Shown here: in pieces, positions 1 through 64,000 of the stretch | How positions within the stretch are numbered: the first letter of the stretch is position 1 | How the letters are laid out: the number at the start of each line of letters is the position of its first letter | DNA from: Alphaproteobacteria bacterium | GTDB taxonomy: Bacteria; Pseudomonadota; Alphaproteobacteria; Sphingomonadales; Kordiimonadaceae | NCBI GenBank assembly: GCA_013372975.1 | Contig: JABXIS010000049.1 | Span: 1-64,000, forward strand | Direction of reading: 5' to 3' | DNA length: 64,000 bases | Program-made: the position numbers and the translations under genes | The notes under the pieces: generated by a model | Seen by the model: the letters and a program-made list of their open reading frames with translations, nothing else | Database searches by the model: none | Told to the model about the DNA's origin: nothing

Positions 1-518
1 AGCGCCTGGGCGTTTGTCTGGTCGTGCTGCAGGACCTGCTGGTAAATCTGCGCGGCCTGCATGGTTTCGCCAGCTTCCATGGCCTGATCTGCCATCTCAA
101 GCGCTTCAGCGAGCGGATCACCCGCGCCTTTGCCGCCGGAGGCGTCCACCAGTCGGTCAATAAACGCCTTGAGCTGCGAGGGCGGCACAGCGCCCTGGAA
201 ACCATCAACAGGCTGGCCCTGCCAGAAGGCAAGCACGGTTGGCAGGCTCTGAACCTGAAGCTGGGCGCACAAGGTCTTGTTTTCGTCAGCGTTGATTTTC
301 ACCAGCGATACAGCGCCACCTGCGGCTTGCACGGCGCTTTCCAGTGCGGGCATAAGCTGTTTGCAGGGGCCGCACCAGTCAGCCCAGAAATCCACGATAA
401 CAGGCCGCTCGCGCGAGGCCATGATCACGTCTTCGCTGAAGGTCTCGATCGACCCGTCCTTGATTGATGCCTTGCTGCCAGCCTGCATGCTGTCAGCGCC
501 TGTCATAAACTGATCCAT
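1..518 (-). CDS. Thioredoxin with TPR-type tail (YbbN/CnoX-like), 3' end outside the window
   Basis: The minus strand reads from an ATG at 518 and is still open at base 1, so the C-terminus lies outside the window. The thioredoxin active site WCGPCK is visible about 45 residues in, preceded by VIVDFWAD, and the cis-Pro segment (SLPTVLAF) follows. After the roughly 110-residue thioredoxin fold the chain continues into helices of tetratricopeptide type (residues about 130 onward, alternating Ala/Gln/Glu). This fold plus TPR arrangement is that of the YbbN/CnoX family, whose E. coli member is a chaperedoxin that protects proteins from oxidation and hands them to GroEL; family thioredoxin activity varies. 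The ribosome site is weak (AAGAG about 8 bases before the ATG). Family assignment is secure; the exact role is inferred. Confidence 0.85.
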   Translation of the reverse strand, partial: MDQFMTGADSMQAGSKASIKDGSIETFSEDVIMASRERPVIVDFWADWCGPCKQLMPALESAVQAAGGAVSLVKINADENKTLCAQLQVQSLPTVLAFWQGQPVDGFQGAVPPSQLKAFIDRLVDASGGKGAGDPLAEALEMADQAMEAGETMQAAQIYQQVLQHDQTNAQA

Positions 519-648
519 AATCACAACTCTTGGAAATAGATTGGTGTCTTGCTCCACCAAGACCATAAGGCGTTCCGGCAGCCTTTGCCAGTGCCGATTT
601 TACCCATCAGACATAGGAAACTTTTCGGGCCGTGCAACCGTGTTGGGT

Positions 649-1167
649 TCAGTCGAGATCAACAATGAGCGGCTCATAGCCACAGGCCTTTATGAAGCGG
701 AGAAGGTCATCCGGCGTTATTGCGGTGGTGGCAGCATTGTGAAGCGGGTGATAGTAAAGCGGCGACTTGGCCATCATGGCTTTGTCTAGCGCAACAAGAA
801 GGGTTGGCTCTTCGCCTATGCCCGACTGCGCGTTAATGAGCGCAAAGGGGGTGACGGAGCCAGGGATCACGCCAAGCATGGATTTCAGGCTGTCTGCGCT
901 GCCGAACGACAATCGCCCCATCCCCAGCTTTTCCGAAAGGGCCTTCAGGTCTACCCTGCGGTCTTCGTCAACAACCACCAGCGCGCGCCGTTTTTTCTTG
1001 TCCCGCACAAACAGGTTTTTGCTGTGCCCGCCGCCTTTGGGCATGTGGGCACGTTCCGCCTGCGCTTCCTCAACGGTAAAGACTGGTGAGTGCCGGTATG
1101 TCTCGGTTTCGATGCTGAGCGATTCCAGAAAGCTAAACAGCTCTTCTTCCGTTTTGGGCGATTCCAT
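649..1167 (-). CDS. YbaK/prolyl-tRNA-deacylase-associated domain protein (ProX-like)
   Basis: A 172-residue protein made almost entirely of one YbaK/aa-tRNA deacylase domain of the stand-alone ProX type. Members of this family hydrolyse Ala or other wrong amino acids from tRNA-Pro in trans, complementing prolyl-tRNA synthetase editing. The signature segment GGGHSKNLFVRDKK contains the conserved lysine used in catalysis, and GVTPF-like (GSVTPFALIN) and NAATTAITPDDL segments of the family follow. A longer reading would use TTG at 1185; I prefer the ATG at 1167, which has GGGA about 8 bases upstream. It stands alone on the minus strand between the thioredoxin gene and the tRNA. Specificity for Ala-tRNA(Pro) is inferred from the family. 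Confidence 0.85.
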   Translation of the reverse strand: MESPKTEEELFSFLESLSIETETYRHSPVFTVEEAQAERAHMPKGGGHSKNLFVRDKKKRRALVVVDEDRRVDLKALSEKLGMGRLSFGSADSLKSMLGVIPGSVTPFALINAQSGIGEEPTLLVALDKAMMAKSPLYYHPLHNAATTAITPDDLLRFIKACGYEPLIVDLD

Positions 1168-1221
1168 CGTTTTTATCCCGATCAAGTCATCTATCAGAGC
1201 CTGAATATGGCATAAAAATTA

Positions 1222-1254
1222 TTTAAAAACAGTATGTTAACTGTATTTTTTAAA
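1222..1254. other. AT-rich dyad-symmetric element
   Basis: An imperfect inverted repeat, TTTAAAAACAGT then a short spacer then ACTGTATTTTTTAAA, lies between the divergent YbaK-like gene and the tRNA. The inner CAGT/ACTG arms are exact, with a spacer of six bases. It could be a regulator site or part of a promoter region. No protein can be assigned. Confidence 0.35.
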
Positions 1255-1363
1255 AAAAATAAAAAAGGTATTGCAATGGACGTGCGCATGGCTATTATCC
1301 CGCCACGCAGACGGCACTGCCGCCTGTTACCCCGCCGGCCTCTCAGGCCGGATACGCGATTGA

Positions 1364-1438
1364 GCGGGCGTAGCTCAGGGGTAGAGCACAACCTAGCCAA
1401 GGTTGGGGTCGTGAGTTCGAATCTCATCGCCCGCTCCA
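1364..1438 (+). tRNA. tRNA-Gly (anticodon GCC), CCA encoded
   Basis: All four arms fold: acceptor GCGGGCG with CGCCCGC, D arm GCTC/GAGC, anticodon stem CAACC/GGTTG and T arm GTGAG/CTCAT with TTCGAAT loop. The discriminator is U, as expected for tRNA-Gly, and CCA is encoded at 1436-1438. The seven-base anticodon loop reads TAGCCAA, giving anticodon GCC at 1396-1398. The base just before the anticodon (tRNA position 33, window 1395) is A, where nearly all tRNAs carry U. A short GC hairpin (1335-1351, CCGGCC/GGCCGG) precedes the 5' end and may mark the leader. Confidence 0.95.
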
Positions 1439-1470
1439 TCTTCTCCTTGAGAAATCAACGAGTTACAAGA

Positions 1471-1495
1471 AGCCACCGATCCGGTGGCTTTTTTG
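1471..1495 (+). terminator. Rho-independent terminator after tRNA-Gly
   Basis: AGCCACC and GGTGGCT pair around a five-base loop and are followed at once by a run of six T. It lies 33 bases after the encoded CCA and also argues against any start of the next gene upstream of about 1500. Confidence 0.85.
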
Positions 1496-1606
1496 TTTTG
1501 TGTCTTCTTTTCGCTCGAAAGGCCACAAGAACGCTTGTGCGTGTTGGCTGCTCACCCTATGGTTTGCCCAAACGATGATCACAGCAGCAATGGAGATAGA
1601 GGCGGC

Positions 1607-3556
1607 GTGACCTATCGTCCCGAAATCGAAGGGATGCGGGCAATTTCGTTGCTGGCGGCAATATTCTGCCACGCCAAATTCAGCCTGTTCAGCGGTGGCT
1701 ATGTCGGGGTTGACGTCTTTTTCGTCATCAGCGGCTATCTCATCACCCAGATTATCCTGCGGGATGAAGACCAGAAGAGATTCAGCCTGGTCTTTTTCTA
1801 TGAGAAGCGAATTCGCCGCATCGTACCGCCGCTACTGCTTGTGACGCTGGCGACATTGCCTTTCGCCTGGTTCTATATGCTGCCAACCGACATGACCGAC
1901 TTTTCAGAAAGCGTGCTGTCTGTTGTGCTGTTTTTCTCCAACATGCATTTCTGGCAGGAAAGCGGATATTTCTCCGCGGCGTCGGAATTGAAACCGCTCC
2001 TGCATACCTGGAGCCTCGGAGTTGAGGAACAGTTTTACCTTCTGTTCCCGCTGTTTCTCGTGTGGACCTGGCGGCGGGGCTTCAGGTTTTCGATAGCGGC
2101 ATCATGTGCCCTGTTCGTGGTCAGCCTCGCGGTTGCCGTCTGGGCCGTCAACAACACACCTGTGGCTGCCTTCTATCTTTTATCAACACGAATGTGGGAG
2201 CTGCTGGCCGGCTGGGGGATCGCTATCCTGCACCGTAGGGGATATATGGTGCCAGAGGGCATCACCAGCAATTTGTTGGGTGGGCTTGGGCTGACCCTGG
2301 TGGTTGTGCCGATGTTCGCTTACGATGACCTGACGCCCTTTCCGGGGATCGCAGCCCTGTCCCCCGTACTCGGTGCTGCGCTATTGCTTTTTTGCACTGC
2401 ACCGTCGACCTGGGCGCACCGGTGGCTGTCCTGCGGCCCGCTGGTCGGTCTCGGAACCATTTCCTACAGCGCCTATCTCTGGCATCAACCGCTGTTTGCC
2501 TTCAGGCGCTATGGAGGTGCGGTGGAACCTGAGCCCTGGGTCTTCCTGGGCCTGACAGGCTTGACATTGGTGCTGGCCTATATCAGCTGGCTGCTGGTGG
2601 AAAAGCCCTTCCGAAACCGCAAGCAGATGGCACGGAACAGGGTTTATTCGATCTCCGCCATCGGGGCAGTCTTGCTGATCGGCTTTGCGCTCTCAGGCAT
2701 ATTGTCCGGCGGCTTTCCGGATCGGTTTTCATTGGCACAGCAAACCATGCTGGCTAAAGCGACACCATCGCCGAAGCGGGACGAATGCCACACGGGCGGC
2801 ACCGATTATCTGGCACCGGCTAATGCCTGCACCTATTTCACCCCGACGCCGCGCTGGGCGGTGTTGGGGGACAGCCATGCGGTTGAAATCTCCTATGCCC
2901 TTGCTGACGAGTTGCGCGGGCAGGGCGACGGGGTCCTGCAGCTGTCCTTCAGCAGTTGCCCGCCCCGCTGGTCGTCCGACACGACCGATCCATGCGCGCG
3001 ATGGGTCAAGGAGGCTGTGGCGACCATCCTGGCCCGACCGGAGATCGAAAATGTGGTGCTGTCCTACCGAATGGCGTGGGCGCTACATGGCGAGCACCTG
3101 GATCATTATCCCGACCTTCCTGACGAGATACCGCCTGCCCAGCAGCAGGATGTGCTGCGTTCCTACGAGGCCATCCAGCGCACTCTGGTGGACGCGGGCC
3201 GGAATGTGGTTCTTGTGTTGCAGGCACCAGAGCTGCGTTATGGGCTGCGCAGATTGATTCGGGATACCGCCGATTTTGTCGACGGCAACATGACCAGTGT
3301 GCCCCGATCCTGGTGGCTGGCGCGTACCGCGGATATAAGCGAATGGCTCAAAGCGCTGCCTGTGCCGGTCCTGGTTGTTGACCCTGCGGATCTCTTCTGT
3401 AAGAAAGCGGTCTGTTTCGCCTCCCTCGATGGTCGGGCGCTCTATTATAACGAGGATCATATGTCATTATATGGTGCACGCCTTGTCGCCAGAGAGCTTC
3501 TCCGGCAAAGCCAGGTCCATGGCGCGTCGCTTGCGCGGGCGGGCTCGGTTCAGTAA
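1607..3556 (+). CDS. Acyltransferase-3 family with C-terminal SGNH domain (OafA-like)
   Basis: A 649-residue membrane enzyme. The first part begins YRPEIEGMRAIS, the usual opening of the acyltransferase-3 family, and holds about ten hydrophobic segments with the FFVISGYLIT signature and the RIRRI basic motif. After about residue 390 a soluble domain carries GDSH, the block I of SGNH hydrolases, and ends with NEDHMS, which supplies the Asp/His of the same fold. Such fusions O-acetylate cell-surface sugars, moving an acyl group from the cytoplasmic side to a polysaccharide. I chose the GTG at 1607 (GAGG four bases before, and GGAG further up) because the longer open frame would start inside the tRNA terminator. 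Being the first gene of the polysaccharide locus, it probably acetylates the O-antigen or capsule repeat; the substrate is not shown. Confidence 0.88.
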   Translation: MTYRPEIEGMRAISLLAAIFCHAKFSLFSGGYVGVDVFFVISGYLITQIILRDEDQKRFSLVFFYEKRIRRIVPPLLLVTLATLPFAWFYMLPTDMTDFSESVLSVVLFFSNMHFWQESGYFSAASELKPLLHTWSLGVEEQFYLLFPLFLVWTWRRGFRFSIAASCALFVVSLAVAVWAVNNTPVAAFYLLSTRMWELLAGWGIAILHRRGYMVPEGITSNLLGGLGLTLVVVPMFAYDDLTPFPGIAALSPVLGAALLLFCTAPSTWAHRWLSCGPLVGLGTISYSAYLWHQPLFAFRRYGGAVEPEPWVFLGLTGLTLVLAYISWLLVEKPFRNRKQMARNRVYSISAIGAVLLIGFALSGILSGGFPDRFSLAQQTMLAKATPSPKRDECHTGGTDYLAPANACTYFTPTPRWAVLGDSHAVEISYALADELRGQGDGVLQLSFSSCPPRWSSDTTDPCARWVKEAVATILARPEIENVVLSYRMAWALHGEHLDHYPDLPDEIPPAQQQDVLRSYEAIQRTLVDAGRNVVLVLQAPELRYGLRRLIRDTADFVDGNMTSVPRSWWLARTADISEWLKALPVPVLVVDPADLFCKKAVCFASLDGRALYYNEDHMSLYGARLVARELLRQSQVHGASLARAGSVQ

Positions 3557-3974
3557 GCTTCTTTCCTGCCCAAGCACCCCAGGTCTTTTTCGGGAACTAT
3601 TGGATCACCGAACAGCCGGTACCCCTTGCCTCCAACATGGCATTTGTTGACTTTAGCGCCTGCCGCGGCAATGGCCGCCTACCGCTGGAACGCCGAACAA
3701 GCCCTGACCGCAGAAAATTTCGTGGTCGCAGGCTGATGAAAAAGTCGGGTGTCGGCGTTTCTGGGCGGCCTGTGTCTGGCGAGCAGCACTACCCCTTTTT
3801 CCGATCAAGCTTGCGTAAAAGTCAGCTCGGATGATATAGCTGGCAACGGTGTTAGTGGGAGTAGCATGTTTGATTCGGGGGGGTGAGGCTTGCCTGTGGC
3901 GGACCAGATAATGTAGGCCAATCACTTAGGTCCGGACACCATCAGGTGGGCGGCTAAAATTTCTTGAAAATATA
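3557..3974. other. Intergenic stretch with no convincing gene
   Basis: The 418 bases between the acyltransferase and the dehydratase carry no reading frame with a credible start and homology. One short stretch (about 3736-3833) reads as a signal-peptide-like string if a single A is removed from the run of five A after an ATG, so it may be a decayed gene start. No terminator or clear promoter was found. Confidence 0.4.
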
Positions 3975-5861
3975 ATGATCTATGAATTTCTGACAAATCT
4001 ACCAAGATGGGCGAAAAGGGCGATTTTATTCTCGCTTGATAGCCTTCTGGTGCCTTCAAGTTTGTATGTCGCTTTTGCTCTGCGGCTTGATACACTGGCG
4101 CCCTTTGTGGGTCAGGGCCATTCTTGGGTCCTGTTGGCTTCAATGACGGGGATCGGCGTGATCCTGATTTATGCGTTCGGCCTACACCGGATCAAGCTAC
4201 ATGTTTTTGAAGGCTCGACAATAACCCGGATCGGGTTGGTATCGGTCCTGTTGCTGCTTCTGGCTGTCTTGCTCGTGTATTTCTTCCGCCTTTGGGCGCC
4301 TCGGTCGGTGCCAATCATATTTGCTTCGATCTTTTTCCTGACCAGCGTTACCGCGCGGATTCTCGGGGCGCAGCTGCTTTATTTTCTGCAGCACCGCCAA
4401 TTGAAAGGCTCAGCGGTACCGGTTGTTGTATACGGAGCAGGTGCCGCCGGCATTCAGCTTGTGTCCGCCCTTCGCCAGTCCCCGGAAATCAATCCGATCG
4501 GATTTGTAGACGACAATCCCTCGCTGCATGGTGTGATCGTGTGCGGGCTCAAGGTGGACAAGCCTGCCAAGCTGGAAGCCATGGCGGAGGACAGGAGGAT
4601 TGAGCGGATCATCCTCGCGATCCCCTCGGCGCCGCAAGCCCGGCAAAACGAGATCATGGCTAAGCTGACGAAATTGCCATGTGAAGTACAGGTTTTGCCG
4701 TCCTTTGTCGAGATGGTGTCGGGCAAGGGGCCGCAGGACAGCCTAAGGACGGTAGCACCCGACGAACTACTTGGCAGGGACAAGGTGGATCTTGATATCC
4801 CGGACGTTGCTAAGGCCTATGCGGGCCGAGTGATCATGGTGACAGGCGCTGGTGGCTCGATCGGATCGGAACTATGCCGCCAACTGGTGAGCTGCCGTCC
4901 TGCGCAGATCGTGCTGTATGAGCAAAGCGAATTTGCCCTGTACGAGATTGACCGGGAACTGCGCCCCCACGCGGATGCTCACGGCATTGTTGTGACCACC
5001 CGTCTCGGATCCATCACTGGCAAGGACCGCATAGCATGCGTGCTGGTGGAACAGCGGGTCGACATCATCCTTCATGCGGCGGCCTACAAGCATGTCCCGC
5101 TTGTCGAGGACAATGAGCTTGAAGGCGCCCGAAACAATGTGCTCGGAACCCTTGTCGTCGCACAGGCGGCGCAGGCGGCGGGCGTCGAACGTTTCATCAT
5201 GATTTCGACAGACAAGGCGGTGCGTCCAACCAATGTGATGGGGGCAACCAAGAGGATTGCCGAGCTGATCCTGCAGGATATGCAAACGCGGTCGAAACGG
5301 ACCATCTATTCGATGGTACGGTTTGGCAATGTGCTCGGCTCGTCCGGGTCCGTATTGCCGCTGTTTCAGCGCCAGATTGCGAACGGTGGGCCGGTGACTG
5401 TGACCCACCCCGAGATGACACGCTTTTTCATGACCATCCCCGAAGCCTCGCGGCTTGTGCTGTTGGCGGGGGCGTATGCCTCGGGCGGCGACGTGTTTGT
5501 GCTTGATATGGGCGAGCCGGTGAAAATCCTTGATGTGGCGCGCCAGATGATCAAACTGGCGGGATACCGGGTCAAGGAAGAAGGCGCGGAGGACGGCGAT
5601 ATCGAAATAGAGATCGTCGGGCTGCGACCGGGCGAAAAGCTCTATGAAGAGCTGCTGACCGACAACGACAGTTTGACTGCGACCCCTCATGAGAAGATCA
5701 TGCGGGCCGCCGAACCTCCTTTGAACCACAAGGATGTGGCGGCTATGCTGGCGGGCATCAAGGCGGCGCTGGCTGACAATGACCGGGAGGCGCTCTATCC
5801 CATTCTTTGTCGGTGGGTTGAAGGATATGCGCGGCCTGGCAGGGAGACTGCGAGCCGGTAA
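3975..5861 (+). CDS. Membrane-bound nucleotide-sugar 4,6-dehydratase (WbpM/CapD/PglF family)
   Basis: A 628-residue protein with four N-terminal transmembrane helices (residues about 12-130), an intermediate Rossmann-like domain (VVVYGAGAAGIQLV near 155) and the C-terminal dehydratase domain that starts with VTGAGGSIGSEL near 291. The STDKAVRPTNVMGATKR segment places Met where most short-chain enzymes have Tyr, as is typical of the large WbpM-type dehydratases. Known members convert UDP-GlcNAc to UDP-2-acetamido-2,6-dideoxy-4-hexulose at the inner membrane, the precursor of QuiNAc, FucNAc or bacillosamine. Here it could feed the SDR at 29312-30331 and the phosphoglycosyl transferase at 28688-29248. 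No good ribosome site precedes the ATG, but no alternative start is better. Sugar specificity is inferred from the family. Confidence 0.92.
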   Translation: MIYEFLTNLPRWAKRAILFSLDSLLVPSSLYVAFALRLDTLAPFVGQGHSWVLLASMTGIGVILIYAFGLHRIKLHVFEGSTITRIGLVSVLLLLLAVLLVYFFRLWAPRSVPIIFASIFFLTSVTARILGAQLLYFLQHRQLKGSAVPVVVYGAGAAGIQLVSALRQSPEINPIGFVDDNPSLHGVIVCGLKVDKPAKLEAMAEDRRIERIILAIPSAPQARQNEIMAKLTKLPCEVQVLPSFVEMVSGKGPQDSLRTVAPDELLGRDKVDLDIPDVAKAYAGRVIMVTGAGGSIGSELCRQLVSCRPAQIVLYEQSEFALYEIDRELRPHADAHGIVVTTRLGSITGKDRIACVLVEQRVDIILHAAAYKHVPLVEDNELEGARNNVLGTLVVAQAAQAAGVERFIMISTDKAVRPTNVMGATKRIAELILQDMQTRSKRTIYSMVRFGNVLGSSGSVLPLFQRQIANGGPVTVTHPEMTRFFMTIPEASRLVLLAGAYASGGDVFVLDMGEPVKILDVARQMIKLAGYRVKEEGAEDGDIEIEIVGLRPGEKLYEELLTDNDSLTATPHEKIMRAAEPPLNHKDVAAMLAGIKAALADNDREALYPILCRWVEGYARPGRETASR

Positions 5862-5921
5862 GCGATGGCCCGGGTGGGCCTGGCTGTTGGTGTGTCACAC
5901 AGTATTGGAACAGATTCAGGA

Positions 5922-6944
5922 ATGACTGACGACACAAATATTACGCCGCTCTGTATCTCCGGGGCCTACTGGACCGGGGCCAGCGCGGTAGTGGATCTAC
6001 TGACCGAACATACTGATTGCGCCGTCGTGCCGGGCGAATTTTCGCTTTTCTCTTTCGGGCAGTTTTTTCAGGAAGTCTTCACCCCCCTTGCAAACGGTGA
6101 TTTTCCCGAGAAGGCGTTAGTGGCACACCGGTCGCGTATGTGCGATTTCGACCGGTCGGATCTCTATCCTTTTCGCGCTGTGGGGCGGCGCATTGGCCGA
6201 AAGTTGGGCTGGTACCCGGAACTGTTTTTCGGCCAACGCACGGGAGCTGGCAAAACGCTCGGGCCGGACTACCGGGCCAGCCGCAAGGTGCTAGACCTGA
6301 TGCTCGCCGATATTTCGGCGGCGCCGGACCAGTTTTGTGAGGCTGACCTTTCGGCGTCGGTCAAGACAGTTCTCGACCAGGCGGGACGAAGCGTTGCCGC
6401 CAGCAGCGGGCGCCCTGCGCCGCGCTACGCGGTTTTCGATCAGCTTGTGGCCCCACCGTATTTTGAGGATGCGCGCCGGGCGCTGCCGACAATGAAATAT
6501 ATCGTTGTTGATCGGGACTGGCGCGACCAATATATTTCGATGAGACCGCTCATCAAGTCCATGATGGAACGCAATCGGGCCCTTGGCGTGCGGCCGTGGG
6601 ACGAAGACGACGAGCCCATTCAGGACGATGTGGTTGAGGTGTTTTTGAAATTTAGGAAGAAGGTAGCAAATCATCTCGCCGCGCGGCAGGAAGATTCCTC
6701 TTACAATATTCTGCAGGTTCAATATGAAGAACTGGTTATGGACAATGAAACCACAACCAAGCGCATTTTTGACTTTCTAGACCTGAGTTTGCTGGATTGG
6801 TGCCCTCTAACTGTGTTTTTTAGTGAGAGGTCTAAGCTGAGAATAGGTAAGTGGAAACGACATCCTTGGTGCGACAGTGATTTGGAGCGTGATATTGATC
6901 GGCTCAAAGAGCAGCTGTCCCTGCCGCGAATTTCATTTTTGTGA
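5922..6944 (+). CDS. Sulfotransferase-like protein; candidate phosphoramidate transferase
   Basis: Not a close match to a characterised enzyme, but it looks like a sulfotransferase-fold protein. Near the N-terminus (residues 11-21) CISGAYWTGAS resembles the 5'-phosphosulfate loop of the fold, with Trp where a Lys or Arg is usual. At 193-206 MKYIVVDRDWRDQY with the following Ile-Ser fits the 3'-phosphate-binding motif (Arg and Ser). The stop overlaps the next gene's start by four bases (GTGA), so it is the first gene of the phosphoramidate operon. I chose ATG 5922 because the fold starts eight residues later; ATG 5865 would add 19 residues. The last part of the gene (from about 6660-6720) is AT-richer than its start. 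Because the CDP-amidate kinase nearby should give a PAPS-like 3'-phosphorylated donor, a sulfotransferase fold could transfer phosphoramidate. That role is inference; ordinary sugar sulfation is the alternative. Confidence 0.6.
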   Translation: MTDDTNITPLCISGAYWTGASAVVDLLTEHTDCAVVPGEFSLFSFGQFFQEVFTPLANGDFPEKALVAHRSRMCDFDRSDLYPFRAVGRRIGRKLGWYPELFFGQRTGAGKTLGPDYRASRKVLDLMLADISAAPDQFCEADLSASVKTVLDQAGRSVAASSGRPAPRYAVFDQLVAPPYFEDARRALPTMKYIVVDRDWRDQYISMRPLIKSMMERNRALGVRPWDEDDEPIQDDVVEVFLKFRKKVANHLAARQEDSSYNILQVQYEELVMDNETTTKRIFDFLDLSLLDWCPLTVFFSERSKLRIGKWKRHPWCDSDLERDIDRLKEQLSLPRISFL

Positions 6945-9391
6945 GTGGGTTATTGTGGCCCCGCCAGTTTTATTGGAGTTATTCATTGTTTAGGAGTTCA
7001 TTTGAATTTGGCACAAAGGCAGAAACACTGGACCGTCTTAGGCATGTGCTCGCAAAAAGTAAGGTGCCTGTTTCCTTAAGTTTTTGTGTAGAAAATTGGG
7101 CGCAGGACCAAGGGGTTGTTCTTGACAGCATTCAGGCAAAGTTTCCTGACAAAATGTTAATTGTTCGGTCTTCCTGCCAAGCCGAGGACGGCGCCCAATC
7201 TGGGCACGCAGGAGCCTTTCTTTCACTTCCCGATATACCGTCAAGGTCTCGTGAGGCAGTGGCAGCGGCGATCAATGACGTGATAGCCAGCTATCAGAAA
7301 GGTCAGTGTGCGGTCAGTCGCTATGATCAGGTGCTTGTTCAAGAGATGGTATCGGATGTCGCGATGAGCGGTGTTGTGTTTACGCAGGATATGAGCACCG
7401 GCGCACCATATTATGTGGTGAATTACGACGATGAAAGTGGCACAACCGACACCATCACCTCAGGGCAATACAATAATCGAACCCTGTATGTATTCAGGGA
7501 TGCCGTAGGTGAAATCAAATCGGAGAGGTTTCGATCGCTTTTTGCTGCAATACAGGAAATTGAAGTAGCCGTGTCCGACGATTGCATCGACATCGAATTT
7601 GCCCTCGATCGCATTGGCAATGTCATACTTTTTCAGGTTCGGCAAATTACCTCCCAACCTAATTGGAATCGGGGACTGACCCTCAGGATTAGGGATGAGT
7701 TAAAGCGCTCAGAAGAGTTTGTTCAGTCTCGATACGGTTACGCGCGCGGCAAGCGCGGTTCCGGAAAAGACGCTGTGCTTGGCAATATGCCAGATTGGAA
7801 TCCGGCAGAGATAATAGGCACTGCGCCAAGAAGATTAGCATTCTCACTATATAGATATCTTATCACAGACAGTATATGGAGGGTAGCGCGCGGCAAAATG
7901 GGGTACAGGGAGCGCGCCGGGCGACCATTGATGGTGGCCCTGTCCGGGCAACCGCTGATCGATGTTCGGGAAAGCTTCTATTCATACATCCCTGCTGATG
8001 TTGATGGTCAAATTGCTGACAAGTTGGTGATCAGTTGGTTATCCCGGTTGCGGAAAAACCACCATCTCCATGACAAGGTTGAGTTTGCGGTTGCCACTAC
8101 TTGCTACAGTTTTGACTTCGAGGAACGGGTGTCTGAGCAGTTCCCCCACGCGCTGGCCCCTGAAGAGTTGGCTAAATACAAAACTAGTCTGAAAAAACTG
8201 ACAGATAAGCTTGTAAAAGGCGAACGGGCGCCGATCAAACAACAGCTTTCGATCGTCGACGGGCTGGCGGATCGGTATCTCGATCATATGTTTGATCGGG
8301 CGGACCCAAGTCTTGAACTGCTATCACTGTTGCTGGAGGATGCGTTAAACTCCGGCACCCTGCCGTTTTCCATATTGGCTCGGCACGGTTTCATAGCAAC
8401 TACCTTGCTAAAATCCATGGTGAAAGCTGATGCCCTGTCGCAGCAACAGGCGGAAGCTTTCCAGAGATCAGTACCGACCGTAGCTTCTGATTTTCTATGT
8501 GATGTGCTGTTGCTACAGAGTGGCAAGTTGCCAGAGCAGGACTTTTTCAGGAAATATGGGCATTTGCGACCAGGAACATATGATATTCTTTCGCTTCGTT
8601 ACGATCAACGAAAGTCAGCGTTCGACGCGAATAGTTTCCCTCGCAAAGAGGAGACTGAACCGCCTTACTTCAGCCTATCGGAGGGACAGAAGAAAAAGAT
8701 ACAATCATTGATCGACGACCATGGCTTGACTTTTTCTGTAGATCAGCTTTTTAACTATATGCGAGAGGCGATTCAGGCAAGGGAATATGCGAAGTTTATC
8801 TTTACAAAGAATCTGAGCGCAGCACTGGAGTTGATCGCTGCTTGGGGCAAGAATCACGGGCTTAGCAGGGAAGAGCTCTCGCATCTAGATATCCGCGAAA
8901 TCCTAGACTGCCAGGTGTGTCCGACTGGTCGGACGCTGGAAAGCCATCTCAGGGACAAAAGCATCGCCGGTGAGAATGCTTATATGGCCACAACAGCCGT
9001 CAGGCTTCCATTCCTGATTACCGAACTGTCTGATCTGTTTATCATACCGCTTTCCGTTGACAGCCCAAATTTCATTACCCGCAAAAATGTGGATGGAGAA
9101 GTAGTGGTTGTGAGTGGCGAGGATTGTGACCCTGTCATTCTGGACAATAAAATCGTTGTCATTGAAAGTGCGGATCCTGGCTTTGATTGGATATTTTCCC
9201 GGCCAATACTTGGTTTAGTGACAAAATTTGGTGGTGCGAATTCTCACATGGCGGTTAGGTGCGCGGAATTTGATATTCCGGCAGCAATCGGTTGTGGAGA
9301 GCAGATATTCCAGCGAGTCACCAGAAGTGCCCAGATTGATTTGCGTTGTGCGGAAGGCCAGATCAAGTTTGTCCAGGAACATTATTCGTGA
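6941..9391 (+). CDS. L-glutamine kinase (PEP-synthase-like; C. jejuni Cj1418 type)
   Basis: An 816-residue protein with the three-part plan of PEP synthase and pyruvate phosphate dikinase. The N-terminal nucleotide-binding part shows MLIVRSSCQAED...GHAGAF (about 72-93) and VLVQEMVSDVAMSGVVF (about 129-146). The C-terminal swivelling domain has GGANSHMAVRCAEF with the phosphorylated His769 and IPAAIGCG after it. No C-terminal TIM-barrel pyruvate domain follows, so it is not PpsA. In C. jejuni, Cj1418 of this architecture phosphorylates the amide nitrogen of L-glutamine with ATP, the first step of phosphoramidate synthesis. The assignment rests on architecture plus the three following genes, which match the next three enzymes. 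Starts with GTG overlapping the previous stop. AT-richer than the flanking polysaccharide genes. Confidence 0.82.
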   Translation: MSGLLWPRQFYWSYSLFRSSFEFGTKAETLDRLRHVLAKSKVPVSLSFCVENWAQDQGVVLDSIQAKFPDKMLIVRSSCQAEDGAQSGHAGAFLSLPDIPSRSREAVAAAINDVIASYQKGQCAVSRYDQVLVQEMVSDVAMSGVVFTQDMSTGAPYYVVNYDDESGTTDTITSGQYNNRTLYVFRDAVGEIKSERFRSLFAAIQEIEVAVSDDCIDIEFALDRIGNVILFQVRQITSQPNWNRGLTLRIRDELKRSEEFVQSRYGYARGKRGSGKDAVLGNMPDWNPAEIIGTAPRRLAFSLYRYLITDSIWRVARGKMGYRERAGRPLMVALSGQPLIDVRESFYSYIPADVDGQIADKLVISWLSRLRKNHHLHDKVEFAVATTCYSFDFEERVSEQFPHALAPEELAKYKTSLKKLTDKLVKGERAPIKQQLSIVDGLADRYLDHMFDRADPSLELLSLLLEDALNSGTLPFSILARHGFIATTLLKSMVKADALSQQQAEAFQRSVPTVASDFLCDVLLLQSGKLPEQDFFRKYGHLRPGTYDILSLRYDQRKSAFDANSFPRKEETEPPYFSLSEGQKKKIQSLIDDHGLTFSVDQLFNYMREAIQAREYAKFIFTKNLSAALELIAAWGKNHGLSREELSHLDIREILDCQVCPTGRTLESHLRDKSIAGENAYMATTAVRLPFLITELSDLFIIPLSVDSPNFITRKNVDGEVVVVSGEDCDPVILDNKIVVIESADPGFDWIFSRPILGLVTKFGGANSHMAVRCAEFDIPAAIGCGEQIFQRVTRSAQIDLRCAEGQIKFVQEHYS

Positions 9392-10062
9392 CCTTGATTA
9401 TAGCCATAACACAGCGCGAGGTTGAAAACGATACCTATCCCGATGATCGGGACGCCCTTTCTCAGGACTGGACTCTTTATTTGGAGAAGATTTTCCCCGG
9501 GTCAGTGTTGCTGCCAATTCCAAACAGGATCAAGGATGTTCGACAATGGATAGAAGCTGTCGATCCAGGCCTTTTGATCCTATCAAACGGGAATGACTGG
9601 GGCACTGCTCCGTATCGTGATGCGCTGGAAACCAGTCTTGTGGATTTTGCGGCAAAAAAAAGTATTCCGACATTGTTTGTCTGTAGGGGGCTACAGGTTT
9701 TGAGCGCCTTGCAAGGCAATCGCCTTGAGGCTGATATAGCGAAAGTAACGAATGAAAACCACGTTGCGGCAATGCATGACGTCAAAATTTCAGGCGGTTT
9801 TTTCAGGAAACTCGCCGGTGGTGATGTAGTGACTGTGAACAGCTACCACAATCAGGGAGTACTGGTGTCAGAGTTGCGCGGCGAGAGTGGCTTGATGCCT
9901 TTTGCGTGGACTGATGGCGGCATCTTGGAAGGGTGTGTACATGTTCGGCATCCATTTCTGGCTTTACAATGGCACCCTGAACGGGGGGGCGGTAATACAG
10001 AATTGGATTTAAGGCTAATCACTCTTCTTGTCGAAGAAGGGGCATTTTGGAACAATGAATAA
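9388..10062 (+). CDS. Gamma-glutamyl-CDP-amidate hydrolase (class I amidotransferase fold; Cj1417 type)
   Basis: A 224-residue class I glutamine amidotransferase-fold hydrolase. The nucleophile elbow is FVCRGLQ (Cys99), and the catalytic pair is in QWHPE (His196, Glu198); NSYHNQG at 151-157 is the substrate loop seen in gamma-glutamyl hydrolases. In C. jejuni, Cj1417 of this family releases glutamate from gamma-glutamyl-CDP-amidate to leave cytidine diphosphoramidate. The GTG start at 9388 overlaps the preceding TGA; a longer open frame begins at 9346 but lies inside the kinase gene. A three-copy decamer repeat spans the stop codon and the next start. No synthase domain is fused to it, so it is a free hydrolase rather than an ammonia-channelling subunit. 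Confidence 0.82.
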   Translation: MTLIIAITQREVENDTYPDDRDALSQDWTLYLEKIFPGSVLLPIPNRIKDVRQWIEAVDPGLLILSNGNDWGTAPYRDALETSLVDFAAKKSIPTLFVCRGLQVLSALQGNRLEADIAKVTNENHVAAMHDVKISGGFFRKLAGGDVVTVNSYHNQGVLVSELRGESGLMPFAWTDGGILEGCVHVRHPFLALQWHPERGGGNTELDLRLITLLVEEGAFWNNE

Positions 10063-10080
10063 CAATGAATAACAATGAAA
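10051..10080 (+). repeat. Three tandem copies of a decamer at a stop/start junction
   Basis: AACAATGAAT occurs three times in a row (the last base of copy three is A). The hydrolase stop codon TAA (10060-10062) and the cytidylyltransferase ATG (10065-10067) lie in the second copy boundary. Copy number therefore sets the spacing between the two genes. Confidence 0.85.
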
Positions 10081-10838
10081 TTCAGGGCCTGATATTGGCG
10101 GCGGGTAGGGGGAGCAGGCTTCTCAGCATGACGGATGATCGTCCGAAGGGGCTTGTGGAATTGAATGGCCATGCACTTGTGGAGTGGCAGATTGCCAGCC
10201 TAGAGAACGCAGGTGTTCAAAACACCACAATTGTTACGGGCTATCTTGGGCATAAGTTTGAACGCTTCGGCCTTTCGACCGTTTCTAATCCAGATTGGAA
10301 TAAGACCAACATGGTTGGGAGCTTGATGTGCGCTTTTGAGGAGGTGAAAGGTCCGGTTCTGATCAGCTACTCAGATATTGTTTATCGCCCTGAGTTGGTA
10401 GCCAGTTTGCTTGAATGTTCGGCAGACGTAGCGATTTCCTATGATCCTGATTGGCTCGAACTTTGGCAGCGCCGATTTGACGATCCATGTGAGGATGCCG
10501 AGAGTTTTAGGATTGGTGATGACGGATACATCACTGAGATTGGGAAAAGAGTCGCTGATCCGATGGAAGTGCAAGGCCAGTTTATGGGACTCATTAAACT
10601 TTCGGAAAAAGGCGTAAGCTTGGTGACTGACATGGTCCTCTCGAAGCCGGAATACCGGTCCAAATTGGATATGACGAGCCTTTTGAACTTGTTGATAGAA
10701 GCGGGTGTGAAAGTAAAAGGTGTTCCGGCGAACGGACACTGGTGTGAAGTGGATGATCAGGCAGACTTGAAGGTTGCACAGGCGTTGGTTAAGGAGGGTA
10801 GGCTGGTTTTGCAAGCTAGAGGAGGCCGTGCAACATGA
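10065..10838 (+). CDS. Phosphoglutamine cytidylyltransferase (Cj1416 type)
   Basis: A 257-residue nucleotidyltransferase. LILAAGRGSRL (residues 9-19) with RPKGL following is the nucleotide-binding signature of the sugar-phosphate/choline-phosphate cytidylyltransferase superfamily; YSDIVY gives the metal-binding Asp104, NPDWNKTNM (75-83) resembles the choline-phosphate cytidylyltransferase loop, and EVDDQADL near the end supplies the second acidic site. In C. jejuni, Cj1416 of this family joins CTP and phosphoglutamine to form gamma-glutamyl-CDP-amidate. It begins three bases after the preceding stop and its own stop overlaps the next ATG. A sugar-phosphate or phosphocholine substrate would be the alternative reading if it stood alone; its neighbours argue for phosphoglutamine. 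Confidence 0.82.
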   Translation: MNNNEIQGLILAAGRGSRLLSMTDDRPKGLVELNGHALVEWQIASLENAGVQNTTIVTGYLGHKFERFGLSTVSNPDWNKTNMVGSLMCAFEEVKGPVLISYSDIVYRPELVASLLECSADVAISYDPDWLELWQRRFDDPCEDAESFRIGDDGYITEIGKRVADPMEVQGQFMGLIKLSEKGVSLVTDMVLSKPEYRSKLDMTSLLNLLIEAGVKVKGVPANGHWCEVDDQADLKVAQALVKEGRLVLQARGGRAT

Positions 10839-11365
10839 TTGTCTGGTTGATCGGTATGTCTGGAGCCGGAAAATCGGAGATCGGGCGACAACTGTACAGG
10901 CAAATGAAAGCGAAAAACCCGGCTACAGTTTTTGTAGATGGGGACGAAATCCGCGAAGTTTTTCGAACAGACCAGTCAGAAGCAGACTATTCAATCGAAG
11001 GTCGACGCAGGAATGCAGATCGAATTCAGGCCATTTGTAAATGGCTTGAGAGCCAGAATATTGACGTGGTCTGTTGTGTATTGTCGATATTCCCAGAAAG
11101 TTTAGGGTGGAATCGGGAAAACTTTTCAGATTATTTTGAGGTGTTTGTTGATGCGCCTATGGATGATCTAGTAGAGCGGAATCCAAAAAATCTGTATCGT
11201 CTCGCCATCGAAGGAAAGATGAAGAATGTGGTGGGGGTGGATATCGAGTTTGTACCCCCGGCCAACCCGGATATGACTTTCCTGAATGGTCGCCCATTTC
11301 GTTCTGCACAGGAGATGGCCGCTGAAATAATGCAGCAGCTCGAGAAAAGGAAAAGAGTTGAGTAG
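10835..11365 (+). CDS. Cytidine diphosphoramidate kinase (APS-kinase-like; Cj1415 type)
   Basis: A 176-residue P-loop kinase of the adenylylsulfate kinase family, with GMSGAGKS at residues 7-14, the DGDEIR segment at 31-36 and a lid region rich in Arg. No ATP sulfurylase is nearby, so sulfate activation is unlikely. In C. jejuni, Cj1415 of this family phosphorylates the ribose 3' position of cytidine diphosphoramidate, giving a PAPS-like activated donor. The ATG overlaps the previous TGA (ATGA) and its stop overlaps the next TTG start by eight bases. It completes the set of four known phosphoramidate enzymes in the same order (Cj1418-1415). Confidence 0.82.
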   Translation: MIVWLIGMSGAGKSEIGRQLYRQMKAKNPATVFVDGDEIREVFRTDQSEADYSIEGRRRNADRIQAICKWLESQNIDVVCCVLSIFPESLGWNRENFSDYFEVFVDAPMDDLVERNPKNLYRLAIEGKMKNVVGVDIEFVPPANPDMTFLNGRPFRSAQEMAAEIMQQLEKRKRVE

Positions 11366-11939
11366 TCTTTATTCCTATGCAAGTGGCGACCTGCTCAACA
11401 GCCGTAACACTTATGCATACTCCCCCTTTCATGGTGATGCTTTTTTGGCGGCTTGGCGGGCAGAAAGGTCTCGAGTATTGGAATCGCTTCCTGCGGCTCT
11501 TGCCAAAAAACGTGCCGTATCTGTTGAAGCGGTTGCGATCACGGGCTTTCCGCTGCGAACTGGTGCATTGATAGAATATTTAAGGACAGCCTTGGACGCA
11601 GATAATCTGGACAAAAATGATTTGCGGTTCATTGACTGGCTGATCCAGCGTTTTGAAGTTACCAAAAGGGTGCATGAGTCCTATGGCCTGGATGGCCTGT
11701 CAGAAGACAAATCCAAATATCACGATAAGGAACTATATGTTGCCTACGCAGAACTTATGTCAGAAATGTATAACGCTACGCACCGCTTGGATGTTTTCAA
11801 TGTTCTGCTGAAGGTAATGGACACATTGTGCTCGTTTGCACCTGCGCTTTCCGTCGAGCAACAATGCCGACTGGGGAGGTTGATCCTGGATGAACGGCAG
11901 TTTTTTGAATATTTGCAGCGGAAGGTTTCGAAGCAGTGA
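11358..11939 (+). CDS. Unrecognised protein in the phosphoramidate operon
   Basis: I do not recognise this 193-residue protein. It is soluble, mostly helical in appearance, with no signal peptide, membrane segment or metal cluster. It opens SLYSYASGDLLNSRNTYAYS and has a charged middle (EDKSKYHDKELY near 120) and a leucine-rich C-terminal third. The start is TTG at 11358 with AAGGA about 8 bases upstream, overlapping the kinase stop; there is no in-frame ATG until deep in the protein. The stop overlaps the next gene's GTG (GTGA). Its tight coupling on both sides implies it works with the phosphoramidate enzymes, perhaps as a partner or transferase accessory; this is inference. Confidence 0.7.
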   Translation: MSSLYSYASGDLLNSRNTYAYSPFHGDAFLAAWRAERSRVLESLPAALAKKRAVSVEAVAITGFPLRTGALIEYLRTALDADNLDKNDLRFIDWLIQRFEVTKRVHESYGLDGLSEDKSKYHDKELYVAYAELMSEMYNATHRLDVFNVLLKVMDTLCSFAPALSVEQQCRLGRLILDERQFFEYLQRKVSKQ

Positions 11940-12673
11940 CTCATTTATCTGATGTCGTCTTTTTAGCTGCAGACACTATCAGGTCGCGTGCTTATGCACA
12001 GGCACTTTCCCACGCAGGCTTGACAGTTGATCGCATTCTTCTAGTGCGGGCGGCAGGTAACAAACGTTGGGGTCAGGCAAATGATATTGTCTCAGGCAAT
12101 ACAGACTTTGGCAGTTTGTTTGTGCCTGATCTAAATCAAGACCTTGGGGCTACCTGTTCAAAGATTTCAAAAAATGTAGAAATATTGCAAACGGCTTCTA
12201 TCAATGTGCCCGAAGTAGTTGAGTGGCTTAAAAGATATGCGCCAAAGTTGGTGATTTTTTCCGGGTTTGGTGGAGAGTTGGTGCAACCGGGTGTTCTTTG
12301 TGCAGCAGGCCCGCTGTTGCATATGCATTCTGGTTGGCTCCCTGATTACCGTGGAAGCACTACACTTTATTATAGTTACCTAAACGAGCGAAGTGCTGGT
12401 GTATCAGCCATTTTTCTTTCGGAAGAAATCGACACAGGTCGGATTATCTCCAGGAAGAAGTATCCTGTTCCACCTAAACGTGCTGATTTGGACTATTACT
12501 ATGATTCGGTAATCCGAGCGGACCTTCTGGTAGAAACAATGGGGCTTTATGACTCAGCTAGCGGAACTTTCAAAAGCTGTGTCGGGAAACAGGTTGAGGC
12601 TGCCGGGCGAGTATATTACATAATTCATCCTGTCCTAAAGCATCTTGTTCTCAATGATGTCAATCAGGATTGA
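11936..12673 (+). CDS. Formyltransferase-fold protein with altered active-site Asn
   Basis: A 245-residue protein with the methionyl-tRNA/sugar formyltransferase core. LLHMHSGWLPDYRGSTT (127-143) aligns with the INVHGSLLPxxRG motif, and EEIDTG gives the catalytic Asp166. His131 matches the conserved His, but the Asn of the Asn-His-Asp triad is replaced by His129. No C-terminal tRNA-binding domain follows. Such enzymes N-formylate amino sugars with 10-formyl-tetrahydrofolate, or have diverged. It is the last gene of the operon, starting with GTG over the previous stop. A role in modifying either an amino sugar or the phosphoramidate is possible; which one is not shown. Confidence 0.7.
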   Translation: MTHLSDVVFLAADTIRSRAYAQALSHAGLTVDRILLVRAAGNKRWGQANDIVSGNTDFGSLFVPDLNQDLGATCSKISKNVEILQTASINVPEVVEWLKRYAPKLVIFSGFGGELVQPGVLCAAGPLLHMHSGWLPDYRGSTTLYYSYLNERSAGVSAIFLSEEIDTGRIISRKKYPVPPKRADLDYYYDSVIRADLLVETMGLYDSASGTFKSCVGKQVEAAGRVYYIIHPVLKHLVLNDVNQD

Positions 12674-12797
12674 AAATACTGTATCTTTATTTTTAGTGTT
12701 CTACCCTAGGCTTGAGAAGAATGGCGCTGCGCTGTGACGAATAACAAGTCCAGGCGAACAACGAATTAGTTTGATAAAGAAACTTAGGGGAAAAGCT

Positions 12798-13856
12798 GTG
12801 CGGAAATTTGCGATAGTGGGGTGTGGGCGGATATCCAAGAGGCATTCGGAGCTTCTGGGCCTGGGTCAGATTGAGAATGCTGCGCTTGCGGCTGTCTGTG
12901 ACATTGACGAAAGCAAAGCGAAGGCGCTTGGCGAGAAATTCGACGTCCCCTACTATACCGACATGGATCTCATGATGCAGCATGAGGACATTGACGTCTG
13001 TACCGTTCTGACGCCAAGCGGTATGCATGCCGAGCACACCATCCGACTGGCCAAGTATGGCAAGGATATCGTTGTCGAGAAACCGATGGCGCTGACGCTC
13101 GATGACGCCGACGCTATGATCCGTGCATGCGACCAGCACAATTGCCGACTTTTTGTGATCAAGCAGAACCGTTTCAATGTGCCCGTGGTGAAAATGCGCG
13201 AGGCGCTAGACGCCGACAAATTCGGCCAGCTGGTTCTGGGCACTGTCCGTGTGCGCTGGGCCCGTCATCAGGCCTACTATGACCAGGATTCATGGCGTGG
13301 CACCTGGGCGATGGATGGCGGGGTGCTGACCAACCAGGCCAGCCACCACCTGGACCTCCTGCAGTGGTGCATGGGCGAAGTGGAAAGCGTGTTCGCCAAG
13401 TCAACCACAGCGCTTGCCAATATCGAGGCCGAGGACACCGCGGTTGTCACGCTCAAATTCAAGAACGGCGCCCTGGGGCTGATTGAAGCCACGTCTGCAA
13501 CTCGGCCGGTGGATCTTGAAGGCTCCATCTCGGTTCTGGGGAGCAAGGGCTCTGTTGTGATCGGCGGCTTTGCCGTGAACGAGATGACGACCTGGAAATT
13601 CGAAGACGAGCTTGACAGTGAGGCGGATGTGCTGAACGAGTTTTCGGTCAACCCTCCCAATGTCTACGGCTTTGGCCACCAGGCCTATTATGAACATGTC
13701 ATGGACTGTATCGAGAATGGCGGCCAGAATCTCGTGGACGGGCTTGAGGGCCGCAAGAGCCTCGAGCTGATCAACGCCATTTATGAATCGGTTGAAACGG
13801 GCAAGGAAGTATTCCTGCGGTTCACTCCGCAAAAATGCAAGCTCGGCCAACGCTAG
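12798..13856 (+). CDS. wbpB: UDP-GlcNAcA 3-dehydrogenase-like (WbpB/WlbA, Gfo/Idh/MocA)
   Basis: A 352-residue NAD(P)-dependent oxidoreductase. The N-terminal Rossmann motif AIVGCGRISKRH and VEKPM (EKP, 94-96) are the Gfo/Idh/MocA signatures. With the acetyltransferase and aminotransferase directly after it, this matches WbpB, WbpD and WbpE, which oxidise C3 of UDP-GlcNAc uronic acid, transaminate it and acetylate the amine. The GTG at 12798 is chosen for AGGGGA at 12786-12791, six bases away; a TTG at 12771 lacks this. GC content is back at the high level of the wider locus, marking the right edge of the AT-rich cassette. Whether the substrate is the GlcNAc or ManNAc uronic acid is uncertain. 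Confidence 0.85.
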   Translation: MRKFAIVGCGRISKRHSELLGLGQIENAALAAVCDIDESKAKALGEKFDVPYYTDMDLMMQHEDIDVCTVLTPSGMHAEHTIRLAKYGKDIVVEKPMALTLDDADAMIRACDQHNCRLFVIKQNRFNVPVVKMREALDADKFGQLVLGTVRVRWARHQAYYDQDSWRGTWAMDGGVLTNQASHHLDLLQWCMGEVESVFAKSTTALANIEAEDTAVVTLKFKNGALGLIEATSATRPVDLEGSISVLGSKGSVVIGGFAVNEMTTWKFEDELDSEADVLNEFSVNPPNVYGFGHQAYYEHVMDCIENGGQNLVDGLEGRKSLELINAIYESVETGKEVFLRFTPQKCKLGQR

Positions 13857-13878
13857 GAGCCGGGCGCGGGGGAAGGTC

Positions 13879-14478
13879 ATGGGATCAATAGCAGCCAGTT
13901 CGGTCATACATCCGAGTGTCACGCTGGGCAAGAACGTGGTGATCGAGGATTTCTGCATCATCGGCCTGCCATGTGCGGCGGCGGGCGACGAGGCTACCGT
14001 CATCGGCGACAATGCCGTCATCCGGGCCGGGACTTATATCTATGCCGGCAACCGGATTGGGGCCAATTTCCAGACCGGCAACAAGGTCAATATCCGGGAA
14101 TGCAATGATATTGGCGATAATGTCAGCATCGGTACCCAGACGGTGGTAGAGCATCATGTCCGCATTGGAAACGGCGCGCGCATCCATTCCCAGGCGTTTG
14201 TGCCGGAATTTACGGTGCTGGAGGAAGACTGCTGGATCGGCCCGAACGTGGTGATCACCAACGCGCGCTATCCAAAGCACCCCGATGCAAAGAAGGCTCT
14301 CAAGGGCCCCGTTGTGGCGCGCAACGCTAAGGTCGGGGCCAATGTCACCATCCTGCCCGGCATATCCGTCGGCGAGGGCAGCTTGATCGGCGCTGGCAGT
14401 GTGGTGACAAAGGATGTGCCCGCAGAAACAATTGTCGCCGGAAGCCCGGCGCGCGCCATCGGAAAAGTGGATTATTGA
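13879..14478 (+). CDS. wbpD: UDP-amino-uronate N-acetyltransferase (WbpD-like)
   Basis: A 199-residue left-handed beta-helix acetyltransferase: hexapeptide repeats such as VIGDNAVIRAGTYIYAGNRI and VGANVTILPGISVGEGSLIGAGSVV run through most of the chain. In the Wbp route it acetylates the new 3-amino group made by WbpE. The ATG at 13879 has GGAAGG just ahead; an upstream frame at 13783 would overlap wbpB. It sits 22 bases after wbpB and before the aminotransferase, so the three are one transcription unit. Maltose-type acetyltransferases share the fold, so the acceptor is inferred from context. Confidence 0.85.
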   Translation: MGSIAASSVIHPSVTLGKNVVIEDFCIIGLPCAAAGDEATVIGDNAVIRAGTYIYAGNRIGANFQTGNKVNIRECNDIGDNVSIGTQTVVEHHVRIGNGARIHSQAFVPEFTVLEEDCWIGPNVVITNARYPKHPDAKKALKGPVVARNAKVGANVTILPGISVGEGSLIGAGSVVTKDVPAETIVAGSPARAIGKVDY

Positions 14479-14547
14479 GCGGCCTGTTCGCGGACGGCAT
14501 CGGGCCGTCTGTCTGCCAGGCGCGGAAAACGAGTTTTAAGGTGTCAG

Positions 14548-15645
14548 ATGGTTAAATTTTTAGACCTACAGAAGCAATATCTCTCCATCCAGGGTGAAAT
14601 CGACCAGGCGATGCAGGAGATCATCATGAACAGCCAGTTCATTGGTGGTCCTGCCCTATCGCGGTTCGAGGCAGCTTTCGCGCTTTTCCAGCAGGCATCC
14701 CATTGTGTGGGGGTCGCTAACGGTACCGATGCGCTTGAAATTGCCATTGAAGCGCTTGACCTGCCTGCGGGCAGTGAAATCATCGTGCCCGCTAACAGCT
14801 TCTTCGCTTCGTCCGAAGCGGTGTCCCGCACGGGTCACAAGCTGGTTTTCTGCGACGTGGATTCTGGCAATTATACGCTTGATCCCGCGGTCGTGGCGGC
14901 TGCAATCACCGACCGCACCAAGGTGATCGTTGTGGTGCATCTTTATGGCCACCCATGCGACATGGCCGCCATCGGCTCGCTCGCGCAAACCCATGGCCTG
15001 AAGGTAATCGAGGACTGCGCCCAGGCGCATGGTGCCGAATTTGACGGCAGGCGGGTGGGGGCGATCGGCGACGTGGGCTGTTTCAGCTTCTACCCCGGCA
15101 AGAATTTGGGTGCCTATGGTGACGGCGGTGCGATTGTCACCAACGACGAGCAGCTGGCGCTCAAGTGCCGGATGATTGCCAACCATGGTCGCATTTCGAA
15201 ATATGATCACGAATTCGAGGGCCGAAACAGCCGCCTCGATGGCCTGCAGGCGGCCATTCTGGACGTCAAGCTGAAGCATTTGCCTGACTGGGTGGCGCGG
15301 CGCCGCGCTGTGGCGGACATGTATCTGGAAGGGCTGCAGGCGTCGGATAACCTGATCCTGCCGGTAGTGTCACCAAAAGTGGCCCACGCCTATCACCTCT
15401 TTGTAGTGCGGACGCCAAAGCGGGATGCCCTCATGGAACATCTCGCAGCTGAGGGAATCCAAACCGGTATCCATTATCCGATTGCGCTGCCGAAACTGGG
15501 GGCCTACCGTGATCACCCACAACATAATGCGTCAATGAAGGCGTGCGAGATGGACTGCCAGTTGCTTAGCCTGCCGATGGGCGAGCACCTGGAGGACCAG
15601 GAAGTGCAGCGGGTTATCACCGCTGTGAACGCCTTTTTCTCCTAA
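14548..15645 (+). CDS. wbpE: UDP-3-keto-uronate aminotransferase (WbpE-like, DegT/DnrJ/EryC1)
   Basis: A 365-residue PLP enzyme of the DegT/DnrJ/EryC1/StrS family. The PLP lysine is in FYPGKNLGAYGDGGA (Lys185), and IEDCAQAHGA contains the Asp (156) that binds the pyridine nitrogen. It would transfer an amino group to the 3-keto sugar made by WbpB, usually from glutamate. It follows WbpB and WbpD in the order B-D-E and precedes the HisH/HisF/WbpG genes. The ATG start comes after GGTG-type weak ribosome site; length is normal for the family. Confidence 0.88.
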   Translation: MVKFLDLQKQYLSIQGEIDQAMQEIIMNSQFIGGPALSRFEAAFALFQQASHCVGVANGTDALEIAIEALDLPAGSEIIVPANSFFASSEAVSRTGHKLVFCDVDSGNYTLDPAVVAAAITDRTKVIVVVHLYGHPCDMAAIGSLAQTHGLKVIEDCAQAHGAEFDGRRVGAIGDVGCFSFYPGKNLGAYGDGGAIVTNDEQLALKCRMIANHGRISKYDHEFEGRNSRLDGLQAAILDVKLKHLPDWVARRRAVADMYLEGLQASDNLILPVVSPKVAHAYHLFVVRTPKRDALMEHLAAEGIQTGIHYPIALPKLGAYRDHPQHNASMKACEMDCQLLSLPMGEHLEDQEVQRVITAVNAFFS

Positions 15646-15727
15646 GCTACCGACCGGGCTATCCGCCGCGTGTGACCCTTCGGGGGCGCGGTCCCGCCCA
15701 TGATACTGCAAGGCCAGACAGGGACCG

Positions 15728-16351
15728 ATGAAAGAGCAAGTCGTCATAGTGAATTATGGTGTGGGCAACATTGCTTCGGTGGTGAATATGCTCCGCTATA
15801 TCGGTGCCGAAGGGGTCTATTCGGGCGACGCGGATGCCGTGTTGAATGCAAGAAAAATCATTCTGCCTGGCATCGGGGCGTTCGGAGCCGGCATGGACGC
15901 GCTAAGGGCCCAAGGCCTGGAGGCGCCACTGAAAGAAGCGGCGGCGCGCGGCGCCCATGTGTTGGGCATCTGCCTCGGTTTCCAGATGCTATTCAGCGAA
16001 AGCGAGGAATCGCCCGGAGTGAAGGGGCTTGGGCTCATTGACGGGGTCGTGCGCCGTTTCCAGTGCGAGGGCCAAGGCCTGAGAGTTCCCCATGTTGGCT
16101 GGAACAGGGTGAAGCCGTGCCAGGGCGCCACGCTGTTCGATCATGAGCGCGACGAGCTTCGCTATTATTTCGTCCATTCCTACTATGCCGACTGCGCAAA
16201 TGAAAATGCGGTGGCGGCAACCTGCGACTATGGCCATGACTTTGTCTGCTCGGTCGAACAGAACCGATTGTTCGGCACTCAGTTTCACCCCGAGAAAAGC
16301 CACAGGTTCGGTATCGATACCCTGACCCGGTTCGTGGGCCTGCCATGTTAA
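15728..16351 (+). CDS. hisH: HisH-like glutamine amidotransferase for sugar amidination
   Basis: A 207-residue class I glutaminase: GICLGFQML holds Cys82 and GTQFHPEKS holds His187 and Glu189. It matches imidazole glycerol phosphate synthase subunit HisH, but no other histidine genes are nearby. In Pseudomonas aeruginosa O5 a second HisH/HisF pair sits beside WbpG and supplies ammonia for the acetamidino group of the O-antigen. Its stop is overlapped seven bases by the HisF-like ATG (16345). A normal histidine role is unlikely here but cannot be excluded from sequence alone. Confidence 0.85.
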   Translation: MKEQVVIVNYGVGNIASVVNMLRYIGAEGVYSGDADAVLNARKIILPGIGAFGAGMDALRAQGLEAPLKEAAARGAHVLGICLGFQMLFSESEESPGVKGLGLIDGVVRRFQCEGQGLRVPHVGWNRVKPCQGATLFDHERDELRYYFVHSYYADCANENAVAATCDYGHDFVCSVEQNRLFGTQFHPEKSHRFGIDTLTRFVGLPC

Positions 16352-17115
16352 GGTCGCGTGTCATTCCCTGCCTGCTGCTGCGTGGTGAAGGTCTTGTGAA
16401 AACGGTCGGTTTCAAGGCGCCCAAATATGTCGGCGACCCGATCAATACGATCAAGATCTTCAATGAGAAGGAAGTGGACGAAGTCATGCTGGCAGATATT
16501 GAAGCCAGCAAGCAGGGGCGTGAGCCAAATTATCGCAAGATCGAAGAGGTTGCGTCCGAATGCTTCATGCCGCTTTGCTATGGCGGCGGCATCCGGGACA
16601 TCAGTCATGCAGATCGCCTGTTCGCGTCAGGTGTTGAAAAAATCTCGCTGCAAACCGGGGCATTTGGCAGCCTCGACCTTGTGGAGAAGATCGCCACCAA
16701 ATATGGCAGCAGCAGTGTCGTTGTCTCGGCTGACTTGAAGAAAAGCTGGATGGGTGGCTACAGGCTATATTCTGCCGCGGGCCACAGGAAACTGCCAAAA
16801 CGGTGGCAGGCCTTCCTAAAGGACGCTGTCTCGGCGGGGGCGGGTGAGATTTTCCTCAATGCAGTCGACCGGGACGGCACCATGGCAGGCATGGACTGTG
16901 CGATGATCCGGGAGGCGGCGGCGCTGGTATCGGTGCCGCTCATTGCTTGTGGGGGAGTTGGGTCCCTTGACGATATCAAGGCGGGGGTGGACGCGGGCGC
17001 AAGCGCTGTTGGCGCCGGTGCGTTTTTTGTCTATCAGGGCCCACACAGGGCTGTGTTGATTTCTTACCCAAAATATCAGCAGCTGGTTGCGCTTCTGGGT
17101 AGTGACAGTGCATAA
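16345..17115 (+). CDS. hisF: HisF-like cyclase-fold partner for sugar amidination
   Basis: A 256-residue TIM-barrel protein of the HisF family, opening MLRSRVIPCLLLRGEGLVK and with FLNAVDRDGTMAGMD and GGVGSLDD phosphate-site segments. It should pair with the HisH-like glutaminase and pass ammonia to the WbpG-like enzyme that follows. It overlaps hisH and precedes wbpG by about 40 bases. This is the specialised O-antigen pair of the P. aeruginosa O5 type rather than the histidine pathway, by context. Confidence 0.85.
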   Translation: MLRSRVIPCLLLRGEGLVKTVGFKAPKYVGDPINTIKIFNEKEVDEVMLADIEASKQGREPNYRKIEEVASECFMPLCYGGGIRDISHADRLFASGVEKISLQTGAFGSLDLVEKIATKYGSSSVVVSADLKKSWMGGYRLYSAAGHRKLPKRWQAFLKDAVSAGAGEIFLNAVDRDGTMAGMDCAMIREAAALVSVPLIACGGVGSLDDIKAGVDAGASAVGAGAFFVYQGPHRAVLISYPKYQQLVALLGSDSA

Positions 17116-17155
17116 GGGCTTTTGCTGCCACATTTAAAGATTGAATTGATAGAAG

Positions 17156-18289
17156 ATGATTGCCACAGACCCCCATTACCAGATCTGCAGCCGCTGCATC
17201 ATGGACACATCCGCCGCAGGCATCAGCTTTGACGCTGAGGGCCACTGCAATTTCTGCACGGAATTTCTGGAGCGGTCGGGCGCGCTGGTCCTTAATGTCG
17301 ACCCGGAGAAGCGCGAGCGCGAGCTTCAGGCGCTGGTCGAGCGGGTGAAGCGCGAGGGCAAGGGCAAGAAATATGACTGCATCGTCGGCGTGTCCGGTGG
17401 TGTGGACAGCAGCTGGGTTCTGGTGGAGGCGGTTGAGATGGGCCTGCGCCCTCTGGCGGTCCATATGGACAATGGCTGGAACTCCGAGCTGGCCCAGAGC
17501 AATATTGAAAACCTGGTGCGTACGCTTGGCGTCGACCTCGTGACCCATGTGATCGATTGGGAAGAATACAGGAAGCTGATGCAGGCTTTCTTCGACTCCC
17601 ATGTGATCGACATCGAGCTTCTCTATGACAATGCCATGCTGGCGGTGAATTACCAGCAAGCCGCCAAGTTCGGCATCCGCAACATTCTGGCGGGCACCAA
17701 TCAGGCCACGGAAGGCATGCGCTTCCCGCAAGGCTGGAACCACCTCAAGTTCGACCGGCGCAACATCGTTGCCATTGCGCGACAATTCGGCAGGGTAAAG
17801 ATCGATACTTTCCCGAGCATTGGCGTGTTGGGCTTCATCTATCACGAATATATCAAGAAGCGCCGCTGGATTTCGGTGCTGGACCTGATCGACTATAACA
17901 AGGAAGACGTGCTTGCGGCGCTCGAGGAAAGCTATCGCTATCGCCGCTATCCTTATAAGCATTACGAGTCCGTATTCACTCGCTTCTACCAGGGCTATAT
18001 CCTGATCGAAAAATTCGGCGTCGACAAACGGCGGGTCCATTTTTCGACCCTGATTGCCGCGGGCCAGATGAAGCGCGAGGATGCGATGGCGAACATGGAA
18101 AAGATCGCCTATCCAAGCCAGAAAGACCTCGACGCCGATATCCAGTATTTCCTGAAGAAGATGAACTGGAGCGAACAACAGCTGAAAGACTATCTGGCGG
18201 CACCACCGCGCCTGCATGCTGACTACCCGTCCGAGGCCCCGCTGTATGAGTTTTTCAAGAAGGTCTATTTCAAGCTGTTCCGGCGCTGA
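17156..18289 (+). CDS. wbpG: N-acetyl sugar amidotransferase (WbpG-like)
   Basis: A 377-residue PP-loop ATP pyrophosphatase. Two Cys pairs, CSRC (11-14) and CNFC (31-34), look like a zinc site; the PP-loop VGVSGGVDSSW at 78-88 binds ATP. It is the WbpG/PseA/LegG type enzyme that, with ammonia from the HisH/HisF pair, converts an N-acetyl group to an acetamidino group on a nucleotide sugar. Spacing to the HisF-like gene is short, and the Wzx gene follows. The likely product is a UDP-2-acetamido-3-acetamidino uronic acid. Confidence 0.88.
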   Translation: MIATDPHYQICSRCIMDTSAAGISFDAEGHCNFCTEFLERSGALVLNVDPEKRERELQALVERVKREGKGKKYDCIVGVSGGVDSSWVLVEAVEMGLRPLAVHMDNGWNSELAQSNIENLVRTLGVDLVTHVIDWEEYRKLMQAFFDSHVIDIELLYDNAMLAVNYQQAAKFGIRNILAGTNQATEGMRFPQGWNHLKFDRRNIVAIARQFGRVKIDTFPSIGVLGFIYHEYIKKRRWISVLDLIDYNKEDVLAALEESYRYRRYPYKHYESVFTRFYQGYILIEKFGVDKRRVHFSTLIAAGQMKREDAMANMEKIAYPSQKDLDADIQYFLKKMNWSEQQLKDYLAAPPRLHADYPSEAPLYEFFKKVYFKLFRR

Positions 18290-18339
18290 CGCCCTGCAGA
18301 TGGCAGTAGCCCTGGGCGCCTGCGTATGAAGGAAAACAC

Positions 18340-19803
18340 ATGACGGCAGCGCCGGAAAACAGGTCAGAGGGTTCGGTCTCAGGCAGTGCCACGCTGCTGA
18401 TGGCTGGCACGGTCCTGAGCCAGGCTGCTGTCCTGCTTGCAGCGCCCCTCCTGACCCGCCTTTTCAGCCCCGAACAGTTTGGTGTGTTCGGCGTGTATGT
18501 GGCCATCTTCGCCTTTTTCAATATCACCACCAGCTTGCGTTACGAGCTGGCGATGCCGCTGCCAAAACGCAAAAGCTTCGCGCTCAATATCCTGGTGCTA
18601 TGCTTCCTGCTGACCTTTTTGACCGTGGTGCTGGCGTATGTTCTGGCCGAGGCTTTTGGTGCCCGGGCGTTTGCCTTCCTTGGTGTCAGCTTCCACGATC
18701 CCATCATCTGGATTTTGCCGTCGGGCCTGCTGTTTGGCGGCTTGTTCAAGGCGCTGACATTCTGGTCTTTTCGGAACAATGCCTTCAAGCATGTTGCGGC
18801 TGCCCGTGTGTGCCAGGGAATTGGCCTTTCGGGCTCGCAGGTGTTGCTTGGCCTCGCCGGCGTCGGATCGGTTGGGCTGATCTATGGCCACGCCATTGGG
18901 TTCCTGTGCGCGGCACTGGGACTGACATTTGTTGTGTTGGCCATCCCGGCGCGACAATGGCGCGCCCTGTCGCTGCGGCGCATCTATGTTGCCGCCGTGC
19001 GCTATCGGAAATTCCCTATTTTCTCATCCTGGTCAGACTTGATCAACGTGATTGGCGCCCAATTTCCCACCCTGTTTGTGGCGGGCGTTTTCTCGCCCAC
19101 GGTTGCGGGTTTCTATCTTCTTGCCAACAGGGTCGCTAACGCGCCTGTGGCAGTTATCGCCGAGGCGACGTCCAAATCCCTGATGGCGGCCGCCGCCAAG
19201 AAGCGGGGCACGCCAGACCTGCCGATCATGGCCCGCAAGGTATTTCGGCTGCTGCTGCGCACGGGAGTAGGGCCGATGGCCATGATCGCGATGATCGCCC
19301 CCAATGCCAGCAGCCTGATTTTCGGTGAGGAATGGGTGGTAGCGGGGTCCTATCTGCGTCTTCTGATCCTCTGGACCTTGTCGGTCTATCTTTTTGTGCC
19401 GCTGATGTCGCTTTACACCGTGCTTGAGCTCCAGAGGCAGGAACTGGGCTTCCAGGTCCTGATCTTTACCGCGCGCGTTGCGGGTATGATCCTTGGCGCC
19501 GTCACTGGGTCCATTTATGAGGCGCTCCTCTATTTTTCCATTGCCGCCGCCCTCTCCTACACGGCCTGCGGGGTCTGGATCCTGCGCCGCCTGAAAATCG
19601 CGCCAAGCGAGCAGCTGCTGGACCTGGGGCGCGAGCTCGGCTTGGCCACGCTGCAAGTTGGATTTGTTTGGCTGGTGGGATATCTTGTGTCGCTTCTGGA
19701 GGGGGTTGAACCAACTCTGTTTGCAGCAATGCAGATTGGTGTGGTAACTACGGTTGGCCTTGGGGTGCTTTGGAGCGCGCGGCGGATGATGGCGGCGCTG
19801 TAA
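18340..19803 (+). CDS. Polysaccharide flippase (Wzx-like, MOP/MATE superfamily)
   Basis: A 487-residue integral membrane protein with about 12-14 helices, starting with SATLLMAGTVLSQAAVLLAA and LLTRLFSPEQFGVFGVY as in Wzx/RfbX flippases. It should flip the undecaprenyl-linked repeat unit across the inner membrane. ATG at 18340 has AAGGA eight bases before. It is followed by the polymerase-like gene, the usual Wzx-Wzy pairing. Confidence 0.9.
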   Translation: MTAAPENRSEGSVSGSATLLMAGTVLSQAAVLLAAPLLTRLFSPEQFGVFGVYVAIFAFFNITTSLRYELAMPLPKRKSFALNILVLCFLLTFLTVVLAYVLAEAFGARAFAFLGVSFHDPIIWILPSGLLFGGLFKALTFWSFRNNAFKHVAAARVCQGIGLSGSQVLLGLAGVGSVGLIYGHAIGFLCAALGLTFVVLAIPARQWRALSLRRIYVAAVRYRKFPIFSSWSDLINVIGAQFPTLFVAGVFSPTVAGFYLLANRVANAPVAVIAEATSKSLMAAAAKKRGTPDLPIMARKVFRLLLRTGVGPMAMIAMIAPNASSLIFGEEWVVAGSYLRLLILWTLSVYLFVPLMSLYTVLELQRQELGFQVLIFTARVAGMILGAVTGSIYEALLYFSIAAALSYTACGVWILRRLKIAPSEQLLDLGRELGLATLQVGFVWLVGYLVSLLEGVEPTLFAAMQIGVVTTVGLGVLWSARRMMAAL

Positions 19804-19878
19804 TGCTGTGTTTCCCTAGGGGCGAAAGTTGGATGTATTGGTTGCTCCCGTGGGGTGGGCGCAGGGATCAGATGGGCA

Positions 19879-21132
19879 ATGTTGAACATTTTCATTAGTA
19901 TTATCTACACATTGCTGTCTTTCGGTATTTTGAAGATTTTTCACAGCACCAAACGGGGAAACCCTGTTTATTGGTTCGTCATCTTCCAGTGGGTAATGGC
20001 GGTTGGCACCTTCCTGGTGCTTGATTTCGATCGGGACTCCGACATCCTTTATATGGTGCTTTATCTGGTTGCCTTGCTGGCCTTTGCTGCTGGTGCGGTA
20101 ATCGTGGTGGCAAACTCCAACTATATGGCCCGTTACCGTGAATTCTTTGACCGGCCCTTCACACCCCCCAGCCAGATAACACGCCATATCGTCATTGGAT
20201 TGGCCATTTTCTCCACGATCGTCACGCTCGGATACTATCAGCTGATCGGCTATAACCTGTTCATGGAAACCCTCGCAGGGGCGGAGATCCTGGATTTCAA
20301 GTCAGCGCGGCTGGCAACTTATTCTGGTGAGGACTATTATGCCCCGGGTTTTGTAAACCAATTCAAGAACACGCTTCTGGTGGTATGCTGGGTCACTGTC
20401 CTGACATGGATGTATGTTGATGGCCGCGTGCAGCGTGTCCGCATGCTGGCTCTGCCCATATTGTTCCTCTTCCTTTATGCGCTTTTGGGCACAGGCCAGC
20501 GCGCGCCCATGATCTATGCTTTCCTAACTGTTGTGTTTGGTATTTCCCTGATCACGAAGATCGAGTTCAAGAGAGCCGGATTGGCATTCGTAGGTGTCGC
20601 GCTGATGTTCGGTTTTTTCTCTGTGCTCAATGAAAGGGTCGACAGCTTCTCGATCACGTCGTCCTTTGTGGCCTTTACGTCCAGGATCTTCATCAATGAC
20701 CAGCAGGAAGGCCTGTTTGCCTTCCGCGAACTGGTGCTGCAGGATTCGGCATGGTTCACCGAATGGATCCAGGGTTTTGTTGGTCTTTCGCCATGGAGCA
20801 AAGGCAGCAAGTTGAGCCACGAGATCTATATGCTGATCCATGGTACCGACCGGGGCACCGCCGGTGTGACCACCGTGGGATCGGCTTATTATAACGGCGG
20901 CATGCTGAATGTTTTCGCCTTCTATTTCCTGATGGGTGTCGCCTATGCAGCCTTGTTCTGCCGCTTTTTGCGGGGACAGAAAACGATCCTGCGTTGCTAT
21001 ACCTACGGCGCCATCTTTTTCGTTCTGTCCATCTATATCAGTGGCCCGCCTGTTGTGCTGTTCAACAAAGGACTGATGGCCCTGCTGCTCTTGCTCTTTT
21101 TAGGGAAATTGCGTACCCAGAGCCGGCATTAG
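19879..21132 (+). CDS. O-antigen polymerase-like membrane protein (Wzy)
   Basis: A 417-residue membrane protein with about 11-12 hydrophobic helices and one large periplasmic loop after the middle, the topology of Wzy polymerases, which share little sequence. The GTGQRAP near position 220 and the GLSPWSKGS loop near 310 are typical of oligosaccharide repeat-unit polymerases. I start at ATG 19879 (AGGGA 11 bases before) rather than the GTG at 19855, which has none. It follows the flippase, and glycosyltransferases follow it. Confidence 0.8.
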   Translation: MLNIFISIIYTLLSFGILKIFHSTKRGNPVYWFVIFQWVMAVGTFLVLDFDRDSDILYMVLYLVALLAFAAGAVIVVANSNYMARYREFFDRPFTPPSQITRHIVIGLAIFSTIVTLGYYQLIGYNLFMETLAGAEILDFKSARLATYSGEDYYAPGFVNQFKNTLLVVCWVTVLTWMYVDGRVQRVRMLALPILFLFLYALLGTGQRAPMIYAFLTVVFGISLITKIEFKRAGLAFVGVALMFGFFSVLNERVDSFSITSSFVAFTSRIFINDQQEGLFAFRELVLQDSAWFTEWIQGFVGLSPWSKGSKLSHEIYMLIHGTDRGTAGVTTVGSAYYNGGMLNVFAFYFLMGVAYAALFCRFLRGQKTILRCYTYGAIFFVLSIYISGPPVVLFNKGLMALLLLLFLGKLRTQSRH

Positions 21133-21156
21133 CCAGCCCGAAACATCGCGATACTT

Positions 21157-22338
21157 TTGAAGAAAGACACCGATTTGTCCAACGCTGAATTTGTCATGAT
21201 CTCCCCCCACCACGCCGACTGCGACTATCGTGTCCGCAGGGTGATTGCCGTTATGCATGCCATTGGGCTGGCAGTGGATGTCTATTGGGACAGCCGGTAT
21301 CCGGGTCATCAGAAACGACGGCCCTTTGAAGATCATGTCCGTGAATTGTATCGGGCGAACCAGCCGGGAGAGGGGCGCTTGAGCCTGATGGGCAAGCCTT
21401 TCCTTCACAAAGATATTGAGGCCGCCATTCGTAACGCAAGGATTGTCTATATCAATGCCAGCGCAATCGAGGGACTTCTCTATGCCCGCGAAGCGAAGCG
21501 ACTGAACCCTGACTGCCAGGTGATCTATGACTATCACGACTCGCTGACCTATGAGCTTTATTATCAGCTGAAGAAGCGGGGGCTCGGGCTGTTCTATAAG
21601 CTTGCCTGGCCACTTTACCGGCTGCTGTGCGGTCGCCTTGCGCGCCATGTAGATGCGCTTGTGGGAATCTCGACCACTCAGGTCAGGGAGTTTCCGAAGA
21701 AGGAAAGCCAGATGGCTGCCACGGCGTCTGTTCCAAACTTCCGCAAGTTTGACGATTTTGAATTCAGAGCGCAGGCCCCGGCGGCAGGCGGTCGCGGTGC
21801 CCTGATCTGGCTTGGCCAGGTCATGCTGGGCCGCGATCTCGAGAAGCTCTCTGGCTGGATTGCGCGTGTTGGCGACAGGCGCCGATTCCATGTATTCGGC
21901 AAGGTGATCGATGAGGCATCGCCTGCGATGGTAGCAGCCCAGCTTGACGGCAATGTCGACTTCTATGGCGAATTCAGAAGCGAGGCCGACATATTGGACC
22001 AGATGCCAGCTGCGCCGATTGGCGTATTCATGGGCTGGGAAGACCCGGCGGGGACCAATATCAATGCCCATGCCTCGCCGAACAAATACTTCACCTATGT
22101 CAATATGGGCATACCCGTGATCATTGCGGCTTCACTTACCGAGCTTGCGGGCCATGTGGCGGAATGTGGGGCTGGTATTGCGGTGGGCGACGAGACGGAA
22201 TTCGCGCAGGCCGTGACAACTATTGAAACCAACTATGCTGCCTATGCCGAGGGCTCGCGAAGGCTCAAGGAAAAGTATCGCAGCATGCCGCCTGAAAAAA
22301 CGATCCGGGATTTTCTTGAAAAGATACTGCAAAAATAG
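21157..22338 (+). CDS. Glycosyltransferase, GT4-like
   Basis: A 393-residue protein with a GT-B look: an N-terminal half beginning FVMISPHHADCDYRVRRV with VIYDYHDS, and a C-terminal half with IWLGQVMLGRDLEKL and a nucleotide-sugar-type FMGWEDPAGTNINAHASPNK region ending in helical extensions. It should add one sugar of the repeat unit on the cytoplasmic face. The 5' end is uncertain: TTG 21157, TTG 21175 or ATG 21196 could be the start, none with a strong ribosome site. Donor and acceptor are unknown. Confidence 0.75.
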   Translation: MKKDTDLSNAEFVMISPHHADCDYRVRRVIAVMHAIGLAVDVYWDSRYPGHQKRRPFEDHVRELYRANQPGEGRLSLMGKPFLHKDIEAAIRNARIVYINASAIEGLLYAREAKRLNPDCQVIYDYHDSLTYELYYQLKKRGLGLFYKLAWPLYRLLCGRLARHVDALVGISTTQVREFPKKESQMAATASVPNFRKFDDFEFRAQAPAAGGRGALIWLGQVMLGRDLEKLSGWIARVGDRRRFHVFGKVIDEASPAMVAAQLDGNVDFYGEFRSEADILDQMPAAPIGVFMGWEDPAGTNINAHASPNKYFTYVNMGIPVIIAASLTELAGHVAECGAGIAVGDETEFAQAVTTIETNYAAYAEGSRRLKEKYRSMPPEKTIRDFLEKILQK

Positions 22339-22421
22339 CCCGGACCAGCTGTTTCTTTTACTTTTGATCCCATTCGATTTATGTAATTCGACTGAAGCAA
22401 CCAATTTCCAAGAGCGACTTA

Positions 22422-23612
22422 ATGTCTGTTTCCAAATATAACTCGCAGCGGCTGCATTATGAGCTCAGCGGCTGGCGCCTGAAACTGAAGCGTATTGTCC
22501 GGTCCCTGAAAATGTGGGGCTTGCACCGCACATTTGCCAAGATCGCCAATCGCTTGTCCCTGCCCATTCCAGTGCTTTTCAATATCGTGCCGCGCGCCAA
22601 GGATTTCCTGATGGTCGGTTGTGGCCAATTCGGATGCAGCACCGCCTCTTACTTCATTGGCAAGCAATATGGCCACCGGTTCCTGGGGTGCTTCGATATC
22701 GATATGGCTCAGTCGCGCCGGGCTCAGAGGGCCTATGGCTACAAGCATGCCTGTGCCACATTTGAGGAGCTTCTGGAGCTTGAAGGCGCGCAACGCATTT
22801 TCATCGCCTCCAACCATGCGTCCCACACCCCGCAGGCTATTGCGGCGCTCGAGAAGGGCATGAAGGTCCATATTGAGAAGCCGATTTCGGTGACCTGGGA
22901 ACAGCTGGCGCAGCTGACGCGGGCAGTCGAGGGCCGCGAGGACGATCTCTATGTCGGCTATAACCGGCCTTTCTCGAAGGCGATCACGATGGTGCGTGAC
23001 ATGCTACCCGACGGCGACGGCTCCTTCACCATCCAGCATTTCATCGCAGGCCACGCCATCGACCCCGATCACTGGTATTATGATCCGAAGGAAGGCACGC
23101 GGATTTGCGGCAATGTCGGTCACTGGATCGATCTTTCAGTCCATCTTCTTAGCCAGCGTGACATGGCTGATCGCTGGACCATGCAGATCAGCTATAGTGA
23201 CGAAGCGCTCAGGGAGGAGAATTTCTCTCTGTCCATGACATCGGAGAAGGGCGACCTTGTCACCATGACCTTTACAGCGCGCGGTGAGCCCTTCGACGGA
23301 GTGAACGAAGCCATCAACATCCAGCAAGGCGACCTTATGGCCCGGATTGATGATTTCCGCACCATGAAAGTCTGGCGGCGCGACTATTTCAGGAAGGTTC
23401 GTTTCTGGCCGAAGGATGTCGGGCACCGGAAATCGGTCGGCCAGATGTTCGACGAAAAGCCGGCTTATCGCCGGCCATGGGAGGAAATCTTCCTCTCAAC
23501 CATGCTTATGCTGCATATAACAGACATGGTCCGAAACAATGCCACGGTGAGCGAATTCAGTTTTGCGGAACTGCGGGCCAAGCTTGACCAACAGGAAACG
23601 GAACAGCCGTGA
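22422..23612 (+). CDS. Gfo/Idh/MocA oxidoreductase in the polysaccharide locus
   Basis: A 396-residue NAD(P)-dependent sugar oxidoreductase-like protein. The nucleotide-binding start is VGCGQFGCSTASYF and the EKP signature is in VHIEKPISVTW. It carries about 60 extra basic residues before the Rossmann fold (SGWRLKLKRIVRSLK). Its stop overlaps the GTG start of the bidomain oxidoreductase, so the two are co-translated. This trio with the heparinase-like gene occurs in many polysaccharide loci; its substrate is not established. Confidence 0.8.
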   Translation: MSVSKYNSQRLHYELSGWRLKLKRIVRSLKMWGLHRTFAKIANRLSLPIPVLFNIVPRAKDFLMVGCGQFGCSTASYFIGKQYGHRFLGCFDIDMAQSRRAQRAYGYKHACATFEELLELEGAQRIFIASNHASHTPQAIAALEKGMKVHIEKPISVTWEQLAQLTRAVEGREDDLYVGYNRPFSKAITMVRDMLPDGDGSFTIQHFIAGHAIDPDHWYYDPKEGTRICGNVGHWIDLSVHLLSQRDMADRWTMQISYSDEALREENFSLSMTSEKGDLVTMTFTARGEPFDGVNEAINIQQGDLMARIDDFRTMKVWRRDYFRKVRFWPKDVGHRKSVGQMFDEKPAYRRPWEEIFLSTMLMLHITDMVRNNATVSEFSFAELRAKLDQQETEQP

Positions 23613-25750
23613 AACAGGTTCTTCAGAATGTCGCCAACGGCGAAACAAGTGTCGTCGAATTGCCGCGGCCGCAATGCAAGGCAGGCCATGTCCTGATCCG
23701 TTCGTCTGTGTCGCTGATTTCCGCTGGAACCGAGCGGATGCTCGTCGACTTCGGAAAGTCCAGCTATCTGGACAAGGCGCGCAAACAGCCTGAAAAAGTC
23801 AAGATGGTGCTGGAGAAAGCCCGGACGGACGGCATATTGCAGACCATCGACGCGGTGCGGTCCAAGCTCGACCAGCCGATGGTGATGGGCTATTCGAACG
23901 TCGGTGTCGTGGTTGAGGTTGGCAAGGGTGTCACCGAATTCCAGCCGGGTGACAGGGTTGTCTCGAATGGCCGCCACGCCGAAATGGTGTGCGTGCCGAA
24001 GCATCTTTGTGCCCGCATCCCTGACGGTGTAGCTGACGAGGATGCGGTTTTCACTGTTGTCGGGTCGATCGCCCTTCAGGGCATTCGCCTGACAGCGCCG
24101 ACGCTTGGGGAATGTTTTGTGGTGATCGGCCTTGGCCTGATCGGCCTGATGACGGTCCAGATCCTGCGGGCCAATGGCTGTCGTGTTCTCGGCATTGATT
24201 TTGATCCGGAAAAAACCCGGCTCGCCCAATCCTTTGGCGCGGAAACTGTGACGCTTGGGCAGGGTGACGATCCGGTTCTGGTGGCGCAGACCTTCTCCCG
24301 TGGTCGCGGGGTGGACGGCGTGATCCTGACCGCCGCCACAGACAGTGACGAACCAATGCATCAGGCGGCCACCATGTGCCGCCCTCAAGGCCGTATTGTG
24401 CTGGTGGGGGTTGTGGGGCTGAAGCTGCAGCGTAGCGATTTCTACGAAAAGGAAATCAGCTTTCGTGTTTCCTGTTCCTATGGGCCAGGCCGGTATGACC
24501 CTTCCTACGAGGAAGGCGGCAATGATTATCCTGTCGGATATGTCCGATGGACCGAAAATCGCAATTTCGAGGCTGTTCTCGATATGCTAGATGCCGGTTC
24601 GGTATCGGTTGACGCCCTCAAGTCCCAATCGTTCGATCTTGTCGATGCGCCGAAGGCTTACCAGACGCTTTTGGAAAACAAATCCGCGCTTGGTATCCTC
24701 CTGACCTATGAACCCGGCGACATCTGCGAAGAGAAGACCGTACCGGTCACTCCTGGCGCCGCCCCGACCCGTGCCGGTGCTCCCGTTGTTGTGGGGGCGA
24801 TCGGTGCTGGCAACCATGCGGGCCGCACCCTGCTGCCTGCCTTCCATAAATCCGAAGCTAGGTTGAAATCCATCGCGTCATCCCAGGGCGTTACCGGTGC
24901 GCATTATGGCCGCAAGTTCGGCTTCGAGCAGAATACGACAGACACAGCCGGCCTGCTTGCAGATGCCGACATCAACACCGTGATTGTTGCAACCCAGCAC
25001 GACAGCCACGCCCGCTTCGTTCTCGAGGCGCTGGCTCAGGGCAAGAATGCCTTCGTCGAGAAACCTCTGGCGCTGCGCGCTGAAGACCTGGATGCGATCG
25101 AAGCAGCGCACGCAGACGCGGCGACAAAGGGTGCTGCCCCAATGGTGATGGTCGGTTTCAACCGTCGCTTTGCGCCCCTGATGCAGAAACTGAAAAAGGC
25201 ATTGAACCGCGTGGAACCCATGTCGGTTGTCTATCACTGTAATGCGGGTGCCATTCCGGCGGACAGCTGGGTACATGATCCGGAAGCTGGCGGTGGCCGG
25301 ATCGTTGGCGAAGCCTGTCACTTTATCGATATCGCGCGCTTCCTGACGGGGTCGAAAATCACCTCTGTCCAGGTTGTCGGTATGGCAAGCCTGGACGGCA
25401 TGCCCAACACCAACGACACGGCTTCCATTTCGCTGACATTCGAAAATGGTTCCATCGCAACCATCAACTATTTCGCCAACGGTCACCGGTCCTACCCGAA
25501 AGAACGGGTGGAAGTGTATCAGTCCGGCGGCGTTGCGGTCCTGGACAATTTCAAGTCCCTGAAAGGGTACGGTATGAAAGGGCTGCGCCGACATTCCAGC
25601 CCGAAACAGGACAAGGGCCATGCGGCTTGCGTTGGTGCCTTTGTGCAGGCCATACGTAACGGCGAAGCAGCCCCGATCCCGTTCGATGAAATTCTTGAAG
25701 TGTCGCGCGTTGCCGTGGATGCCGCGGCAATCCTCGCGAAAGGGAGCTGA
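23609..25750 (+). CDS. Bidomain oxidoreductase: zinc-type alcohol dehydrogenase fused to Gfo/Idh/MocA
   Basis: A 713-residue fusion. Residues 1 to about 365 form a medium-chain zinc-type dehydrogenase (GYSNVGVVVEVGKGV, then VVIGLGLIGLMTVQI as the NAD site), and from about 390 a second Rossmann domain starts VVVGAIGAGNHAGRT with FVEKPLAL as the EKP motif. Such fusions are seen beside Gfo/Idh and heparinase-like genes in exopolysaccharide clusters of diverse bacteria. The GTG start overlaps the preceding stop. The reaction is unknown; two oxidation/reduction steps on the same sugar or lipid intermediate are a reasonable guess. Confidence 0.85.
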   Translation: MKQVLQNVANGETSVVELPRPQCKAGHVLIRSSVSLISAGTERMLVDFGKSSYLDKARKQPEKVKMVLEKARTDGILQTIDAVRSKLDQPMVMGYSNVGVVVEVGKGVTEFQPGDRVVSNGRHAEMVCVPKHLCARIPDGVADEDAVFTVVGSIALQGIRLTAPTLGECFVVIGLGLIGLMTVQILRANGCRVLGIDFDPEKTRLAQSFGAETVTLGQGDDPVLVAQTFSRGRGVDGVILTAATDSDEPMHQAATMCRPQGRIVLVGVVGLKLQRSDFYEKEISFRVSCSYGPGRYDPSYEEGGNDYPVGYVRWTENRNFEAVLDMLDAGSVSVDALKSQSFDLVDAPKAYQTLLENKSALGILLTYEPGDICEEKTVPVTPGAAPTRAGAPVVVGAIGAGNHAGRTLLPAFHKSEARLKSIASSQGVTGAHYGRKFGFEQNTTDTAGLLADADINTVIVATQHDSHARFVLEALAQGKNAFVEKPLALRAEDLDAIEAAHADAATKGAAPMVMVGFNRRFAPLMQKLKKALNRVEPMSVVYHCNAGAIPADSWVHDPEAGGGRIVGEACHFIDIARFLTGSKITSVQVVGMASLDGMPNTNDTASISLTFENGSIATINYFANGHRSYPKERVEVYQSGGVAVLDNFKSLKGYGMKGLRRHSSPKQDKGHAACVGAFVQAIRNGEAAPIPFDEILEVSRVAVDAAAILAKGS

Positions 25751-25755
25751 TCCGC

Positions 25756-27399
25756 TTGTCGAGCCTGCAGAAACTAGGCCGCTTTATGCGGACGGTGGCA
25801 CCATTAAGGTCGGCGCAGATCACCAATCGGTTGATGCGCCGGGTGTTTCGACCCAAGCCATCCCAGCCCATGTTGCTGCCGCTCAGGGGCCTTGGCAACC
25901 TCGACTTTATGCCCGGGCATGAATCTCCGCTTGTGTCCGGGACGACCTTCCGTTTCCTGAACCGGGAAGAAACTCTGTCCTTTCCTGCGGACTGGGACAA
26001 TGAAGATCTGCCGCTTCTGTGGCGCTACAACCTGCATTATTTCGATGCCCTGATGGCACCCGATCTGGCCTGCCAGGAAAAGGCCTCGCTGGTCACCCGC
26101 TGGATCGAGGAAAATCCAACCGACATCAATGTGGGGTGGGACCCCTACCCGCTGTCGCTCAGGATTGTCAATTGGGTGAAATGGTTCCTGCAGGGCAATG
26201 AACCGACCACGGAGATGCTTGAAAGCCTGTACCAACAGGCCGACTTCCTCGAGCACACAGTTGAATTTCACCTGTTGGGCAATCATTTGCTGGAGAATGC
26301 CAAGGCACTCCTGTTTGCCGCTAGCTATTTCGAAGGTCCGCATGCCCTGCGCTGGCTGGATCTGGCTGTGCCGGTCCTTCAGGCTGAACTGGAGGAGCAA
26401 ATCCTGGCCGATGGGGCGCATTTCGAACTGTCGCCCATGTATCACTCCATCATGCTCGAGCTCGTGTTGGATCTGATTGTCCTGGCGCGCGCCGAAAAGA
26501 CCCCTGTGGACGTCAAGGCGCTTCTGCCGCTCCTGACAGAAAAGGCCAGGTCGATGGCTGACTGGCTGTCGGGGATGGTGCATCCGGACGGCGAGATCTC
26601 CTTTTTCAACGACGCGAGCATCGGGATCGCCAAGGCGCCAGCCCTGCTGCTGGCCGAGACCGCCAAGCTGACCGGCTGGTCACCGCCTGCGGCCCAATCA
26701 GTGCAGCATTTCAAGGCCAGTGGCTACATGCGGGCGGAAAAAGGGCCCGCTGTGCTCTTTTTCGATGCGGCAGCGATTGGGCCGTCTTATCTGCCGGGCC
26801 ATGGCCATGCAGACGCACTGTCACTAGAGCTGTCGCTGTTTGGACAGCGGGTCATCACCAATGTTGGCACGTCGGAATATGGCTTGGGCGAGCGTCGCGA
26901 ATATGAGCGCAGCACACCCGCCCATTCAACCGTTACCATCGGAGGCGAAAATTCGTCGGAAACCTGGGCCGGGTTCCGCGTTGGACGCCGGGCCAGGATC
27001 ATTCGAGCCAACTCTGCCGATACGTCGGTTGCTGCCACGCTTGAAGGCGCCCATGACGGCTATCGATACATGCCCGGCAAACCAGTCCATGCGCGGACAG
27101 CCGTCCTTACGGCCGACAGCCTGACAATCAGGGACACGGTTACAGTGACCGGTGCGAAGGCTGTATCGCGTTTCCATTTTCATCCCGATGTCGCGCTGGT
27201 CTGTCATGACGGCGGCACAAGCGGGACGCTGACGCTTCCTTGTGGAAAGGTGATCGACTGGACGGCCGCGGCTGAAAGCGTCAGCCTGGAGCCGTTTCTC
27301 TATGCTGAACACTTCGGCGTCCTGCGCCCAACCCAGACCCTATGCCTGAACAGTCATTCTCAGGAGACTTCAGAGCTCCGGCTGCACTGGCGGCAATGA
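25756..27399 (+). CDS. Heparinase II/III-family protein in the O-antigen locus
   Basis: A 547-residue protein. An alpha/alpha barrel (residues about 60-300; FHLLGNHLLENAKAL contains the Asn/His typical of the family) is followed by a beta-sandwich (PGHGHADALSLEL to about 540), the heparinase II/III layout. A TTG at 25756 with AGGGAG nine bases upstream is the start; no ATG exists earlier. No signal peptide is evident, so a periplasmic lyase role is not obvious. It follows the bidomain oxidoreductase and precedes a WbuB-type glycosyltransferase, the usual neighbourhood in which its function is still unclear. Confidence 0.85.
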   Translation: MSSLQKLGRFMRTVAPLRSAQITNRLMRRVFRPKPSQPMLLPLRGLGNLDFMPGHESPLVSGTTFRFLNREETLSFPADWDNEDLPLLWRYNLHYFDALMAPDLACQEKASLVTRWIEENPTDINVGWDPYPLSLRIVNWVKWFLQGNEPTTEMLESLYQQADFLEHTVEFHLLGNHLLENAKALLFAASYFEGPHALRWLDLAVPVLQAELEEQILADGAHFELSPMYHSIMLELVLDLIVLARAEKTPVDVKALLPLLTEKARSMADWLSGMVHPDGEISFFNDASIGIAKAPALLLAETAKLTGWSPPAAQSVQHFKASGYMRAEKGPAVLFFDAAAIGPSYLPGHGHADALSLELSLFGQRVITNVGTSEYGLGERREYERSTPAHSTVTIGGENSSETWAGFRVGRRARIIRANSADTSVAATLEGAHDGYRYMPGKPVHARTAVLTADSLTIRDTVTVTGAKAVSRFHFHPDVALVCHDGGTSGTLTLPCGKVIDWTAAAESVSLEPFLYAEHFGVLRPTQTLCLNSHSQETSELRLHWRQ

Positions 27400-27434
27400 C
27401 CTTGAACCCACCACAGATGGACCGCTGAGCTGAC

Positions 27435-28673
27435 ATGCATATCCTTTTCCTGACCGATAATTTCCCGCCGGAAGTGAACGCGCCTGCGAGCCGGACATTC
27501 GAGCATTGTCGCGACTGGGTCGAGGCGGGTCACAAGGTCACGATCGTCACCAGCAACCCGAATTTCCCGAAGGGCAAGCTGTATCCCGGCCACAGGAACA
27601 AGCTCTGGCAACAGGAAGAAGTCGCGGGAATCCGGGTGATCCGGGTCTGGACCTATATCACGGCGAATGAAGGCTTCTTCAAGCGGGTTCTTGATCAGCT
27701 GAGCTATATGTTCACGGCCTTTTTCGCGGGGCTGTTTGTGCGCCGGGTCGACCTTGTAGTCGGTACCTCGCCACAGTTTTTCACGGCCTGTGCTGCATAT
27801 GCGCTGGCGCTCCTCAAGCGCCGCCCGTGGGTGTTCGAGCTTCGGGACATCTGGCCGGAATCGATCCGGGCGCTTGGCGCAATGCGGGATTCGAAGATCC
27901 TCGATTTTCTCGAAAAGGTGGAACTGTTTCTGTACCGAAAGGCCACAGCAGTGATCTCGGTCACGAAGGCGTTCAAGGATAATCTGGTGGCGCGTGGGAT
28001 CGAAGCGGACAAGATCAGCGTCATCACCAATGGCGTTGATATCAGTCGCTTTGTGCCGCGCGAGAAAGACCAGGCGCTGGAGGCAGAACTGGGATTAGAA
28101 GGCAAGTTTGTCGTCGGCTATATCGGTACGCACGGTATGGCGCACGCGCTCGGGTCCGTGCTGGATGCCGCCGCTCTTCTGAAAGATGATCCGGACATGC
28201 AGGATGTGCGCTTCATTTTCCTCGGGCATGGCGCCGAAAAAGCCGGCCTTGTTGTCCGCGCGAAAGACGAGGCGCTCGACAACGTGCTGTTCCTGGATTC
28301 AGTTTCAAAGGACGAAGTGCCACGATACTGGTCGCTTCTCGATGTTTCGCTTATTCATCTGCGGCGGATTCCACTATTCAAGACGGTAATTCCGTCCAAG
28401 CTTTTTGAAAGCATGGGCATGGGTATTCCGGTCCTTCTGGGGGTCGAAGGTGAGACCTATGACATCGTACGGGAGGAAGGCGTTGGCCAGACGTTCGAGC
28501 CTGAAAATCCGCAGGCGCTGGTAGCAGCGCTGAAAGAAATGAAGATGTCCCCTGACCAATATGCCGCCTTCAAGGCTCAGGGACCGGTATCGGCCCTTAA
28601 ATATGACCGGTCAGCGCTTGCTGCGCGCATGCTGGCTATTCTTGATAATCTGGTGACAGGTCGCAAGCCCTAG
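27435..28673 (+). CDS. Glycosyltransferase of the WbuB type (GT4)
   Basis: A 412-residue GT-B enzyme, opening MHILFLTDNFPPEVNAPASR, with GYIGTHGMAHALGSVLDAA in the second half and PSKLFESMGMGIPVLLGV as the donor-binding EX7E region. This is the WbuB branch, members of which are assigned L-FucNAc or related amino-deoxy sugar transfer. It ends the plus-strand polysaccharide block and faces the sugar-phosphate transferase in a convergent arrangement 14 bases away. Confidence 0.88.
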   Translation: MHILFLTDNFPPEVNAPASRTFEHCRDWVEAGHKVTIVTSNPNFPKGKLYPGHRNKLWQQEEVAGIRVIRVWTYITANEGFFKRVLDQLSYMFTAFFAGLFVRRVDLVVGTSPQFFTACAAYALALLKRRPWVFELRDIWPESIRALGAMRDSKILDFLEKVELFLYRKATAVISVTKAFKDNLVARGIEADKISVITNGVDISRFVPREKDQALEAELGLEGKFVVGYIGTHGMAHALGSVLDAAALLKDDPDMQDVRFIFLGHGAEKAGLVVRAKDEALDNVLFLDSVSKDEVPRYWSLLDVSLIHLRRIPLFKTVIPSKLFESMGMGIPVLLGVEGETYDIVREEGVGQTFEPENPQALVAALKEMKMSPDQYAAFKAQGPVSALKYDRSALAARMLAILDNLVTGRKP

Positions 28674-28687
28674 CCTTTTTAGCGCCT

Positions 28688-29248
28688 TCAGGCGTTGTTC
28701 GCCGGATCGCCCTGACCTGCGCCGGTGACTGTCCGGACAATCAGCCGAATATCGGTGGCGAGGCTCATGTCATCAAGGTAGGTGGCGTCAAGGTCCGCCA
28801 GCTTTTTTGCATCCGACATGTCAACGCCCTGAACCTGTGAAACGCCGGTTATGCCAGGCCTGATCCGATACAGGCCGTGATCGCGGCGGCGTTCAACCAG
28901 TTCGGTCTGTATAGGCAGGCAGGGCCGCGGGCCGACAAAGCTCATGTCGCCCAGGATGATGTTCCAGAGCTGTGGCAGTTCATCCAGCTTTGTTTTCCTG
29001 AGAAAATGCCCAAGCGGCGTGATGGGCGACGAACCGGCGACATGGCTCGGCAGGTCGCGGGTACCGTCATACATGGTCCGAAGCTTGAAGCAGGTGAAGG
29101 GCACTTCGTTCCTGCCCACCCGAGTTTGTCGAAAAAGCGCCGGACCAGGCGACGTCAGTTTTACGGCAATAAGGGTACCAAGAATGATCGGCGAGGCGGC
29201 AAACAAGCCGAAAAAAGCGACGGTGAAATCAAAAACGCGTTTCATCAT
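28688..29248 (-). CDS. Initiating phosphoglycosyl transferase (PglC/WcaJ-type, small)
   Basis: A 186-residue monotopic phosphoglycosyl transferase: one N-terminal membrane re-entrant helix (VFDFTVAFFGLFAASPIILG), then PGPALFRQTRVGRN, FKLRTM, KLDELPQLWNIILGDMSFVGPRP, the hallmarks of the family. Its length matches PglC-like enzymes without extra domains. It would move a sugar-1-phosphate onto undecaprenyl phosphate to begin the repeat unit. ATG at 29248 or 29245 could be used (AAGGG upstream). It is in a minus-strand group with the SDR, wecC and wecB. Confidence 0.92.
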   Translation of the reverse strand: MMKRVFDFTVAFFGLFAASPIILGTLIAVKLTSPGPALFRQTRVGRNEVPFTCFKLRTMYDGTRDLPSHVAGSSPITPLGHFLRKTKLDELPQLWNIILGDMSFVGPRPCLPIQTELVERRRDHGLYRIRPGITGVSQVQGVDMSDAKKLADLDATYLDDMSLATDIRLIVRTVTGAGQGDPANNA

Positions 29249-29311
29249 GTACCCTTGTATGGTTCTGCGTGGCCAGGCTGTGGGCCATTATGGCGACAGG
29301 ACGTGTTTGCA

Positions 29312-30331
29312 TCAATGGCGGGATCGCCGGGCGGTACGGTTTTTGAGAAACGCGCGACCTGATTGTTCGATAGCCTCCGCGACGCGGTCCGGAGCCTGGA
29401 AGCCGAACGTATCGGTAAAACGCGTTGCATCGATCAACAGCTCGCCGAAAAGCCCTGACATTTGGCGTCTTCGGCCCGCCAGTGTGCCAAGGGCGACAAG
29501 CAGGCCCGTCGGGACGGGCAAGAGGCCGGCGCCGCGCCCCATGCCGTGGCGCAGTGCCTTGATCACATCCCTGAGTGCCAGCGCGGGTGACCCTGTTATT
29601 AGATAATTGCCGGAAAGGCCTGGATCGGGCGGCGTCTCGCACAGGTGCGCTATGGCGTTTGCCAGGGTCTCAAGGTCGATGACGCTGCGCCGGTTGCGGG
29701 CCAAGCCGAAAGGGAGCGGCAGGCCAGTTGCGGCCAGTCTTTGCAAGAGCGCCCAGTTGCCCCGGGCCGCTGCACCCACAATCAGTGGCGGACGCAAGGA
29801 TACCGCAAGAGCCTCACGATTTTCTGCGAACGCCTGCACATGGCCTTCTGCCGCGCGCTTGGACCGGGCGAAAGGCGTCTGGGGCGAAAGGTCCGTCCGG
29901 TCGTCAATAACTATGCTCACGCTATTGGGGGCAATGGCTGCGACACTGCTCAAATGGATGAACCGCTTGGCGCCGGCTTTTTGGGCTGCTGCCGCCAGGT
30001 TGGCTGTGGCTTGGGCGTTGGACCGCATGAAAGCGTCTTCTTCAGGCTGACCGGACAGAATATGGCCCAGCCCGGCCAGATGCACGACGGTTTGGACTCC
30101 CTGCATCGCTTCGTCGAGGGGCGTATCATCGGCAAGATCGCCTGTCTCGAAGACGTCAGTATTCGGAAGCGAGGCAAGCGCAGGATCGACACGGCCCTGG
30201 TCGCGCACCGCGAGACGGAGCGGATGGCCGCAGCGGGCAAGCACAGGTGCGACAAAGGAGCCGACGAACCCCGTGGCACCGGTCAGCAGGATGCGGTGGT
30301 TGCTTGCGTCAGGATTTGACGGCCTGTCCAC
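29312..30331 (-). CDS. SDR-family nucleotide-sugar reductase/epimerase, catalytic Tyr replaced by Phe
   Basis: A 339-residue extended short-chain dehydrogenase. GATGFVG at 18-24 is the NAD(P) site and LSSV near 128 the active-site Ser region. The YxxxK motif reads FARSK, so Phe154 replaces the catalytic Tyr while Lys158 is kept; the codon is TTC. By position beside the initiating transferase it resembles WbpV/WreQ enzymes, which reduce the 4-keto sugar to UDP-QuiNAc. The missing Tyr makes activity uncertain. It overlaps the end of wecC by 23 bases. Confidence 0.82.
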   Translation of the reverse strand: MDRPSNPDASNHRILLTGATGFVGSFVAPVLARCGHPLRLAVRDQGRVDPALASLPNTDVFETGDLADDTPLDEAMQGVQTVVHLAGLGHILSGQPEEDAFMRSNAQATANLAAAAQKAGAKRFIHLSSVAAIAPNSVSIVIDDRTDLSPQTPFARSKRAAEGHVQAFAENREALAVSLRPPLIVGAAARGNWALLQRLAATGLPLPFGLARNRRSVIDLETLANAIAHLCETPPDPGLSGNYLITGSPALALRDVIKALRHGMGRGAGLLPVPTGLLVALGTLAGRRRQMSGLFGELLIDATRFTDTFGFQAPDRVAEAIEQSGRAFLKNRTARRSRH

Positions 30332-31559
30332 GCCAGATCCCCCTTGTGTCGATCAGGACCTTCTCAGCCAGAATGTCGGCCGGGATCTGTTTGAACGGCT
30401 TGTGATCGACAAGCAGCACCAGGATATCGGCCTCTGCCAGAGCGGTTTCCGTGTCCACGAGGTCAATGTTGCGGCCCACCATGCTTTCAGGCAGCTCCTC
30501 GATATTAGGCTCGACGGCCATCAGGCGCCCCGAAAGGCGGTCCGCCAGTGTGCTGGTGATTTCAAGTGCCGGGCTTGAGCGGAGGTCGTCAATGTCGGGT
30601 TTGAAGGCCAGGCCGAAACAGGCCACCTTCGGTCCCTTGAAGCGATCGGCGGCGGCAAGAACCTTCGCGACCACGGTATGTGGCTTGCTGTCATTCACTT
30701 CACGTGCCGTGCGGATCAGCCGGGCTTCCTCAGGCGCTGCGCCTACGATGAACCAGGGGTCCACTGCGATACAGTGGCCCCCGACTCCGGGGCCGGGCTG
30801 GAGGATATTCACGCGCGGGTGACGGTTCGCCAGTGAAATCAGCTCCCAGACATCAATGTCCAGCCGATCGGCGATCAGCGACAGTTCGTTGGCGAAGGCG
30901 ATATTGACATCGCGAAAGGCGTTTTCGGACAATTTCGCCAGTTCGGCCGTCCGGGCATTGGTGCGAACGCAACTTCCCTTGACGAAAATTTCATAGAGCG
31001 CCTGAGCCTTGAGCGCACAGGCGTCTGTGATGCCGCCGATAATTCGGTCATTTTCTACCAGTTCGATCAGAACCCGGCCCGGCAGGACCCGCTCCGGGCA
31101 GTGGGCAACATGATAGCGCGTGCCGCACGTGCCCTTGAGGTCCGGGCGGACTTCTTCGATCCAGGCAACCATCTGGTCGGTTGCCCCCGGTGGGACGGTC
31201 GATTCAAGCACGATCAGGTTGCCGTCGCGGATGAAGGGCGCGATCGAGCGGGTCGCCGCCTCGACATAGCTGACATCGGGCTTGTAGCCTTCGGTGAAAG
31301 GCGTTGGCACTGCGATAATGAAGGCATCTGCTTCGGCAGGTGTCGTTTGCGCCCTGAGACTGCCGTTCGAGACAACGCCCTGCAGCAGGCCGTCGAGATC
31401 GACTTCCACGATATGGGCCTTGCCGGAATTGATGATGTCGACCGCGCGCTGATTGACATCAACACCGGTCACCTTGAGGCCAGCGCGTGCGAACACGGCG
31501 GCGGTCGGAAGGCCGATATAACCGAGGCCGAGAACACAAAGCGAATTAAAGTGAGACAT
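30309..31559 (-). CDS. wecC: UDP-N-acetyl-D-mannosamine dehydrogenase
   Basis: A 416-residue UDP-sugar 6-dehydrogenase closely patterned on E. coli Wec[16 protein letters not shown] at the start, [23 protein letters not shown] with the catalytic Cys, and a C-terminal SSPALEI region. It oxidises UDP-ManNAc to UDP-ManNAcA with two NAD+. It overlaps wecB by 14 bases (upstream) and the SDR gene (downstream). Together with wecB it would supply ManNAcA for the O-antigen; it might also feed the WbpB route. Confidence 0.93.
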
Positions 31560-32667
31560 GACTAATCACTTTCAGAATTTGGCTGGCCGCGGTGCCGTCG
31601 CCATAGGGGTTATGGGCCGTTGCCATCGATTGATAGTGGGACGCATCTTGCAGGAGCGCCGTCGCTTCCGACAGGATGCGGTCCGGGTCGGTGCCCACTA
31701 GCTTCACAGTCCCTGCGGATACCGCCTCCGGGCGTTCTGTGGTATCGCGCATCACAAGCACAGGCTTGCCCAGTGAGGGCGCTTCCTCTTGAACGCCTCC
31801 GGAATCCGTCAGGATGATATGGCTGCGGTTCATCAGATAGACAAAGCTTGGATAATCCTGGGGCGCAATCAGATGGATGTTGCGCTGACCGCTGAGGCGG
31901 GCCTCGACCGGACCTTTCACGTTCGGGTTCAGGTGCACGGGATAGAGGATCTCGCAGTCGTCGCGTTGCGCCAGATTGGCGATTGCGCTGCAAATATTCT
32001 CGAAGCCCTGGCCGAAGCTTTCGCGCCGGTGACCGGTCACCAGAATCAGTTTCTTGCCAGGGTCGAGAAAGTCGAATTGTCGCTCGAACGCGTCAACGGT
32101 GGCCGCGTCCCCAAGAATACGGTCGCGTGCCAGGAAAAGTGCGTCGACGACCGTGTTGCCCGTAACAAAGATCCGGTCCGCAGCGATATTTTCCTGCAAC
32201 AGATTTTGCCGCGCCTGCTCGGTCGGCGCGAAACAAAGGGCCGAAAGGCCATCCGTGATCAAACGGTTTGCCTCTTCAGGCCAAGGCGAATAGAGGTCGT
32301 GGGTCCGGAGGCCCGCCTCAACATGGCCAATAGGAATTTTCTGGTAATAGGCGGCCAGGGATGCCGACATGGTGGTGTTGGTGTCGCCATGTACCAGCAC
32401 CATATCGGGTTTTTCGGTCTCAAGAATCTCGGTCAGGCCAGTCAGAATCCGTGCTGTTACATCCGCCAGCCCCTGGGCCGCTTTCATGACATCCAGATCA
32501 TGGTCCACGCGGATATCGAAGAAGCTCATCACCTGGTCCAGCATGTCCCGGTGTTGGCCCGTCACGCACACCTTGTTGTCGATATCCGGTGCCGCTTCGA
32601 ACGCCTTGACCACGGGCGCCATCTTGATCGCTTCCGGGCGGGTACCAAATATCTGAAGAATTTTCAT
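31546..32667 (-). CDS. wecB: UDP-N-acetylglucosamine 2-epimerase (non-hydrolysing)
   Basis: A 373-residue enzyme matching WecB throughout: [42 protein letters not shown] and [19 protein letters not shown]. It converts UDP-GlcNAc to UDP-ManNAc. First gene of the minus-strand group wecB-wecC-SDR-phosphoglycosyl transferase, and divergent from the ligase gene. An AAGAG ribosome site precedes its ATG. Confidence 0.96.
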
Positions 32668-32762
32668 GAATTTCTCTTGCAGTAGAGGCTGAAAAAATAA
32701 AGCCCAAAAAATTGAAATCGCATCATGTCCGGGGAAATGGCAACGTTCCGAATATGCAGGCT

Positions 32763-32834
32763 ACCTGTTTGTTTCCATAGATCAATACACAGGCGTTCTG
32801 CCATTTACAATATTCAATTCGGCAGCAAACAGGT
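32763..32834. promoter_or_regulatory. Inverted repeat in the wecB/ligase divergent intergenic region
   Basis: ACCTGTTTG (32763-32771) is repeated in reverse complement as CAAACAGGT (32826-32834) about 54 bases later, with GGC/GCC bases extending the match. It lies in the 182-base gap between divergent wecB and the WaaL-like gene, so it could be a pair of regulator half-sites or a folded leader. No clear -35/-10 pair was recognised. Confidence 0.35.
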
Positions 32835-32849
32835 GCCTTCTGGAGGAAA

Positions 32850-34280
32850 GTGAGCCGGTGTCGGACAATAGGGTGTTTCAAGCGTCAAGACTTTGCTATG
32901 AAAGCGGTACCTGATTGGCACTTCTTAAAAAGAGCGAAAGGCACAGACGACCCTATGTTGCGGTTTCTGATATTCTTTCTGTTGGCCCTGTCGCCGCTTC
33001 CACTGGCGAGTGCCCGTCCTATATGGCAATGGACCTGGGTCTGCGTCATCGCCTTGATGACGCTGGTCTTGTGTATCCGGACCCTTCGTACGCGACTACC
33101 CGAGATGCCCGGACTGATGCGCTGGGCCATAGGACTTGTTGGCGGTTTTATCGTCTGGGGCTTTGTGCAGGCGTGGTTACCGGTCGGACATTTTGTCGAT
33201 GTTGGCGCGTTGAGTGCCGAAGGGATGGTGCCAGGGGTGCTGTCCGTCAACCCATCGGCCACGCTGGCGGTTAGTCTCTATTTTCTGGCCCACCTGTTGT
33301 TTTTCATATGCGTGTTTGTGACCTGCCGGCGCGAGCAGGACCCGGCACGCTTTGTCCGCAATCTCGGAATCATTGTAGCGCTTTATGCGCTATACGGGTT
33401 CGCGGTGTTCGTGACCGGAAACAAATACATCCTCTGGTTCGAGAAATGGGCAAACCCCGAATATCTCACCGCAACCTTCGTCAACAGGAACAGTTTCGCG
33501 GCCTATGCAGGGCTCGGACTATTGTGTTTGCTAACACACGCCCACACACAGATGCGTACGAATTCGATCAACAACATCGAGGATTTGGTCCATGTTTTCA
33601 CGCGGGTTTGGTGGCTCCCGGTTTCCATTCTTCTCGTAACCTTCTCACTGATGCTGACCGGATCACGTGCTGGCTTCATATCGGTGGCGCTCGGCGTGGC
33701 GACACTGCTCCTCTTGAATATTTTGGGTGGCCGGGGGGAGCGTACGTGGCAACGGAAGAAACTTATCAGCGCGGTAGCCATAACCGTGGCAGCTATTGGT
33801 ATCTTCTCCTTCAGCAGCGATGACCTTGGCGACCGGTTGTCGGTCGGTGTTGGCAATGATGCCCGCCTGGCTGTATACCCGCTTGTCGTTGATGCCATCG
33901 CTGACCAGCCGGCGGCGGGATTTGGTCTCGGGACATTTGAGGAAAGCTTCCGGATTTACCGCACCAGCACCATTCGCGACCTGTATTTCGACCGCGGCCA
34001 CAATGACTATCTGGAGCTCGCCATGACCGCGGGCATCCCGGCCGCGCTTGTATTGCTGCTGGCTTTCGCGATGGCTGCACTTGTCTTGTGGCGCGGCTGG
34101 CGACACTCACGATCCATGGGGCCCTATATCGCGCCGGGTCTTGCGGCCATGGTGCAGCTGGCGGCCCATTCGCTGGTCGATTTCTCGCTCCAGATGCCCG
34201 CAGTTTCCTATCTTTGGGTGGCGGTGATTGCAGTCAGCCTGGCAGCCGCAACCAAGCGAAACGAACCCCGCGGGGCTTGA
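32850..34280 (+). CDS. O-antigen ligase-like membrane protein (WaaL/Wzy-C family)
   Basis: A 476-residue multi-helix membrane protein with the Wzy_C signatures: TATFVNRNSFAAYAGLGL, MLTGSRAG and a periplasmic RGHNDYLEL segment (His). It would join the finished polysaccharide to lipid A-core in the periplasm; the same family includes polymerases. The frame opens with GTG at 32850 just after GGAGG (three bases spacing, slightly short); ATG 32898 or 32955 are alternatives, and the first helix begins at about residue 36. It is divergent from wecB and convergent with the TPR-like gene. Confidence 0.85.
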   Translation: MSRCRTIGCFKRQDFAMKAVPDWHFLKRAKGTDDPMLRFLIFFLLALSPLPLASARPIWQWTWVCVIALMTLVLCIRTLRTRLPEMPGLMRWAIGLVGGFIVWGFVQAWLPVGHFVDVGALSAEGMVPGVLSVNPSATLAVSLYFLAHLLFFICVFVTCRREQDPARFVRNLGIIVALYALYGFAVFVTGNKYILWFEKWANPEYLTATFVNRNSFAAYAGLGLLCLLTHAHTQMRTNSINNIEDLVHVFTRVWWLPVSILLVTFSLMLTGSRAGFISVALGVATLLLLNILGGRGERTWQRKKLISAVAITVAAIGIFSFSSDDLGDRLSVGVGNDARLAVYPLVVDAIADQPAAGFGLGTFEESFRIYRTSTIRDLYFDRGHNDYLELAMTAGIPAALVLLLAFAMAALVLWRGWRHSRSMGPYIAPGLAAMVQLAAHSLVDFSLQMPAVSYLWVAVIAVSLAAATKRNEPRGA

Positions 34281-34292
34281 AGAAGGGACGAC

Positions 34293-34976
34293 TTAAAGCT
34301 TGGCCAGAAGATATTCTTGCGCTGCTTCATCGGGGCTCAGGAAAACAAACCAATCCAGTAGGTCGAACTTGGTGCCATATTGGCGCGTGCCCAGAGGGCT
34401 GCGCTCATAGGCGATGGCAAACTGTTTCCGCATAAGCTCCCGTTGGGTTTCGTCGAACCCGCTATATGCCAGAATTCCAACATGAATGCGCGGCAGCAGA
34501 AGCCGTGGCTCATAGCTGGCGGTCTCCACAGAAGCCTGCCATGCCTTTGCCGCATCCACCGGACGTGAAGGGTTGGTCATCAAATAGGCGGTAGCCAGTT
34601 GGTGCCAGATATAGGGTTCGAAACGGGCCTGCCGCAAGCTATTTTCAAAATGCGATACGGCCATATCGGCCCAAGCGGCCCGATCTTCAGGATTCTCTTC
34701 GCGCTGGGCTTTCAATAGATAGGTCAACCCGAGGGATCCCTCAGCGTCGGGCGTTGAGGCGATCGCCAGCGCGCCAAGGCGAGAGGATTCCAGCGCATCA
34801 ATTTCCGCAGCGTACACGGGTTCGGCTTCTGTGAGTTTCTTGTGGATCGGGGCACCGGGTACCAGTGCCAACTCATGAAGGAGGCGGGGGGCAGCGATCA
34901 TAATCATAGTGACGGCGAGGATCATCATGAGGCCCGCTTGCCACCAGCGCCGGGATGATTTTCTGTCAGAATACAC
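34293..34976 (-). CDS. Membrane-anchored TPR-like protein, unknown role
   Basis: A 227-residue protein with one N-terminal transmembrane helix (AGLMMILAVTMIMIAAPRLL) and a soluble, helical domain with TPR-like spacing (AAWADMAVSHFENSLRQ, YIWHQLATAYLM, DAAKAWQASVE). I do not recognise a named family. It is convergent with the ligase and ends 12 bases from it, and its 5' end is 15 bases from the acyl-CoA ligase stop, so it could be co-transcribed with that gene. A scaffold role in envelope assembly is only a guess. Confidence 0.75.
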   Translation of the reverse strand: MYSDRKSSRRWWQAGLMMILAVTMIMIAAPRLLHELALVPGAPIHKKLTEAEPVYAAEIDALESSRLGALAIASTPDAEGSLGLTYLLKAQREENPEDRAAWADMAVSHFENSLRQARFEPYIWHQLATAYLMTNPSRPVDAAKAWQASVETASYEPRLLLPRIHVGILAYSGFDETQRELMRKQFAIAYERSPLGTRQYGTKFDLLDWFVFLSPDEAAQEYLLAKL

Positions 34977-34990
34977 CCTGTTCTGCCTTC

Positions 34991-36793
34991 CTAATGATAC
35001 AACCCTTCAAGCGTGTCGCGATAGACGTCGCTCACGATATGGCGCCGCAGTTTAAGTGTTGGCGTCATCTGCTCATTCTCGATCGTAAAGGCTTCTTTTG
35101 CCAGCGCAAATTTTCGAACTTTTTCAAGGTTTGACAGTCGTTTGTTCACGCGAGTTACAGCTGCATCAAGGGCCTTTTTCAGGTCAGGGTCGTCTCTAAG
35201 GACTTCAAATCCGCCGGATTTTCCATTTTCCTTGGCCCAGTCTCGTAGCCAGTCCATATCGGGAACAATCAGGCCAACAAGATGAGGTTTTTTATCGCCA
35301 TAGACCATTGCCTGGGCGATCTCATCTTCAAGGGCGAGCATGCCTTCAATGCGCTGTGGTGACACATTGTCGCCCCCTGCATTGACGATGATATCTTTCT
35401 TCCGGTCGGTAATTTCCAGGTGCCCATCGTCATCAAAACGGCCTACGTCACCTGTGTGTAACCAGCCGTCTACAAGGGTTTTCGCGGTTGACCTCTCGTC
35501 GTGCCAATAGCCTTTCATAACAAGTTCGCCGCGCACCAAGATTTCGCCATCATCCGCGATTTTGACCTCGGTATTGGAAAGCAATGTGCCCACAGTGTGA
35601 ATTTTTGGCGCGGCCGGTGGGTTGACTGAAATGATTGGCCCGCTCTCAGTTTGGCCATATCCCTGCAGGAGAGGCAGGCCCAGGCTTGTGAAAAACATGC
35701 CCACGTCGGGCGCCAGAGGCGCGCCGCCTGATACCAGTGCTTTCAGGCGTCCGCCAAACTGCTTCTTTACCTTCCGGCGCACAGTTAGGTCCAGAAACAG
35801 GTTTTCAGCCTTTTCCTTTAGGCTGAGAGGTTCTTCTGCCTTGAATTTTTTGGTGCCGAGCTCGATCGCCCGGTTGAAAAAGTCAGCCTTCCTGCCGCCA
35901 CCCTTGAGAATGGCACGGCTGATACGCGTGCGCAGCATTTCAAACAGGCGCGGCACCACTACCATCACGGTTGGTTTGGCTTCAGCCATATTGGCTGCAA
36001 GCTTATCCAGGTTTTCCGCGTACCAGATTTCGGCCCCTATTGTCAGCGGCCAGCACTGGCCTGCTGTGTGTTCATAAGCATGGCTGAGCGGTAGGAAGGA
36101 AAGGAAAGCATTATCCTTCAGGCCCAGGTCATTGAAAACGATCGCCGCCGCTTCACTATTATGCAGGATTGCGCCGTGGTGGATCATTACGCCTTTTGGC
36201 GCCCCGCCCGTGCCGCTTGTATAGATGAGGCACGCGATATCGTGACGCGACACGCTTTGAGCCAGGCTGCGATATTTGGAGACATCAGGCTCCTGCGCCG
36301 CCAACGCTGTATCCCATTGGTGCACAGTTACATTCAGGCTTTGCTCAAGCTTTACTTCTTCCATTGTAATAGTGTGCTCAAGATCATCAGACTGATGGGC
36401 TGCTTTGAGGAAAGTGCGAGCAAGCGTTTTGGTCGAGACAATAGCCGCTTTCGCGCCGGAGTTTTCCAGAATATGCAGATGATCTCTTGCTGTATATGTG
36501 GTGTAGGCTGGCACACTGATCGCGCCCAGCGCCATCACCGCAAAATCAGCAATCAGCCATTCAGGGCGGTTTTCAGAAACAATGACTACCCTGTCGCCTG
36601 CCCGAACACCAAGTGCCTCAAGAGCTGCTGCAAGCCGGGCTACTTGTTCGGCTGTCTGTGCCCATGTCAAATGCTGCCACTTGCCACCCTTCTTGGCATA
36701 AAGAAGTGGTTTGCCCGAAAGTGTGCTTGCCTGATCAAAAAACATTGAAGTCAGGCTTTGCCATTTTTTGATCGGACACGGTGTGGCTGTCAT
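34991..36793 (-). CDS. Long-chain fatty acyl-CoA ligase (AMP-forming)
   Basis: A 600-residue AMP-binding enzyme of the long-chain acyl-CoA synthetase family. YTSGTGGAPKGV is the phosphate-binding loop, GYGQTESGPIIS follows, and TGDVGRFDDDGHLEITDRKKD with VNAGGDN is the C-terminal hinge. It activates free fatty acids with ATP and CoA. ATG at 36793 is chosen, with GGGAGA about eight bases upstream; the open frame runs further up to 36862 without support. Confidence 0.92.
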   Translation of the reverse strand: MTATPCPIKKWQSLTSMFFDQASTLSGKPLLYAKKGGKWQHLTWAQTAEQVARLAAALEALGVRAGDRVVIVSENRPEWLIADFAVMALGAISVPAYTTYTARDHLHILENSGAKAAIVSTKTLARTFLKAAHQSDDLEHTITMEEVKLEQSLNVTVHQWDTALAAQEPDVSKYRSLAQSVSRHDIACLIYTSGTGGAPKGVMIHHGAILHNSEAAAIVFNDLGLKDNAFLSFLPLSHAYEHTAGQCWPLTIGAEIWYAENLDKLAANMAEAKPTVMVVVPRLFEMLRTRISRAILKGGGRKADFFNRAIELGTKKFKAEEPLSLKEKAENLFLDLTVRRKVKKQFGGRLKALVSGGAPLAPDVGMFFTSLGLPLLQGYGQTESGPIISVNPPAAPKIHTVGTLLSNTEVKIADDGEILVRGELVMKGYWHDERSTAKTLVDGWLHTGDVGRFDDDGHLEITDRKKDIIVNAGGDNVSPQRIEGMLALEDEIAQAMVYGDKKPHLVGLIVPDMDWLRDWAKENGKSGGFEVLRDDPDLKKALDAAVTRVNKRLSNLEKVRKFALAKEAFTIENEQMTPTLKLRRHIVSDVYRDTLEGLYH

Positions 36794-37022
36794 TGGTCGA
36801 GTCTCCCTTCCTTTTCCCCCCAAAGGAAAAATCTTTGTCGCGCAAAAATTCGGTTCTCGCAAGTCAGAACCACAGTGACTGCGCTGTCATTTCGGGTGTT
36901 AACGAATAATCTACGAAAAAGTCGTCTAATGCCCCTGTTCACTCTTGCAAGCGTGCGCATTGGGTGCCATTAGGAGTGAAACAGGGCTTCTTTTACCCTA
37001 CGGTAAAGTGGATTTTCTGGCC

Positions 37023-38150
37023 ATGGCAGGCACAAGAAACGACATATCCGATCCCCAGCCCGGCAAAGCCGGTGTCCGAGACGACTTTTCAGCAGAAACG
37101 CATGCAGAAGGTGAAGAACGCCGTTTGCATTTGCGCGCCTTTGACTATTGGCTCTCGCTCAAGGGAGAGCTTGAATTTCCTTTGTTCAAAGACCTGCGCC
37201 CAGAAGGCTTGGCGCCTTATCGGCATAACAGCCTCCTTCTTGAGCTGACCGAAGGAGGCGCAATTGTTCGGTATGTTGGCGATCATATCAGCATGCTGGT
37301 TGATGCACCGATCGCCAAAGGTACGAATTTGAGTGCCTTTCCGGATTCTGCTTTCGCTCAAGCACTTCTTGGGCAGTTTGACACAGATGAAGGGCGTGGC
37401 CGTGCCGTCGAGTTTGAATTTGTCGAAGATCTGCTGGATTGTCGCGGCATTATGCTGCCTTTCAGCCATACAGGCCTAAAGCCCCATTTCTCCATGGTTG
37501 TGGTCAACTTCCGCAGACGGGAAGGTCTCGAGCATGTGGAGACCTTTGCGCTAGAAGAAGCGGTTAGCAGCTGCGAGCGAGCTGCAGGCCAGGTGGTGCA
37601 TCTGGATGGCGGCAGCAGAGGAAGCTTGTACCGTGCTCTGGCCGCCGCGTTTGCCCTTCATGAAGAGGCAGAACGGACACCGGATGCTTTCAAGGCGTTG
37701 TTAAAAGAGGCGGGCTTGAAACAACAGAAACGGGCACCCTTCACACCGGCTCTCAAGCTGACGTTTGGGAAGGATTACGACAAGACCCGTTTGACTGAAT
37801 ATGCAGCTGCTCTTGCCTATGCAAAGCGCAATGGCGTTGCGGCTGATGGCCTTGCCGAGTTTCTTGAAAAAGAACCCGGCGGCATAAAAGGATGTGTAAG
37901 GGAAGAGCGCGCTGCCCGCCGTGGTGAGAGCGGCACGGCGTCCGCCACCCTCCAGCAAAAGGCGGAAGCTGCGTTGGCTGCAGCGCCAGAGGCAAGCCTT
38001 GAAAGCCTGAAAACAGATACGGAATTTTGTCTGGTTATTGCCCGTCCGAAAGAAGGCGGGGGACTTGAGGCAATCGGCGTCGCAGATGTCGGGCAAAACA
38101 CAATAGATGCCGCTATTCGGCGACATGCAGAAAAAATTAAAACACCATGA
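37023..38150 (+). CDS. PAS-like domain protein next to glutamate dehydrogenase
   Basis: A 375-residue soluble protein. Residues about 30-180 contain a PAS_5-like region (FKDLRPEGLAPYRHNSLLL, VRYVGDHIS, GIMLPFSHTG), as in small alphaproteobacterial PAS proteins; no output domain was recognised and the C-terminal half is Ala/Glu rich and helical. It ends in TGA overlapping ATG of a longer glutamate dehydrogenase reading. The start is uncertain: ATG 37023 is used, with a TTG at 36945 also open. A sensory role in nitrogen or redox control is inferred from the neighbour. Confidence 0.6.
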   Translation: MAGTRNDISDPQPGKAGVRDDFSAETHAEGEERRLHLRAFDYWLSLKGELEFPLFKDLRPEGLAPYRHNSLLLELTEGGAIVRYVGDHISMLVDAPIAKGTNLSAFPDSAFAQALLGQFDTDEGRGRAVEFEFVEDLLDCRGIMLPFSHTGLKPHFSMVVVNFRRREGLEHVETFALEEAVSSCERAAGQVVHLDGGSRGSLYRALAAAFALHEEAERTPDAFKALLKEAGLKQQKRAPFTPALKLTFGKDYDKTRLTEYAAALAYAKRNGVAADGLAEFLEKEPGGIKGCVREERAARRGESGTASATLQQKAEAALAAAPEASLESLKTDTEFCLVIARPKEGGGLEAIGVADVGQNTIDAAIRRHAEKIKTP

Positions 38151-38188
38151 ACCAGGGCCCCGAATGGGGTTGTGAAGGGACTAATATA

Positions 38189-41100
38189 GTGACTACGGAT
38201 GAGCAACGCGCACAAGTCATGGCGGAAATTGGCCGATTGGCCATGGAAGCCATGCCCGGCGAATCCTTCGAAGAGTTTGAAAAATTTGTCGGCGAATTTT
38301 ACGCTCAGAGCCCGGACGATCTGATTTCGTCAGACCCGGAAACGCTTTTCGGTATCGCCCAAAGTATGTGGGATATGGCGGCCAAAAGGCCCGCTGGCAA
38401 ACCACTGGTTCGCATTCTGAATCCACGTGGCAAGAAGCAGGGCTGGGTAAGCAAGCATACAGTTATTCAGATTGTGAATGACGACATGCCCTTCCTTGTG
38501 GATTCGATCACCGGCTGTTTGGCTGTAACCCTGCACTATCGAATTCACATGATGCACCACCCGATTATGGCCGTCGCGCGTGATGGCAAGGGTGCGCGTA
38601 CTACGGAAGGCGACGCATTCCGCGAATCCTATATGTTTATCGAGATCGATTCACAGTCAGACAAGGAAGTGCTGGCTGAAATCGAGAGGACAATCAGTGC
38701 GACGCTTGCTGATGTGCGCGCGGCGGTTACAGACTGGCGTGCGATGCTGGCAAAAATTGACGAAACCGTCGCCAGCCTTACGGTGAACCCGCCACCAATT
38801 GAAACGGAGGAGGTGGAAGAAACCATCCGCTTGTTGCGGTGGCTGGGTGCAGATCATTTCACTTTCCTTGGTTTTCGCGAATATCGGTTCGATGGTGATC
38901 CGGCGACATTCGACTTTAACCGTGTGGATGGTTCCGGCCTGGGCATATTGCGCGATCCGGAGCGAAACGTTCTGAGAGACAACAATGGCTTGACGCCTAT
39001 GTCGCCGGAAATCCGTCACTTCCTGACACAGCCAGAACCACTGATTATCACCAAGGCAAATGTGAAATCCACGGTGCATCGCCAGTCGCACATGGATTAT
39101 ATCGGCGTAAAAATCTTTGATGCTGAAGGCCGCGCTATCGGTGAACGCCGCTTTGTCGGCCTGTTTACATCGCTATCGTACAACCAGTTCACCACAGACG
39201 TGCCAATGGTGCGCAAAAAAGTAGCCAGCATTCTGGAACGATCCAAATTTGCGCAGCGTTCTTATGCAGGCAAGGCTCTTGCGCATATTCTGGAAACTTT
39301 TCCGCGGGACGAGCTTTTCCAAGTGCCGGAAGATTGGCTCTTTGAAACAGCCATGGGCATCCTGCAGTTGACAGAGCGCCCACGCCCTCGTGCCTTTGTT
39401 CGCCCAGACAGGTTTGAGCGGTTTGTCTCTGCGCTGGTTTATGTGCCGCGCGAAAACTATCATTCGGGTCTTCGCTCGGCGGTCGCGGATATCCTTTGCA
39501 AGGCCTATAACGGCGAAGTTTCGGTTTATTATGCCAACCTTTCTGAGGAGGCGCTCGCACGCTGGCATTTCATTATCCGAACCCGCCCAGGCGAGGTGTT
39601 GAAGCCGTCCGAAGATGAAATCAATGCGGCAATTGCAGAGGCAGCGCAGGGCTGGATGGACCGCTTGCATGCAGAACTTGTTGCACGCAACGGTGAAGAA
39701 TGCGGCAACCGCTTACATCACGAATATAAAAACCGTTTCTCTGCGGCTTACATAGAGGCCTTCACGCCTGCACAGGCAGCCTATGATGTGCAGAAGCTTG
39801 AAGACGTACGCGGCCAGGATGATGTGAGGGTTGATTTCTATCGTCACCTGGATGATGGCGACAATCATTACCGTTTGAAGATCTATCATGGTAGCCAGTT
39901 GATCGCGCTTTCCAACTGTATGCCCGTTCTTGAAAACATGGGCTTCAAGGTATTGTCAGAACACTCCTATGAAGTTGACGGCAAGGTCACGTCCTATATC
40001 CATGACTTTGCGCTGGATCGGCCAGAGGGCAGCCCGTTTGTACTGGAACGTTTGAAGCCTTTGGTGGAAGAGCTGTTTGTCAAGGTATGGCACGGCACGA
40101 TTGAGGATGATGGCTTTAACGAACTGGTGATCACAGCAGCAATGCCGTGGGATGAAATTGTGATCCTGCGCGCTTACGGCAAGTATCTACGCCAGCTTGG
40201 CATGGGTTACACCCCTGATTATATCGCAGATACAATGGTTGCAAACGCGGCGATTTCCGCACAGCTCGTGGCGCTCTTTAAGGTGCAGTTTGACCCAGCC
40301 TACGAGAGCGCTGACCGTGAAACCATGGCGGACAATATTGTTACCGACCTGCGATCGCTTCTGGAAGACGTAACCAGCCTAGATGCCGACCGGATTTTGC
40401 GGGCTTACGGAAATGTTGTTCGGGCAACCCAGCGTACCAACTTCTACCAGCCTGGTGTGGTTGAACGTGTGGACGAGCGGGCTCTTGCTTTCAAGATCCG
40501 GTCCAGGGAAGTCAATGAAGCGCCGCTTCCAAAACCATTTGCTGAGATCTGGGTTTATTCGCCACAGGTTGAAGGGGTGCACTTGCGTGGTGGCCCGGTT
40601 GCTCGCGGTGGCCTTCGCTGGTCTGATCGCCGAGAAGATTTCCGTACAGAAGTTCTTGGCCTGGTGAAAGCGCAACAGGTGAAGAACGCAGTGATCGTAC
40701 CACAGGGTGCGAAAGGTGGCTTCTTCCCGAAACAGTTGCCAGCGATGAGCGACAGGGAAGCCTTCATGGCTGAAGGCGTTGCTTCCTATCGTTCCTTCAT
40801 CTCAAGCCTCCTGTCCGTGACGGACAACCTCAAGGGCGCCAAGGTGAAACCACCAAAGGACGTGGTGCGCCGTGATGGTGACGACCCATATCTGGTTGTG
40901 GCGGCCGACAAGGGCACAGCGACCTTCTCCGATATTTCGAACGGCATTTCCGAAGGTCAGGGATTTTGGCTGGGTGATGCTTTCGCGTCTGGTGGCTCGA
41001 ACGGTTATGACCACAAGAAAATGGGCATTACCGCGAAAGGTGCCTGGGAAAGCGTCAAACGTCATTTCCGTGAATTGGGTATCAATACCCAGAAGGATGA

Positions 41101-42997
41101 GTTCACGGTGATTGGTGTGGGTGATATGGCGGGTGACGTGTTTGGCAACGGCATGCTTTTGTCAAAAACCATTCGCCTGCAGGCCGCTTTCAACCATATG
41201 CATATCTTCATTGATCCGAACCCCGGTGATACCAAGGCTGCCTGGAAAGAGCGCAAGCGCCTGTTTGATTTGCCGCGGTCTTCCTGGGAAGATTATAACA
41301 AGGATCTGATTTCGAAGGGTGGCGGCATTTTTGCCCGGTCGGCGAAATCCATTTCTCTGACGCCGGAGATCAAAGAGTGGCTGGGTGTTGAAGCGGATGC
41401 GATGACACCAACAGATTTGATCAACCATATCTTGAAGGCGAAAGCTGACCTGTTGTGGTTTGGCGGAATCGGCACCTATGTTCGCGCCACGTCGGAATCG
41501 AATGCGCAGGTAGGTGATCGCGCCAACGATGGCCTTCGCGTTACGTCTGAAGAGCTAAAAGTTCGGGTTATTGGTGAAGGCGGCAACCTGGGCATGACCC
41601 AAAAGGCAAGGATCGAGTTTGGCCATAAGGGCGGCTGCCTGAACACCGACTTTATTGATAACTCTGCTGGTGTGGATTGTTCCGATAAGGAAGTGAATAT
41701 CAAGATTTTGCTGGCTGATGCTATCGCCCGTGGCAGTCTGACCCGCGAAGACAGAGATCAGCTTCTTGAGAGCATGACAGACGAGGTGTCTGATATTGTT
41801 CTTTCGGATAATTATCTTCAGACACAGGCAATCTCGCTTGCCGAAGCCAATGCACGCGGTGCGCGGGAATATCATCTAGGGCTTATTCGGGCGCTTGAGC
41901 GTGATGGTGGCCTGAACCGTGAAATCGAGGGTTTGCCTTCAGATGAAGGGTTCGCGGAGCTTGCTGCCAATGACAAAGGCCTCTCGCGCGCCGAAATCTC
42001 TACACTGATGGCTTACGCCAAGATGTCGCTGTTTGATATTCTGGTGAAGTCCAAGCTGATTGACGATCCCGTTTTGCAGCCTGAACTTGAGTGGGGTTTC
42101 CCTACTGTTCTGCGTGAAAAGTTCGCTACAGAACTGAAAGAGCACCGTCTGCGCCGCGAGATCATTGCAACGGTTCTCGCGAACGAAGTGGTGAACTGGG
42201 CCGGTCTGACATTTGTGTATGAGGTGAAGGAAGAAACCGGGCTCGGCGTAGAGGATATTGTTGCTGCCTTCGTGATTGTCCGCGAGGTTTATGGCCTGCA
42301 GGGACAATGGGAAGCCATCAATGCCCTTGATTATAAGGTTACGGCGGGCACTCAGTATGACATGCACCAGTCTGTCTCAGATTCTCTGAAGGCACAGGTG
42401 ATGTGGGTTCTGAGGAACCTGCCGCGGCCGTTCAATATCTCTGAGATTGTGGAGGCATTTGGCGAGCCGGTGAAAGACCTGTTTGCTATCAACCAATCCA
42501 TCCTGTCTGAACCGGCACAGGAAGCATTCGTATTCCGCCGCGATGCCCTGAAGGCAATGAAAGTAGGCCATGATCTGGCAACCTTTGTTTCAGCCTTTGA
42601 AGTGCTAATGTCTGGCCCGGATATCATTCAGGTGGCGAAGAAGGCCAAAAAGCCGGTTGATTATGTGGCGGCTGTGCATTTCTCATTGGGTGACGAACTT
42701 GGTTTCGATTGGTTGCGTCAACGCGCCGACCGGATCACGCCAGAAGATCACTGGGACCTTTTGTCGATTCGATCAGAGCTTGAAGACCTGTCAGACCAAC
42801 AGCGGGACCTTGTGAATACGGTGTGCATGGCTGCCGGTGACATGACAGCCAAGCAGGCAACCAAAGCATGGGCCAAGGAGCAGCAAACGCGCATCATTCG
42901 TGCCAAACGCCTGATTGAGGACTTGTCCAGCTCGGGTGGTTTGACCGTGGCGAAGCTTAGCTTTGCGACGCGCCACCTGCGCTCGATCCTCAGGTAG
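38189..42997 (+). CDS. NAD-specific glutamate dehydrogenase, large (GDH-180 type)
   Basis: A giant 1602-residue dehydrogenase of the bacterial NAD-GDH family. The N-terminal part (to about 700) is an allosteric region typical of the class; the catalytic core holds RGGPVARGGLRWSDRREDF, VPQGAKGGFF (active-site Lys) and GGNLGMTQKARIEF. It interconverts glutamate and 2-oxoglutarate with NAD+, usually catabolic. GTG 38189 is used because AAGGGA lies eight bases upstream; ATG 38147, overlapping the previous gene's TGA, would add 14 residues and is a close alternative. A terminator follows at 43015. Confidence 0.95.
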   Translation: MTTDEQRAQVMAEIGRLAMEAMPGESFEEFEKFVGEFYAQSPDDLISSDPETLFGIAQSMWDMAAKRPAGKPLVRILNPRGKKQGWVSKHTVIQIVNDDMPFLVDSITGCLAVTLHYRIHMMHHPIMAVARDGKGARTTEGDAFRESYMFIEIDSQSDKEVLAEIERTISATLADVRAAVTDWRAMLAKIDETVASLTVNPPPIETEEVEETIRLLRWLGADHFTFLGFREYRFDGDPATFDFNRVDGSGLGILRDPERNVLRDNNGLTPMSPEIRHFLTQPEPLIITKANVKSTVHRQSHMDYIGVKIFDAEGRAIGERRFVGLFTSLSYNQFTTDVPMVRKKVASILERSKFAQRSYAGKALAHILETFPRDELFQVPEDWLFETAMGILQLTERPRPRAFVRPDRFERFVSALVYVPRENYHSGLRSAVADILCKAYNGEVSVYYANLSEEALARWHFIIRTRPGEVLKPSEDEINAAIAEAAQGWMDRLHAELVARNGEECGNRLHHEYKNRFSAAYIEAFTPAQAAYDVQKLEDVRGQDDVRVDFYRHLDDGDNHYRLKIYHGSQLIALSNCMPVLENMGFKVLSEHSYEVDGKVTSYIHDFALDRPEGSPFVLERLKPLVEELFVKVWHGTIEDDGFNELVITAAMPWDEIVILRAYGKYLRQLGMGYTPDYIADTMVANAAISAQLVALFKVQFDPAYESADRETMADNIVTDLRSLLEDVTSLDADRILRAYGNVVRATQRTNFYQPGVVERVDERALAFKIRSREVNEAPLPKPFAEIWVYSPQVEGVHLRGGPVARGGLRWSDRREDFRTEVLGLVKAQQVKNAVIVPQGAKGGFFPKQLPAMSDREAFMAEGVASYRSFISSLLSVTDNLKGAKVKPPKDVVRRDGDDPYLVVAADKGTATFSDISNGISEGQGFWLGDAFASGGSNGYDHKKMGITAKGAWESVKRHFRELGINTQKDEFTVIGVGDMAGDVFGNGMLLSKTIRLQAAFNHMHIFIDPNPGDTKAAWKERKRLFDLPRSSWEDYNKDLISKGGGIFARSAKSISLTPEIKEWLGVEADAMTPTDLINHILKAKADLLWFGGIGTYVRATSESNAQVGDRANDGLRVTSEELKVRVIGEGGNLGMTQKARIEFGHKGGCLNTDFIDNSAGVDCSDKEVNIKILLADAIARGSLTREDRDQLLESMTDEVSDIVLSDNYLQTQAISLAEANARGAREYHLGLIRALERDGGLNREIEGLPSDEGFAELAANDKGLSRAEISTLMAYAKMSLFDILVKSKLIDDPVLQPELEWGFPTVLREKFATELKEHRLRREIIATVLANEVVNWAGLTFVYEVKEETGLGVEDIVAAFVIVREVYGLQGQWEAINALDYKVTAGTQYDMHQSVSDSLKAQVMWVLRNLPRPFNISEIVEAFGEPVKDLFAINQSILSEPAQEAFVFRRDALKAMKVGHDLATFVSAFEVLMSGPDIIQVAKKAKKPVDYVAAVHFSLGDELGFDWLRQRADRITPEDHWDLLSIRSELEDLSDQQRDLVNTVCMAAGDMTAKQATKAWAKEQQTRIIRAKRLIEDLSSSGGLTVAKLSFATRHLRSILR

Positions 42998-43014
42998 GTG
43001 AGAATCAATCAAAG

Positions 43015-43046
43015 AAAGGCCGTCCAACAGGGCGGCCTTTTTTTTC
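43015..43046 (+). terminator. Rho-independent terminator after glutamate dehydrogenase
   Basis: AAAGGCCG pairs with CGGCCTTT across a ten-base loop, followed by a T run. It sits 17 bases after the stop codon. Confidence 0.85.
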
Positions 43047-43144
43047 CGTCAATGTTGGCAGGAATTGCCGGGCCGCCTGTTTTGCGAGGAGGGGGCGGCC
43101 CAGCCATAGGGAATGAATGCAGGCTTGGAAAGCATTCTTTTCTG

Positions 43145-43972
43145 TTACGCGGAAGCTCCGAAGCGCCCTTCGTTCCAATCGTCTACAGTGGCGATTATTT
43201 CTTCACGCGTGTTCATCACAAAGGGCCCATATCGCGCCACAGGTTCACCGATCGGTGCCCCCGCGATCATAAGAAACCGGGCACCGGGTCGCCCGCTGAC
43301 AACCACACTGTCACCGTCTGCAAGAATTGCAAGAGTACCTGTGGGGAATGCCTGCCCCTCTACGGAAAGACCGCCCTCAAGGCCATAGAGGAACGCCGTA
43401 TGCCCAGCTGCTACAGGTAAGGTTGCTTCGCCTGCCGTAAGGGTGATGTCGGCATAAAAAGGTGTCACTGCGATATCGCGTACAGGGCCAACTTCGCCCA
43501 TAAGCTCACCCGCAAGCAGCTTTGCCTTAAACCCGGCGCCCATCACAGTAGGGATAGTTGAGGCCGAGATTTCCTGATATCGGGGTGGTATCATCTTTTG
43601 GGCAGACGGCAGGTTCACCCAAAGCTGAAAACCATGCGCGACGTCGCCTGTTGCAACGGGCATTTCAGAATGCACAATGCCGCGCCCGGCCGTCATCCAC
43701 TGTACATCTCCAGGCCCTATGGTGCCCCTGTGCCCGGACGAATCCCGGTGTTCCATTTTGCCTGAAAGCATATAAGTGACGGTTTCGAACCCTCTGTGCG
43801 GGTGTTCCGGGAAGCCTGCACCATCAGCGTCGGCAGGCAGAACCATTTCATCCAGTAAAAGGAATGGATCCAGGTTCATCATGCCCCGCCTGCCAATACT
43901 GCGGTGCACGGTCACGCCCTTGCCTTCAGGCATGGCGACAGCTTCAAACAAGGTTTTGATTTTGCGTCTCAT
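43145..43972 (-). CDS. Pirin-family cupin protein
   Basis: A 275-residue bicupin. FPEHPHRGFETVTYML and KMEHRDSSGH carry the metal-binding His residues of pirin, and GPGDVQWMTAGRGIVHSE follows. Some pirins have quercetin dioxygenase activity, others bind partner proteins; which applies is not shown. ATG 43972 has AAGGAGGG directly upstream; the longer open frame to 44173 overlaps the neighbour. It is in one unit with the glutathionyl-hydroquinone reductase (10 bases apart). Confidence 0.9.
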   Translation of the reverse strand: MRRKIKTLFEAVAMPEGKGVTVHRSIGRRGMMNLDPFLLLDEMVLPADADGAGFPEHPHRGFETVTYMLSGKMEHRDSSGHRGTIGPGDVQWMTAGRGIVHSEMPVATGDVAHGFQLWVNLPSAQKMIPPRYQEISASTIPTVMGAGFKAKLLAGELMGEVGPVRDIAVTPFYADITLTAGEATLPVAAGHTAFLYGLEGGLSVEGQAFPTGTLAILADGDSVVVSGRPGARFLMIAGAPIGEPVARYGPFVMNTREEIIATVDDWNEGRFGASA

Positions 43973-43982
43973 GATGCCCTCC

Positions 43983-44960
43983 TTAGAGCCAATCGCGTCC
44001 ATGCGGTGCGTCCAGGTTTTGGTCTGGGCCCTTGGGTACGATCCTGGTTGGATTGATGGAAGTGTGGCTGCGGTAATAATGGCCTTTGATATGGTCCATA
44101 TGCACCGTCTGCCGTACATCCGGCATCTGGAAGATTTCCCGGACATAAGCGGAAAGCTCGGGAAAGTCGGCAATGCGTTTTAGGTTGCATTTGAAATGCC
44201 CCACATAGACAGGATCAAACCTTACTAGTGTGGTGAAAAGGCGAATGTCGGCTTCGGTGAACCTGTCTCCTGCAAGATAGCGGTTTTCGGCCAATCGTGC
44301 CTCAAGCCAATCCAGCGTATCAAAGAGCGGTACAAGTGCGTCTTCATAGGCCCTCTGCGTTGTCGCAAACCCGGCCTTATAGACACCATTGTTGACAGTG
44401 TCATAAATGCGGCCATTCAGCGCGTCAATTTGTGGCTGCAACGCCTTCGGATAAAAATCACCTTCGTTGGCACCAAGCGCATCAAAGGCGGTATTCAGCA
44501 TGCGGATGATGTCCGCACTTTCGTTGGAGACGATAGTATTCGTTTTTTTGTCCCATAAAACGGGAACCGTCACCCGACCGGAATAGCCCGCGTCTGCACG
44601 GGTATAAAGCTCATGTAGGAAATCTGCCCCATGAAGCAGATCGCCCGTGCTGCCGTCGGCCTGATCGAACGTCCAGCCGTTTTCGCCCATCACAATGCCT
44701 ACAACAGAAACATCGATCATATCTTCAAGGCCCTTGAGGGCACGCATGATCAGGGTTCTGTGGGCCCAGGGGCAGGCATAGGAAACATAAAGATGATAGC
44801 GTCCAGCCTCTGCCTTGAAGCCGTCTTTGCCCGTAGGCCCGGCGTCGCCGTCCGCGGTGATCCAGTTTCTGAACTGGCTTTCTGAACGTTTGAACGCACC
44901 ATCGTTTGATTTGGTATCATACCAGCGGTCCTGCCACCGACCTTCAACAAGTAGTCCCAT
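43983..44960 (-). CDS. yqjG: Glutathionyl-hydroquinone reductase (YqjG/ECM4 type)
   Basis: A 325-residue glutathione transferase of the Xi class. The catalytic Cys is in YACPWAHR, and the WTFDQADGS and RFTEADIRLFTTLVRFDPVYVGHFK segments are typical. It reduces glutathionyl-hydroquinones. ATG 44960 is preceded by GAGGAGA; extra frame upstream is not used. It is downstream of the LysR gene and upstream of pirin in the same direction. Confidence 0.92.
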   Translation of the reverse strand: MGLLVEGRWQDRWYDTKSNDGAFKRSESQFRNWITADGDAGPTGKDGFKAEAGRYHLYVSYACPWAHRTLIMRALKGLEDMIDVSVVGIVMGENGWTFDQADGSTGDLLHGADFLHELYTRADAGYSGRVTVPVLWDKKTNTIVSNESADIIRMLNTAFDALGANEGDFYPKALQPQIDALNGRIYDTVNNGVYKAGFATTQRAYEDALVPLFDTLDWLEARLAENRYLAGDRFTEADIRLFTTLVRFDPVYVGHFKCNLKRIADFPELSAYVREIFQMPDVRQTVHMDHIKGHYYRSHTSINPTRIVPKGPDQNLDAPHGRDWL

Positions 44961-45056
44961 GATTATCTCCTCTGTGTCGTTCCCACAAAGATAGGCGGTG
45001 GCTGCTTGTCGCAGTAGACGGGTTAAGCCCAAGCCTGTGTTGCGCTCTGGCGAACG

Positions 45057-45965
45057 CTAGCAGACGGAGCAGCTGTTTCTCTCGTCAGCGAGCCACTTGG
45101 CCAGAAAATCAATGAATAGCCGTACCTTGAGTGGCAGCAATCGTTTTTCGGGATACAGCGCCAAAAGCGAAGAGTTGGGACGTGGGATATCATCAAATAG
45201 GGTAACGACAGACCCATCTTGCACCACTGTTTTCAGGAAAAAATCGGGCAGGATAGCTATGCCGAGACCTTCTACCGCCGCTGCCAGCTGCATCATGCCC
45301 GAGTTGCTGGCCATCTGGCCGTCAACGCGGTAGCCTTTCCGGCTGCCCTCTTCACCGAAGGTCCAATGTTTCGTGGCGTCTACATTGGAATAGAAGACAC
45401 AATTGTGATCCTTAAGGTCTGCGGGCGTCTTGGGTGTACCATGTTCTGCCAGGTAAGCAGGGCTTGCAATAACATGGTGTCTGATATCTCCAAGTTTGCG
45501 GGCGATCAGGCTTGTGTCAGACAGTTCGTTTGCGATCCTGAGCCCCATATCATAGCCGCCGCCAATGATATCGACTCGCTCATCTGTCAGGTTCATTTCC
45601 AGCTTCAGGCCTGGATGTTTTTTCAAAAAAGTCATGAAGGCGGGACCAAGATGCAGGTCTACATAGCTTCTGGGCGCAGTAATGCGCAAGGTTCCGACAA
45701 GATTATCATTGGTGTGCTTCACCGCTTGGGCGGCATCCTCGAGGTCGCTTAGAACGCGGAGGCTGCGCTCATAGAAAAGCGCACCTTCATCCGTGGGCGT
45801 AACGCCTTTTGTTGTGCGACTGAGGAGCTTGACGCCAAGATCATCTTCTAAAGACTGTATTCGGCGGCTGGCCACAGATTTGGTAATATGCAGCGCCTTC
45901 GACGCAGCGGTAAGGTTGCCGGCTTCCACGGCGCGGCAAAAGGTGCGGATAGCGGCAAGATCCAT
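45057..45965 (-). CDS. LysR-family transcriptional regulator
   Basis: A 302-residue regulator with an N-terminal winged helix (AVEAGNLTAASKALHITKSVASRRIQ in two parts, then LEDDLGVKLLSRTTKGV) and a C-terminal substrate-binding domain. GAGGAT precedes the ATG. It lies immediately upstream of the quinone reductase and pirin genes on the same strand, and probably controls them. No LysR box could be assigned with confidence. The effector is unknown. Confidence 0.9.
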   Translation of the reverse strand: MDLAAIRTFCRAVEAGNLTAASKALHITKSVASRRIQSLEDDLGVKLLSRTTKGVTPTDEGALFYERSLRVLSDLEDAAQAVKHTNDNLVGTLRITAPRSYVDLHLGPAFMTFLKKHPGLKLEMNLTDERVDIIGGGYDMGLRIANELSDTSLIARKLGDIRHHVIASPAYLAEHGTPKTPADLKDHNCVFYSNVDATKHWTFGEEGSRKGYRVDGQMASNSGMMQLAAAVEGLGIAILPDFFLKTVVQDGSVVTLFDDIPRPNSSLLALYPEKRLLPLKVRLFIDFLAKWLADERNSCSVC

Positions 45966-46036
45966 AATATCCTCGTTTGCAAAATAAAAACGATATCGCT
46001 GCTATGATCCAAAAGTGTTGCCAAATACGCAACAAA

Positions 46037-46062
46037 AAAACCGGCCGCGGAGGGCCGGTTTT
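46037..46062 (-). terminator. Hairpin terminator between the XRE and LysR genes
   Basis: AAAACCGGCC pairs with GGCCGGTTTT around a six-base loop, with T runs on both sides. It lies between the XRE gene and LysR and could end transcripts from the XRE gene (minus strand). A near-identical hairpin is at 47440-47465. Confidence 0.75.
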
Positions 46063-46080
46063 CTTGTTTGGGTATATTGC

Positions 46081-46764
46081 TTACTGCCATCGGCGGGAGA
46101 CATAGAAACAGGCAAGTCCGCCAAAAAGAAACATGGTACCGAGAGCGTAATGCCAGCTTATGGCCGTCGGTTGGTGGCGCTCCTTGGCTTCTAGGAGAGT
46201 ATATTTCCGGTAGCCGCCTTCTACTTTTTCCATGAAAAAGTCCCCCCGGTTTTCATATACCGTCCGATAGTCATAGTTTGCACGATCTGTCCAGGTCTTG
46301 CCGTCTTTATCGGGCGCACCGCCATAGAGCATTTCGAAAATCATGGGGGATTCACCTTCCTTAATCACCCCAGCCGATTGGTACCGGAAATTGACTGACC
46401 GGTCTTCCGGTATGGAGACGGCGAGCCCCAGCATGCCGGCGCCGATCATGATCATCAGAAGGCCCGCGATTAGCCAGCCGCGCATCAGGCGTGCTTCCGA
46501 TTTCTGCCGACTGAGGACCACTTTGCGGACCTCTTTGATCTCACGCAATTTATCGAGCTCTGCCGAAAATACGGATCGCACCAATTCTTCCGGCTTGATG
46601 CCATAGGTTTTGCACAAGCGTATAAAGATATCTTCGGATGGATAACTTTTCCCTGTTTCCAGTTTGGACAGGTATGACTGTTCAATTTCTATCTTCGCTG
46701 CGGCCTCGGGCTGGGTCAGGCCATGTTCTTCCCGTTTCTGTCGAATATAATCGCCAAACTTCAT
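46081..46764 (-). CDS. XRE-family membrane-associated regulator
   Basis: A 227-residue protein with an N-terminal helix-turn-helix (FGDYIRQKREEHGLTQPEAA, then LSKLETGKSYPSEDIF) and, after about residue 95, a transmembrane helix (GWLIAGLLMIMIGAGMLGL), an extracytoplasmic stretch, and a second helix near the C-terminus. Such anchored regulators can sense envelope state. ATG has AAGGAGA upstream. It is divergent from a small membrane protein gene and shares a 201-base intergenic region with direct repeats. Confidence 0.85.
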   Translation of the reverse strand: MKFGDYIRQKREEHGLTQPEAAAKIEIEQSYLSKLETGKSYPSEDIFIRLCKTYGIKPEELVRSVFSAELDKLREIKEVRKVVLSRQKSEARLMRGWLIAGLLMIMIGAGMLGLAVSIPEDRSVNFRYQSAGVIKEGESPMIFEMLYGGAPDKDGKTWTDRANYDYRTVYENRGDFFMEKVEGGYRKYTLLEAKERHQPTAISWHYALGTMFLFGGLACFYVSRRWQ

Positions 46765-46856
46765 GTTGGTCTCCTTGTGCGTGGGAAGGCCACGCTAATA
46801 TGTTGAAAACACAACGCAGTCTTGGGAAGTCCTGCTGTGAATGCCAGTTGAATATG

Positions 46857-46886
46857 CGGGAATATATATCAATACGTCGGGAATAT
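46857..46886. promoter_or_regulatory. Direct repeat CGGGAATAT, two copies 21 bases apart
   Basis: CGGGAATAT occurs at 46857-46865 and again at 46878-46886, i.e. two helical turns apart, in the intergenic region between the divergent XRE gene and the small membrane protein gene. This spacing suits paired binding by a dimer. The binding protein is unknown; the XRE regulator is the nearest candidate. Confidence 0.4.
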
Positions 46887-46965
46887 TTTGAAAGATTAGG
46901 GCCAATATCTGAAATGTGTCATCCTGTAAGCCTGTTTGACCATTCGGATCGGGGAGGGATCGGTT

Positions 46966-47343
46966 ATGTTCACAATTCGTACATTATTGTTGGGGGCTTT
47001 GGTCTGGTTCGTGCCTTTTGGGCTTGGGATGGTGATTTTCGCGTTCATCCCACCTGGAACCCCGCTGTTCGACACGATGATGTCGCTCGCACTGGTTTTT
47101 GCATCTGTCTGGGCTGCACATCTATATTTCAGTCGTTCCAACGATGCAGACATCGTGGCAGGCATGAAAGTGGGGTTTCTTTGGGCAGTGATTGCGGTTG
47201 CCCTTGATGGCCCCTGGTTTTTCTTGGTGGAACAGATGAAAATGCCGCTAGCTGACTATATGGTTGATATTGGGCTCGCCTATTTGATAGTGCCAATCAT
47301 TTGTGCGGGAATGGGGGCTGCCAAAAGCGGCTCTGTCGAATAA
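46966..47343 (+). CDS. Small membrane protein, unknown
   Basis: A 125-residue protein with about four hydrophobic helices (LLLGALVWFVPFGLGMVIFAF, SLALVFASVWAAHLY, VGFLWAVIAVALDG and LAYLIVPIICAGMGA). No named family is recognised. ATG 46966 has GGGAGGG eight bases before. It is divergent from the XRE-type regulator, which may control it. Confidence 0.75.
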   Translation: MFTIRTLLLGALVWFVPFGLGMVIFAFIPPGTPLFDTMMSLALVFASVWAAHLYFSRSNDADIVAGMKVGFLWAVIAVALDGPWFFLVEQMKMPLADYMVDIGLAYLIVPIICAGMGAAKSGSVE

Positions 47344-47439
47344 ATTCGAGGGAGCCTCTCTTTTAAAGGGGGCGTCGTCCGGGCCAGTGAGAAAACTGTA
47401 AAGCTTCACTTCTTGGTTCCATCTGAAGATCATCGAAAA

Positions 47440-47465
47440 AAAACCGGCCACGGAGGGCCGGTTTT
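47440..47465 (-). terminator. Hairpin terminator downstream of infC
   Basis: AAAACCGGCC (47440-47449) pairs with GGCCGGTTTT (47456-47465) around a six-base loop, with A/T runs beside it. It is 21 bases past the infC stop on the minus strand. It differs from the hairpin at 46037-46062 by one loop base only. Confidence 0.75.
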
Positions 47466-47485
47466 ATGATTTCTGTGAAAGATGC

Positions 47486-48022
47486 TTATTTAGGCGCGAT
47501 CACCATAATCATCTGGCGGCCTTCCATTTTCGGCCGGGCTTCGATTTTGGCTTCTTCTTCCATCTCGGCCGCAACCTTTTTGAGAACTTCCATTCCCAGT
47601 TCCTGGTGCGCCATTTCCCGACCGCGGAAACGGATGGTAACCTTCACCTTGTCGCCCTTGGCGATAAACTGGTGAATCTTCTTCATCTTGGTTTCATAGT
47701 CATGGACATCGATGCCTGGGCGCATCTTGATTTCCTTGACTTCCTGGGTCTTCTGATTTTTCCGTGCAGCGTTGGCTTTCTTTTGCTGCTCGTACTTGAA
47801 TTTGCCGTAGTCGAGAACCTTACATACAGGGGGTTCCGCGTTCGGCGAGATTTCCACAAGGTCTAGCCCGCTATCGCGTGCAATGTCCATTGCCTGCGCT
47901 GTTGTAACTACACCGTGGTTTTCACCATTTGCACCGATCAGGCGTACTTCACGTACCCGGATTTGATCGTTCACGCGCGGCCCGTCCTGTTTAGGTGGTG
48001 CCGCAAATTGCCCTCTACGTAT
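47486..48022 (-). CDS. infC: Translation initiation factor IF-3, probable AUA start
   Basis: A 178-residue factor of normal length. The N-terminal domain opens [20 protein letters not shown] and the linker and C-terminal domain contain [15 protein letters not shown] and [16 protein letters not shown]-3 binds the 30S subunit and checks the initiator pairing. I place the start at an ATA codon (48022-48020): GGAG lies at 48031-48034 on the minus strand with eight bases spacing, and translation from it gives the length seen in other IF-3 proteins. An ATG at 48052 would add ten residues but has no ribosome site. infC is known to use rare start codons in several bacteria, which lets IF-3 repress its own synthesis. 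A terminator follows. Confidence 0.88.
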
Positions 48023-48433
48023 GGTCAGTTCTCCTATATCTCGTTTAACCATCAAATGTGCGATGGCGAGCCTGAGTGACTCGCCAATGAGCTTACTATA
48101 ACTTGCTTTTAAGCTCCTGCAAAGCCTTGAAACACATGGGTTTTGGCCACGCCGAACATCCAGCAATCTATTCCGTCTCCCCCTTGCTCGGCTGACAGTG
48201 TTTTTGGGTATGGCGTTGTACAAAAAACCGAGCACAAAGGAAAAATATGGAAAGGCGAGTTAACGACGGTGTGTGCGGAAGTCAAGTAAAGCCTTGGGTT
48301 TTCGACCCATTGATGGGTAAACCGCCTTACTTGCGATGCGGTGATGTCACATCAATGGGCGCCCAAAGATTTTATAGTTGGTGTTTTCGTAAAGGTTGCG
48401 TAACTTCCACAATTACTAACGTTAGGGGGATTT
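48023..48433. other. infC leader and DUF898 upstream region
   Basis: This stretch holds the rare-start leader of infC on the minus strand and, on the other side, a structured leader before the DUF898 gene. Apart from the hairpin-forming inverted repeat at 48306-48359 I see no gene here. Confidence 0.5.
48306..48359 (+). promoter_or_regulatory. Perfect 10-base inverted repeat upstream of the DUF898 gene
   Basis: CCCATTGATG (48306-48315) and its reverse complement CATCAATGGG (48350-48359) are separated by 34 bases. The first arm continues into CCCATTGATGGG, itself a palindrome, and the loop contains GTGATGTCAC, a small dyad. It could form a leader stem or hold paired operator sites, about 75 bases before the start codon. 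No known riboswitch is recognised. Confidence 0.4.
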
Positions 48434-49549
48434 ATGACGACGCCAACAAATCTGCCGCCTTCGGGCGAGCCATCAGCCAGCACGGCTGAGACACTGCACA
48501 AGTTTGAATTTACCGGCACCGCGGGAGAGATGGTGCCAATCATTCTGAAAAACTTGCTTTTCAACATTTTGACATTGTCGCTCTACCGCTTTTGGGGCCG
48601 CACCAATATTCGTCGCTACATCTGGGAAAACACGCGGTTCAAAGATGATCCGTTTGAATATACCGGTACAGGCGGCGAAATGTTTGTGGGGTTCCTGATC
48701 GTGATGGTGGCCGTTTTTCTGCCGTTGATCGGTCTCATGACCTGGGCACAGACGCTGGCAATGCAGGGCGATATCACGGGTACGGTACTCTTTTTTGTTC
48801 TGTATCTGTTTATTCTTTGGCTGATCCCGTTTGGTCTATACCGAGCCTTCAAATATCGTATGTCCCGTACACGTTGGCGCGGTGTAAGGGGCGCGCAGCT
48901 GGGTTCGGGTGCCAAATATGCCACCGAAACCTTCAGCTACTCGATCCTGACCGGTTTGACGCTGGGGCTTTTGTACCCGTTTATGGATAACAAGCTCTAT
49001 AGCCTGGAAACCAATGATCGGCGGTTTGGCTCCGGCCGTTTTTCCTACAAAGCTGGTGCTGGCACACTTTACAAAGCTTTCTTTGTCTCAGTAGGTGTTG
49101 CAATTTTGGCATCTCTGGTTCTCGGGTTCTTGGGCCTTTTTTCCCAATTCGCAAAAGCAGTAAGGACGGGTGCTCAACCAGACGCTGATTTCTTTATCAG
49201 CGTCTTCGGCTCCTATATTATCTTTCTGGTTGTTATGGGGCTGGCTTTCTCTTTGTACGCATATGCCAAATTGCAACATTTCTGGAACAACACAAAGTTC
49301 CAGACCGCAGAGTTCCGCTTCGTCGGCACCCTGGGCGGCTTGATCAAGCTGTTTGTTGGCAACATTGCGCTTACAATCGTGACCCTTGGCATTGCCTACC
49401 CAATCGCCCAGATGCGTGTTGTGCGTTTCATGGTCGAGAATATGTCGCTTGAAGGCAGCTTGGATTTGTCGAAAATTTCCCAGTCTGATGAAGCAGAACC
49501 AAGTTTTGGCGAAGGCCTCGCTGAAGGCTTCGATATGGGAACGATATAG
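48434..49549 (+). CDS. DUF898 (YjgN-like) membrane protein
   Basis: A 371-residue membrane protein of the DUF898/YjgN family. The repeat-like signature KFEFTGTAGEMVPIIL, then SLYRFWGRTNIRRYIW and RFKDDPFEYTGTGGEMF, recurs in the second half (FNTAEFRFVGTLGGLIKLF-like). About six to eight helices. AGGGGG lies ahead of ATG. It is three bases before the M48 protease gene, an arrangement common for this family. Function of the family is unknown. Confidence 0.85.
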   Translation: MTTPTNLPPSGEPSASTAETLHKFEFTGTAGEMVPIILKNLLFNILTLSLYRFWGRTNIRRYIWENTRFKDDPFEYTGTGGEMFVGFLIVMVAVFLPLIGLMTWAQTLAMQGDITGTVLFFVLYLFILWLIPFGLYRAFKYRMSRTRWRGVRGAQLGSGAKYATETFSYSILTGLTLGLLYPFMDNKLYSLETNDRRFGSGRFSYKAGAGTLYKAFFVSVGVAILASLVLGFLGLFSQFAKAVRTGAQPDADFFISVFGSYIIFLVVMGLAFSLYAYAKLQHFWNNTKFQTAEFRFVGTLGGLIKLFVGNIALTIVTLGIAYPIAQMRVVRFMVENMSLEGSLDLSKISQSDEAEPSFGEGLAEGFDMGTI

Positions 49550-49552
49550 GCC

Positions 49553-50638
49553 ATGCGTCTTCAGGGCCGATATTTTGATGGCACCAGCCTTGACCCAGTT
49601 GAGGTCCAGCTGGTGTTTGATCAGGGTCGCCTTGTTGTGAAAAACATGGATGGGCAGACAATGTCTGCTCATCCCGCCCAATATATTGTTCTTCTTTATG
49701 CCGATCGTCTTGGTCACCGGATTGACCTTGGGATAAGCGGCATGAAGGATCTGCGCCTGATGATTGAAGGCGACGGGGTTCGGACGAAACTGGGGGCCCA
49801 TATTCCTCAGGTTCTTGGCCCGGTTCGGAATGAAGGTTGGGCTTCCGCTGCGAAGGTTTCCGCTTTTCTAATTGGCTTTTTTGCTCTGTTGGGTCTTGCT
49901 GCCTGGCAACTTGAAAGGGTTTTACCAGTGCTGGTACCGGACCGGTATGCGGCAGACCTTGGCGCAGAGCTGGCAGATAGCTATAAGGATTTTCTGGGGG
50001 GGACCTGTAGTACCCCTGACGGTGACGCCGCGCTTGCGGCGATGACAAAGCGCCTGACCCAAGCCTACGATACGCGCATTCCGCTGGTTGTCAGCGTGTC
50101 TGACAACGATATGGTGAATGCTTTCGCATTGCCGGGCGGACAGGTGGTTCTCTTCAAGGGCCTGATCACAGAGGCCGGGTCTGCGGAAGAGGTGGCAGGT
50201 GTATTGGCCCATGAGATTGGCCATGTTAAAAACCGGCACCCGCTGCGCGGGCTTACGCGTGCCATGGGGCTTGGCATTGTTGCATCCCTGATATCCGGCA
50301 GCAATGTGGCCGACCTCACACAACAGCTTGTATCCCTTGGGTTCAACCGGACTATGGAACGGGAAGCAGATACGGAAGCTGTCACAATTCTTGAGGGTGC
50401 CGATGTATCGCTTGAGCCTCTCGCCGGTTTCTTCGAGCGCCTTGCCAGCAAAGGCGAAAAAGACCTGCCGGATTTTGTCAGCTTCCTCTCAACTCACCCC
50501 ATGTCGGGAGAACGGGCTGAGACCTTGCTTAGCCATGTGCGTGCGGGTGATCATCTGCCGATCCTTACTGATGAGGAATGGTCCGCTTTGCAAGCCATGT
50601 GTGGTGGTGATGCAGCAGGGCAAACGTCAGATGAATAA
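49553..50638 (+). CDS. M48-family membrane-linked metallopeptidase
   Basis: A 361-residue protein. The zinc site VLAHEIGHVKNRH supplies both His and the catalytic Glu, and a later Glu (MEREADTEAV) is the third ligand. One transmembrane helix at about residues 105-125 precedes the catalytic domain. It begins three bases after the DUF898 stop, so they are probably translated together. It resembles HtpX/BepA type proteases; the target is unknown. Confidence 0.88.
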   Translation: MRLQGRYFDGTSLDPVEVQLVFDQGRLVVKNMDGQTMSAHPAQYIVLLYADRLGHRIDLGISGMKDLRLMIEGDGVRTKLGAHIPQVLGPVRNEGWASAAKVSAFLIGFFALLGLAAWQLERVLPVLVPDRYAADLGAELADSYKDFLGGTCSTPDGDAALAAMTKRLTQAYDTRIPLVVSVSDNDMVNAFALPGGQVVLFKGLITEAGSAEEVAGVLAHEIGHVKNRHPLRGLTRAMGLGIVASLISGSNVADLTQQLVSLGFNRTMEREADTEAVTILEGADVSLEPLAGFFERLASKGEKDLPDFVSFLSTHPMSGERAETLLSHVRAGDHLPILTDEEWSALQAMCGGDAAGQTSDE

Positions 50639-50725
50639 TCCGAAACCGCGGCTTTGATCGTTGTGTCCGGACGTTCTGCTTCCTAAAGTGCGGAAAACAA
50701 GAGTGATAGTCCGAAGGAGTATGAC

Positions 50726-51481
50726 GTGACCAGCCCATCTTTCCTGAAAACTGACCATGGCAGCAAGATCGCTTATCACCAGAGCGCGGGCTTTGGCCCG
50801 GGAGTGGTATTCCTTGGTGGCTTCATGAGCGACATGGAAGGCGGCAAAGCGTTGGAGCTTGAGGCCTATTGTCGGCGGGTGGGCCGGGCGTTTGTCCGGT
50901 TTGATTATTTTGGCCATGGCCAGTCATCGGGCGCGTTTGCGGATGGTACCATCGGGCATTGGCTGAAGGATGCGCTGGCGGTGATCGATTGGCTCACGGA
51001 AGGCCCGCAGATTCTCGTCGGCAGCTCCATGGGAGGGTGGATATCCCTTCTGGCGGCCAAGGCGCGGCCAGGTCGGGTGAAGGGGCTTGTAGGTATTGCG
51101 GCGGCCCCCGATTTTACCGTGTGGCATTGGGACGCCATGAGTGCGGAAGACCAGCAGACCATCCTCGATACCGGCAGGCTTGAGGTGTTTTCCGACTATG
51201 GGCCCGACCCCTATGTGTTTACCAAGGCATTGTTTGATGACGGTTGGCAAAACCGGGTGAACAATGGCCCCATCCATCTGGATATTCCAGTGCGTTTGAT
51301 TCAGGGCACAGCCGACCCGGATGTGCCGTGGCAAACTGCCATGAAAATCGCAGACAATATCACCGGTGAAAACACCGAAGTCATATTGGTGCCGGGTGGG
51401 GATCATCGGCTGTCGCGCGATGTGGACCTGAAACGCCTAGTGCGGGTGGTTGACGGCGTGGCGCGCGAGATTGGGGCATAG
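50726..51481 (+). CDS. Alpha/beta hydrolase
   Basis: A 251-residue alpha/beta hydrolase. The nucleophile elbow is GSSMGG, and GTADPDV and GGDHRLS give the Asp and His. FDYFGHGQSSG is the usual oxyanion-side segment. GTG at 50726 has AAGGAG six bases upstream (an ATG just before it is out of frame). It is followed by nth with a five-base gap. Substrate is unknown; a small ester or thioester is likely. Confidence 0.88.
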   Translation: MTSPSFLKTDHGSKIAYHQSAGFGPGVVFLGGFMSDMEGGKALELEAYCRRVGRAFVRFDYFGHGQSSGAFADGTIGHWLKDALAVIDWLTEGPQILVGSSMGGWISLLAAKARPGRVKGLVGIAAAPDFTVWHWDAMSAEDQQTILDTGRLEVFSDYGPDPYVFTKALFDDGWQNRVNNGPIHLDIPVRLIQGTADPDVPWQTAMKIADNITGENTEVILVPGGDHRLSRDVDLKRLVRVVDGVAREIGA

Positions 51482-51485
51482 GGCG

Positions 51486-52139
51486 GTGGCTGGCAAATAT
51501 TCGAAACTGAAGCGGGACGAGATTTTCGAGTTTTTCGCACGCCTCGCGGAAGATAACCCGAACCCCGAGGGCGAGCTTGATTATGTGAACGAGTTCACGC
51601 TTCTGGTGGCAGTGGTATTAAGCGCGCAGGCGACAGATGTGGGCGTGAACAAGGCCACCAAAAACCTGTGGCCTGTGGCGGACACGCCCGAGAAAATGCT
51701 GGCACTCGGTGTCGATGGCCTCAAGAAATATATCAAAACCATCGGGCTTTATAACTCGAAGGCCGAAAATGTGATCAAGCTGTGCTGTGATTTGATCGAC
51801 AAGCACGACAGCAAGGTACCAGAAACGCGCGAAGAGCTCGTCGCACTCGCGGGTGTGGGCCGCAAAACCGCCAATGTGGTGCTGAACATCGCTTTTGGCC
51901 AACCGACATGCGCGGTGGATACCCATATTTTCCGCGTCTCAAACCGTACCGGCCTCGCGCCGGGCAAGAATGTGGACAGGGTTGAGGATGCACTGATGAA
52001 GGTGATCCCTGACCCCTTCAAGCTCCATGCCCACCACTGGCTGATCCTGCAGGGGCGATACATCTGCAAGGCCCGCAAGCCCGACTGTGCCAAATGCAAG
52101 CTGACGGATATTTGCAAGTTCAAGGAGAAGACACTTTGA
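51486..52139 (+). CDS. nth: Endonuclease III
   Basis: A 217-residue DNA glycosylase/AP lyase. LAGVGRKTANVVL is the helix-hairpin-helix with the catalytic Lys, VDTHIFRVSNR carries the catalytic Asp, and the four cysteines of the C-x6-C-x2-C-x5-C cluster (CKARKPDCAKCKLTDIC) hold a 4Fe-4S centre. It removes oxidised pyrimidines. GTG 51486 is used because an earlier in-frame start overlaps the hydrolase gene. Confidence 0.93.
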   Translation: MAGKYSKLKRDEIFEFFARLAEDNPNPEGELDYVNEFTLLVAVVLSAQATDVGVNKATKNLWPVADTPEKMLALGVDGLKKYIKTIGLYNSKAENVIKLCCDLIDKHDSKVPETREELVALAGVGRKTANVVLNIAFGQPTCAVDTHIFRVSNRTGLAPGKNVDRVEDALMKVIPDPFKLHAHHWLILQGRYICKARKPDCAKCKLTDICKFKEKTL

Positions 52140-53659
52140 GCAATGATCAATCGGAAGCTGAAGAATTACGAGCGTCAACTTCTTTGGTTTTTGTTCCGTT
52201 GAAGATTCTGGGATTGGGGCTTGTGGCGCTCGCCATCTTCATGGTGGCCAACACGCAGGCCAAATTGCCAGCGGATGACGCGAAACACCTGAATCCCGCT
52301 GAGTATGATGTGGCGGGCGCCATGCAAATGGCCGAGCGGCTGGCGGGCGCCGTGCGGTTTGAAACCGTTTCCTACAACCTTGATAGGGCACCGGATGATA
52401 CGGCCTTCAAAGGCTTTCAGGATTATCTGGTGGATACCTACCCAGCGGCGCACACTGTGCTGGAACGCGAAGTCGTCTCAGACTATTCCCTGATGTATCG
52501 CTGGCCTGCCGCCCATGATGCCGACAAGAAACCCATTGCGCTTACGGCCCATATGGATGTTGTGCCAGTGCCGGAAACGGGCCTGAAGGATTGGCCGCAG
52601 CCGCCTTTCGCTGGCGTGATCGACGATGACGGTGTTCTGTGGGGCCGTGGCACCCTTGATGACAAAGGCATCCTGATCTCGATTATGGAAGCGGTGGAAC
52701 GTTTGGCCGAAAGCGGGTTTCAGCCTGACCGCGATATATATCTTATGTTTGGCCATGATGAAGAGCTTGGCGGCGACAGAGGCGCAGCTGTGATGGCCAA
52801 AATGCTGGCAGATCGCGGCGTGCAGCTTGCCTGGCTTATGGATGAAGGCTCAGCCATCGCCGCAGGGGTAATCCCCGGCGTGGAAAGCCCTGTGGCGCTG
52901 ATCAGCCTTGGTGAGAAAGGGTCGGTCACGCTCAAGTTTTCGGCAACTGACGACGGTGGGCATTCCAGCGCGCCCAAACCCTATACGGCGGCCAGCCTTG
53001 CGGCCAAGGCCGGTTCAGCCCAGATGGAACACCAGTTCCCGCTGGTGCTGGATGAGCATCTGGAAGCTTTCCTGATGGCGGTGGCGCCAGAGCAACCTTT
53101 TCTCAATCGCTTCATGATCGCCAATCTGTGGGCCACACGCGGCTTGATGGCAGAAGAACTGGCAAAAAGCCCGACCGTGGCGGCCTTCATGCACACAACA
53201 ACCGCTTTCACGATGATGAAATCGGGCGTAAAGACCAACATTCTGCCCCAGTATGGTGAAGCCGTGGTGAATTACCGTATTCATCCGCGCGATACGGTGG
53301 CGGGCGTGTTTGCGCGGGCGCAAGAGATCACGGCGAATGATCGGGTCACCGTGGAGAAAATGGGCGAGGGCCGAGAGGCCTCCAGCCTGTCTGACCCGGA
53401 GGGCGAAGGATACCATGCGATCACCGCTGCCATAAAAGCCGAGTTTGGCGATATCCCGATCGCGCCCACGTTTACGGTGCAGGGCACTGATGCGCGCCAC
53501 TATGATGGCGTGGCTGATGGGGTGTACCGTTTCATGCCGCTGGTGGTGGGCCCTGATACGCTGAAGCAAATTCACGGAACGGCGGAGCATATAACCATCG
53601 AAGCGCTGGCCCGGCAGGTGAGCTTCTTTGAAGTGCTTATCAGGAGGGCGGCGAAGTGA
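52136..53659 (+). CDS. M20-family peptidase (carboxypeptidase/PM20D1-like)
   Basis: A 507-residue zinc peptidase with one N-terminal membrane anchor (LGLGLVALAIFMVAN). Metal ligands lie in AHMDVVPVP, GRGTLDDKG, GHDEELGG and, near the end, IHGTAEHI. The dimerisation domain lies between. A TTG at 52136 is used: AAGGAG is eight bases upstream and it overlaps the nth stop; a longer frame from 52094 has no such support. Its stop overlaps the next gene's GTG. Confidence 0.9.
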   Translation: MSNDQSEAEELRASTSLVFVPLKILGLGLVALAIFMVANTQAKLPADDAKHLNPAEYDVAGAMQMAERLAGAVRFETVSYNLDRAPDDTAFKGFQDYLVDTYPAAHTVLEREVVSDYSLMYRWPAAHDADKKPIALTAHMDVVPVPETGLKDWPQPPFAGVIDDDGVLWGRGTLDDKGILISIMEAVERLAESGFQPDRDIYLMFGHDEELGGDRGAAVMAKMLADRGVQLAWLMDEGSAIAAGVIPGVESPVALISLGEKGSVTLKFSATDDGGHSSAPKPYTAASLAAKAGSAQMEHQFPLVLDEHLEAFLMAVAPEQPFLNRFMIANLWATRGLMAEELAKSPTVAAFMHTTTAFTMMKSGVKTNILPQYGEAVVNYRIHPRDTVAGVFARAQEITANDRVTVEKMGEGREASSLSDPEGEGYHAITAAIKAEFGDIPIAPTFTVQGTDARHYDGVADGVYRFMPLVVGPDTLKQIHGTAEHITIEALARQVSFFEVLIRRAAK

Positions 53660-54414
53660 AACGCGAAGATTTAGATTATAATGCTGCCGAGTTTGCACCT
53701 GAAGAGGACAACGTTTTTGGCCGGATTGCGGGTAGATATGATCGTTTGTGTGACATCTTCAGTTTCGGCATTCACAGGCAATGGAAGTCAAAAATGGCTC
53801 GCGCAATGGCACGGGAGCAGGCCAGTTTTATTTTGGATGTTGCTAGTGGAACAGGTGACATCCCGCTTAGATATCTCAGGCAAAAAAAACGAAACCCTGA
53901 CGCTCGCCTTTTGGTCTCAGATATTTGCCCAGAGATGTTGGAGGTCGCGCAAGGGAAACTAGAAGGCAAGGACGATGGGCTTCGGTTCAAAGTGTTAAAC
54001 GCCTACGATATGGCCTCGATAGAAGACAATTCTGTAGACCTCTACTCAATATCTTTTGCGATGAAGATTTGTGACCGGGAATTGGTTCTGAAGGAAGCTT
54101 TTCGCGTGTTGAAGCCCGGAGGTACTTTTTTCTGCTTGGAAGCTTCTCAAATTCCGATCCGATTTATCCATAATGCCTATTTGGCCTATATGGACTGGTG
54201 TATGCCAATTATCGGAAGGTTAGCGGCAGAAGGGGATGCGAGTGCATATCAGTACCTTTTGAAAGGGGTTCACGATTTCCCAAACCAGCGGGAATTGGCC
54301 GAGGAAATTCGAAGATATGGATTTATGGACGTCAGTTTTGAGAGTCTGACATTTGGTATTACTGCGTTACACCGCGCTGTGAAGCCACCTTTTGCGGGTG
54401 TTGGCACTCCATAA
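53656..54414 (+). CDS. Class I SAM methyltransferase, UbiE-like
   Basis: A 252-residue methyltransferase. DVASGTGDIPLRYL (motif I), NAYDMASIEDNSVDL and SISFAMKICDRELVLKEA match the UbiE/MenG pattern, though the usual FGIRN segment is changed. GTG overlaps the previous TGA. It is AT-richer than its neighbours (by hand, 27 of 60 G/C at 53881-53940 against 34 of 60 at 53401-53460), suggesting separate origin, and runs 56 bases into the convergent GNAT gene. It may be a true UbiE or a paralogue; no ubiquinone genes are adjacent. Confidence 0.8.
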   Translation: MKREDLDYNAAEFAPEEDNVFGRIAGRYDRLCDIFSFGIHRQWKSKMARAMAREQASFILDVASGTGDIPLRYLRQKKRNPDARLLVSDICPEMLEVAQGKLEGKDDGLRFKVLNAYDMASIEDNSVDLYSISFAMKICDRELVLKEAFRVLKPGGTFFCLEASQIPIRFIHNAYLAYMDWCMPIIGRLAAEGDASAYQYLLKGVHDFPNQRELAEEIRRYGFMDVSFESLTFGITALHRAVKPPFAGVGTP

Positions 54415-54847
54415 TCACCAGCCGTTCGCCGGGCACGGTTTTGAGGTCTTCTCCAACTTCCCGGAAACCCAATGTTTCATACACATGGCGTGCGCGGCTG
54501 TTGCGCTCGTAAACATCAAGCCAGATGACTTTTGCCTGATGCACCGTGAAGAAATATTCGAGCACCGCTTTCATGAAGGCTTTACCGATGCCGTCGCCGC
54601 GGCGTGCAACGATGATACGCCGCCATTCAACACGCCCCGGTTCGTTATCCAGCAGGATGGCATGGCCCAGCGGTGTGCCTTCGATATCTTCGGCGATCAG
54701 ATAGTGATAGTCGGGATCATCCATATTTGTGTGATGAGTTGGCGCGTCCCACGCATGCACCATGGTGTTGGCAGGGTCCATCTCCAGTGACCGTATAAAA
54801 AAAATGTCATCTTTTGTGGCCTTGCGGATGCGTGCGAAGCTGTGCAT
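54359..54847 (-). CDS. GNAT-family N-acetyltransferase
   Basis: A 162-residue acetyltransferase. The acetyl-CoA site is RRGDGIGKAF, with WLDVYERNSRARHVYETLGF as the usual final motif. It overlaps the convergent methyltransferase gene by 56 bases. The acceptor is unknown. Confidence 0.88.
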   Translation of the reverse strand: MHSFARIRKATKDDIFFIRSLEMDPANTMVHAWDAPTHHTNMDDPDYHYLIAEDIEGTPLGHAILLDNEPGRVEWRRIIVARRGDGIGKAFMKAVLEYFFTVHQAKVIWLDVYERNSRARHVYETLGFREVGEDLKTVPGERLVIMECQHPQKVASQRGVTQ

Positions 54848-54882
54848 ATCTGATATTCCCCATCAAGCACCGGAGGCCGAGT

Positions 54883-55290
54883 ATGTCAGATTTCACCCTG
54901 CACCCGCAACTGGCGAAAGACACGGTATTTGTGGCGAAACTTCCTCTCTGTCGTGTGCTTCTGATGCAGGACAGTACCTATCCGTGGGTGGTGCTGGTAC
55001 CGGAACGCGGCAATGTGCGCGAGATGCACCAACTTGATGAATCTGATCAACAGCAATTGATGCGTGAGATCACGATGGTAGCCGAGCGTCTGGAAGTATT
55101 GTTTGAAGCTGACAAAATGAATGTGGCGGCGCTGGGGAACATGGTGCCGCAGCTGCATGTTCATATCGTTGCGCGGTATCAAGACGATCCTGCCTGGCCT
55201 GGGCCCATCTGGGGTGTGGTGCCCGCGCAGCTTTATGGTCCTGCTGTTCTTGATGACATGGTTGAGAAGGTTGCGAGTGTCCTAACCTAA
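54883..55290 (+). CDS. HIT-domain hydrolase
   Basis: A 135-residue HIT protein. NMVPQLHVHIVARY carries the His triad region, with the central catalytic His in place and Gln where the first His usually is, as in the subfamily that precedes the AWPGP motif (here DDPAWPGPIWG). Such proteins hydrolyse nucleotide phosphates or phosphoramidates. CGGAGG is at 54871-54876. The longer frame from 54814 is in the opposite-strand GNAT gene. Confidence 0.9.
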   Translation: MSDFTLHPQLAKDTVFVAKLPLCRVLLMQDSTYPWVVLVPERGNVREMHQLDESDQQQLMREITMVAERLEVLFEADKMNVAALGNMVPQLHVHIVARYQDDPAWPGPIWGVVPAQLYGPAVLDDMVEKVASVLT

Positions 55291-55360
55291 ATAAACTCTA
55301 GTAAGAATCATGCACGCCTTTGGTGTATATGTCGATCTTCTCTCAAGGAAGGAGGAGACA

Positions 55361-55726
55361 ATGCGCCAGACAATTTCCATGCTTGCTGCATCTGCCCTTG
55401 TTTTTGCGACCACGGCTTGTGGCAATGGGGGTGAGACAAAAGAACCTCAGGTAGAACCAACCATACCATCGGCTGATTGTAACGAGTTCACTACGGGAAC
55501 AGTGAAGCTGAGTATCGTCGGCAACCCGAAAGACAGTTTTCGTATCATCATGAAATGTGGCGATACGGAAGTGACACGATGTACAGCGACTGTACCGGCC
55601 GGCGGGAACGCCGACACATGTACCAAGCAGGGTCCTGTGCCCAATGGTGGAAGGCTTAGCTGTACGGTAGGGCCAGGCAACGGTAATTCCGCGGCGGCCC
55701 GCGTAGTAGCCAGTGCCTGCGGTTGA
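55361..55726 (+). CDS. Small putative lipoprotein, unknown
   Basis: A 121-residue secreted protein with an N-terminal signal peptide (MRQTISMLAASALVFATTA) and a Cys at residue 20 that could be lipidated, although the -3 residue is Thr rather than Leu. Several other Cys residues (about six) suggest disulfides. A strong AAGGAAGGAGG ribosome site precedes ATG 55361. No family is recognised. Confidence 0.7.
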   Translation: MRQTISMLAASALVFATTACGNGGETKEPQVEPTIPSADCNEFTTGTVKLSIVGNPKDSFRIIMKCGDTEVTRCTATVPAGGNADTCTKQGPVPNGGRLSCTVGPGNGNSAAARVVASACG

Positions 55727-55746
55727 TGACATTGAGTAGTATAAGA

Positions 55747-55779
55747 AAGGCCGAGGCGGGGGCCTCGGCCTTCTTTTTC
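55747..55779. terminator. Terminator between the lipoprotein gene and purH
   Basis: AAGGCCGAGGC pairs with GCCTCGGCCTT around a short loop, followed by CTTTTTC on the plus strand. It lies between the convergent stop codons and could serve the lipoprotein gene and, by its A-rich left side, purH. Confidence 0.85.
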
Positions 55780-55796
55780 AGGATTGCGCAGTCACT

Positions 55797-57377
55797 TTAG
55801 TGGCGGAAGTGGCGCATACCGGTGAATACCATGGCGAGGCCTGCTTCGTCAGCGGCGGCGATCACTTCATCATCACGCATGCTGCCGCCTGGCTGGATTA
55901 CCGCTGTTGCACCGGCTTCCGCCGCCGCCAGCAAACCATCAGCAAACGGGAAGAAAGCATCAGACGCAACCACGCTGCCTTTCGCGAGGCTTTCAGCGTC
56001 ACCCGCCATTTCAGCGGCTTCACCGGCACGGATTGCAGCAATGCGGCTGCTGTCGCGGCGGTTCATCTGGCCAGCGCCAATGCCAACTGTCATGCCGTCG
56101 CGCACATAAACGATGGCGTTTGATTTCACATGTTTGCCAACCTGGAAGGCAAACAGCATGTCCTTGAGCTCCGCGTCTGTTGGCGTGCGTTTGGTCACAA
56201 CCTTCAGGTCATCCAGTGTAATTCTGCCGGTGTCGCGGTTTTGCACCAGATAGCCGCCCGCAACTGTTTTCACCATCTTGGCTGCTTGTACCGGGTCAGC
56301 AAGGCCGCCGGTTGTCAGGAGACGCAGGTTCTTTTTCGCGCCGATGATGGCCTTGGCTTCGTCTGTTACGTCAGGTGCGATGATCACTTCAGTGAAAACC
56401 TTGATGATCTCTTCCGCAGTTTGGGCGTCGACTGTGCCATTGAGGGCCACAATGCCACCAAAGGCGGAAACCGGGTCACATTTGAGGGCCTTTTCATAGG
56501 CTTCCTTGAGTGTTGCGCCTGTTGCCACACCACAAGGGTTGGCGTGTTTGATGATGGCTACTGTAGGTACTGCGGGGTCGAACTCGCTTACCAGTTCAAA
56601 TGCAGCATCTGTGTCATTGAGGTTGTTGTAGGACAGTTCCTTGCCCTGATGCTGCACCGCTGTTGCGATGCCAGGGCGATCTTCAGCGTTTTTGTAGAAA
56701 GCAGCAACCTGATGTGGGTTTTCGCCATAGCGGCATTCCTGAACCTTGGTGCCGGAGAAGGTCACGCGCTCGGCAAAGGTAACGCCGTTCTGTTCCGCAT
56801 ACCATTGGCTGATTGCAGTGTCATAGGCGGCAGTGCGGGCATAAGCCTTAGCGGCAAGTTTCTTCCGCATTTCGTGGGTGGTGCCGCCTTCGCCCTTGAT
56901 CTGCTCGATGATCTCGGCGTAATCAGAAGGGTCGGTCACGATCGTCACAAACGCATGGTTTTTGGCGGCAGAACGCACCATGGCAGGGCCACCGATATCG
57001 ATATTTTCGATGCATGTATCAAAGTCGGCACCCGACGCAACAGTTGCTTCAAATGGATAGAGGTTCACGGCAACGAGGTCTATGCCGCCAATTTCGTGTT
57101 CTTCCATTGCCTTCACATGTTCGGCATTGTCGCGCAGCGCAAGGAAGCCGCCGTGGATTTTCGGGTGCAACGTTTTCACGCGGCCGTCCATCATTTCGGG
57201 GAAGCCGGTGTGATCGGCTACTTCTTTAACCGGAATTCCGGCGTCGCGTATTACTTTGGCGGAACCGCCTGTTGAAAGGATTTCAACGCCATTGTCAGCG
57301 AGCGCCTTCGCAAGATCAACCAGCCCTGTTTTGTCGGAAACCGACAGGAGCGCGCGTTTGATGGTGACTTTGTCCAT
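55797..57377 (-). CDS. purH: Bifunctional AICAR transformylase/IMP cyclohydrolase
   Basis: A 526-residue enzyme of purine synthesis. The N-terminal IMP cyclohydrolase domain opens with [18 protein letters not shown] and [10 protein letters not shown]; the C-terminal AICAR transformylase includes [11 protein letters not shown] (active-site Lys/His) and ends in GMRHFRH. It performs the last two steps to IMP. Neighbours are the heparinase-like, rpe and rsmB genes on the same strand, an order found in other alphaproteobacteria. Confidence 0.96.
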
Positions 57378-57431
57378 AATATATCAGCCTTTATTACCAA
57401 GCTTCGCACACCCGCAACCCAACAGCAGATG

Positions 57432-59171
57432 TCAGAAGCTCATTTCACTCAGAACCCAACTTGCAGTGGGTGGTTCGGTCCCCTCCCATGCCAGGCGCAC
57501 TACAATCTGGCGCGTTGGCACTGGATGATCTGGTTTGCTGAGATAGAGGCTATCCTCAATCTCGGCGTCACCACCATCCACATCAAAAATCCATGTTTTT
57601 CCGCCCCTTGTCTCAAGGGTGATGCGGCCATCAGAAGCCTTCAACGCGTTTACGGTAGGGTGCAGATGAAAGCGCAGCACAATATCCTTACCGGCCAGTT
57701 TCTTCAGCTTTGGTCCGAAAAGCGTATCGGTACCCTTCAGCTTGAGCCCATCATCGTAGAGCTGCATAGTGCGTTCGTGTTTCGCACCAAAACGCTTCAA
57801 ATAGCCATTGTGCGTGTGGCGCACCAGCATGCCATCTTCGGTTTTTTCCCGGATGGTCAACGTCTCGGAAACACCGGCACCAAGCCTGCCACTTTCAAGC
57901 AGGCGGCTTGAATTGCGATCAGCGACCACAAGTGTGGAATGCGCAGCTGTGGTGCGTGCAAGAGTATGCAGTTCCGGGAAGGGGCCGCGGCGAGAGGCAG
58001 GACCCACATTCACGATCAGTCGTTCCTGCCCCACGGAAAACTCAAAACCCGCAGTGCCGGCATGTGCCCTTGCGCTATAGGCGGTCGCAGGTGGTGTGCC
58101 GGCATCCATGATCAGCAAGGATTTTCCTGCGGCTACGCGCTGAAAACCGCTGTGCGCCATATTTTCGATGGCCTTACCCTTGGCTTCCGAGGCCGCGAGA
58201 ATGGCGTTAGAGCCATGACCGCCTTCTGCTGATGTGCCGCAGAATCCTGCGAAGTTGCCGTCACCATGGCGCATGGCGCGAACGAATGGGCCGATGCGAT
58301 CGAGCGTGGTTTGCACCCAGCCAGGCAAGTCTTCGCCGCGATCGGTGTAGGCGTCCCGCACCAGCACAAGCAGTTGCATGGTGCGGATGGCGTCAGAGGT
58401 ATTGCGGCTTGCAGGGCCGCCATCCGGGCGAATGAACCCGGCTAGCACACGCTCCAGCGCCCGCGACCCGCGCACCAGAAAATGATTTCCTGCGGGCAGC
58501 AGTAGCCCGGCCAGTGTCAGGGCAGTCGCGGTATATACCCGCGGTAGTCCCTCATCTGTGTCATTCAATACGCGGGACAGGTGCCGGCACTGTTTGGCAA
58601 TTGAGGTCAGTACTTTCGAACGGTAGACCAGATCGGGTGAGGACAAAATAAGCGGGGCATGCGTAAACCAGTTTATTATCCTGCGCGCCAGCGTTTCCGC
58701 ACTCCAAACGTTTGCAAACCAATCTTCCCCCAATGGTAACCACCATTTGAGGATCGTTTCAGCAGCATCGCGGGCCTTTACCTGGTCGCTAACCTGTGCA
58801 AGATCCTGCAGCCAGTGGAAACTATGGGCATACCGATAATAGGCAGGGGAAGCGTCTTCTACCTTGATCCAGAAATCTTCACCGAGCGCAATTTGTTCGC
58901 CGTCATGTAAAAGATCACCACCAAAGATGGCTGAGCCCAGGGTGGCACTGCCGGGTGCCGGATCGTCAGGGCTGCCCAGTAGTTGAACAGGGTGCCGTCC
59001 GCCAAGACGGTAGGGATATAGCGGCGAAGCATACCCCCATTCTCGGATATGCCGGCCTATTTTCCGAAAGAAGCGGCCAAGCGCATGGCTTTTTTGATCG
59101 CGCCGAAGCGTTGAGCGCGACGTTGGCGCTTTCGCTGAATATTCGGCAATTTGATCAAAGGCCGCGTTCAT
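57432..59171 (-). CDS. Heparinase II/III-family protein (rsmB-rpe-purH block)
   Basis: A 579-residue protein with an alpha/alpha barrel in the first half (residues to about 320, AGLLLPAGNHFLVRG) and a beta-sandwich in the second (GYLKRFGAKHERTMQLYDDG, FHLHPTVNALK). Unlike the locus copy at 25756-27399 it is in a purine/housekeeping operon. This family member is often found between purH and rpe in alphaproteobacteria; no lyase activity is established for it that I know. Its downstream purH begins 55 bases away. Confidence 0.9.
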   Translation of the reverse strand: MNAAFDQIAEYSAKAPTSRSTLRRDQKSHALGRFFRKIGRHIREWGYASPLYPYRLGGRHPVQLLGSPDDPAPGSATLGSAIFGGDLLHDGEQIALGEDFWIKVEDASPAYYRYAHSFHWLQDLAQVSDQVKARDAAETILKWWLPLGEDWFANVWSAETLARRIINWFTHAPLILSSPDLVYRSKVLTSIAKQCRHLSRVLNDTDEGLPRVYTATALTLAGLLLPAGNHFLVRGSRALERVLAGFIRPDGGPASRNTSDAIRTMQLLVLVRDAYTDRGEDLPGWVQTTLDRIGPFVRAMRHGDGNFAGFCGTSAEGGHGSNAILAASEAKGKAIENMAHSGFQRVAAGKSLLIMDAGTPPATAYSARAHAGTAGFEFSVGQERLIVNVGPASRRGPFPELHTLARTTAAHSTLVVADRNSSRLLESGRLGAGVSETLTIREKTEDGMLVRHTHNGYLKRFGAKHERTMQLYDDGLKLKGTDTLFGPKLKKLAGKDIVLRFHLHPTVNALKASDGRITLETRGGKTWIFDVDGGDAEIEDSLYLSKPDHPVPTRQIVVRLAWEGTEPPTASWVLSEMSF

Positions 59172-59198
59172 CGCCGCCTGCTCCCTTGTTTGTCAGTT

Positions 59199-59861
59199 CT
59201 AGGCGCTTTTGAGTGCGGCAATGTTTTCGGCGTATTTTTCCGGGCCGCCCTTGAATGTGGCGCTACCGGCAACCAGCAAGTCGGCGCCGGCATCCACCAC
59301 CTGTCGGATGGTTTCCTTGTTCACGCCGCCATCAACCTCAAGGTCAATATCAAGGCCAAGGGCATCGATGCGTTTGCGAATGGCTTCGATTTTTCTGAGT
59401 TGGCTTGAGATAAAGCTTTGGCCACCAAAACCTGGATTGACGGACATCACCAGGATCAAATCCAAATCTTCGTAAAGATAGTCGATCGTGCTTTCGGGCG
59501 TTGCCGGGTTCAGCGAGACGCCTGCCTTTACACCCAATCCGCGGATTGCCTGCAAGGTACGATGTGTGTGGGGGCCTGCCTCGATATGGGCCGTGATGAT
59601 ATCTGCGCCTGCTTGTGCGAAGGCTTCGATATAGGGGTCAACCGGCTCGATCATCAGGTGCACATCAAAAGGTTTTTCCGTGTGCGGACGCAGCGATTTC
59701 ACGACATCAGGGCCGATCGTGATGTTGGGCACAAAGTGGCCATCCATCACATCGATATGAATCATGTCGGCGCCTGCAGCGTCGACGGCTCTGACTTCTT
59801 CACCCAGCTTGCTGAAATCAGCAGACAGGATGGACGGGGCTATTCTGATGGGCTTTTTCAT
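59199..59861 (-). CDS. rpe: Ribulose-phosphate 3-epimerase
   Basis: A 220-residue TIM barrel. [17 protein letters not shown] starts it, followed by [26 protein letters not shown] and VDGGVN, all typical metal and phosphate motifs. It interconverts ribulose and xylulose 5-phosphate. It lies between rsmB and the heparinase-like gene. Confidence 0.96.
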
Positions 59862-59931
59862 GGGGCTTCCATATCAGTTTGCCCCTTGCGCCGCAAGCGT
59901 CTCAATGCTCGCGAAATGGCCAAAAGGCGGC

Positions 59932-61251
59932 TTATTTAATCTTTTTCAATCGCGCGGCGAAAAATCCGTCCATGCCGCCCTCTTCTGCCAGCAATGAAGG
60001 CAGGCAAAGGAGGTCACCGTCTGCAGTAATCACCTCACTAATGCCGCCGATCTCGGCTGCCTCAACAGGTGATCGAGAGGCATCTGAGTGCCGTGTGAGG
60101 AAAGCGTCAATCTGCTCCCTGCCTTCCGAAGGTTCAAGCGAGCATACGCAATAAACCAGCGTTCCGCCAGCAGGCAATAGGCCAAAGGCATGATCGAGGA
60201 TGCGTGCCTGCAGAGCCGTCAGTTTGGCGACATCCTCGGGCGCTTTGGTCCAGATCACATCCGGGTTTCGCCTTAGGGTGCCTGTGGCAGAACAGGGTGC
60301 ATCCAGCAGGATAGCGTCTGCAGGCGTCTCGGGCGCACATTTGGCGGCGTCGGCCGTGACAACCGTCGCCTTGAGCTTGGTGCGCTCAAGGTTGGCCACA
60401 AGGCGTTTCAGGCGGTTCTTGTTGCGGTCAATGGCCGTCACAGTTGCACCCTGCGATGCCAGTTGCATGGTTTTCCCACCGGGAGCTGCACACATGTCCA
60501 GAATATGTTTGCCTGCAACATCGCCCAGAAGCATGACGGGTAGGCTTGCCGCCAGATCCTGCACCCACCAGATGCCGTCTTCATAACCAGGAAGCTGGGT
60601 TACATCTGTCAGGGTGCGCCTGAGCGTGCCGTTCGGCATAACGCGAGCATCCAGCTTTTCGGCCCACTCCTGTATGTTTTCGCCGGGATTCAGGCTGATA
60701 TCCAGCGCCGGGTTGGATTGAAGGCTGGCGGCAATTTTGCGCATGCCGTCCTGTCCATAGGCTGTGGTCCAGCTTTCGGCGATCCAGTTGGGCAGGTCCC
60801 TCTCGGGCGTATCATTGAGTATGGCCTGCAGTTTTTCCTGCTCGCGCGCAGCGCGCCTCAGTACAGCGTTTACGAGGCCCGCGAACCCACGTTCCTTGCC
60901 GGGCAGGTTTTTCACCAGCGTCACGGTTTCATTCACTGCGGCATGGTCGGCGGTGCGCATCAACAGGATTTGTGCGAGTCCTGTAACAAGGGCGGCTTCG
61001 GTCCAGGTGGCATTGCGGGGAAGGCCGCGCTCCAGAAGGGAAGCAAGAAGCGCCTTCAGGCCACCCAGACGTCTGAGCGTAAGCATCACTAGATTCATGA
61101 CAAAAGCCCGATCGCGCGCACCCAGCCCGGCTTCCTTGGTGATATCGTCCAGCGCGATATCGAAAGGCCGGTTTTTCAATGTAACCGCCATCAGAATACG
61201 GATAGCTGCTTCACGAGCCTTCAGGCCCGAATGTGTCTCTTGTGTGCTCAT
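59932..61251 (-). CDS. rsmB: 16S rRNA (cytosine-967-C5)-methyltransferase
   Basis: A 439-residue enzyme with an N-terminal NusB-like domain (AREAAIRILMAV) and a SAM methyltransferase core: DMCAAPGGKTMQLA (motif I), LDAPCSATGTLRRNPD (Cys) and VYCVCSLEPSEG (catalytic Cys). It methylates C5 of C967 in 16S rRNA. ATG 61251 is used, since the longer frame from 61323 is poorly coded. It is the first gene of the rsmB-rpe-heparinase-purH run. Confidence 0.93.
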   Translation of the reverse strand: MSTQETHSGLKAREAAIRILMAVTLKNRPFDIALDDITKEAGLGARDRAFVMNLVMLTLRRLGGLKALLASLLERGLPRNATWTEAALVTGLAQILLMRTADHAAVNETVTLVKNLPGKERGFAGLVNAVLRRAAREQEKLQAILNDTPERDLPNWIAESWTTAYGQDGMRKIAASLQSNPALDISLNPGENIQEWAEKLDARVMPNGTLRRTLTDVTQLPGYEDGIWWVQDLAASLPVMLLGDVAGKHILDMCAAPGGKTMQLASQGATVTAIDRNKNRLKRLVANLERTKLKATVVTADAAKCAPETPADAILLDAPCSATGTLRRNPDVIWTKAPEDVAKLTALQARILDHAFGLLPAGGTLVYCVCSLEPSEGREQIDAFLTRHSDASRSPVEAAEIGGISEVITADGDLLCLPSLLAEEGGMDGFFAARLKKIK

Positions 61252-61367
61252 GTCGCTACATAGCCTTGATACCGCCCAAAAGGAAAGCGAAAAGCCAAAC
61301 CAAGGATGCGCTTGCGCGTGCACGCCATGCCGCCTACTAAGGATAGAAAGACGGGGAGGATTTCATC

Positions 61368-62087
61368 ATGCAGGAAACAGTGACCATTGGCGCACGCTTT
61401 AAGGGGCCGCCAAACAGCGGCAACGGTGGCTATTGTTGTGGCGTGATGGCCAAACATCTGGATGGTCCTATTGAAGCCAGCCTCAAGGTGCCACCGCCCC
61501 TGGATACGGCCCTTGATCTGGTGCGTTCACCCGATGGAATCGAGATGCGGCATGGCGACAAGCTTGTGGGTGTTGCACGGAAAGTTGTCCTTGATCTTGA
61601 CGTACCCGCCCTTCCGAACCCGTTGAGGTTGGGCGGTGATCCGGTTGATGCGCCGGGCAGGCCCAAGAAGTTCACACCATTTGGCACCTGTTTTGTTTGT
61701 GGGCACGACCGCACCCATCCTGATGGTCTGTGCATTCATTCGAAGCTGGTTGAAGGCCATGACGGCATGGTGGCAAGCCATTGGAGGCTGGATGCAGGCT
61801 ATGCGAATGATGATGGCAATGTTGGTGCTGAATTCATCTGGTCGGCGCTGGATTGCCCCGGCTATTTTGCCTGCGCGCCTGGCGAGGCGGCTTTGCTCGG
61901 GCGGTTGACTGCGGAAATCATGGCGCCCCTTAAGGCAGAAGGTGAGGCGACTGTGATCGGTTGGGATCTTGGCGCTTCGGGACGAAAGCGTCGCTGTGGT
62001 ACTGCAATATATGATGCCCGCGGTACCCTTGTAGCGAAAGCCGAGGGGCTTTGGATTGTTGTCGACCCGGAGATGATTAAACCATGA
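61368..62087 (+). CDS. Hotdog-fold-like protein of unknown function
   Basis: A 239-residue protein opening with RFKGPPNSGNGGYCCG and later FTPFGTCFVCGHDR and WSALDCPGYFA. These motifs are shared by a conserved family of thioesterase-like double-hotdog proteins. No metal site is clear, but six cysteines are present. It starts 44 bases after an 'AGACGGGGAGGA' ribosome site region and its stop overlaps ampG's ATG, so it is expressed with ampG. Role unknown. Confidence 0.75.
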   Translation: MQETVTIGARFKGPPNSGNGGYCCGVMAKHLDGPIEASLKVPPPLDTALDLVRSPDGIEMRHGDKLVGVARKVVLDLDVPALPNPLRLGGDPVDAPGRPKKFTPFGTCFVCGHDRTHPDGLCIHSKLVEGHDGMVASHWRLDAGYANDDGNVGAEFIWSALDCPGYFACAPGEAALLGRLTAEIMAPLKAEGEATVIGWDLGASGRKRRCGTAIYDARGTLVAKAEGLWIVVDPEMIKP

Positions 62088-63439
62088 CAGACTTCATAGC
62101 CCGCCTTCCCGGATGGGGTCAGCGCACGATCAGACTATTTACCACTTTCACCAAAAAACCGCTTCTTGGTGCGTTCTTGTTGGGCATGACAGCCGGGTTT
62201 CCGCTGACGATCATTCTTGGAATAATGACCACCTGGCTGCGCGAGTATGAAATTGATAAATCTACCATAGGAATTTTTACCTGGGCGACATTGCCCTACT
62301 CGTTGAAAATTCTCTGGGCGCCTTTGCTGGATGGTTTGCAGCTTGGTAGCTTCTCGCGCCGCTTTGGTCGCCGCCGAAGCTGGATATTGATCGTTTGTGC
62401 GATGATGGCAGCTGCCGTTTGGTCGTTATCCCAGCTTAGCCCTGAAAATCATCTGGTTGCCATTGGTGCACTGTCGGTCAGTATCGGATTTCTGTCGGCA
62501 AGCCTTGATATCCTGATCGATGCTTACCGGATTGAAGTGACGGAGGAACGCGACCTTGCCCATAGTGCCGGTATGTACCAGTGGGGATACAGGTTCGCAA
62601 ACCTGATTGCTGGCGCCGGCGTATTCCTTATTGCAGATCAGGTGGGTTGGTCCTTCGCACTTTCTCTGTTGCCCCTGTTGATCATACCGGGGCTGTTGGC
62701 GATTTTCTGGCTGGGCGAACCGCAAGTGTTTGAAGGAGCCTTTCTAAAGGCTGAGCGGGCCGCAAATCGGCACCTTTCAGGGTACCAGATGCGGGTCTAT
62801 GAAACGGTTGTTTTGCCCTTCAAGGAATTCGTGACACGGGGTAATTGGCAATGGATTTTGTTGTTTGTGGTGTTGGTGAAGTTTGGGGATGTGATGGCAT
62901 CCATCATGACAGGCCCCTTTCTTGTGGACCTTGGTTTTTCTCTCACTGAGATGGCAATTGCCAATAAAACGGTTGGAGCCATCGCAGCTGCTGCCGGTGG
63001 TGGCGCTGGCATCTTTGTTTGGTGGTGGTTCGATACCTTCAAGGCGCTTTTCATCAGCGTACTTTTTATGATGGTCACAAATCTCGGTTTTGTGGCGCTC
63101 AGCATGATTGGTTCGGATACAACGGCGCTTGCTGTAACGGTCGGTCTTGAGAATTTTGCGACCGGGGTAGGTGGCACCGTGATGATCGCCTACTTTGGAA
63201 GCCTCTGTAATTTGTCGTTCACAGCCACCCAGTATGCGCTTCTGTCCACGTTATCCAGTTTGGCTCGCGGGTTCTTCGGCGGGTTTACCGGCTTTGCAGC
63301 GGATGCAATGGATTGGACCAGTTTCTTTCTGGTTTCCACAGCAATGGCATTTCCTGGTTTGCTGGCACTTTTTGTCTTGTGGAAGAAAGACATACGCGTC
63401 AAACAGCTTGAAACTTCACGGATAAAACATGACATGTGA
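62084..63439 (+). CDS. ampG: AmpG-like muropeptide/MFS permease
   Basis: A 451-residue, 12- to 14-helix permease of the AmpG branch of the major facilitator superfamily: MTAGFPLTIILGIMTTWLRE, TLPYSLKILWAPLLDGL, RRSWILIV and SASLDILIDAYRIE are as in AmpG. It imports GlcNAc-anhydroMurNAc peptides for cell-wall recycling. ATG overlaps the previous TGA. Confidence 0.93.
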   Translation: MTDFIARLPGWGQRTIRLFTTFTKKPLLGAFLLGMTAGFPLTIILGIMTTWLREYEIDKSTIGIFTWATLPYSLKILWAPLLDGLQLGSFSRRFGRRRSWILIVCAMMAAAVWSLSQLSPENHLVAIGALSVSIGFLSASLDILIDAYRIEVTEERDLAHSAGMYQWGYRFANLIAGAGVFLIADQVGWSFALSLLPLLIIPGLLAIFWLGEPQVFEGAFLKAERAANRHLSGYQMRVYETVVLPFKEFVTRGNWQWILLFVVLVKFGDVMASIMTGPFLVDLGFSLTEMAIANKTVGAIAAAAGGGAGIFVWWWFDTFKALFISVLFMMVTNLGFVALSMIGSDTTALAVTVGLENFATGVGGTVMIAYFGSLCNLSFTATQYALLSTLSSLARGFFGGFTGFAADAMDWTSFFLVSTAMAFPGLLALFVLWKKDIRVKQLETSRIKHDM

Positions 63440-63503
63440 TGTCACGGTTGCGTCAATTTGCTGTAATATGCCTGCAACGAAGCACCTATATTAGGATGTC
63501 CCT

Positions 63504-64000
63504 ATGAAAAAATATGCTCGCATTCGCCCCCGGGTTGCCGCTGCACAGGCACTGGCAGGTGCCCCGTCCTATGTCCGTCAAGGCAGCCTTGAAGTGCGCC
63601 TTGCCCGGTCGTTCAAGGAAATAAAATCTGCGCAGAAACTGCGATATCAAATCTTCTATGAAGAGATGCACGCAAAGCCCGATTGGCGCATGCGCATGAC
63701 CAGGCGCGATATTGACCCCTATGATGCCGTGTGTGACCATCTGCTGGTGATTGACCACGACCGCCCCAAAGGCAGGCGTATTGTAGGCACGTACCGCCTT
63801 CTCAGGCAGGAAATAGCGGAAAAGAACAATGGTTTCTATTCTGCAGGCGAGTTCGACATCACACCTTTGATGAGCGATAGCTTCAAAGAGCAGATGGGTG
63901 AAGGTCGTCAACTACTGGAGCTGGGCCGTTCGTGTGTCCATCAGGATTACCGCGCCAACAGCACGATCAACATGCTGTGGAAAGGGATCGCTGAGTATCT
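63504..64000 (+). CDS. N-acyltransferase (OlsB-like), 3' end outside the window
   Basis: The ATG at 63504 with AGGA seven bases upstream opens a frame that remains open to base 64000 (165 codons plus two bases). LRYQIFYEEMHA, DHLLVIDHD, IVGTYRLLRQE, FDITPLM and LELGRSCVHQDYR match the GNAT-type N-acyltransferases that make lyso-ornithine lipid (OlsB) or related hemolysin-like acyl transfers. The C-terminal part is missing, so OlsB proper cannot be told from relatives. Confidence 0.88.
   Translation, partial: MKKYARIRPRVAAAQALAGAPSYVRQGSLEVRLARSFKEIKSAQKLRYQIFYEEMHAKPDWRMRMTRRDIDPYDAVCDHLLVIDHDRPKGRRIVGTYRLLRQEIAEKNNGFYSAGEFDITPLMSDSFKEQMGEGRQLLELGRSCVHQDYRANSTINMLWKGIAEY

Follow-up and report, generated by a model that had tools for sequence, protein, structure and literature searches.

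Genes at the locus

Positions 6941 to 11365 of the window, by which we mean the whole 64,000-nucleotide stretch of DNA analyzed here, carry four open reading frames exactly where an earlier note had placed them (Table 1). As that note had also claimed, their order is that of their presumed relatives Cj1418, Cj1417, Cj1416, and Cj1415. The gene at 5865 overlaps the kinase gene, its stop and the kinase start sharing a GTGA (6941 to 6944), a second GTGA forms the kinase/hydrolase junction (9388 to 9391), and an ATGA (10835 to 10838) is common to the cytidylyltransferase and APS-kinase-like genes. The hydrolase and cytidylyltransferase genes are separated by a 2-nucleotide gap (10063 to 10064). 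The four-gene cassette is real, but the operon-like unit reaches past 11365, its next two genes following with overlaps as far as 12673. Because of the GTGA at the kinase/hydrolase junction, the hydrolase probably starts at GTG 9388 rather than at TTG 9346, and with this start the proposed Cys99/His196/Glu198 residues were reproduced. The predicted swivel His769 of the kinase was likewise found; in Pfam, this protein matched PPDK_N and the PEP-utilizer mobile domain alone, without a hit to a pyruvate barrel.

Table 1. Predicted features of the phosphoramidate cassette region
Feature	Position	Strand	Evidence or remark
PAPS-sulfotransferase-family protein (Sulfotransfer_3), predicted phosphoramidate transferase	5865..6944	+	PF13469
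L-Glutamine kinase relative (Cj1418 family, PRK05849)	6941..9391	+	NF004508, swivel His769, NSHM motif
Gamma-glutamyl-CDP-amidate hydrolase relative (Cj1417 family)	9388..10062	+	NF045546 best match, tree, WHPER signature, Cys99/His196/Glu198
Phosphoglutamine cytidylyltransferase relative (Cj1416 family)	10065..10838	+	NTP_transf_3, full-length alignment, tree
CDP-amidate kinase relative (Cj1415 family; Kin)	10835..11365	+	NF004041, P-loop at residue 7, tree, alignment
u193, small helical protein without named family	11358..11939	+	TTG start listed, true start may differ
Formyltransferase-fold protein, HxH from residue 129	11936..12673	+	PF00551, 42.8 bits

The six genes from 6941 to 12673 have a GC content of 45 to 49%, while their neighbors are at 55 to 58%, and given this composition they look as if they had been acquired as one unit. 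The neighboring genes encode an acyltransferase, a PglF/WbpM-type dehydratase, Gfo/Idh, hexapeptide, and DegT proteins, as well as HisH/HisF/amidotransferase proteins, a flippase, and Wzy-like proteins. These neighbors identify a surface polysaccharide locus; the more specific designation of O-antigen locus goes beyond the sequence, on the basis of which an O-antigen cannot be distinguished from a capsule or another polysaccharide.

Several other genes of the window deserve mention. Between 12771 and 18289 lie genes resembling wbpB, wbpD, wbpE and hisH2, hisF2, wbpG, a set that presumably specifies an acetamidino-substituted 2,3-diamino uronic acid. A Heparinase II/III-like protein is encoded within the polysaccharide locus at 25756 to 27399, after two Gfo/Idh-type oxidoreductase genes, a wecB/wecC-like pair (UDP-GlcNAc 2-epimerase and UDP-glucose/GDP-mannose-type dehydrogenase) is found on the minus strand at 30312 to 32667, and a second Wzy_C protein is encoded at 32850 to 34280.

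Grouping of the four proteins with the Campylobacter cassette families, with weak deep support for two

The window kinase matched NF004508 (PRK05849, NCBIfam) over its full length with 879 bits, well above the curated cut-off of 501. The C. jejuni kinase scored 1127 bits with this model, whose top scorers are Campylobacter kinases (1106 to 1175 bits), and the hydrolase adjoining the C. jejuni kinase passed the gamma-glutamyl-CDP-amidate hydrolase model NF045546 (325 bits, cut-off 250). Taken together, these matches tie PRK05849 to Cj1418. Against PDB sequences, the only match of the window kinase was the mobile domain of PEP synthase. The window hydrolase did not reach the NF045546 equivalog cut-off of 250, scoring only 68 bits, yet this was the best of all NCBIfam models, as it was for the cassette hydrolases, which score 65 to 122 bits outside Campylobacter and 315 to 325 bits within it. 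Kin exceeded the cut-off of NF004041 (PRK05541 subfamily; 149.8 bits, cut-off 127), a model that NCBIfam names adenylyl-sulfate kinase, and the cytidylyltransferase matched NTP_transf_3 in Pfam.

Identity to the C. jejuni proteins was 33.7% over 774 columns for the kinase, 28.5% for the hydrolase, 34.5% over 238 columns for the cytidylyltransferase, and 33.5% for Kin, whereas the values for PpsA, PuuD, and CysC were 24% (201 columns), 21%, and 23.5%, respectively. His769 is invariant among 15 kinase relatives, as is the NSHM motif. In nearly all cassette hydrolases the active-site motif ends in HPER (HxER in Campylobacter), while others have HPEW, HPES, HPEL, or similar; the window hydrolase reads LSNGND where most relatives have LSGGND. 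Kin carries DGDE at residue 35, the place where APS kinases (CysC proteins) have DGDN.

As outgroups for the trees we used the PpsA, PuuD, and CysC proteins of E. coli, together with paralogues encoded by the same genomes. All four window proteins sit in cassette clades, and every PpsA, PuuD, sugar nucleotidyltransferase, and CysC protein fell outside these clades; the grouping that the earlier note had named as its own refutation was not seen. Support for the separating branch was 0.84 for the kinase (FastTree) and 82 for Kin, 54 for the hydrolase, and 45 for the cytidylyltransferase (ultrafast bootstrap). Deep branch support is thus moderate or weak, and it is weak for the hydrolase and the cytidylyltransferase. 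Nevertheless, the order of the genes, the alignment over full length, and the signature residues are all in agreement with the cassette assignment. The canonical readings as PpsA, PuuD, sugar nucleotidyltransferase, and CysC were not favored by the tree and residue comparison. Overall, the assignment to the families of Cj1415 to Cj1418 is supported, less firmly so for the hydrolase and the cytidylyltransferase, the four proteins aligning and grouping with the Campylobacter cassette proteins and agreeing in active-site and signature residues, and the reading of 6941 to 11365 as a cassette encoding their relatives is supported at the level of sequence.

Proposed pathway

Reaction order and intermediates are taken here from published Campylobacter work, our own data being limited to family membership and linkage. 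By this analogy, the 6941 to 9391 product would phosphorylate the amide nitrogen of glutamine at the expense of ATP, the cytidylyltransferase would join the phosphoglutamine to CTP, and the hydrolase would cleave off the glutamate, yielding CDP-amidate. A 3'-phosphate would then be added by the APS-kinase-like enzyme, giving 3'-phospho-CDP-amidate, a cytidine counterpart of PAPS. From this donor, we propose, the sulfotransferase-family protein encoded at 5865 to 6944 would transfer the phosphoramidate to one of the sugars in the polysaccharide that the locus produces. We consider it likely that the four genes make 3'-phospho-CDP-amidate and that the upstream protein transfers phosphoramidate to the locus polysaccharide, with the reservation that activity, transfer, acceptor, and product are all inferred. 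In some Campylobacter harboring these genes, MeOPN was not seen by NMR (PMC3907429), indicating that the genes alone are no proof of the product.

Alternatively, the genes could serve a P-N or nucleotide pathway that is related to this one yet distinct from it, acting on another amide or amine and yielding something other than CDP-phosphoramidate. The low identity to the C. jejuni proteins (28 to 34%), the hydrolase score below the equivalog cut-off, and a formyltransferase-like gene outside the Campylobacter core set leave some room for this. However, the set is full and ordered as in Campylobacter, the kinase is above its cut-off, and active-site and signature residues are conserved, and we therefore judge such a pathway improbable.

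An upstream sulfotransferase relative and the proposed transfer step

The 359-amino-acid protein encoded at 5865 to 6944 matched PF13469 with 47.5 bits (cut-off 27) and had no DUF2972 match; no match to it was found among PDB sequences. To see how often such a gene lies near the kinase, we used 16 Pseudomonadota genomes with the kinase, taking Polysacc_synt_2 loci in the same genomes as controls. A sulfotransferase match was present within 5 kb in 10 of 17 kinase loci but in only 1 of 24 control loci (Fisher P = 1.5e-4), and when only matches above the Pfam cut-off were counted, 8 of the 17 kinase loci remained (P = 0.0017). Two Pseudomonadota loci (L043 and L046) have the kinase and an adjoining sulfotransferase-type gene with no hydrolase, cytidylyltransferase, or Kin gene within 6 kb; the other genes may lie elsewhere.

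In Campylobacterota cassettes, the place of the sulfotransferase is taken by a family that includes DUF2972 proteins. This domain is found in Cj1421 and Cj1422, which are known from genetics to be MeOPN transferases (PMC5808241), and it had no match among the proteins scanned around the window cassette (1484 to 32667). An AlphaFold2 model of a Helicobacter relative of a DUF2972 protein (7 sequences, mean pLDDT 72, pTM 0.71) gave structural alignments whose best 50 PDB entries were all sulfotransferases (Z 8.4 to 11.4), although Foldseek returned no match for it under an E value of 0.001. Profile comparison by hhalign of sulfotransferases with DUF2972-related proteins gave an E value of 2e-4, with a probability of only 45%, over the RDP motif. 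On the strength of this model, we predict a sulfotransferase fold for the Campylobacterota family to which the MeOPN transferases belong. In the C. jejuni record we used, a 346-amino-acid protein (L117, 975 to 2015) is encoded directly upstream of the APS-kinase-like gene; it had no Pfam match over the cut-off, and its N-terminal GTTNSG and later FRDTLGYLNS resemble sulfotransferase motifs.

The product of Cj1415 is CDP-phosphoramidate 3'-phosphate (PMC11800397), a 3'-phosphorylated donor, so that a PAPS-like donor and a transferase with a sulfotransferase fold would, by inference, fit together. This offers a possible explanation of why Cj1415 adds a 3'-phosphate, in that the transferases resemble sulfotransferases, which bind a 3'-phosphorylated nucleotide. 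Recent enzymology papers still refer to the transfer step as future work (PMC12409886), and among the openly accessible papers searched we found none linking MeOPN with a sulfotransferase.

The gene at 5865 to 6944 has a GC content of 54.8%, like the flanks and unlike the 45 to 49% block, and for this reason it may be a local enzyme. A plain PAPS role is not excluded either, as the gene lies outside the block by composition and the genome contains many other sulfotransferases and, on another contig, a separate APS kinase domain. A rival reading is a sulfation locus, in which Kin makes PAPS, the upstream protein sulfates the polysaccharide, and the other three genes serve another purpose. The NCBIfam name of Kin, the PF13469 match, and the wealth of sulfotransferases in the genome would be in keeping with it. 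Nevertheless, we saw no sulfate adenylyltransferase gene beside the APS-kinase-like gene, the genome has an APS kinase domain elsewhere, Kin lacks DGDN and groups with the Campylobacter cassette kinases, and its gene accompanies that of the glutamine kinase in different phyla. A sulfation locus thus seems quite unlikely, and phosphoramidate transfer remains our preferred reading.

Two additional genes belong to the module

The pair of genes at 11358 to 12673 has the low GC content of the cassette and is found next to it again in different phyla; the module is thus larger than first noted. No Pfam or NCBIfam match was found for u193, and a fold search with its helical model gave no Foldseek match under an E value of 0.001 and a best Z of 7.4. 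It occurs in 2 of 398 Pseudomonadota genomes (a third match, with stops and an E value of 1e-3, was left out) and in 6 of 298 Campylobacterota genomes, and every one of these genomes carries the kinase. In Campylobacterota, the probability of this association by chance was 1e-4, rising to 0.002 when the two genomes that had supplied seed sequences were left out; in three of the six Campylobacterota genomes, the pair of u193 and formyltransferase-like genes lies on a contig other than that of the kinase. u193 also occurs as a fusion protein, joined to Kin in L048, to the cytidylyltransferase in L222, and in L221 to the formyltransferase-like protein.

Homologues of the formyltransferase-like protein are present in 14 of 80 cassette loci, distributed over Pseudomonadota, Helicobacter, SAR11, Bacteroidota, Nomurabacteria, and archaea. 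The canonical formyltransferase motif is NxH; in these homologues, HxH is conserved. In two Campylobacterota genomes (G614 and G568), formyltransferase-like paralogues and a u193-like gene also occur away from the kinase and near repeated "MGFYKEDY" genes (L224, 7144 to 11053, with three paralogues, and L223, 4281 to 5464).

The pair probably acts in one-carbon transfer to the phosphoramidate, the nucleotide carrier, or the sugar acceptor, which is the weakest part of our interpretation. More speculatively, u193 and the formyltransferase-like protein could form a two-part one-carbon-transfer enzyme that caps the phosphoramidate with a group other than O-methyl, the whole module representing a general PAPS-like system for glycan phosphoramidylation, with sulfotransferase-fold transferases, in bacteria and archaea. 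We offer this as a tentative hypothesis that may well prove wrong.

The cassette is widespread outside Campylobacter

Matches to NF004508 above the cut-off were found in 67 of 298 Campylobacterota genomes and in 15 of 398 Pseudomonadota genomes (about 4%). Of 60 genomes of near relatives, just two have the kinase, the one that contains the window and another of the same family, and the cassette was absent from the 19 other genomes of the genus that were searched. This absence and the low-GC block could suggest a horizontally acquired cassette that is decayed or silent, but with all ORFs intact, catalytic residues present, and tight overlaps we find this hardly credible.

A pattern scan of named genomes recovered the C. 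jejuni record, other Campylobacter, Helicobacter, SAR11, and Prochlorococcus, as well as Bacteroidetes, Clostridium, Legionellales, and archaeal loci. The kinase is also found on plasmids of Azospirillum, Roseovarius, Cupriavidus, and Vibrio, where it is named, for example, PEP-utilizing enzyme. Indeed, loci elsewhere carry generic names such as this one or peptidase C26, and automatic names do hide the cassette, as had been suspected. The locus had further been presented as far from Campylobacter; this is true, but the cassette is widespread and the window is not exceptional in having it. No DNA-level match to an Aeromonas kinase gene was found in E. coli. A glutamine kinase relative with 34% identity (H15) is encoded at 682 to 3006 of MT837632.1, a 9.5-kb unannotated fecal "Bacteriophage sp." record that probably represents DNA of the host or a small mobile segment.

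Counting gene sets only in the 31 loci flanked on either side by 4.5 kb or more, we found that hydrolase and cytidylyltransferase genes accompany the kinase in 28 and that all four genes are present in 18. Together with the NF004508 score of 879 bits, the 28 of 31 loci indicate that the gene set in the window is more than a chance arrangement. A 2022 review described the glutamine kinase as C. jejuni specific (PMC9561416), a label at odds with a cassette present in about 4% of the sampled Pseudomonadota genomes. Since the cassette is seen in marine, soil, gut, and archaeal lineages, glycan phosphoramidate becomes testable as a general modification.

Comparison with known systems

The window shares with the C. 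jejuni MeOPN cassette Cj1415 to Cj1418 (PMC11800397, PMC3907429) the four enzyme families, the kinase-hydrolase-cytidylyltransferase-kinase order, the catalytic residues, and the setting in a surface polysaccharide locus. However, at 28 to 34% identity, it lacks adjoining Cj1419/Cj1420-type methyltransferase genes and a DUF2972 transferase and adds an upstream Pfam-recognized sulfotransferase relative, as well as u193 and the formyltransferase-like gene in the same low-GC block. The C. jejuni record used for comparison is not NCTC 11168, and in it the APS-kinase-like gene is upstream of the methyltransferase genes and not after the cytidylyltransferase gene; in C. volucris, the kinase, hydrolase, cytidylyltransferase, and APS-kinase-like genes follow each other in the window order. 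Cj1421 and Cj1422 (DUF2972; PMC5808241) and the 5865 to 6944 protein share the PAPS sulfotransferase fold, by prediction for the DUF2972-related proteins and by Pfam for the window protein, but belong to different subfamilies, only the latter matching Sulfotransfer_3 directly.

MeOPN has been described as identified, until now, in Campylobacter alone (PMC6429109). The lipooligosaccharide of Xanthomonas campestris (PMC8042644) carries a phosphoramide as well, on a Gram-negative surface glycan outside Campylobacter, but on the core oligosaccharide; it is the one known product relative that we found. Finally, PAPS synthesis by CysC and its use by sulfotransferases offer a parallel in logic, with a nucleotide donor phosphorylated at the 3' position, a kinase of the P-loop type, and a transferase of the sulfotransferase fold, except that in the window cytidine and phosphoramidate would replace adenosine and sulfate and that DGDE replaces DGDN.
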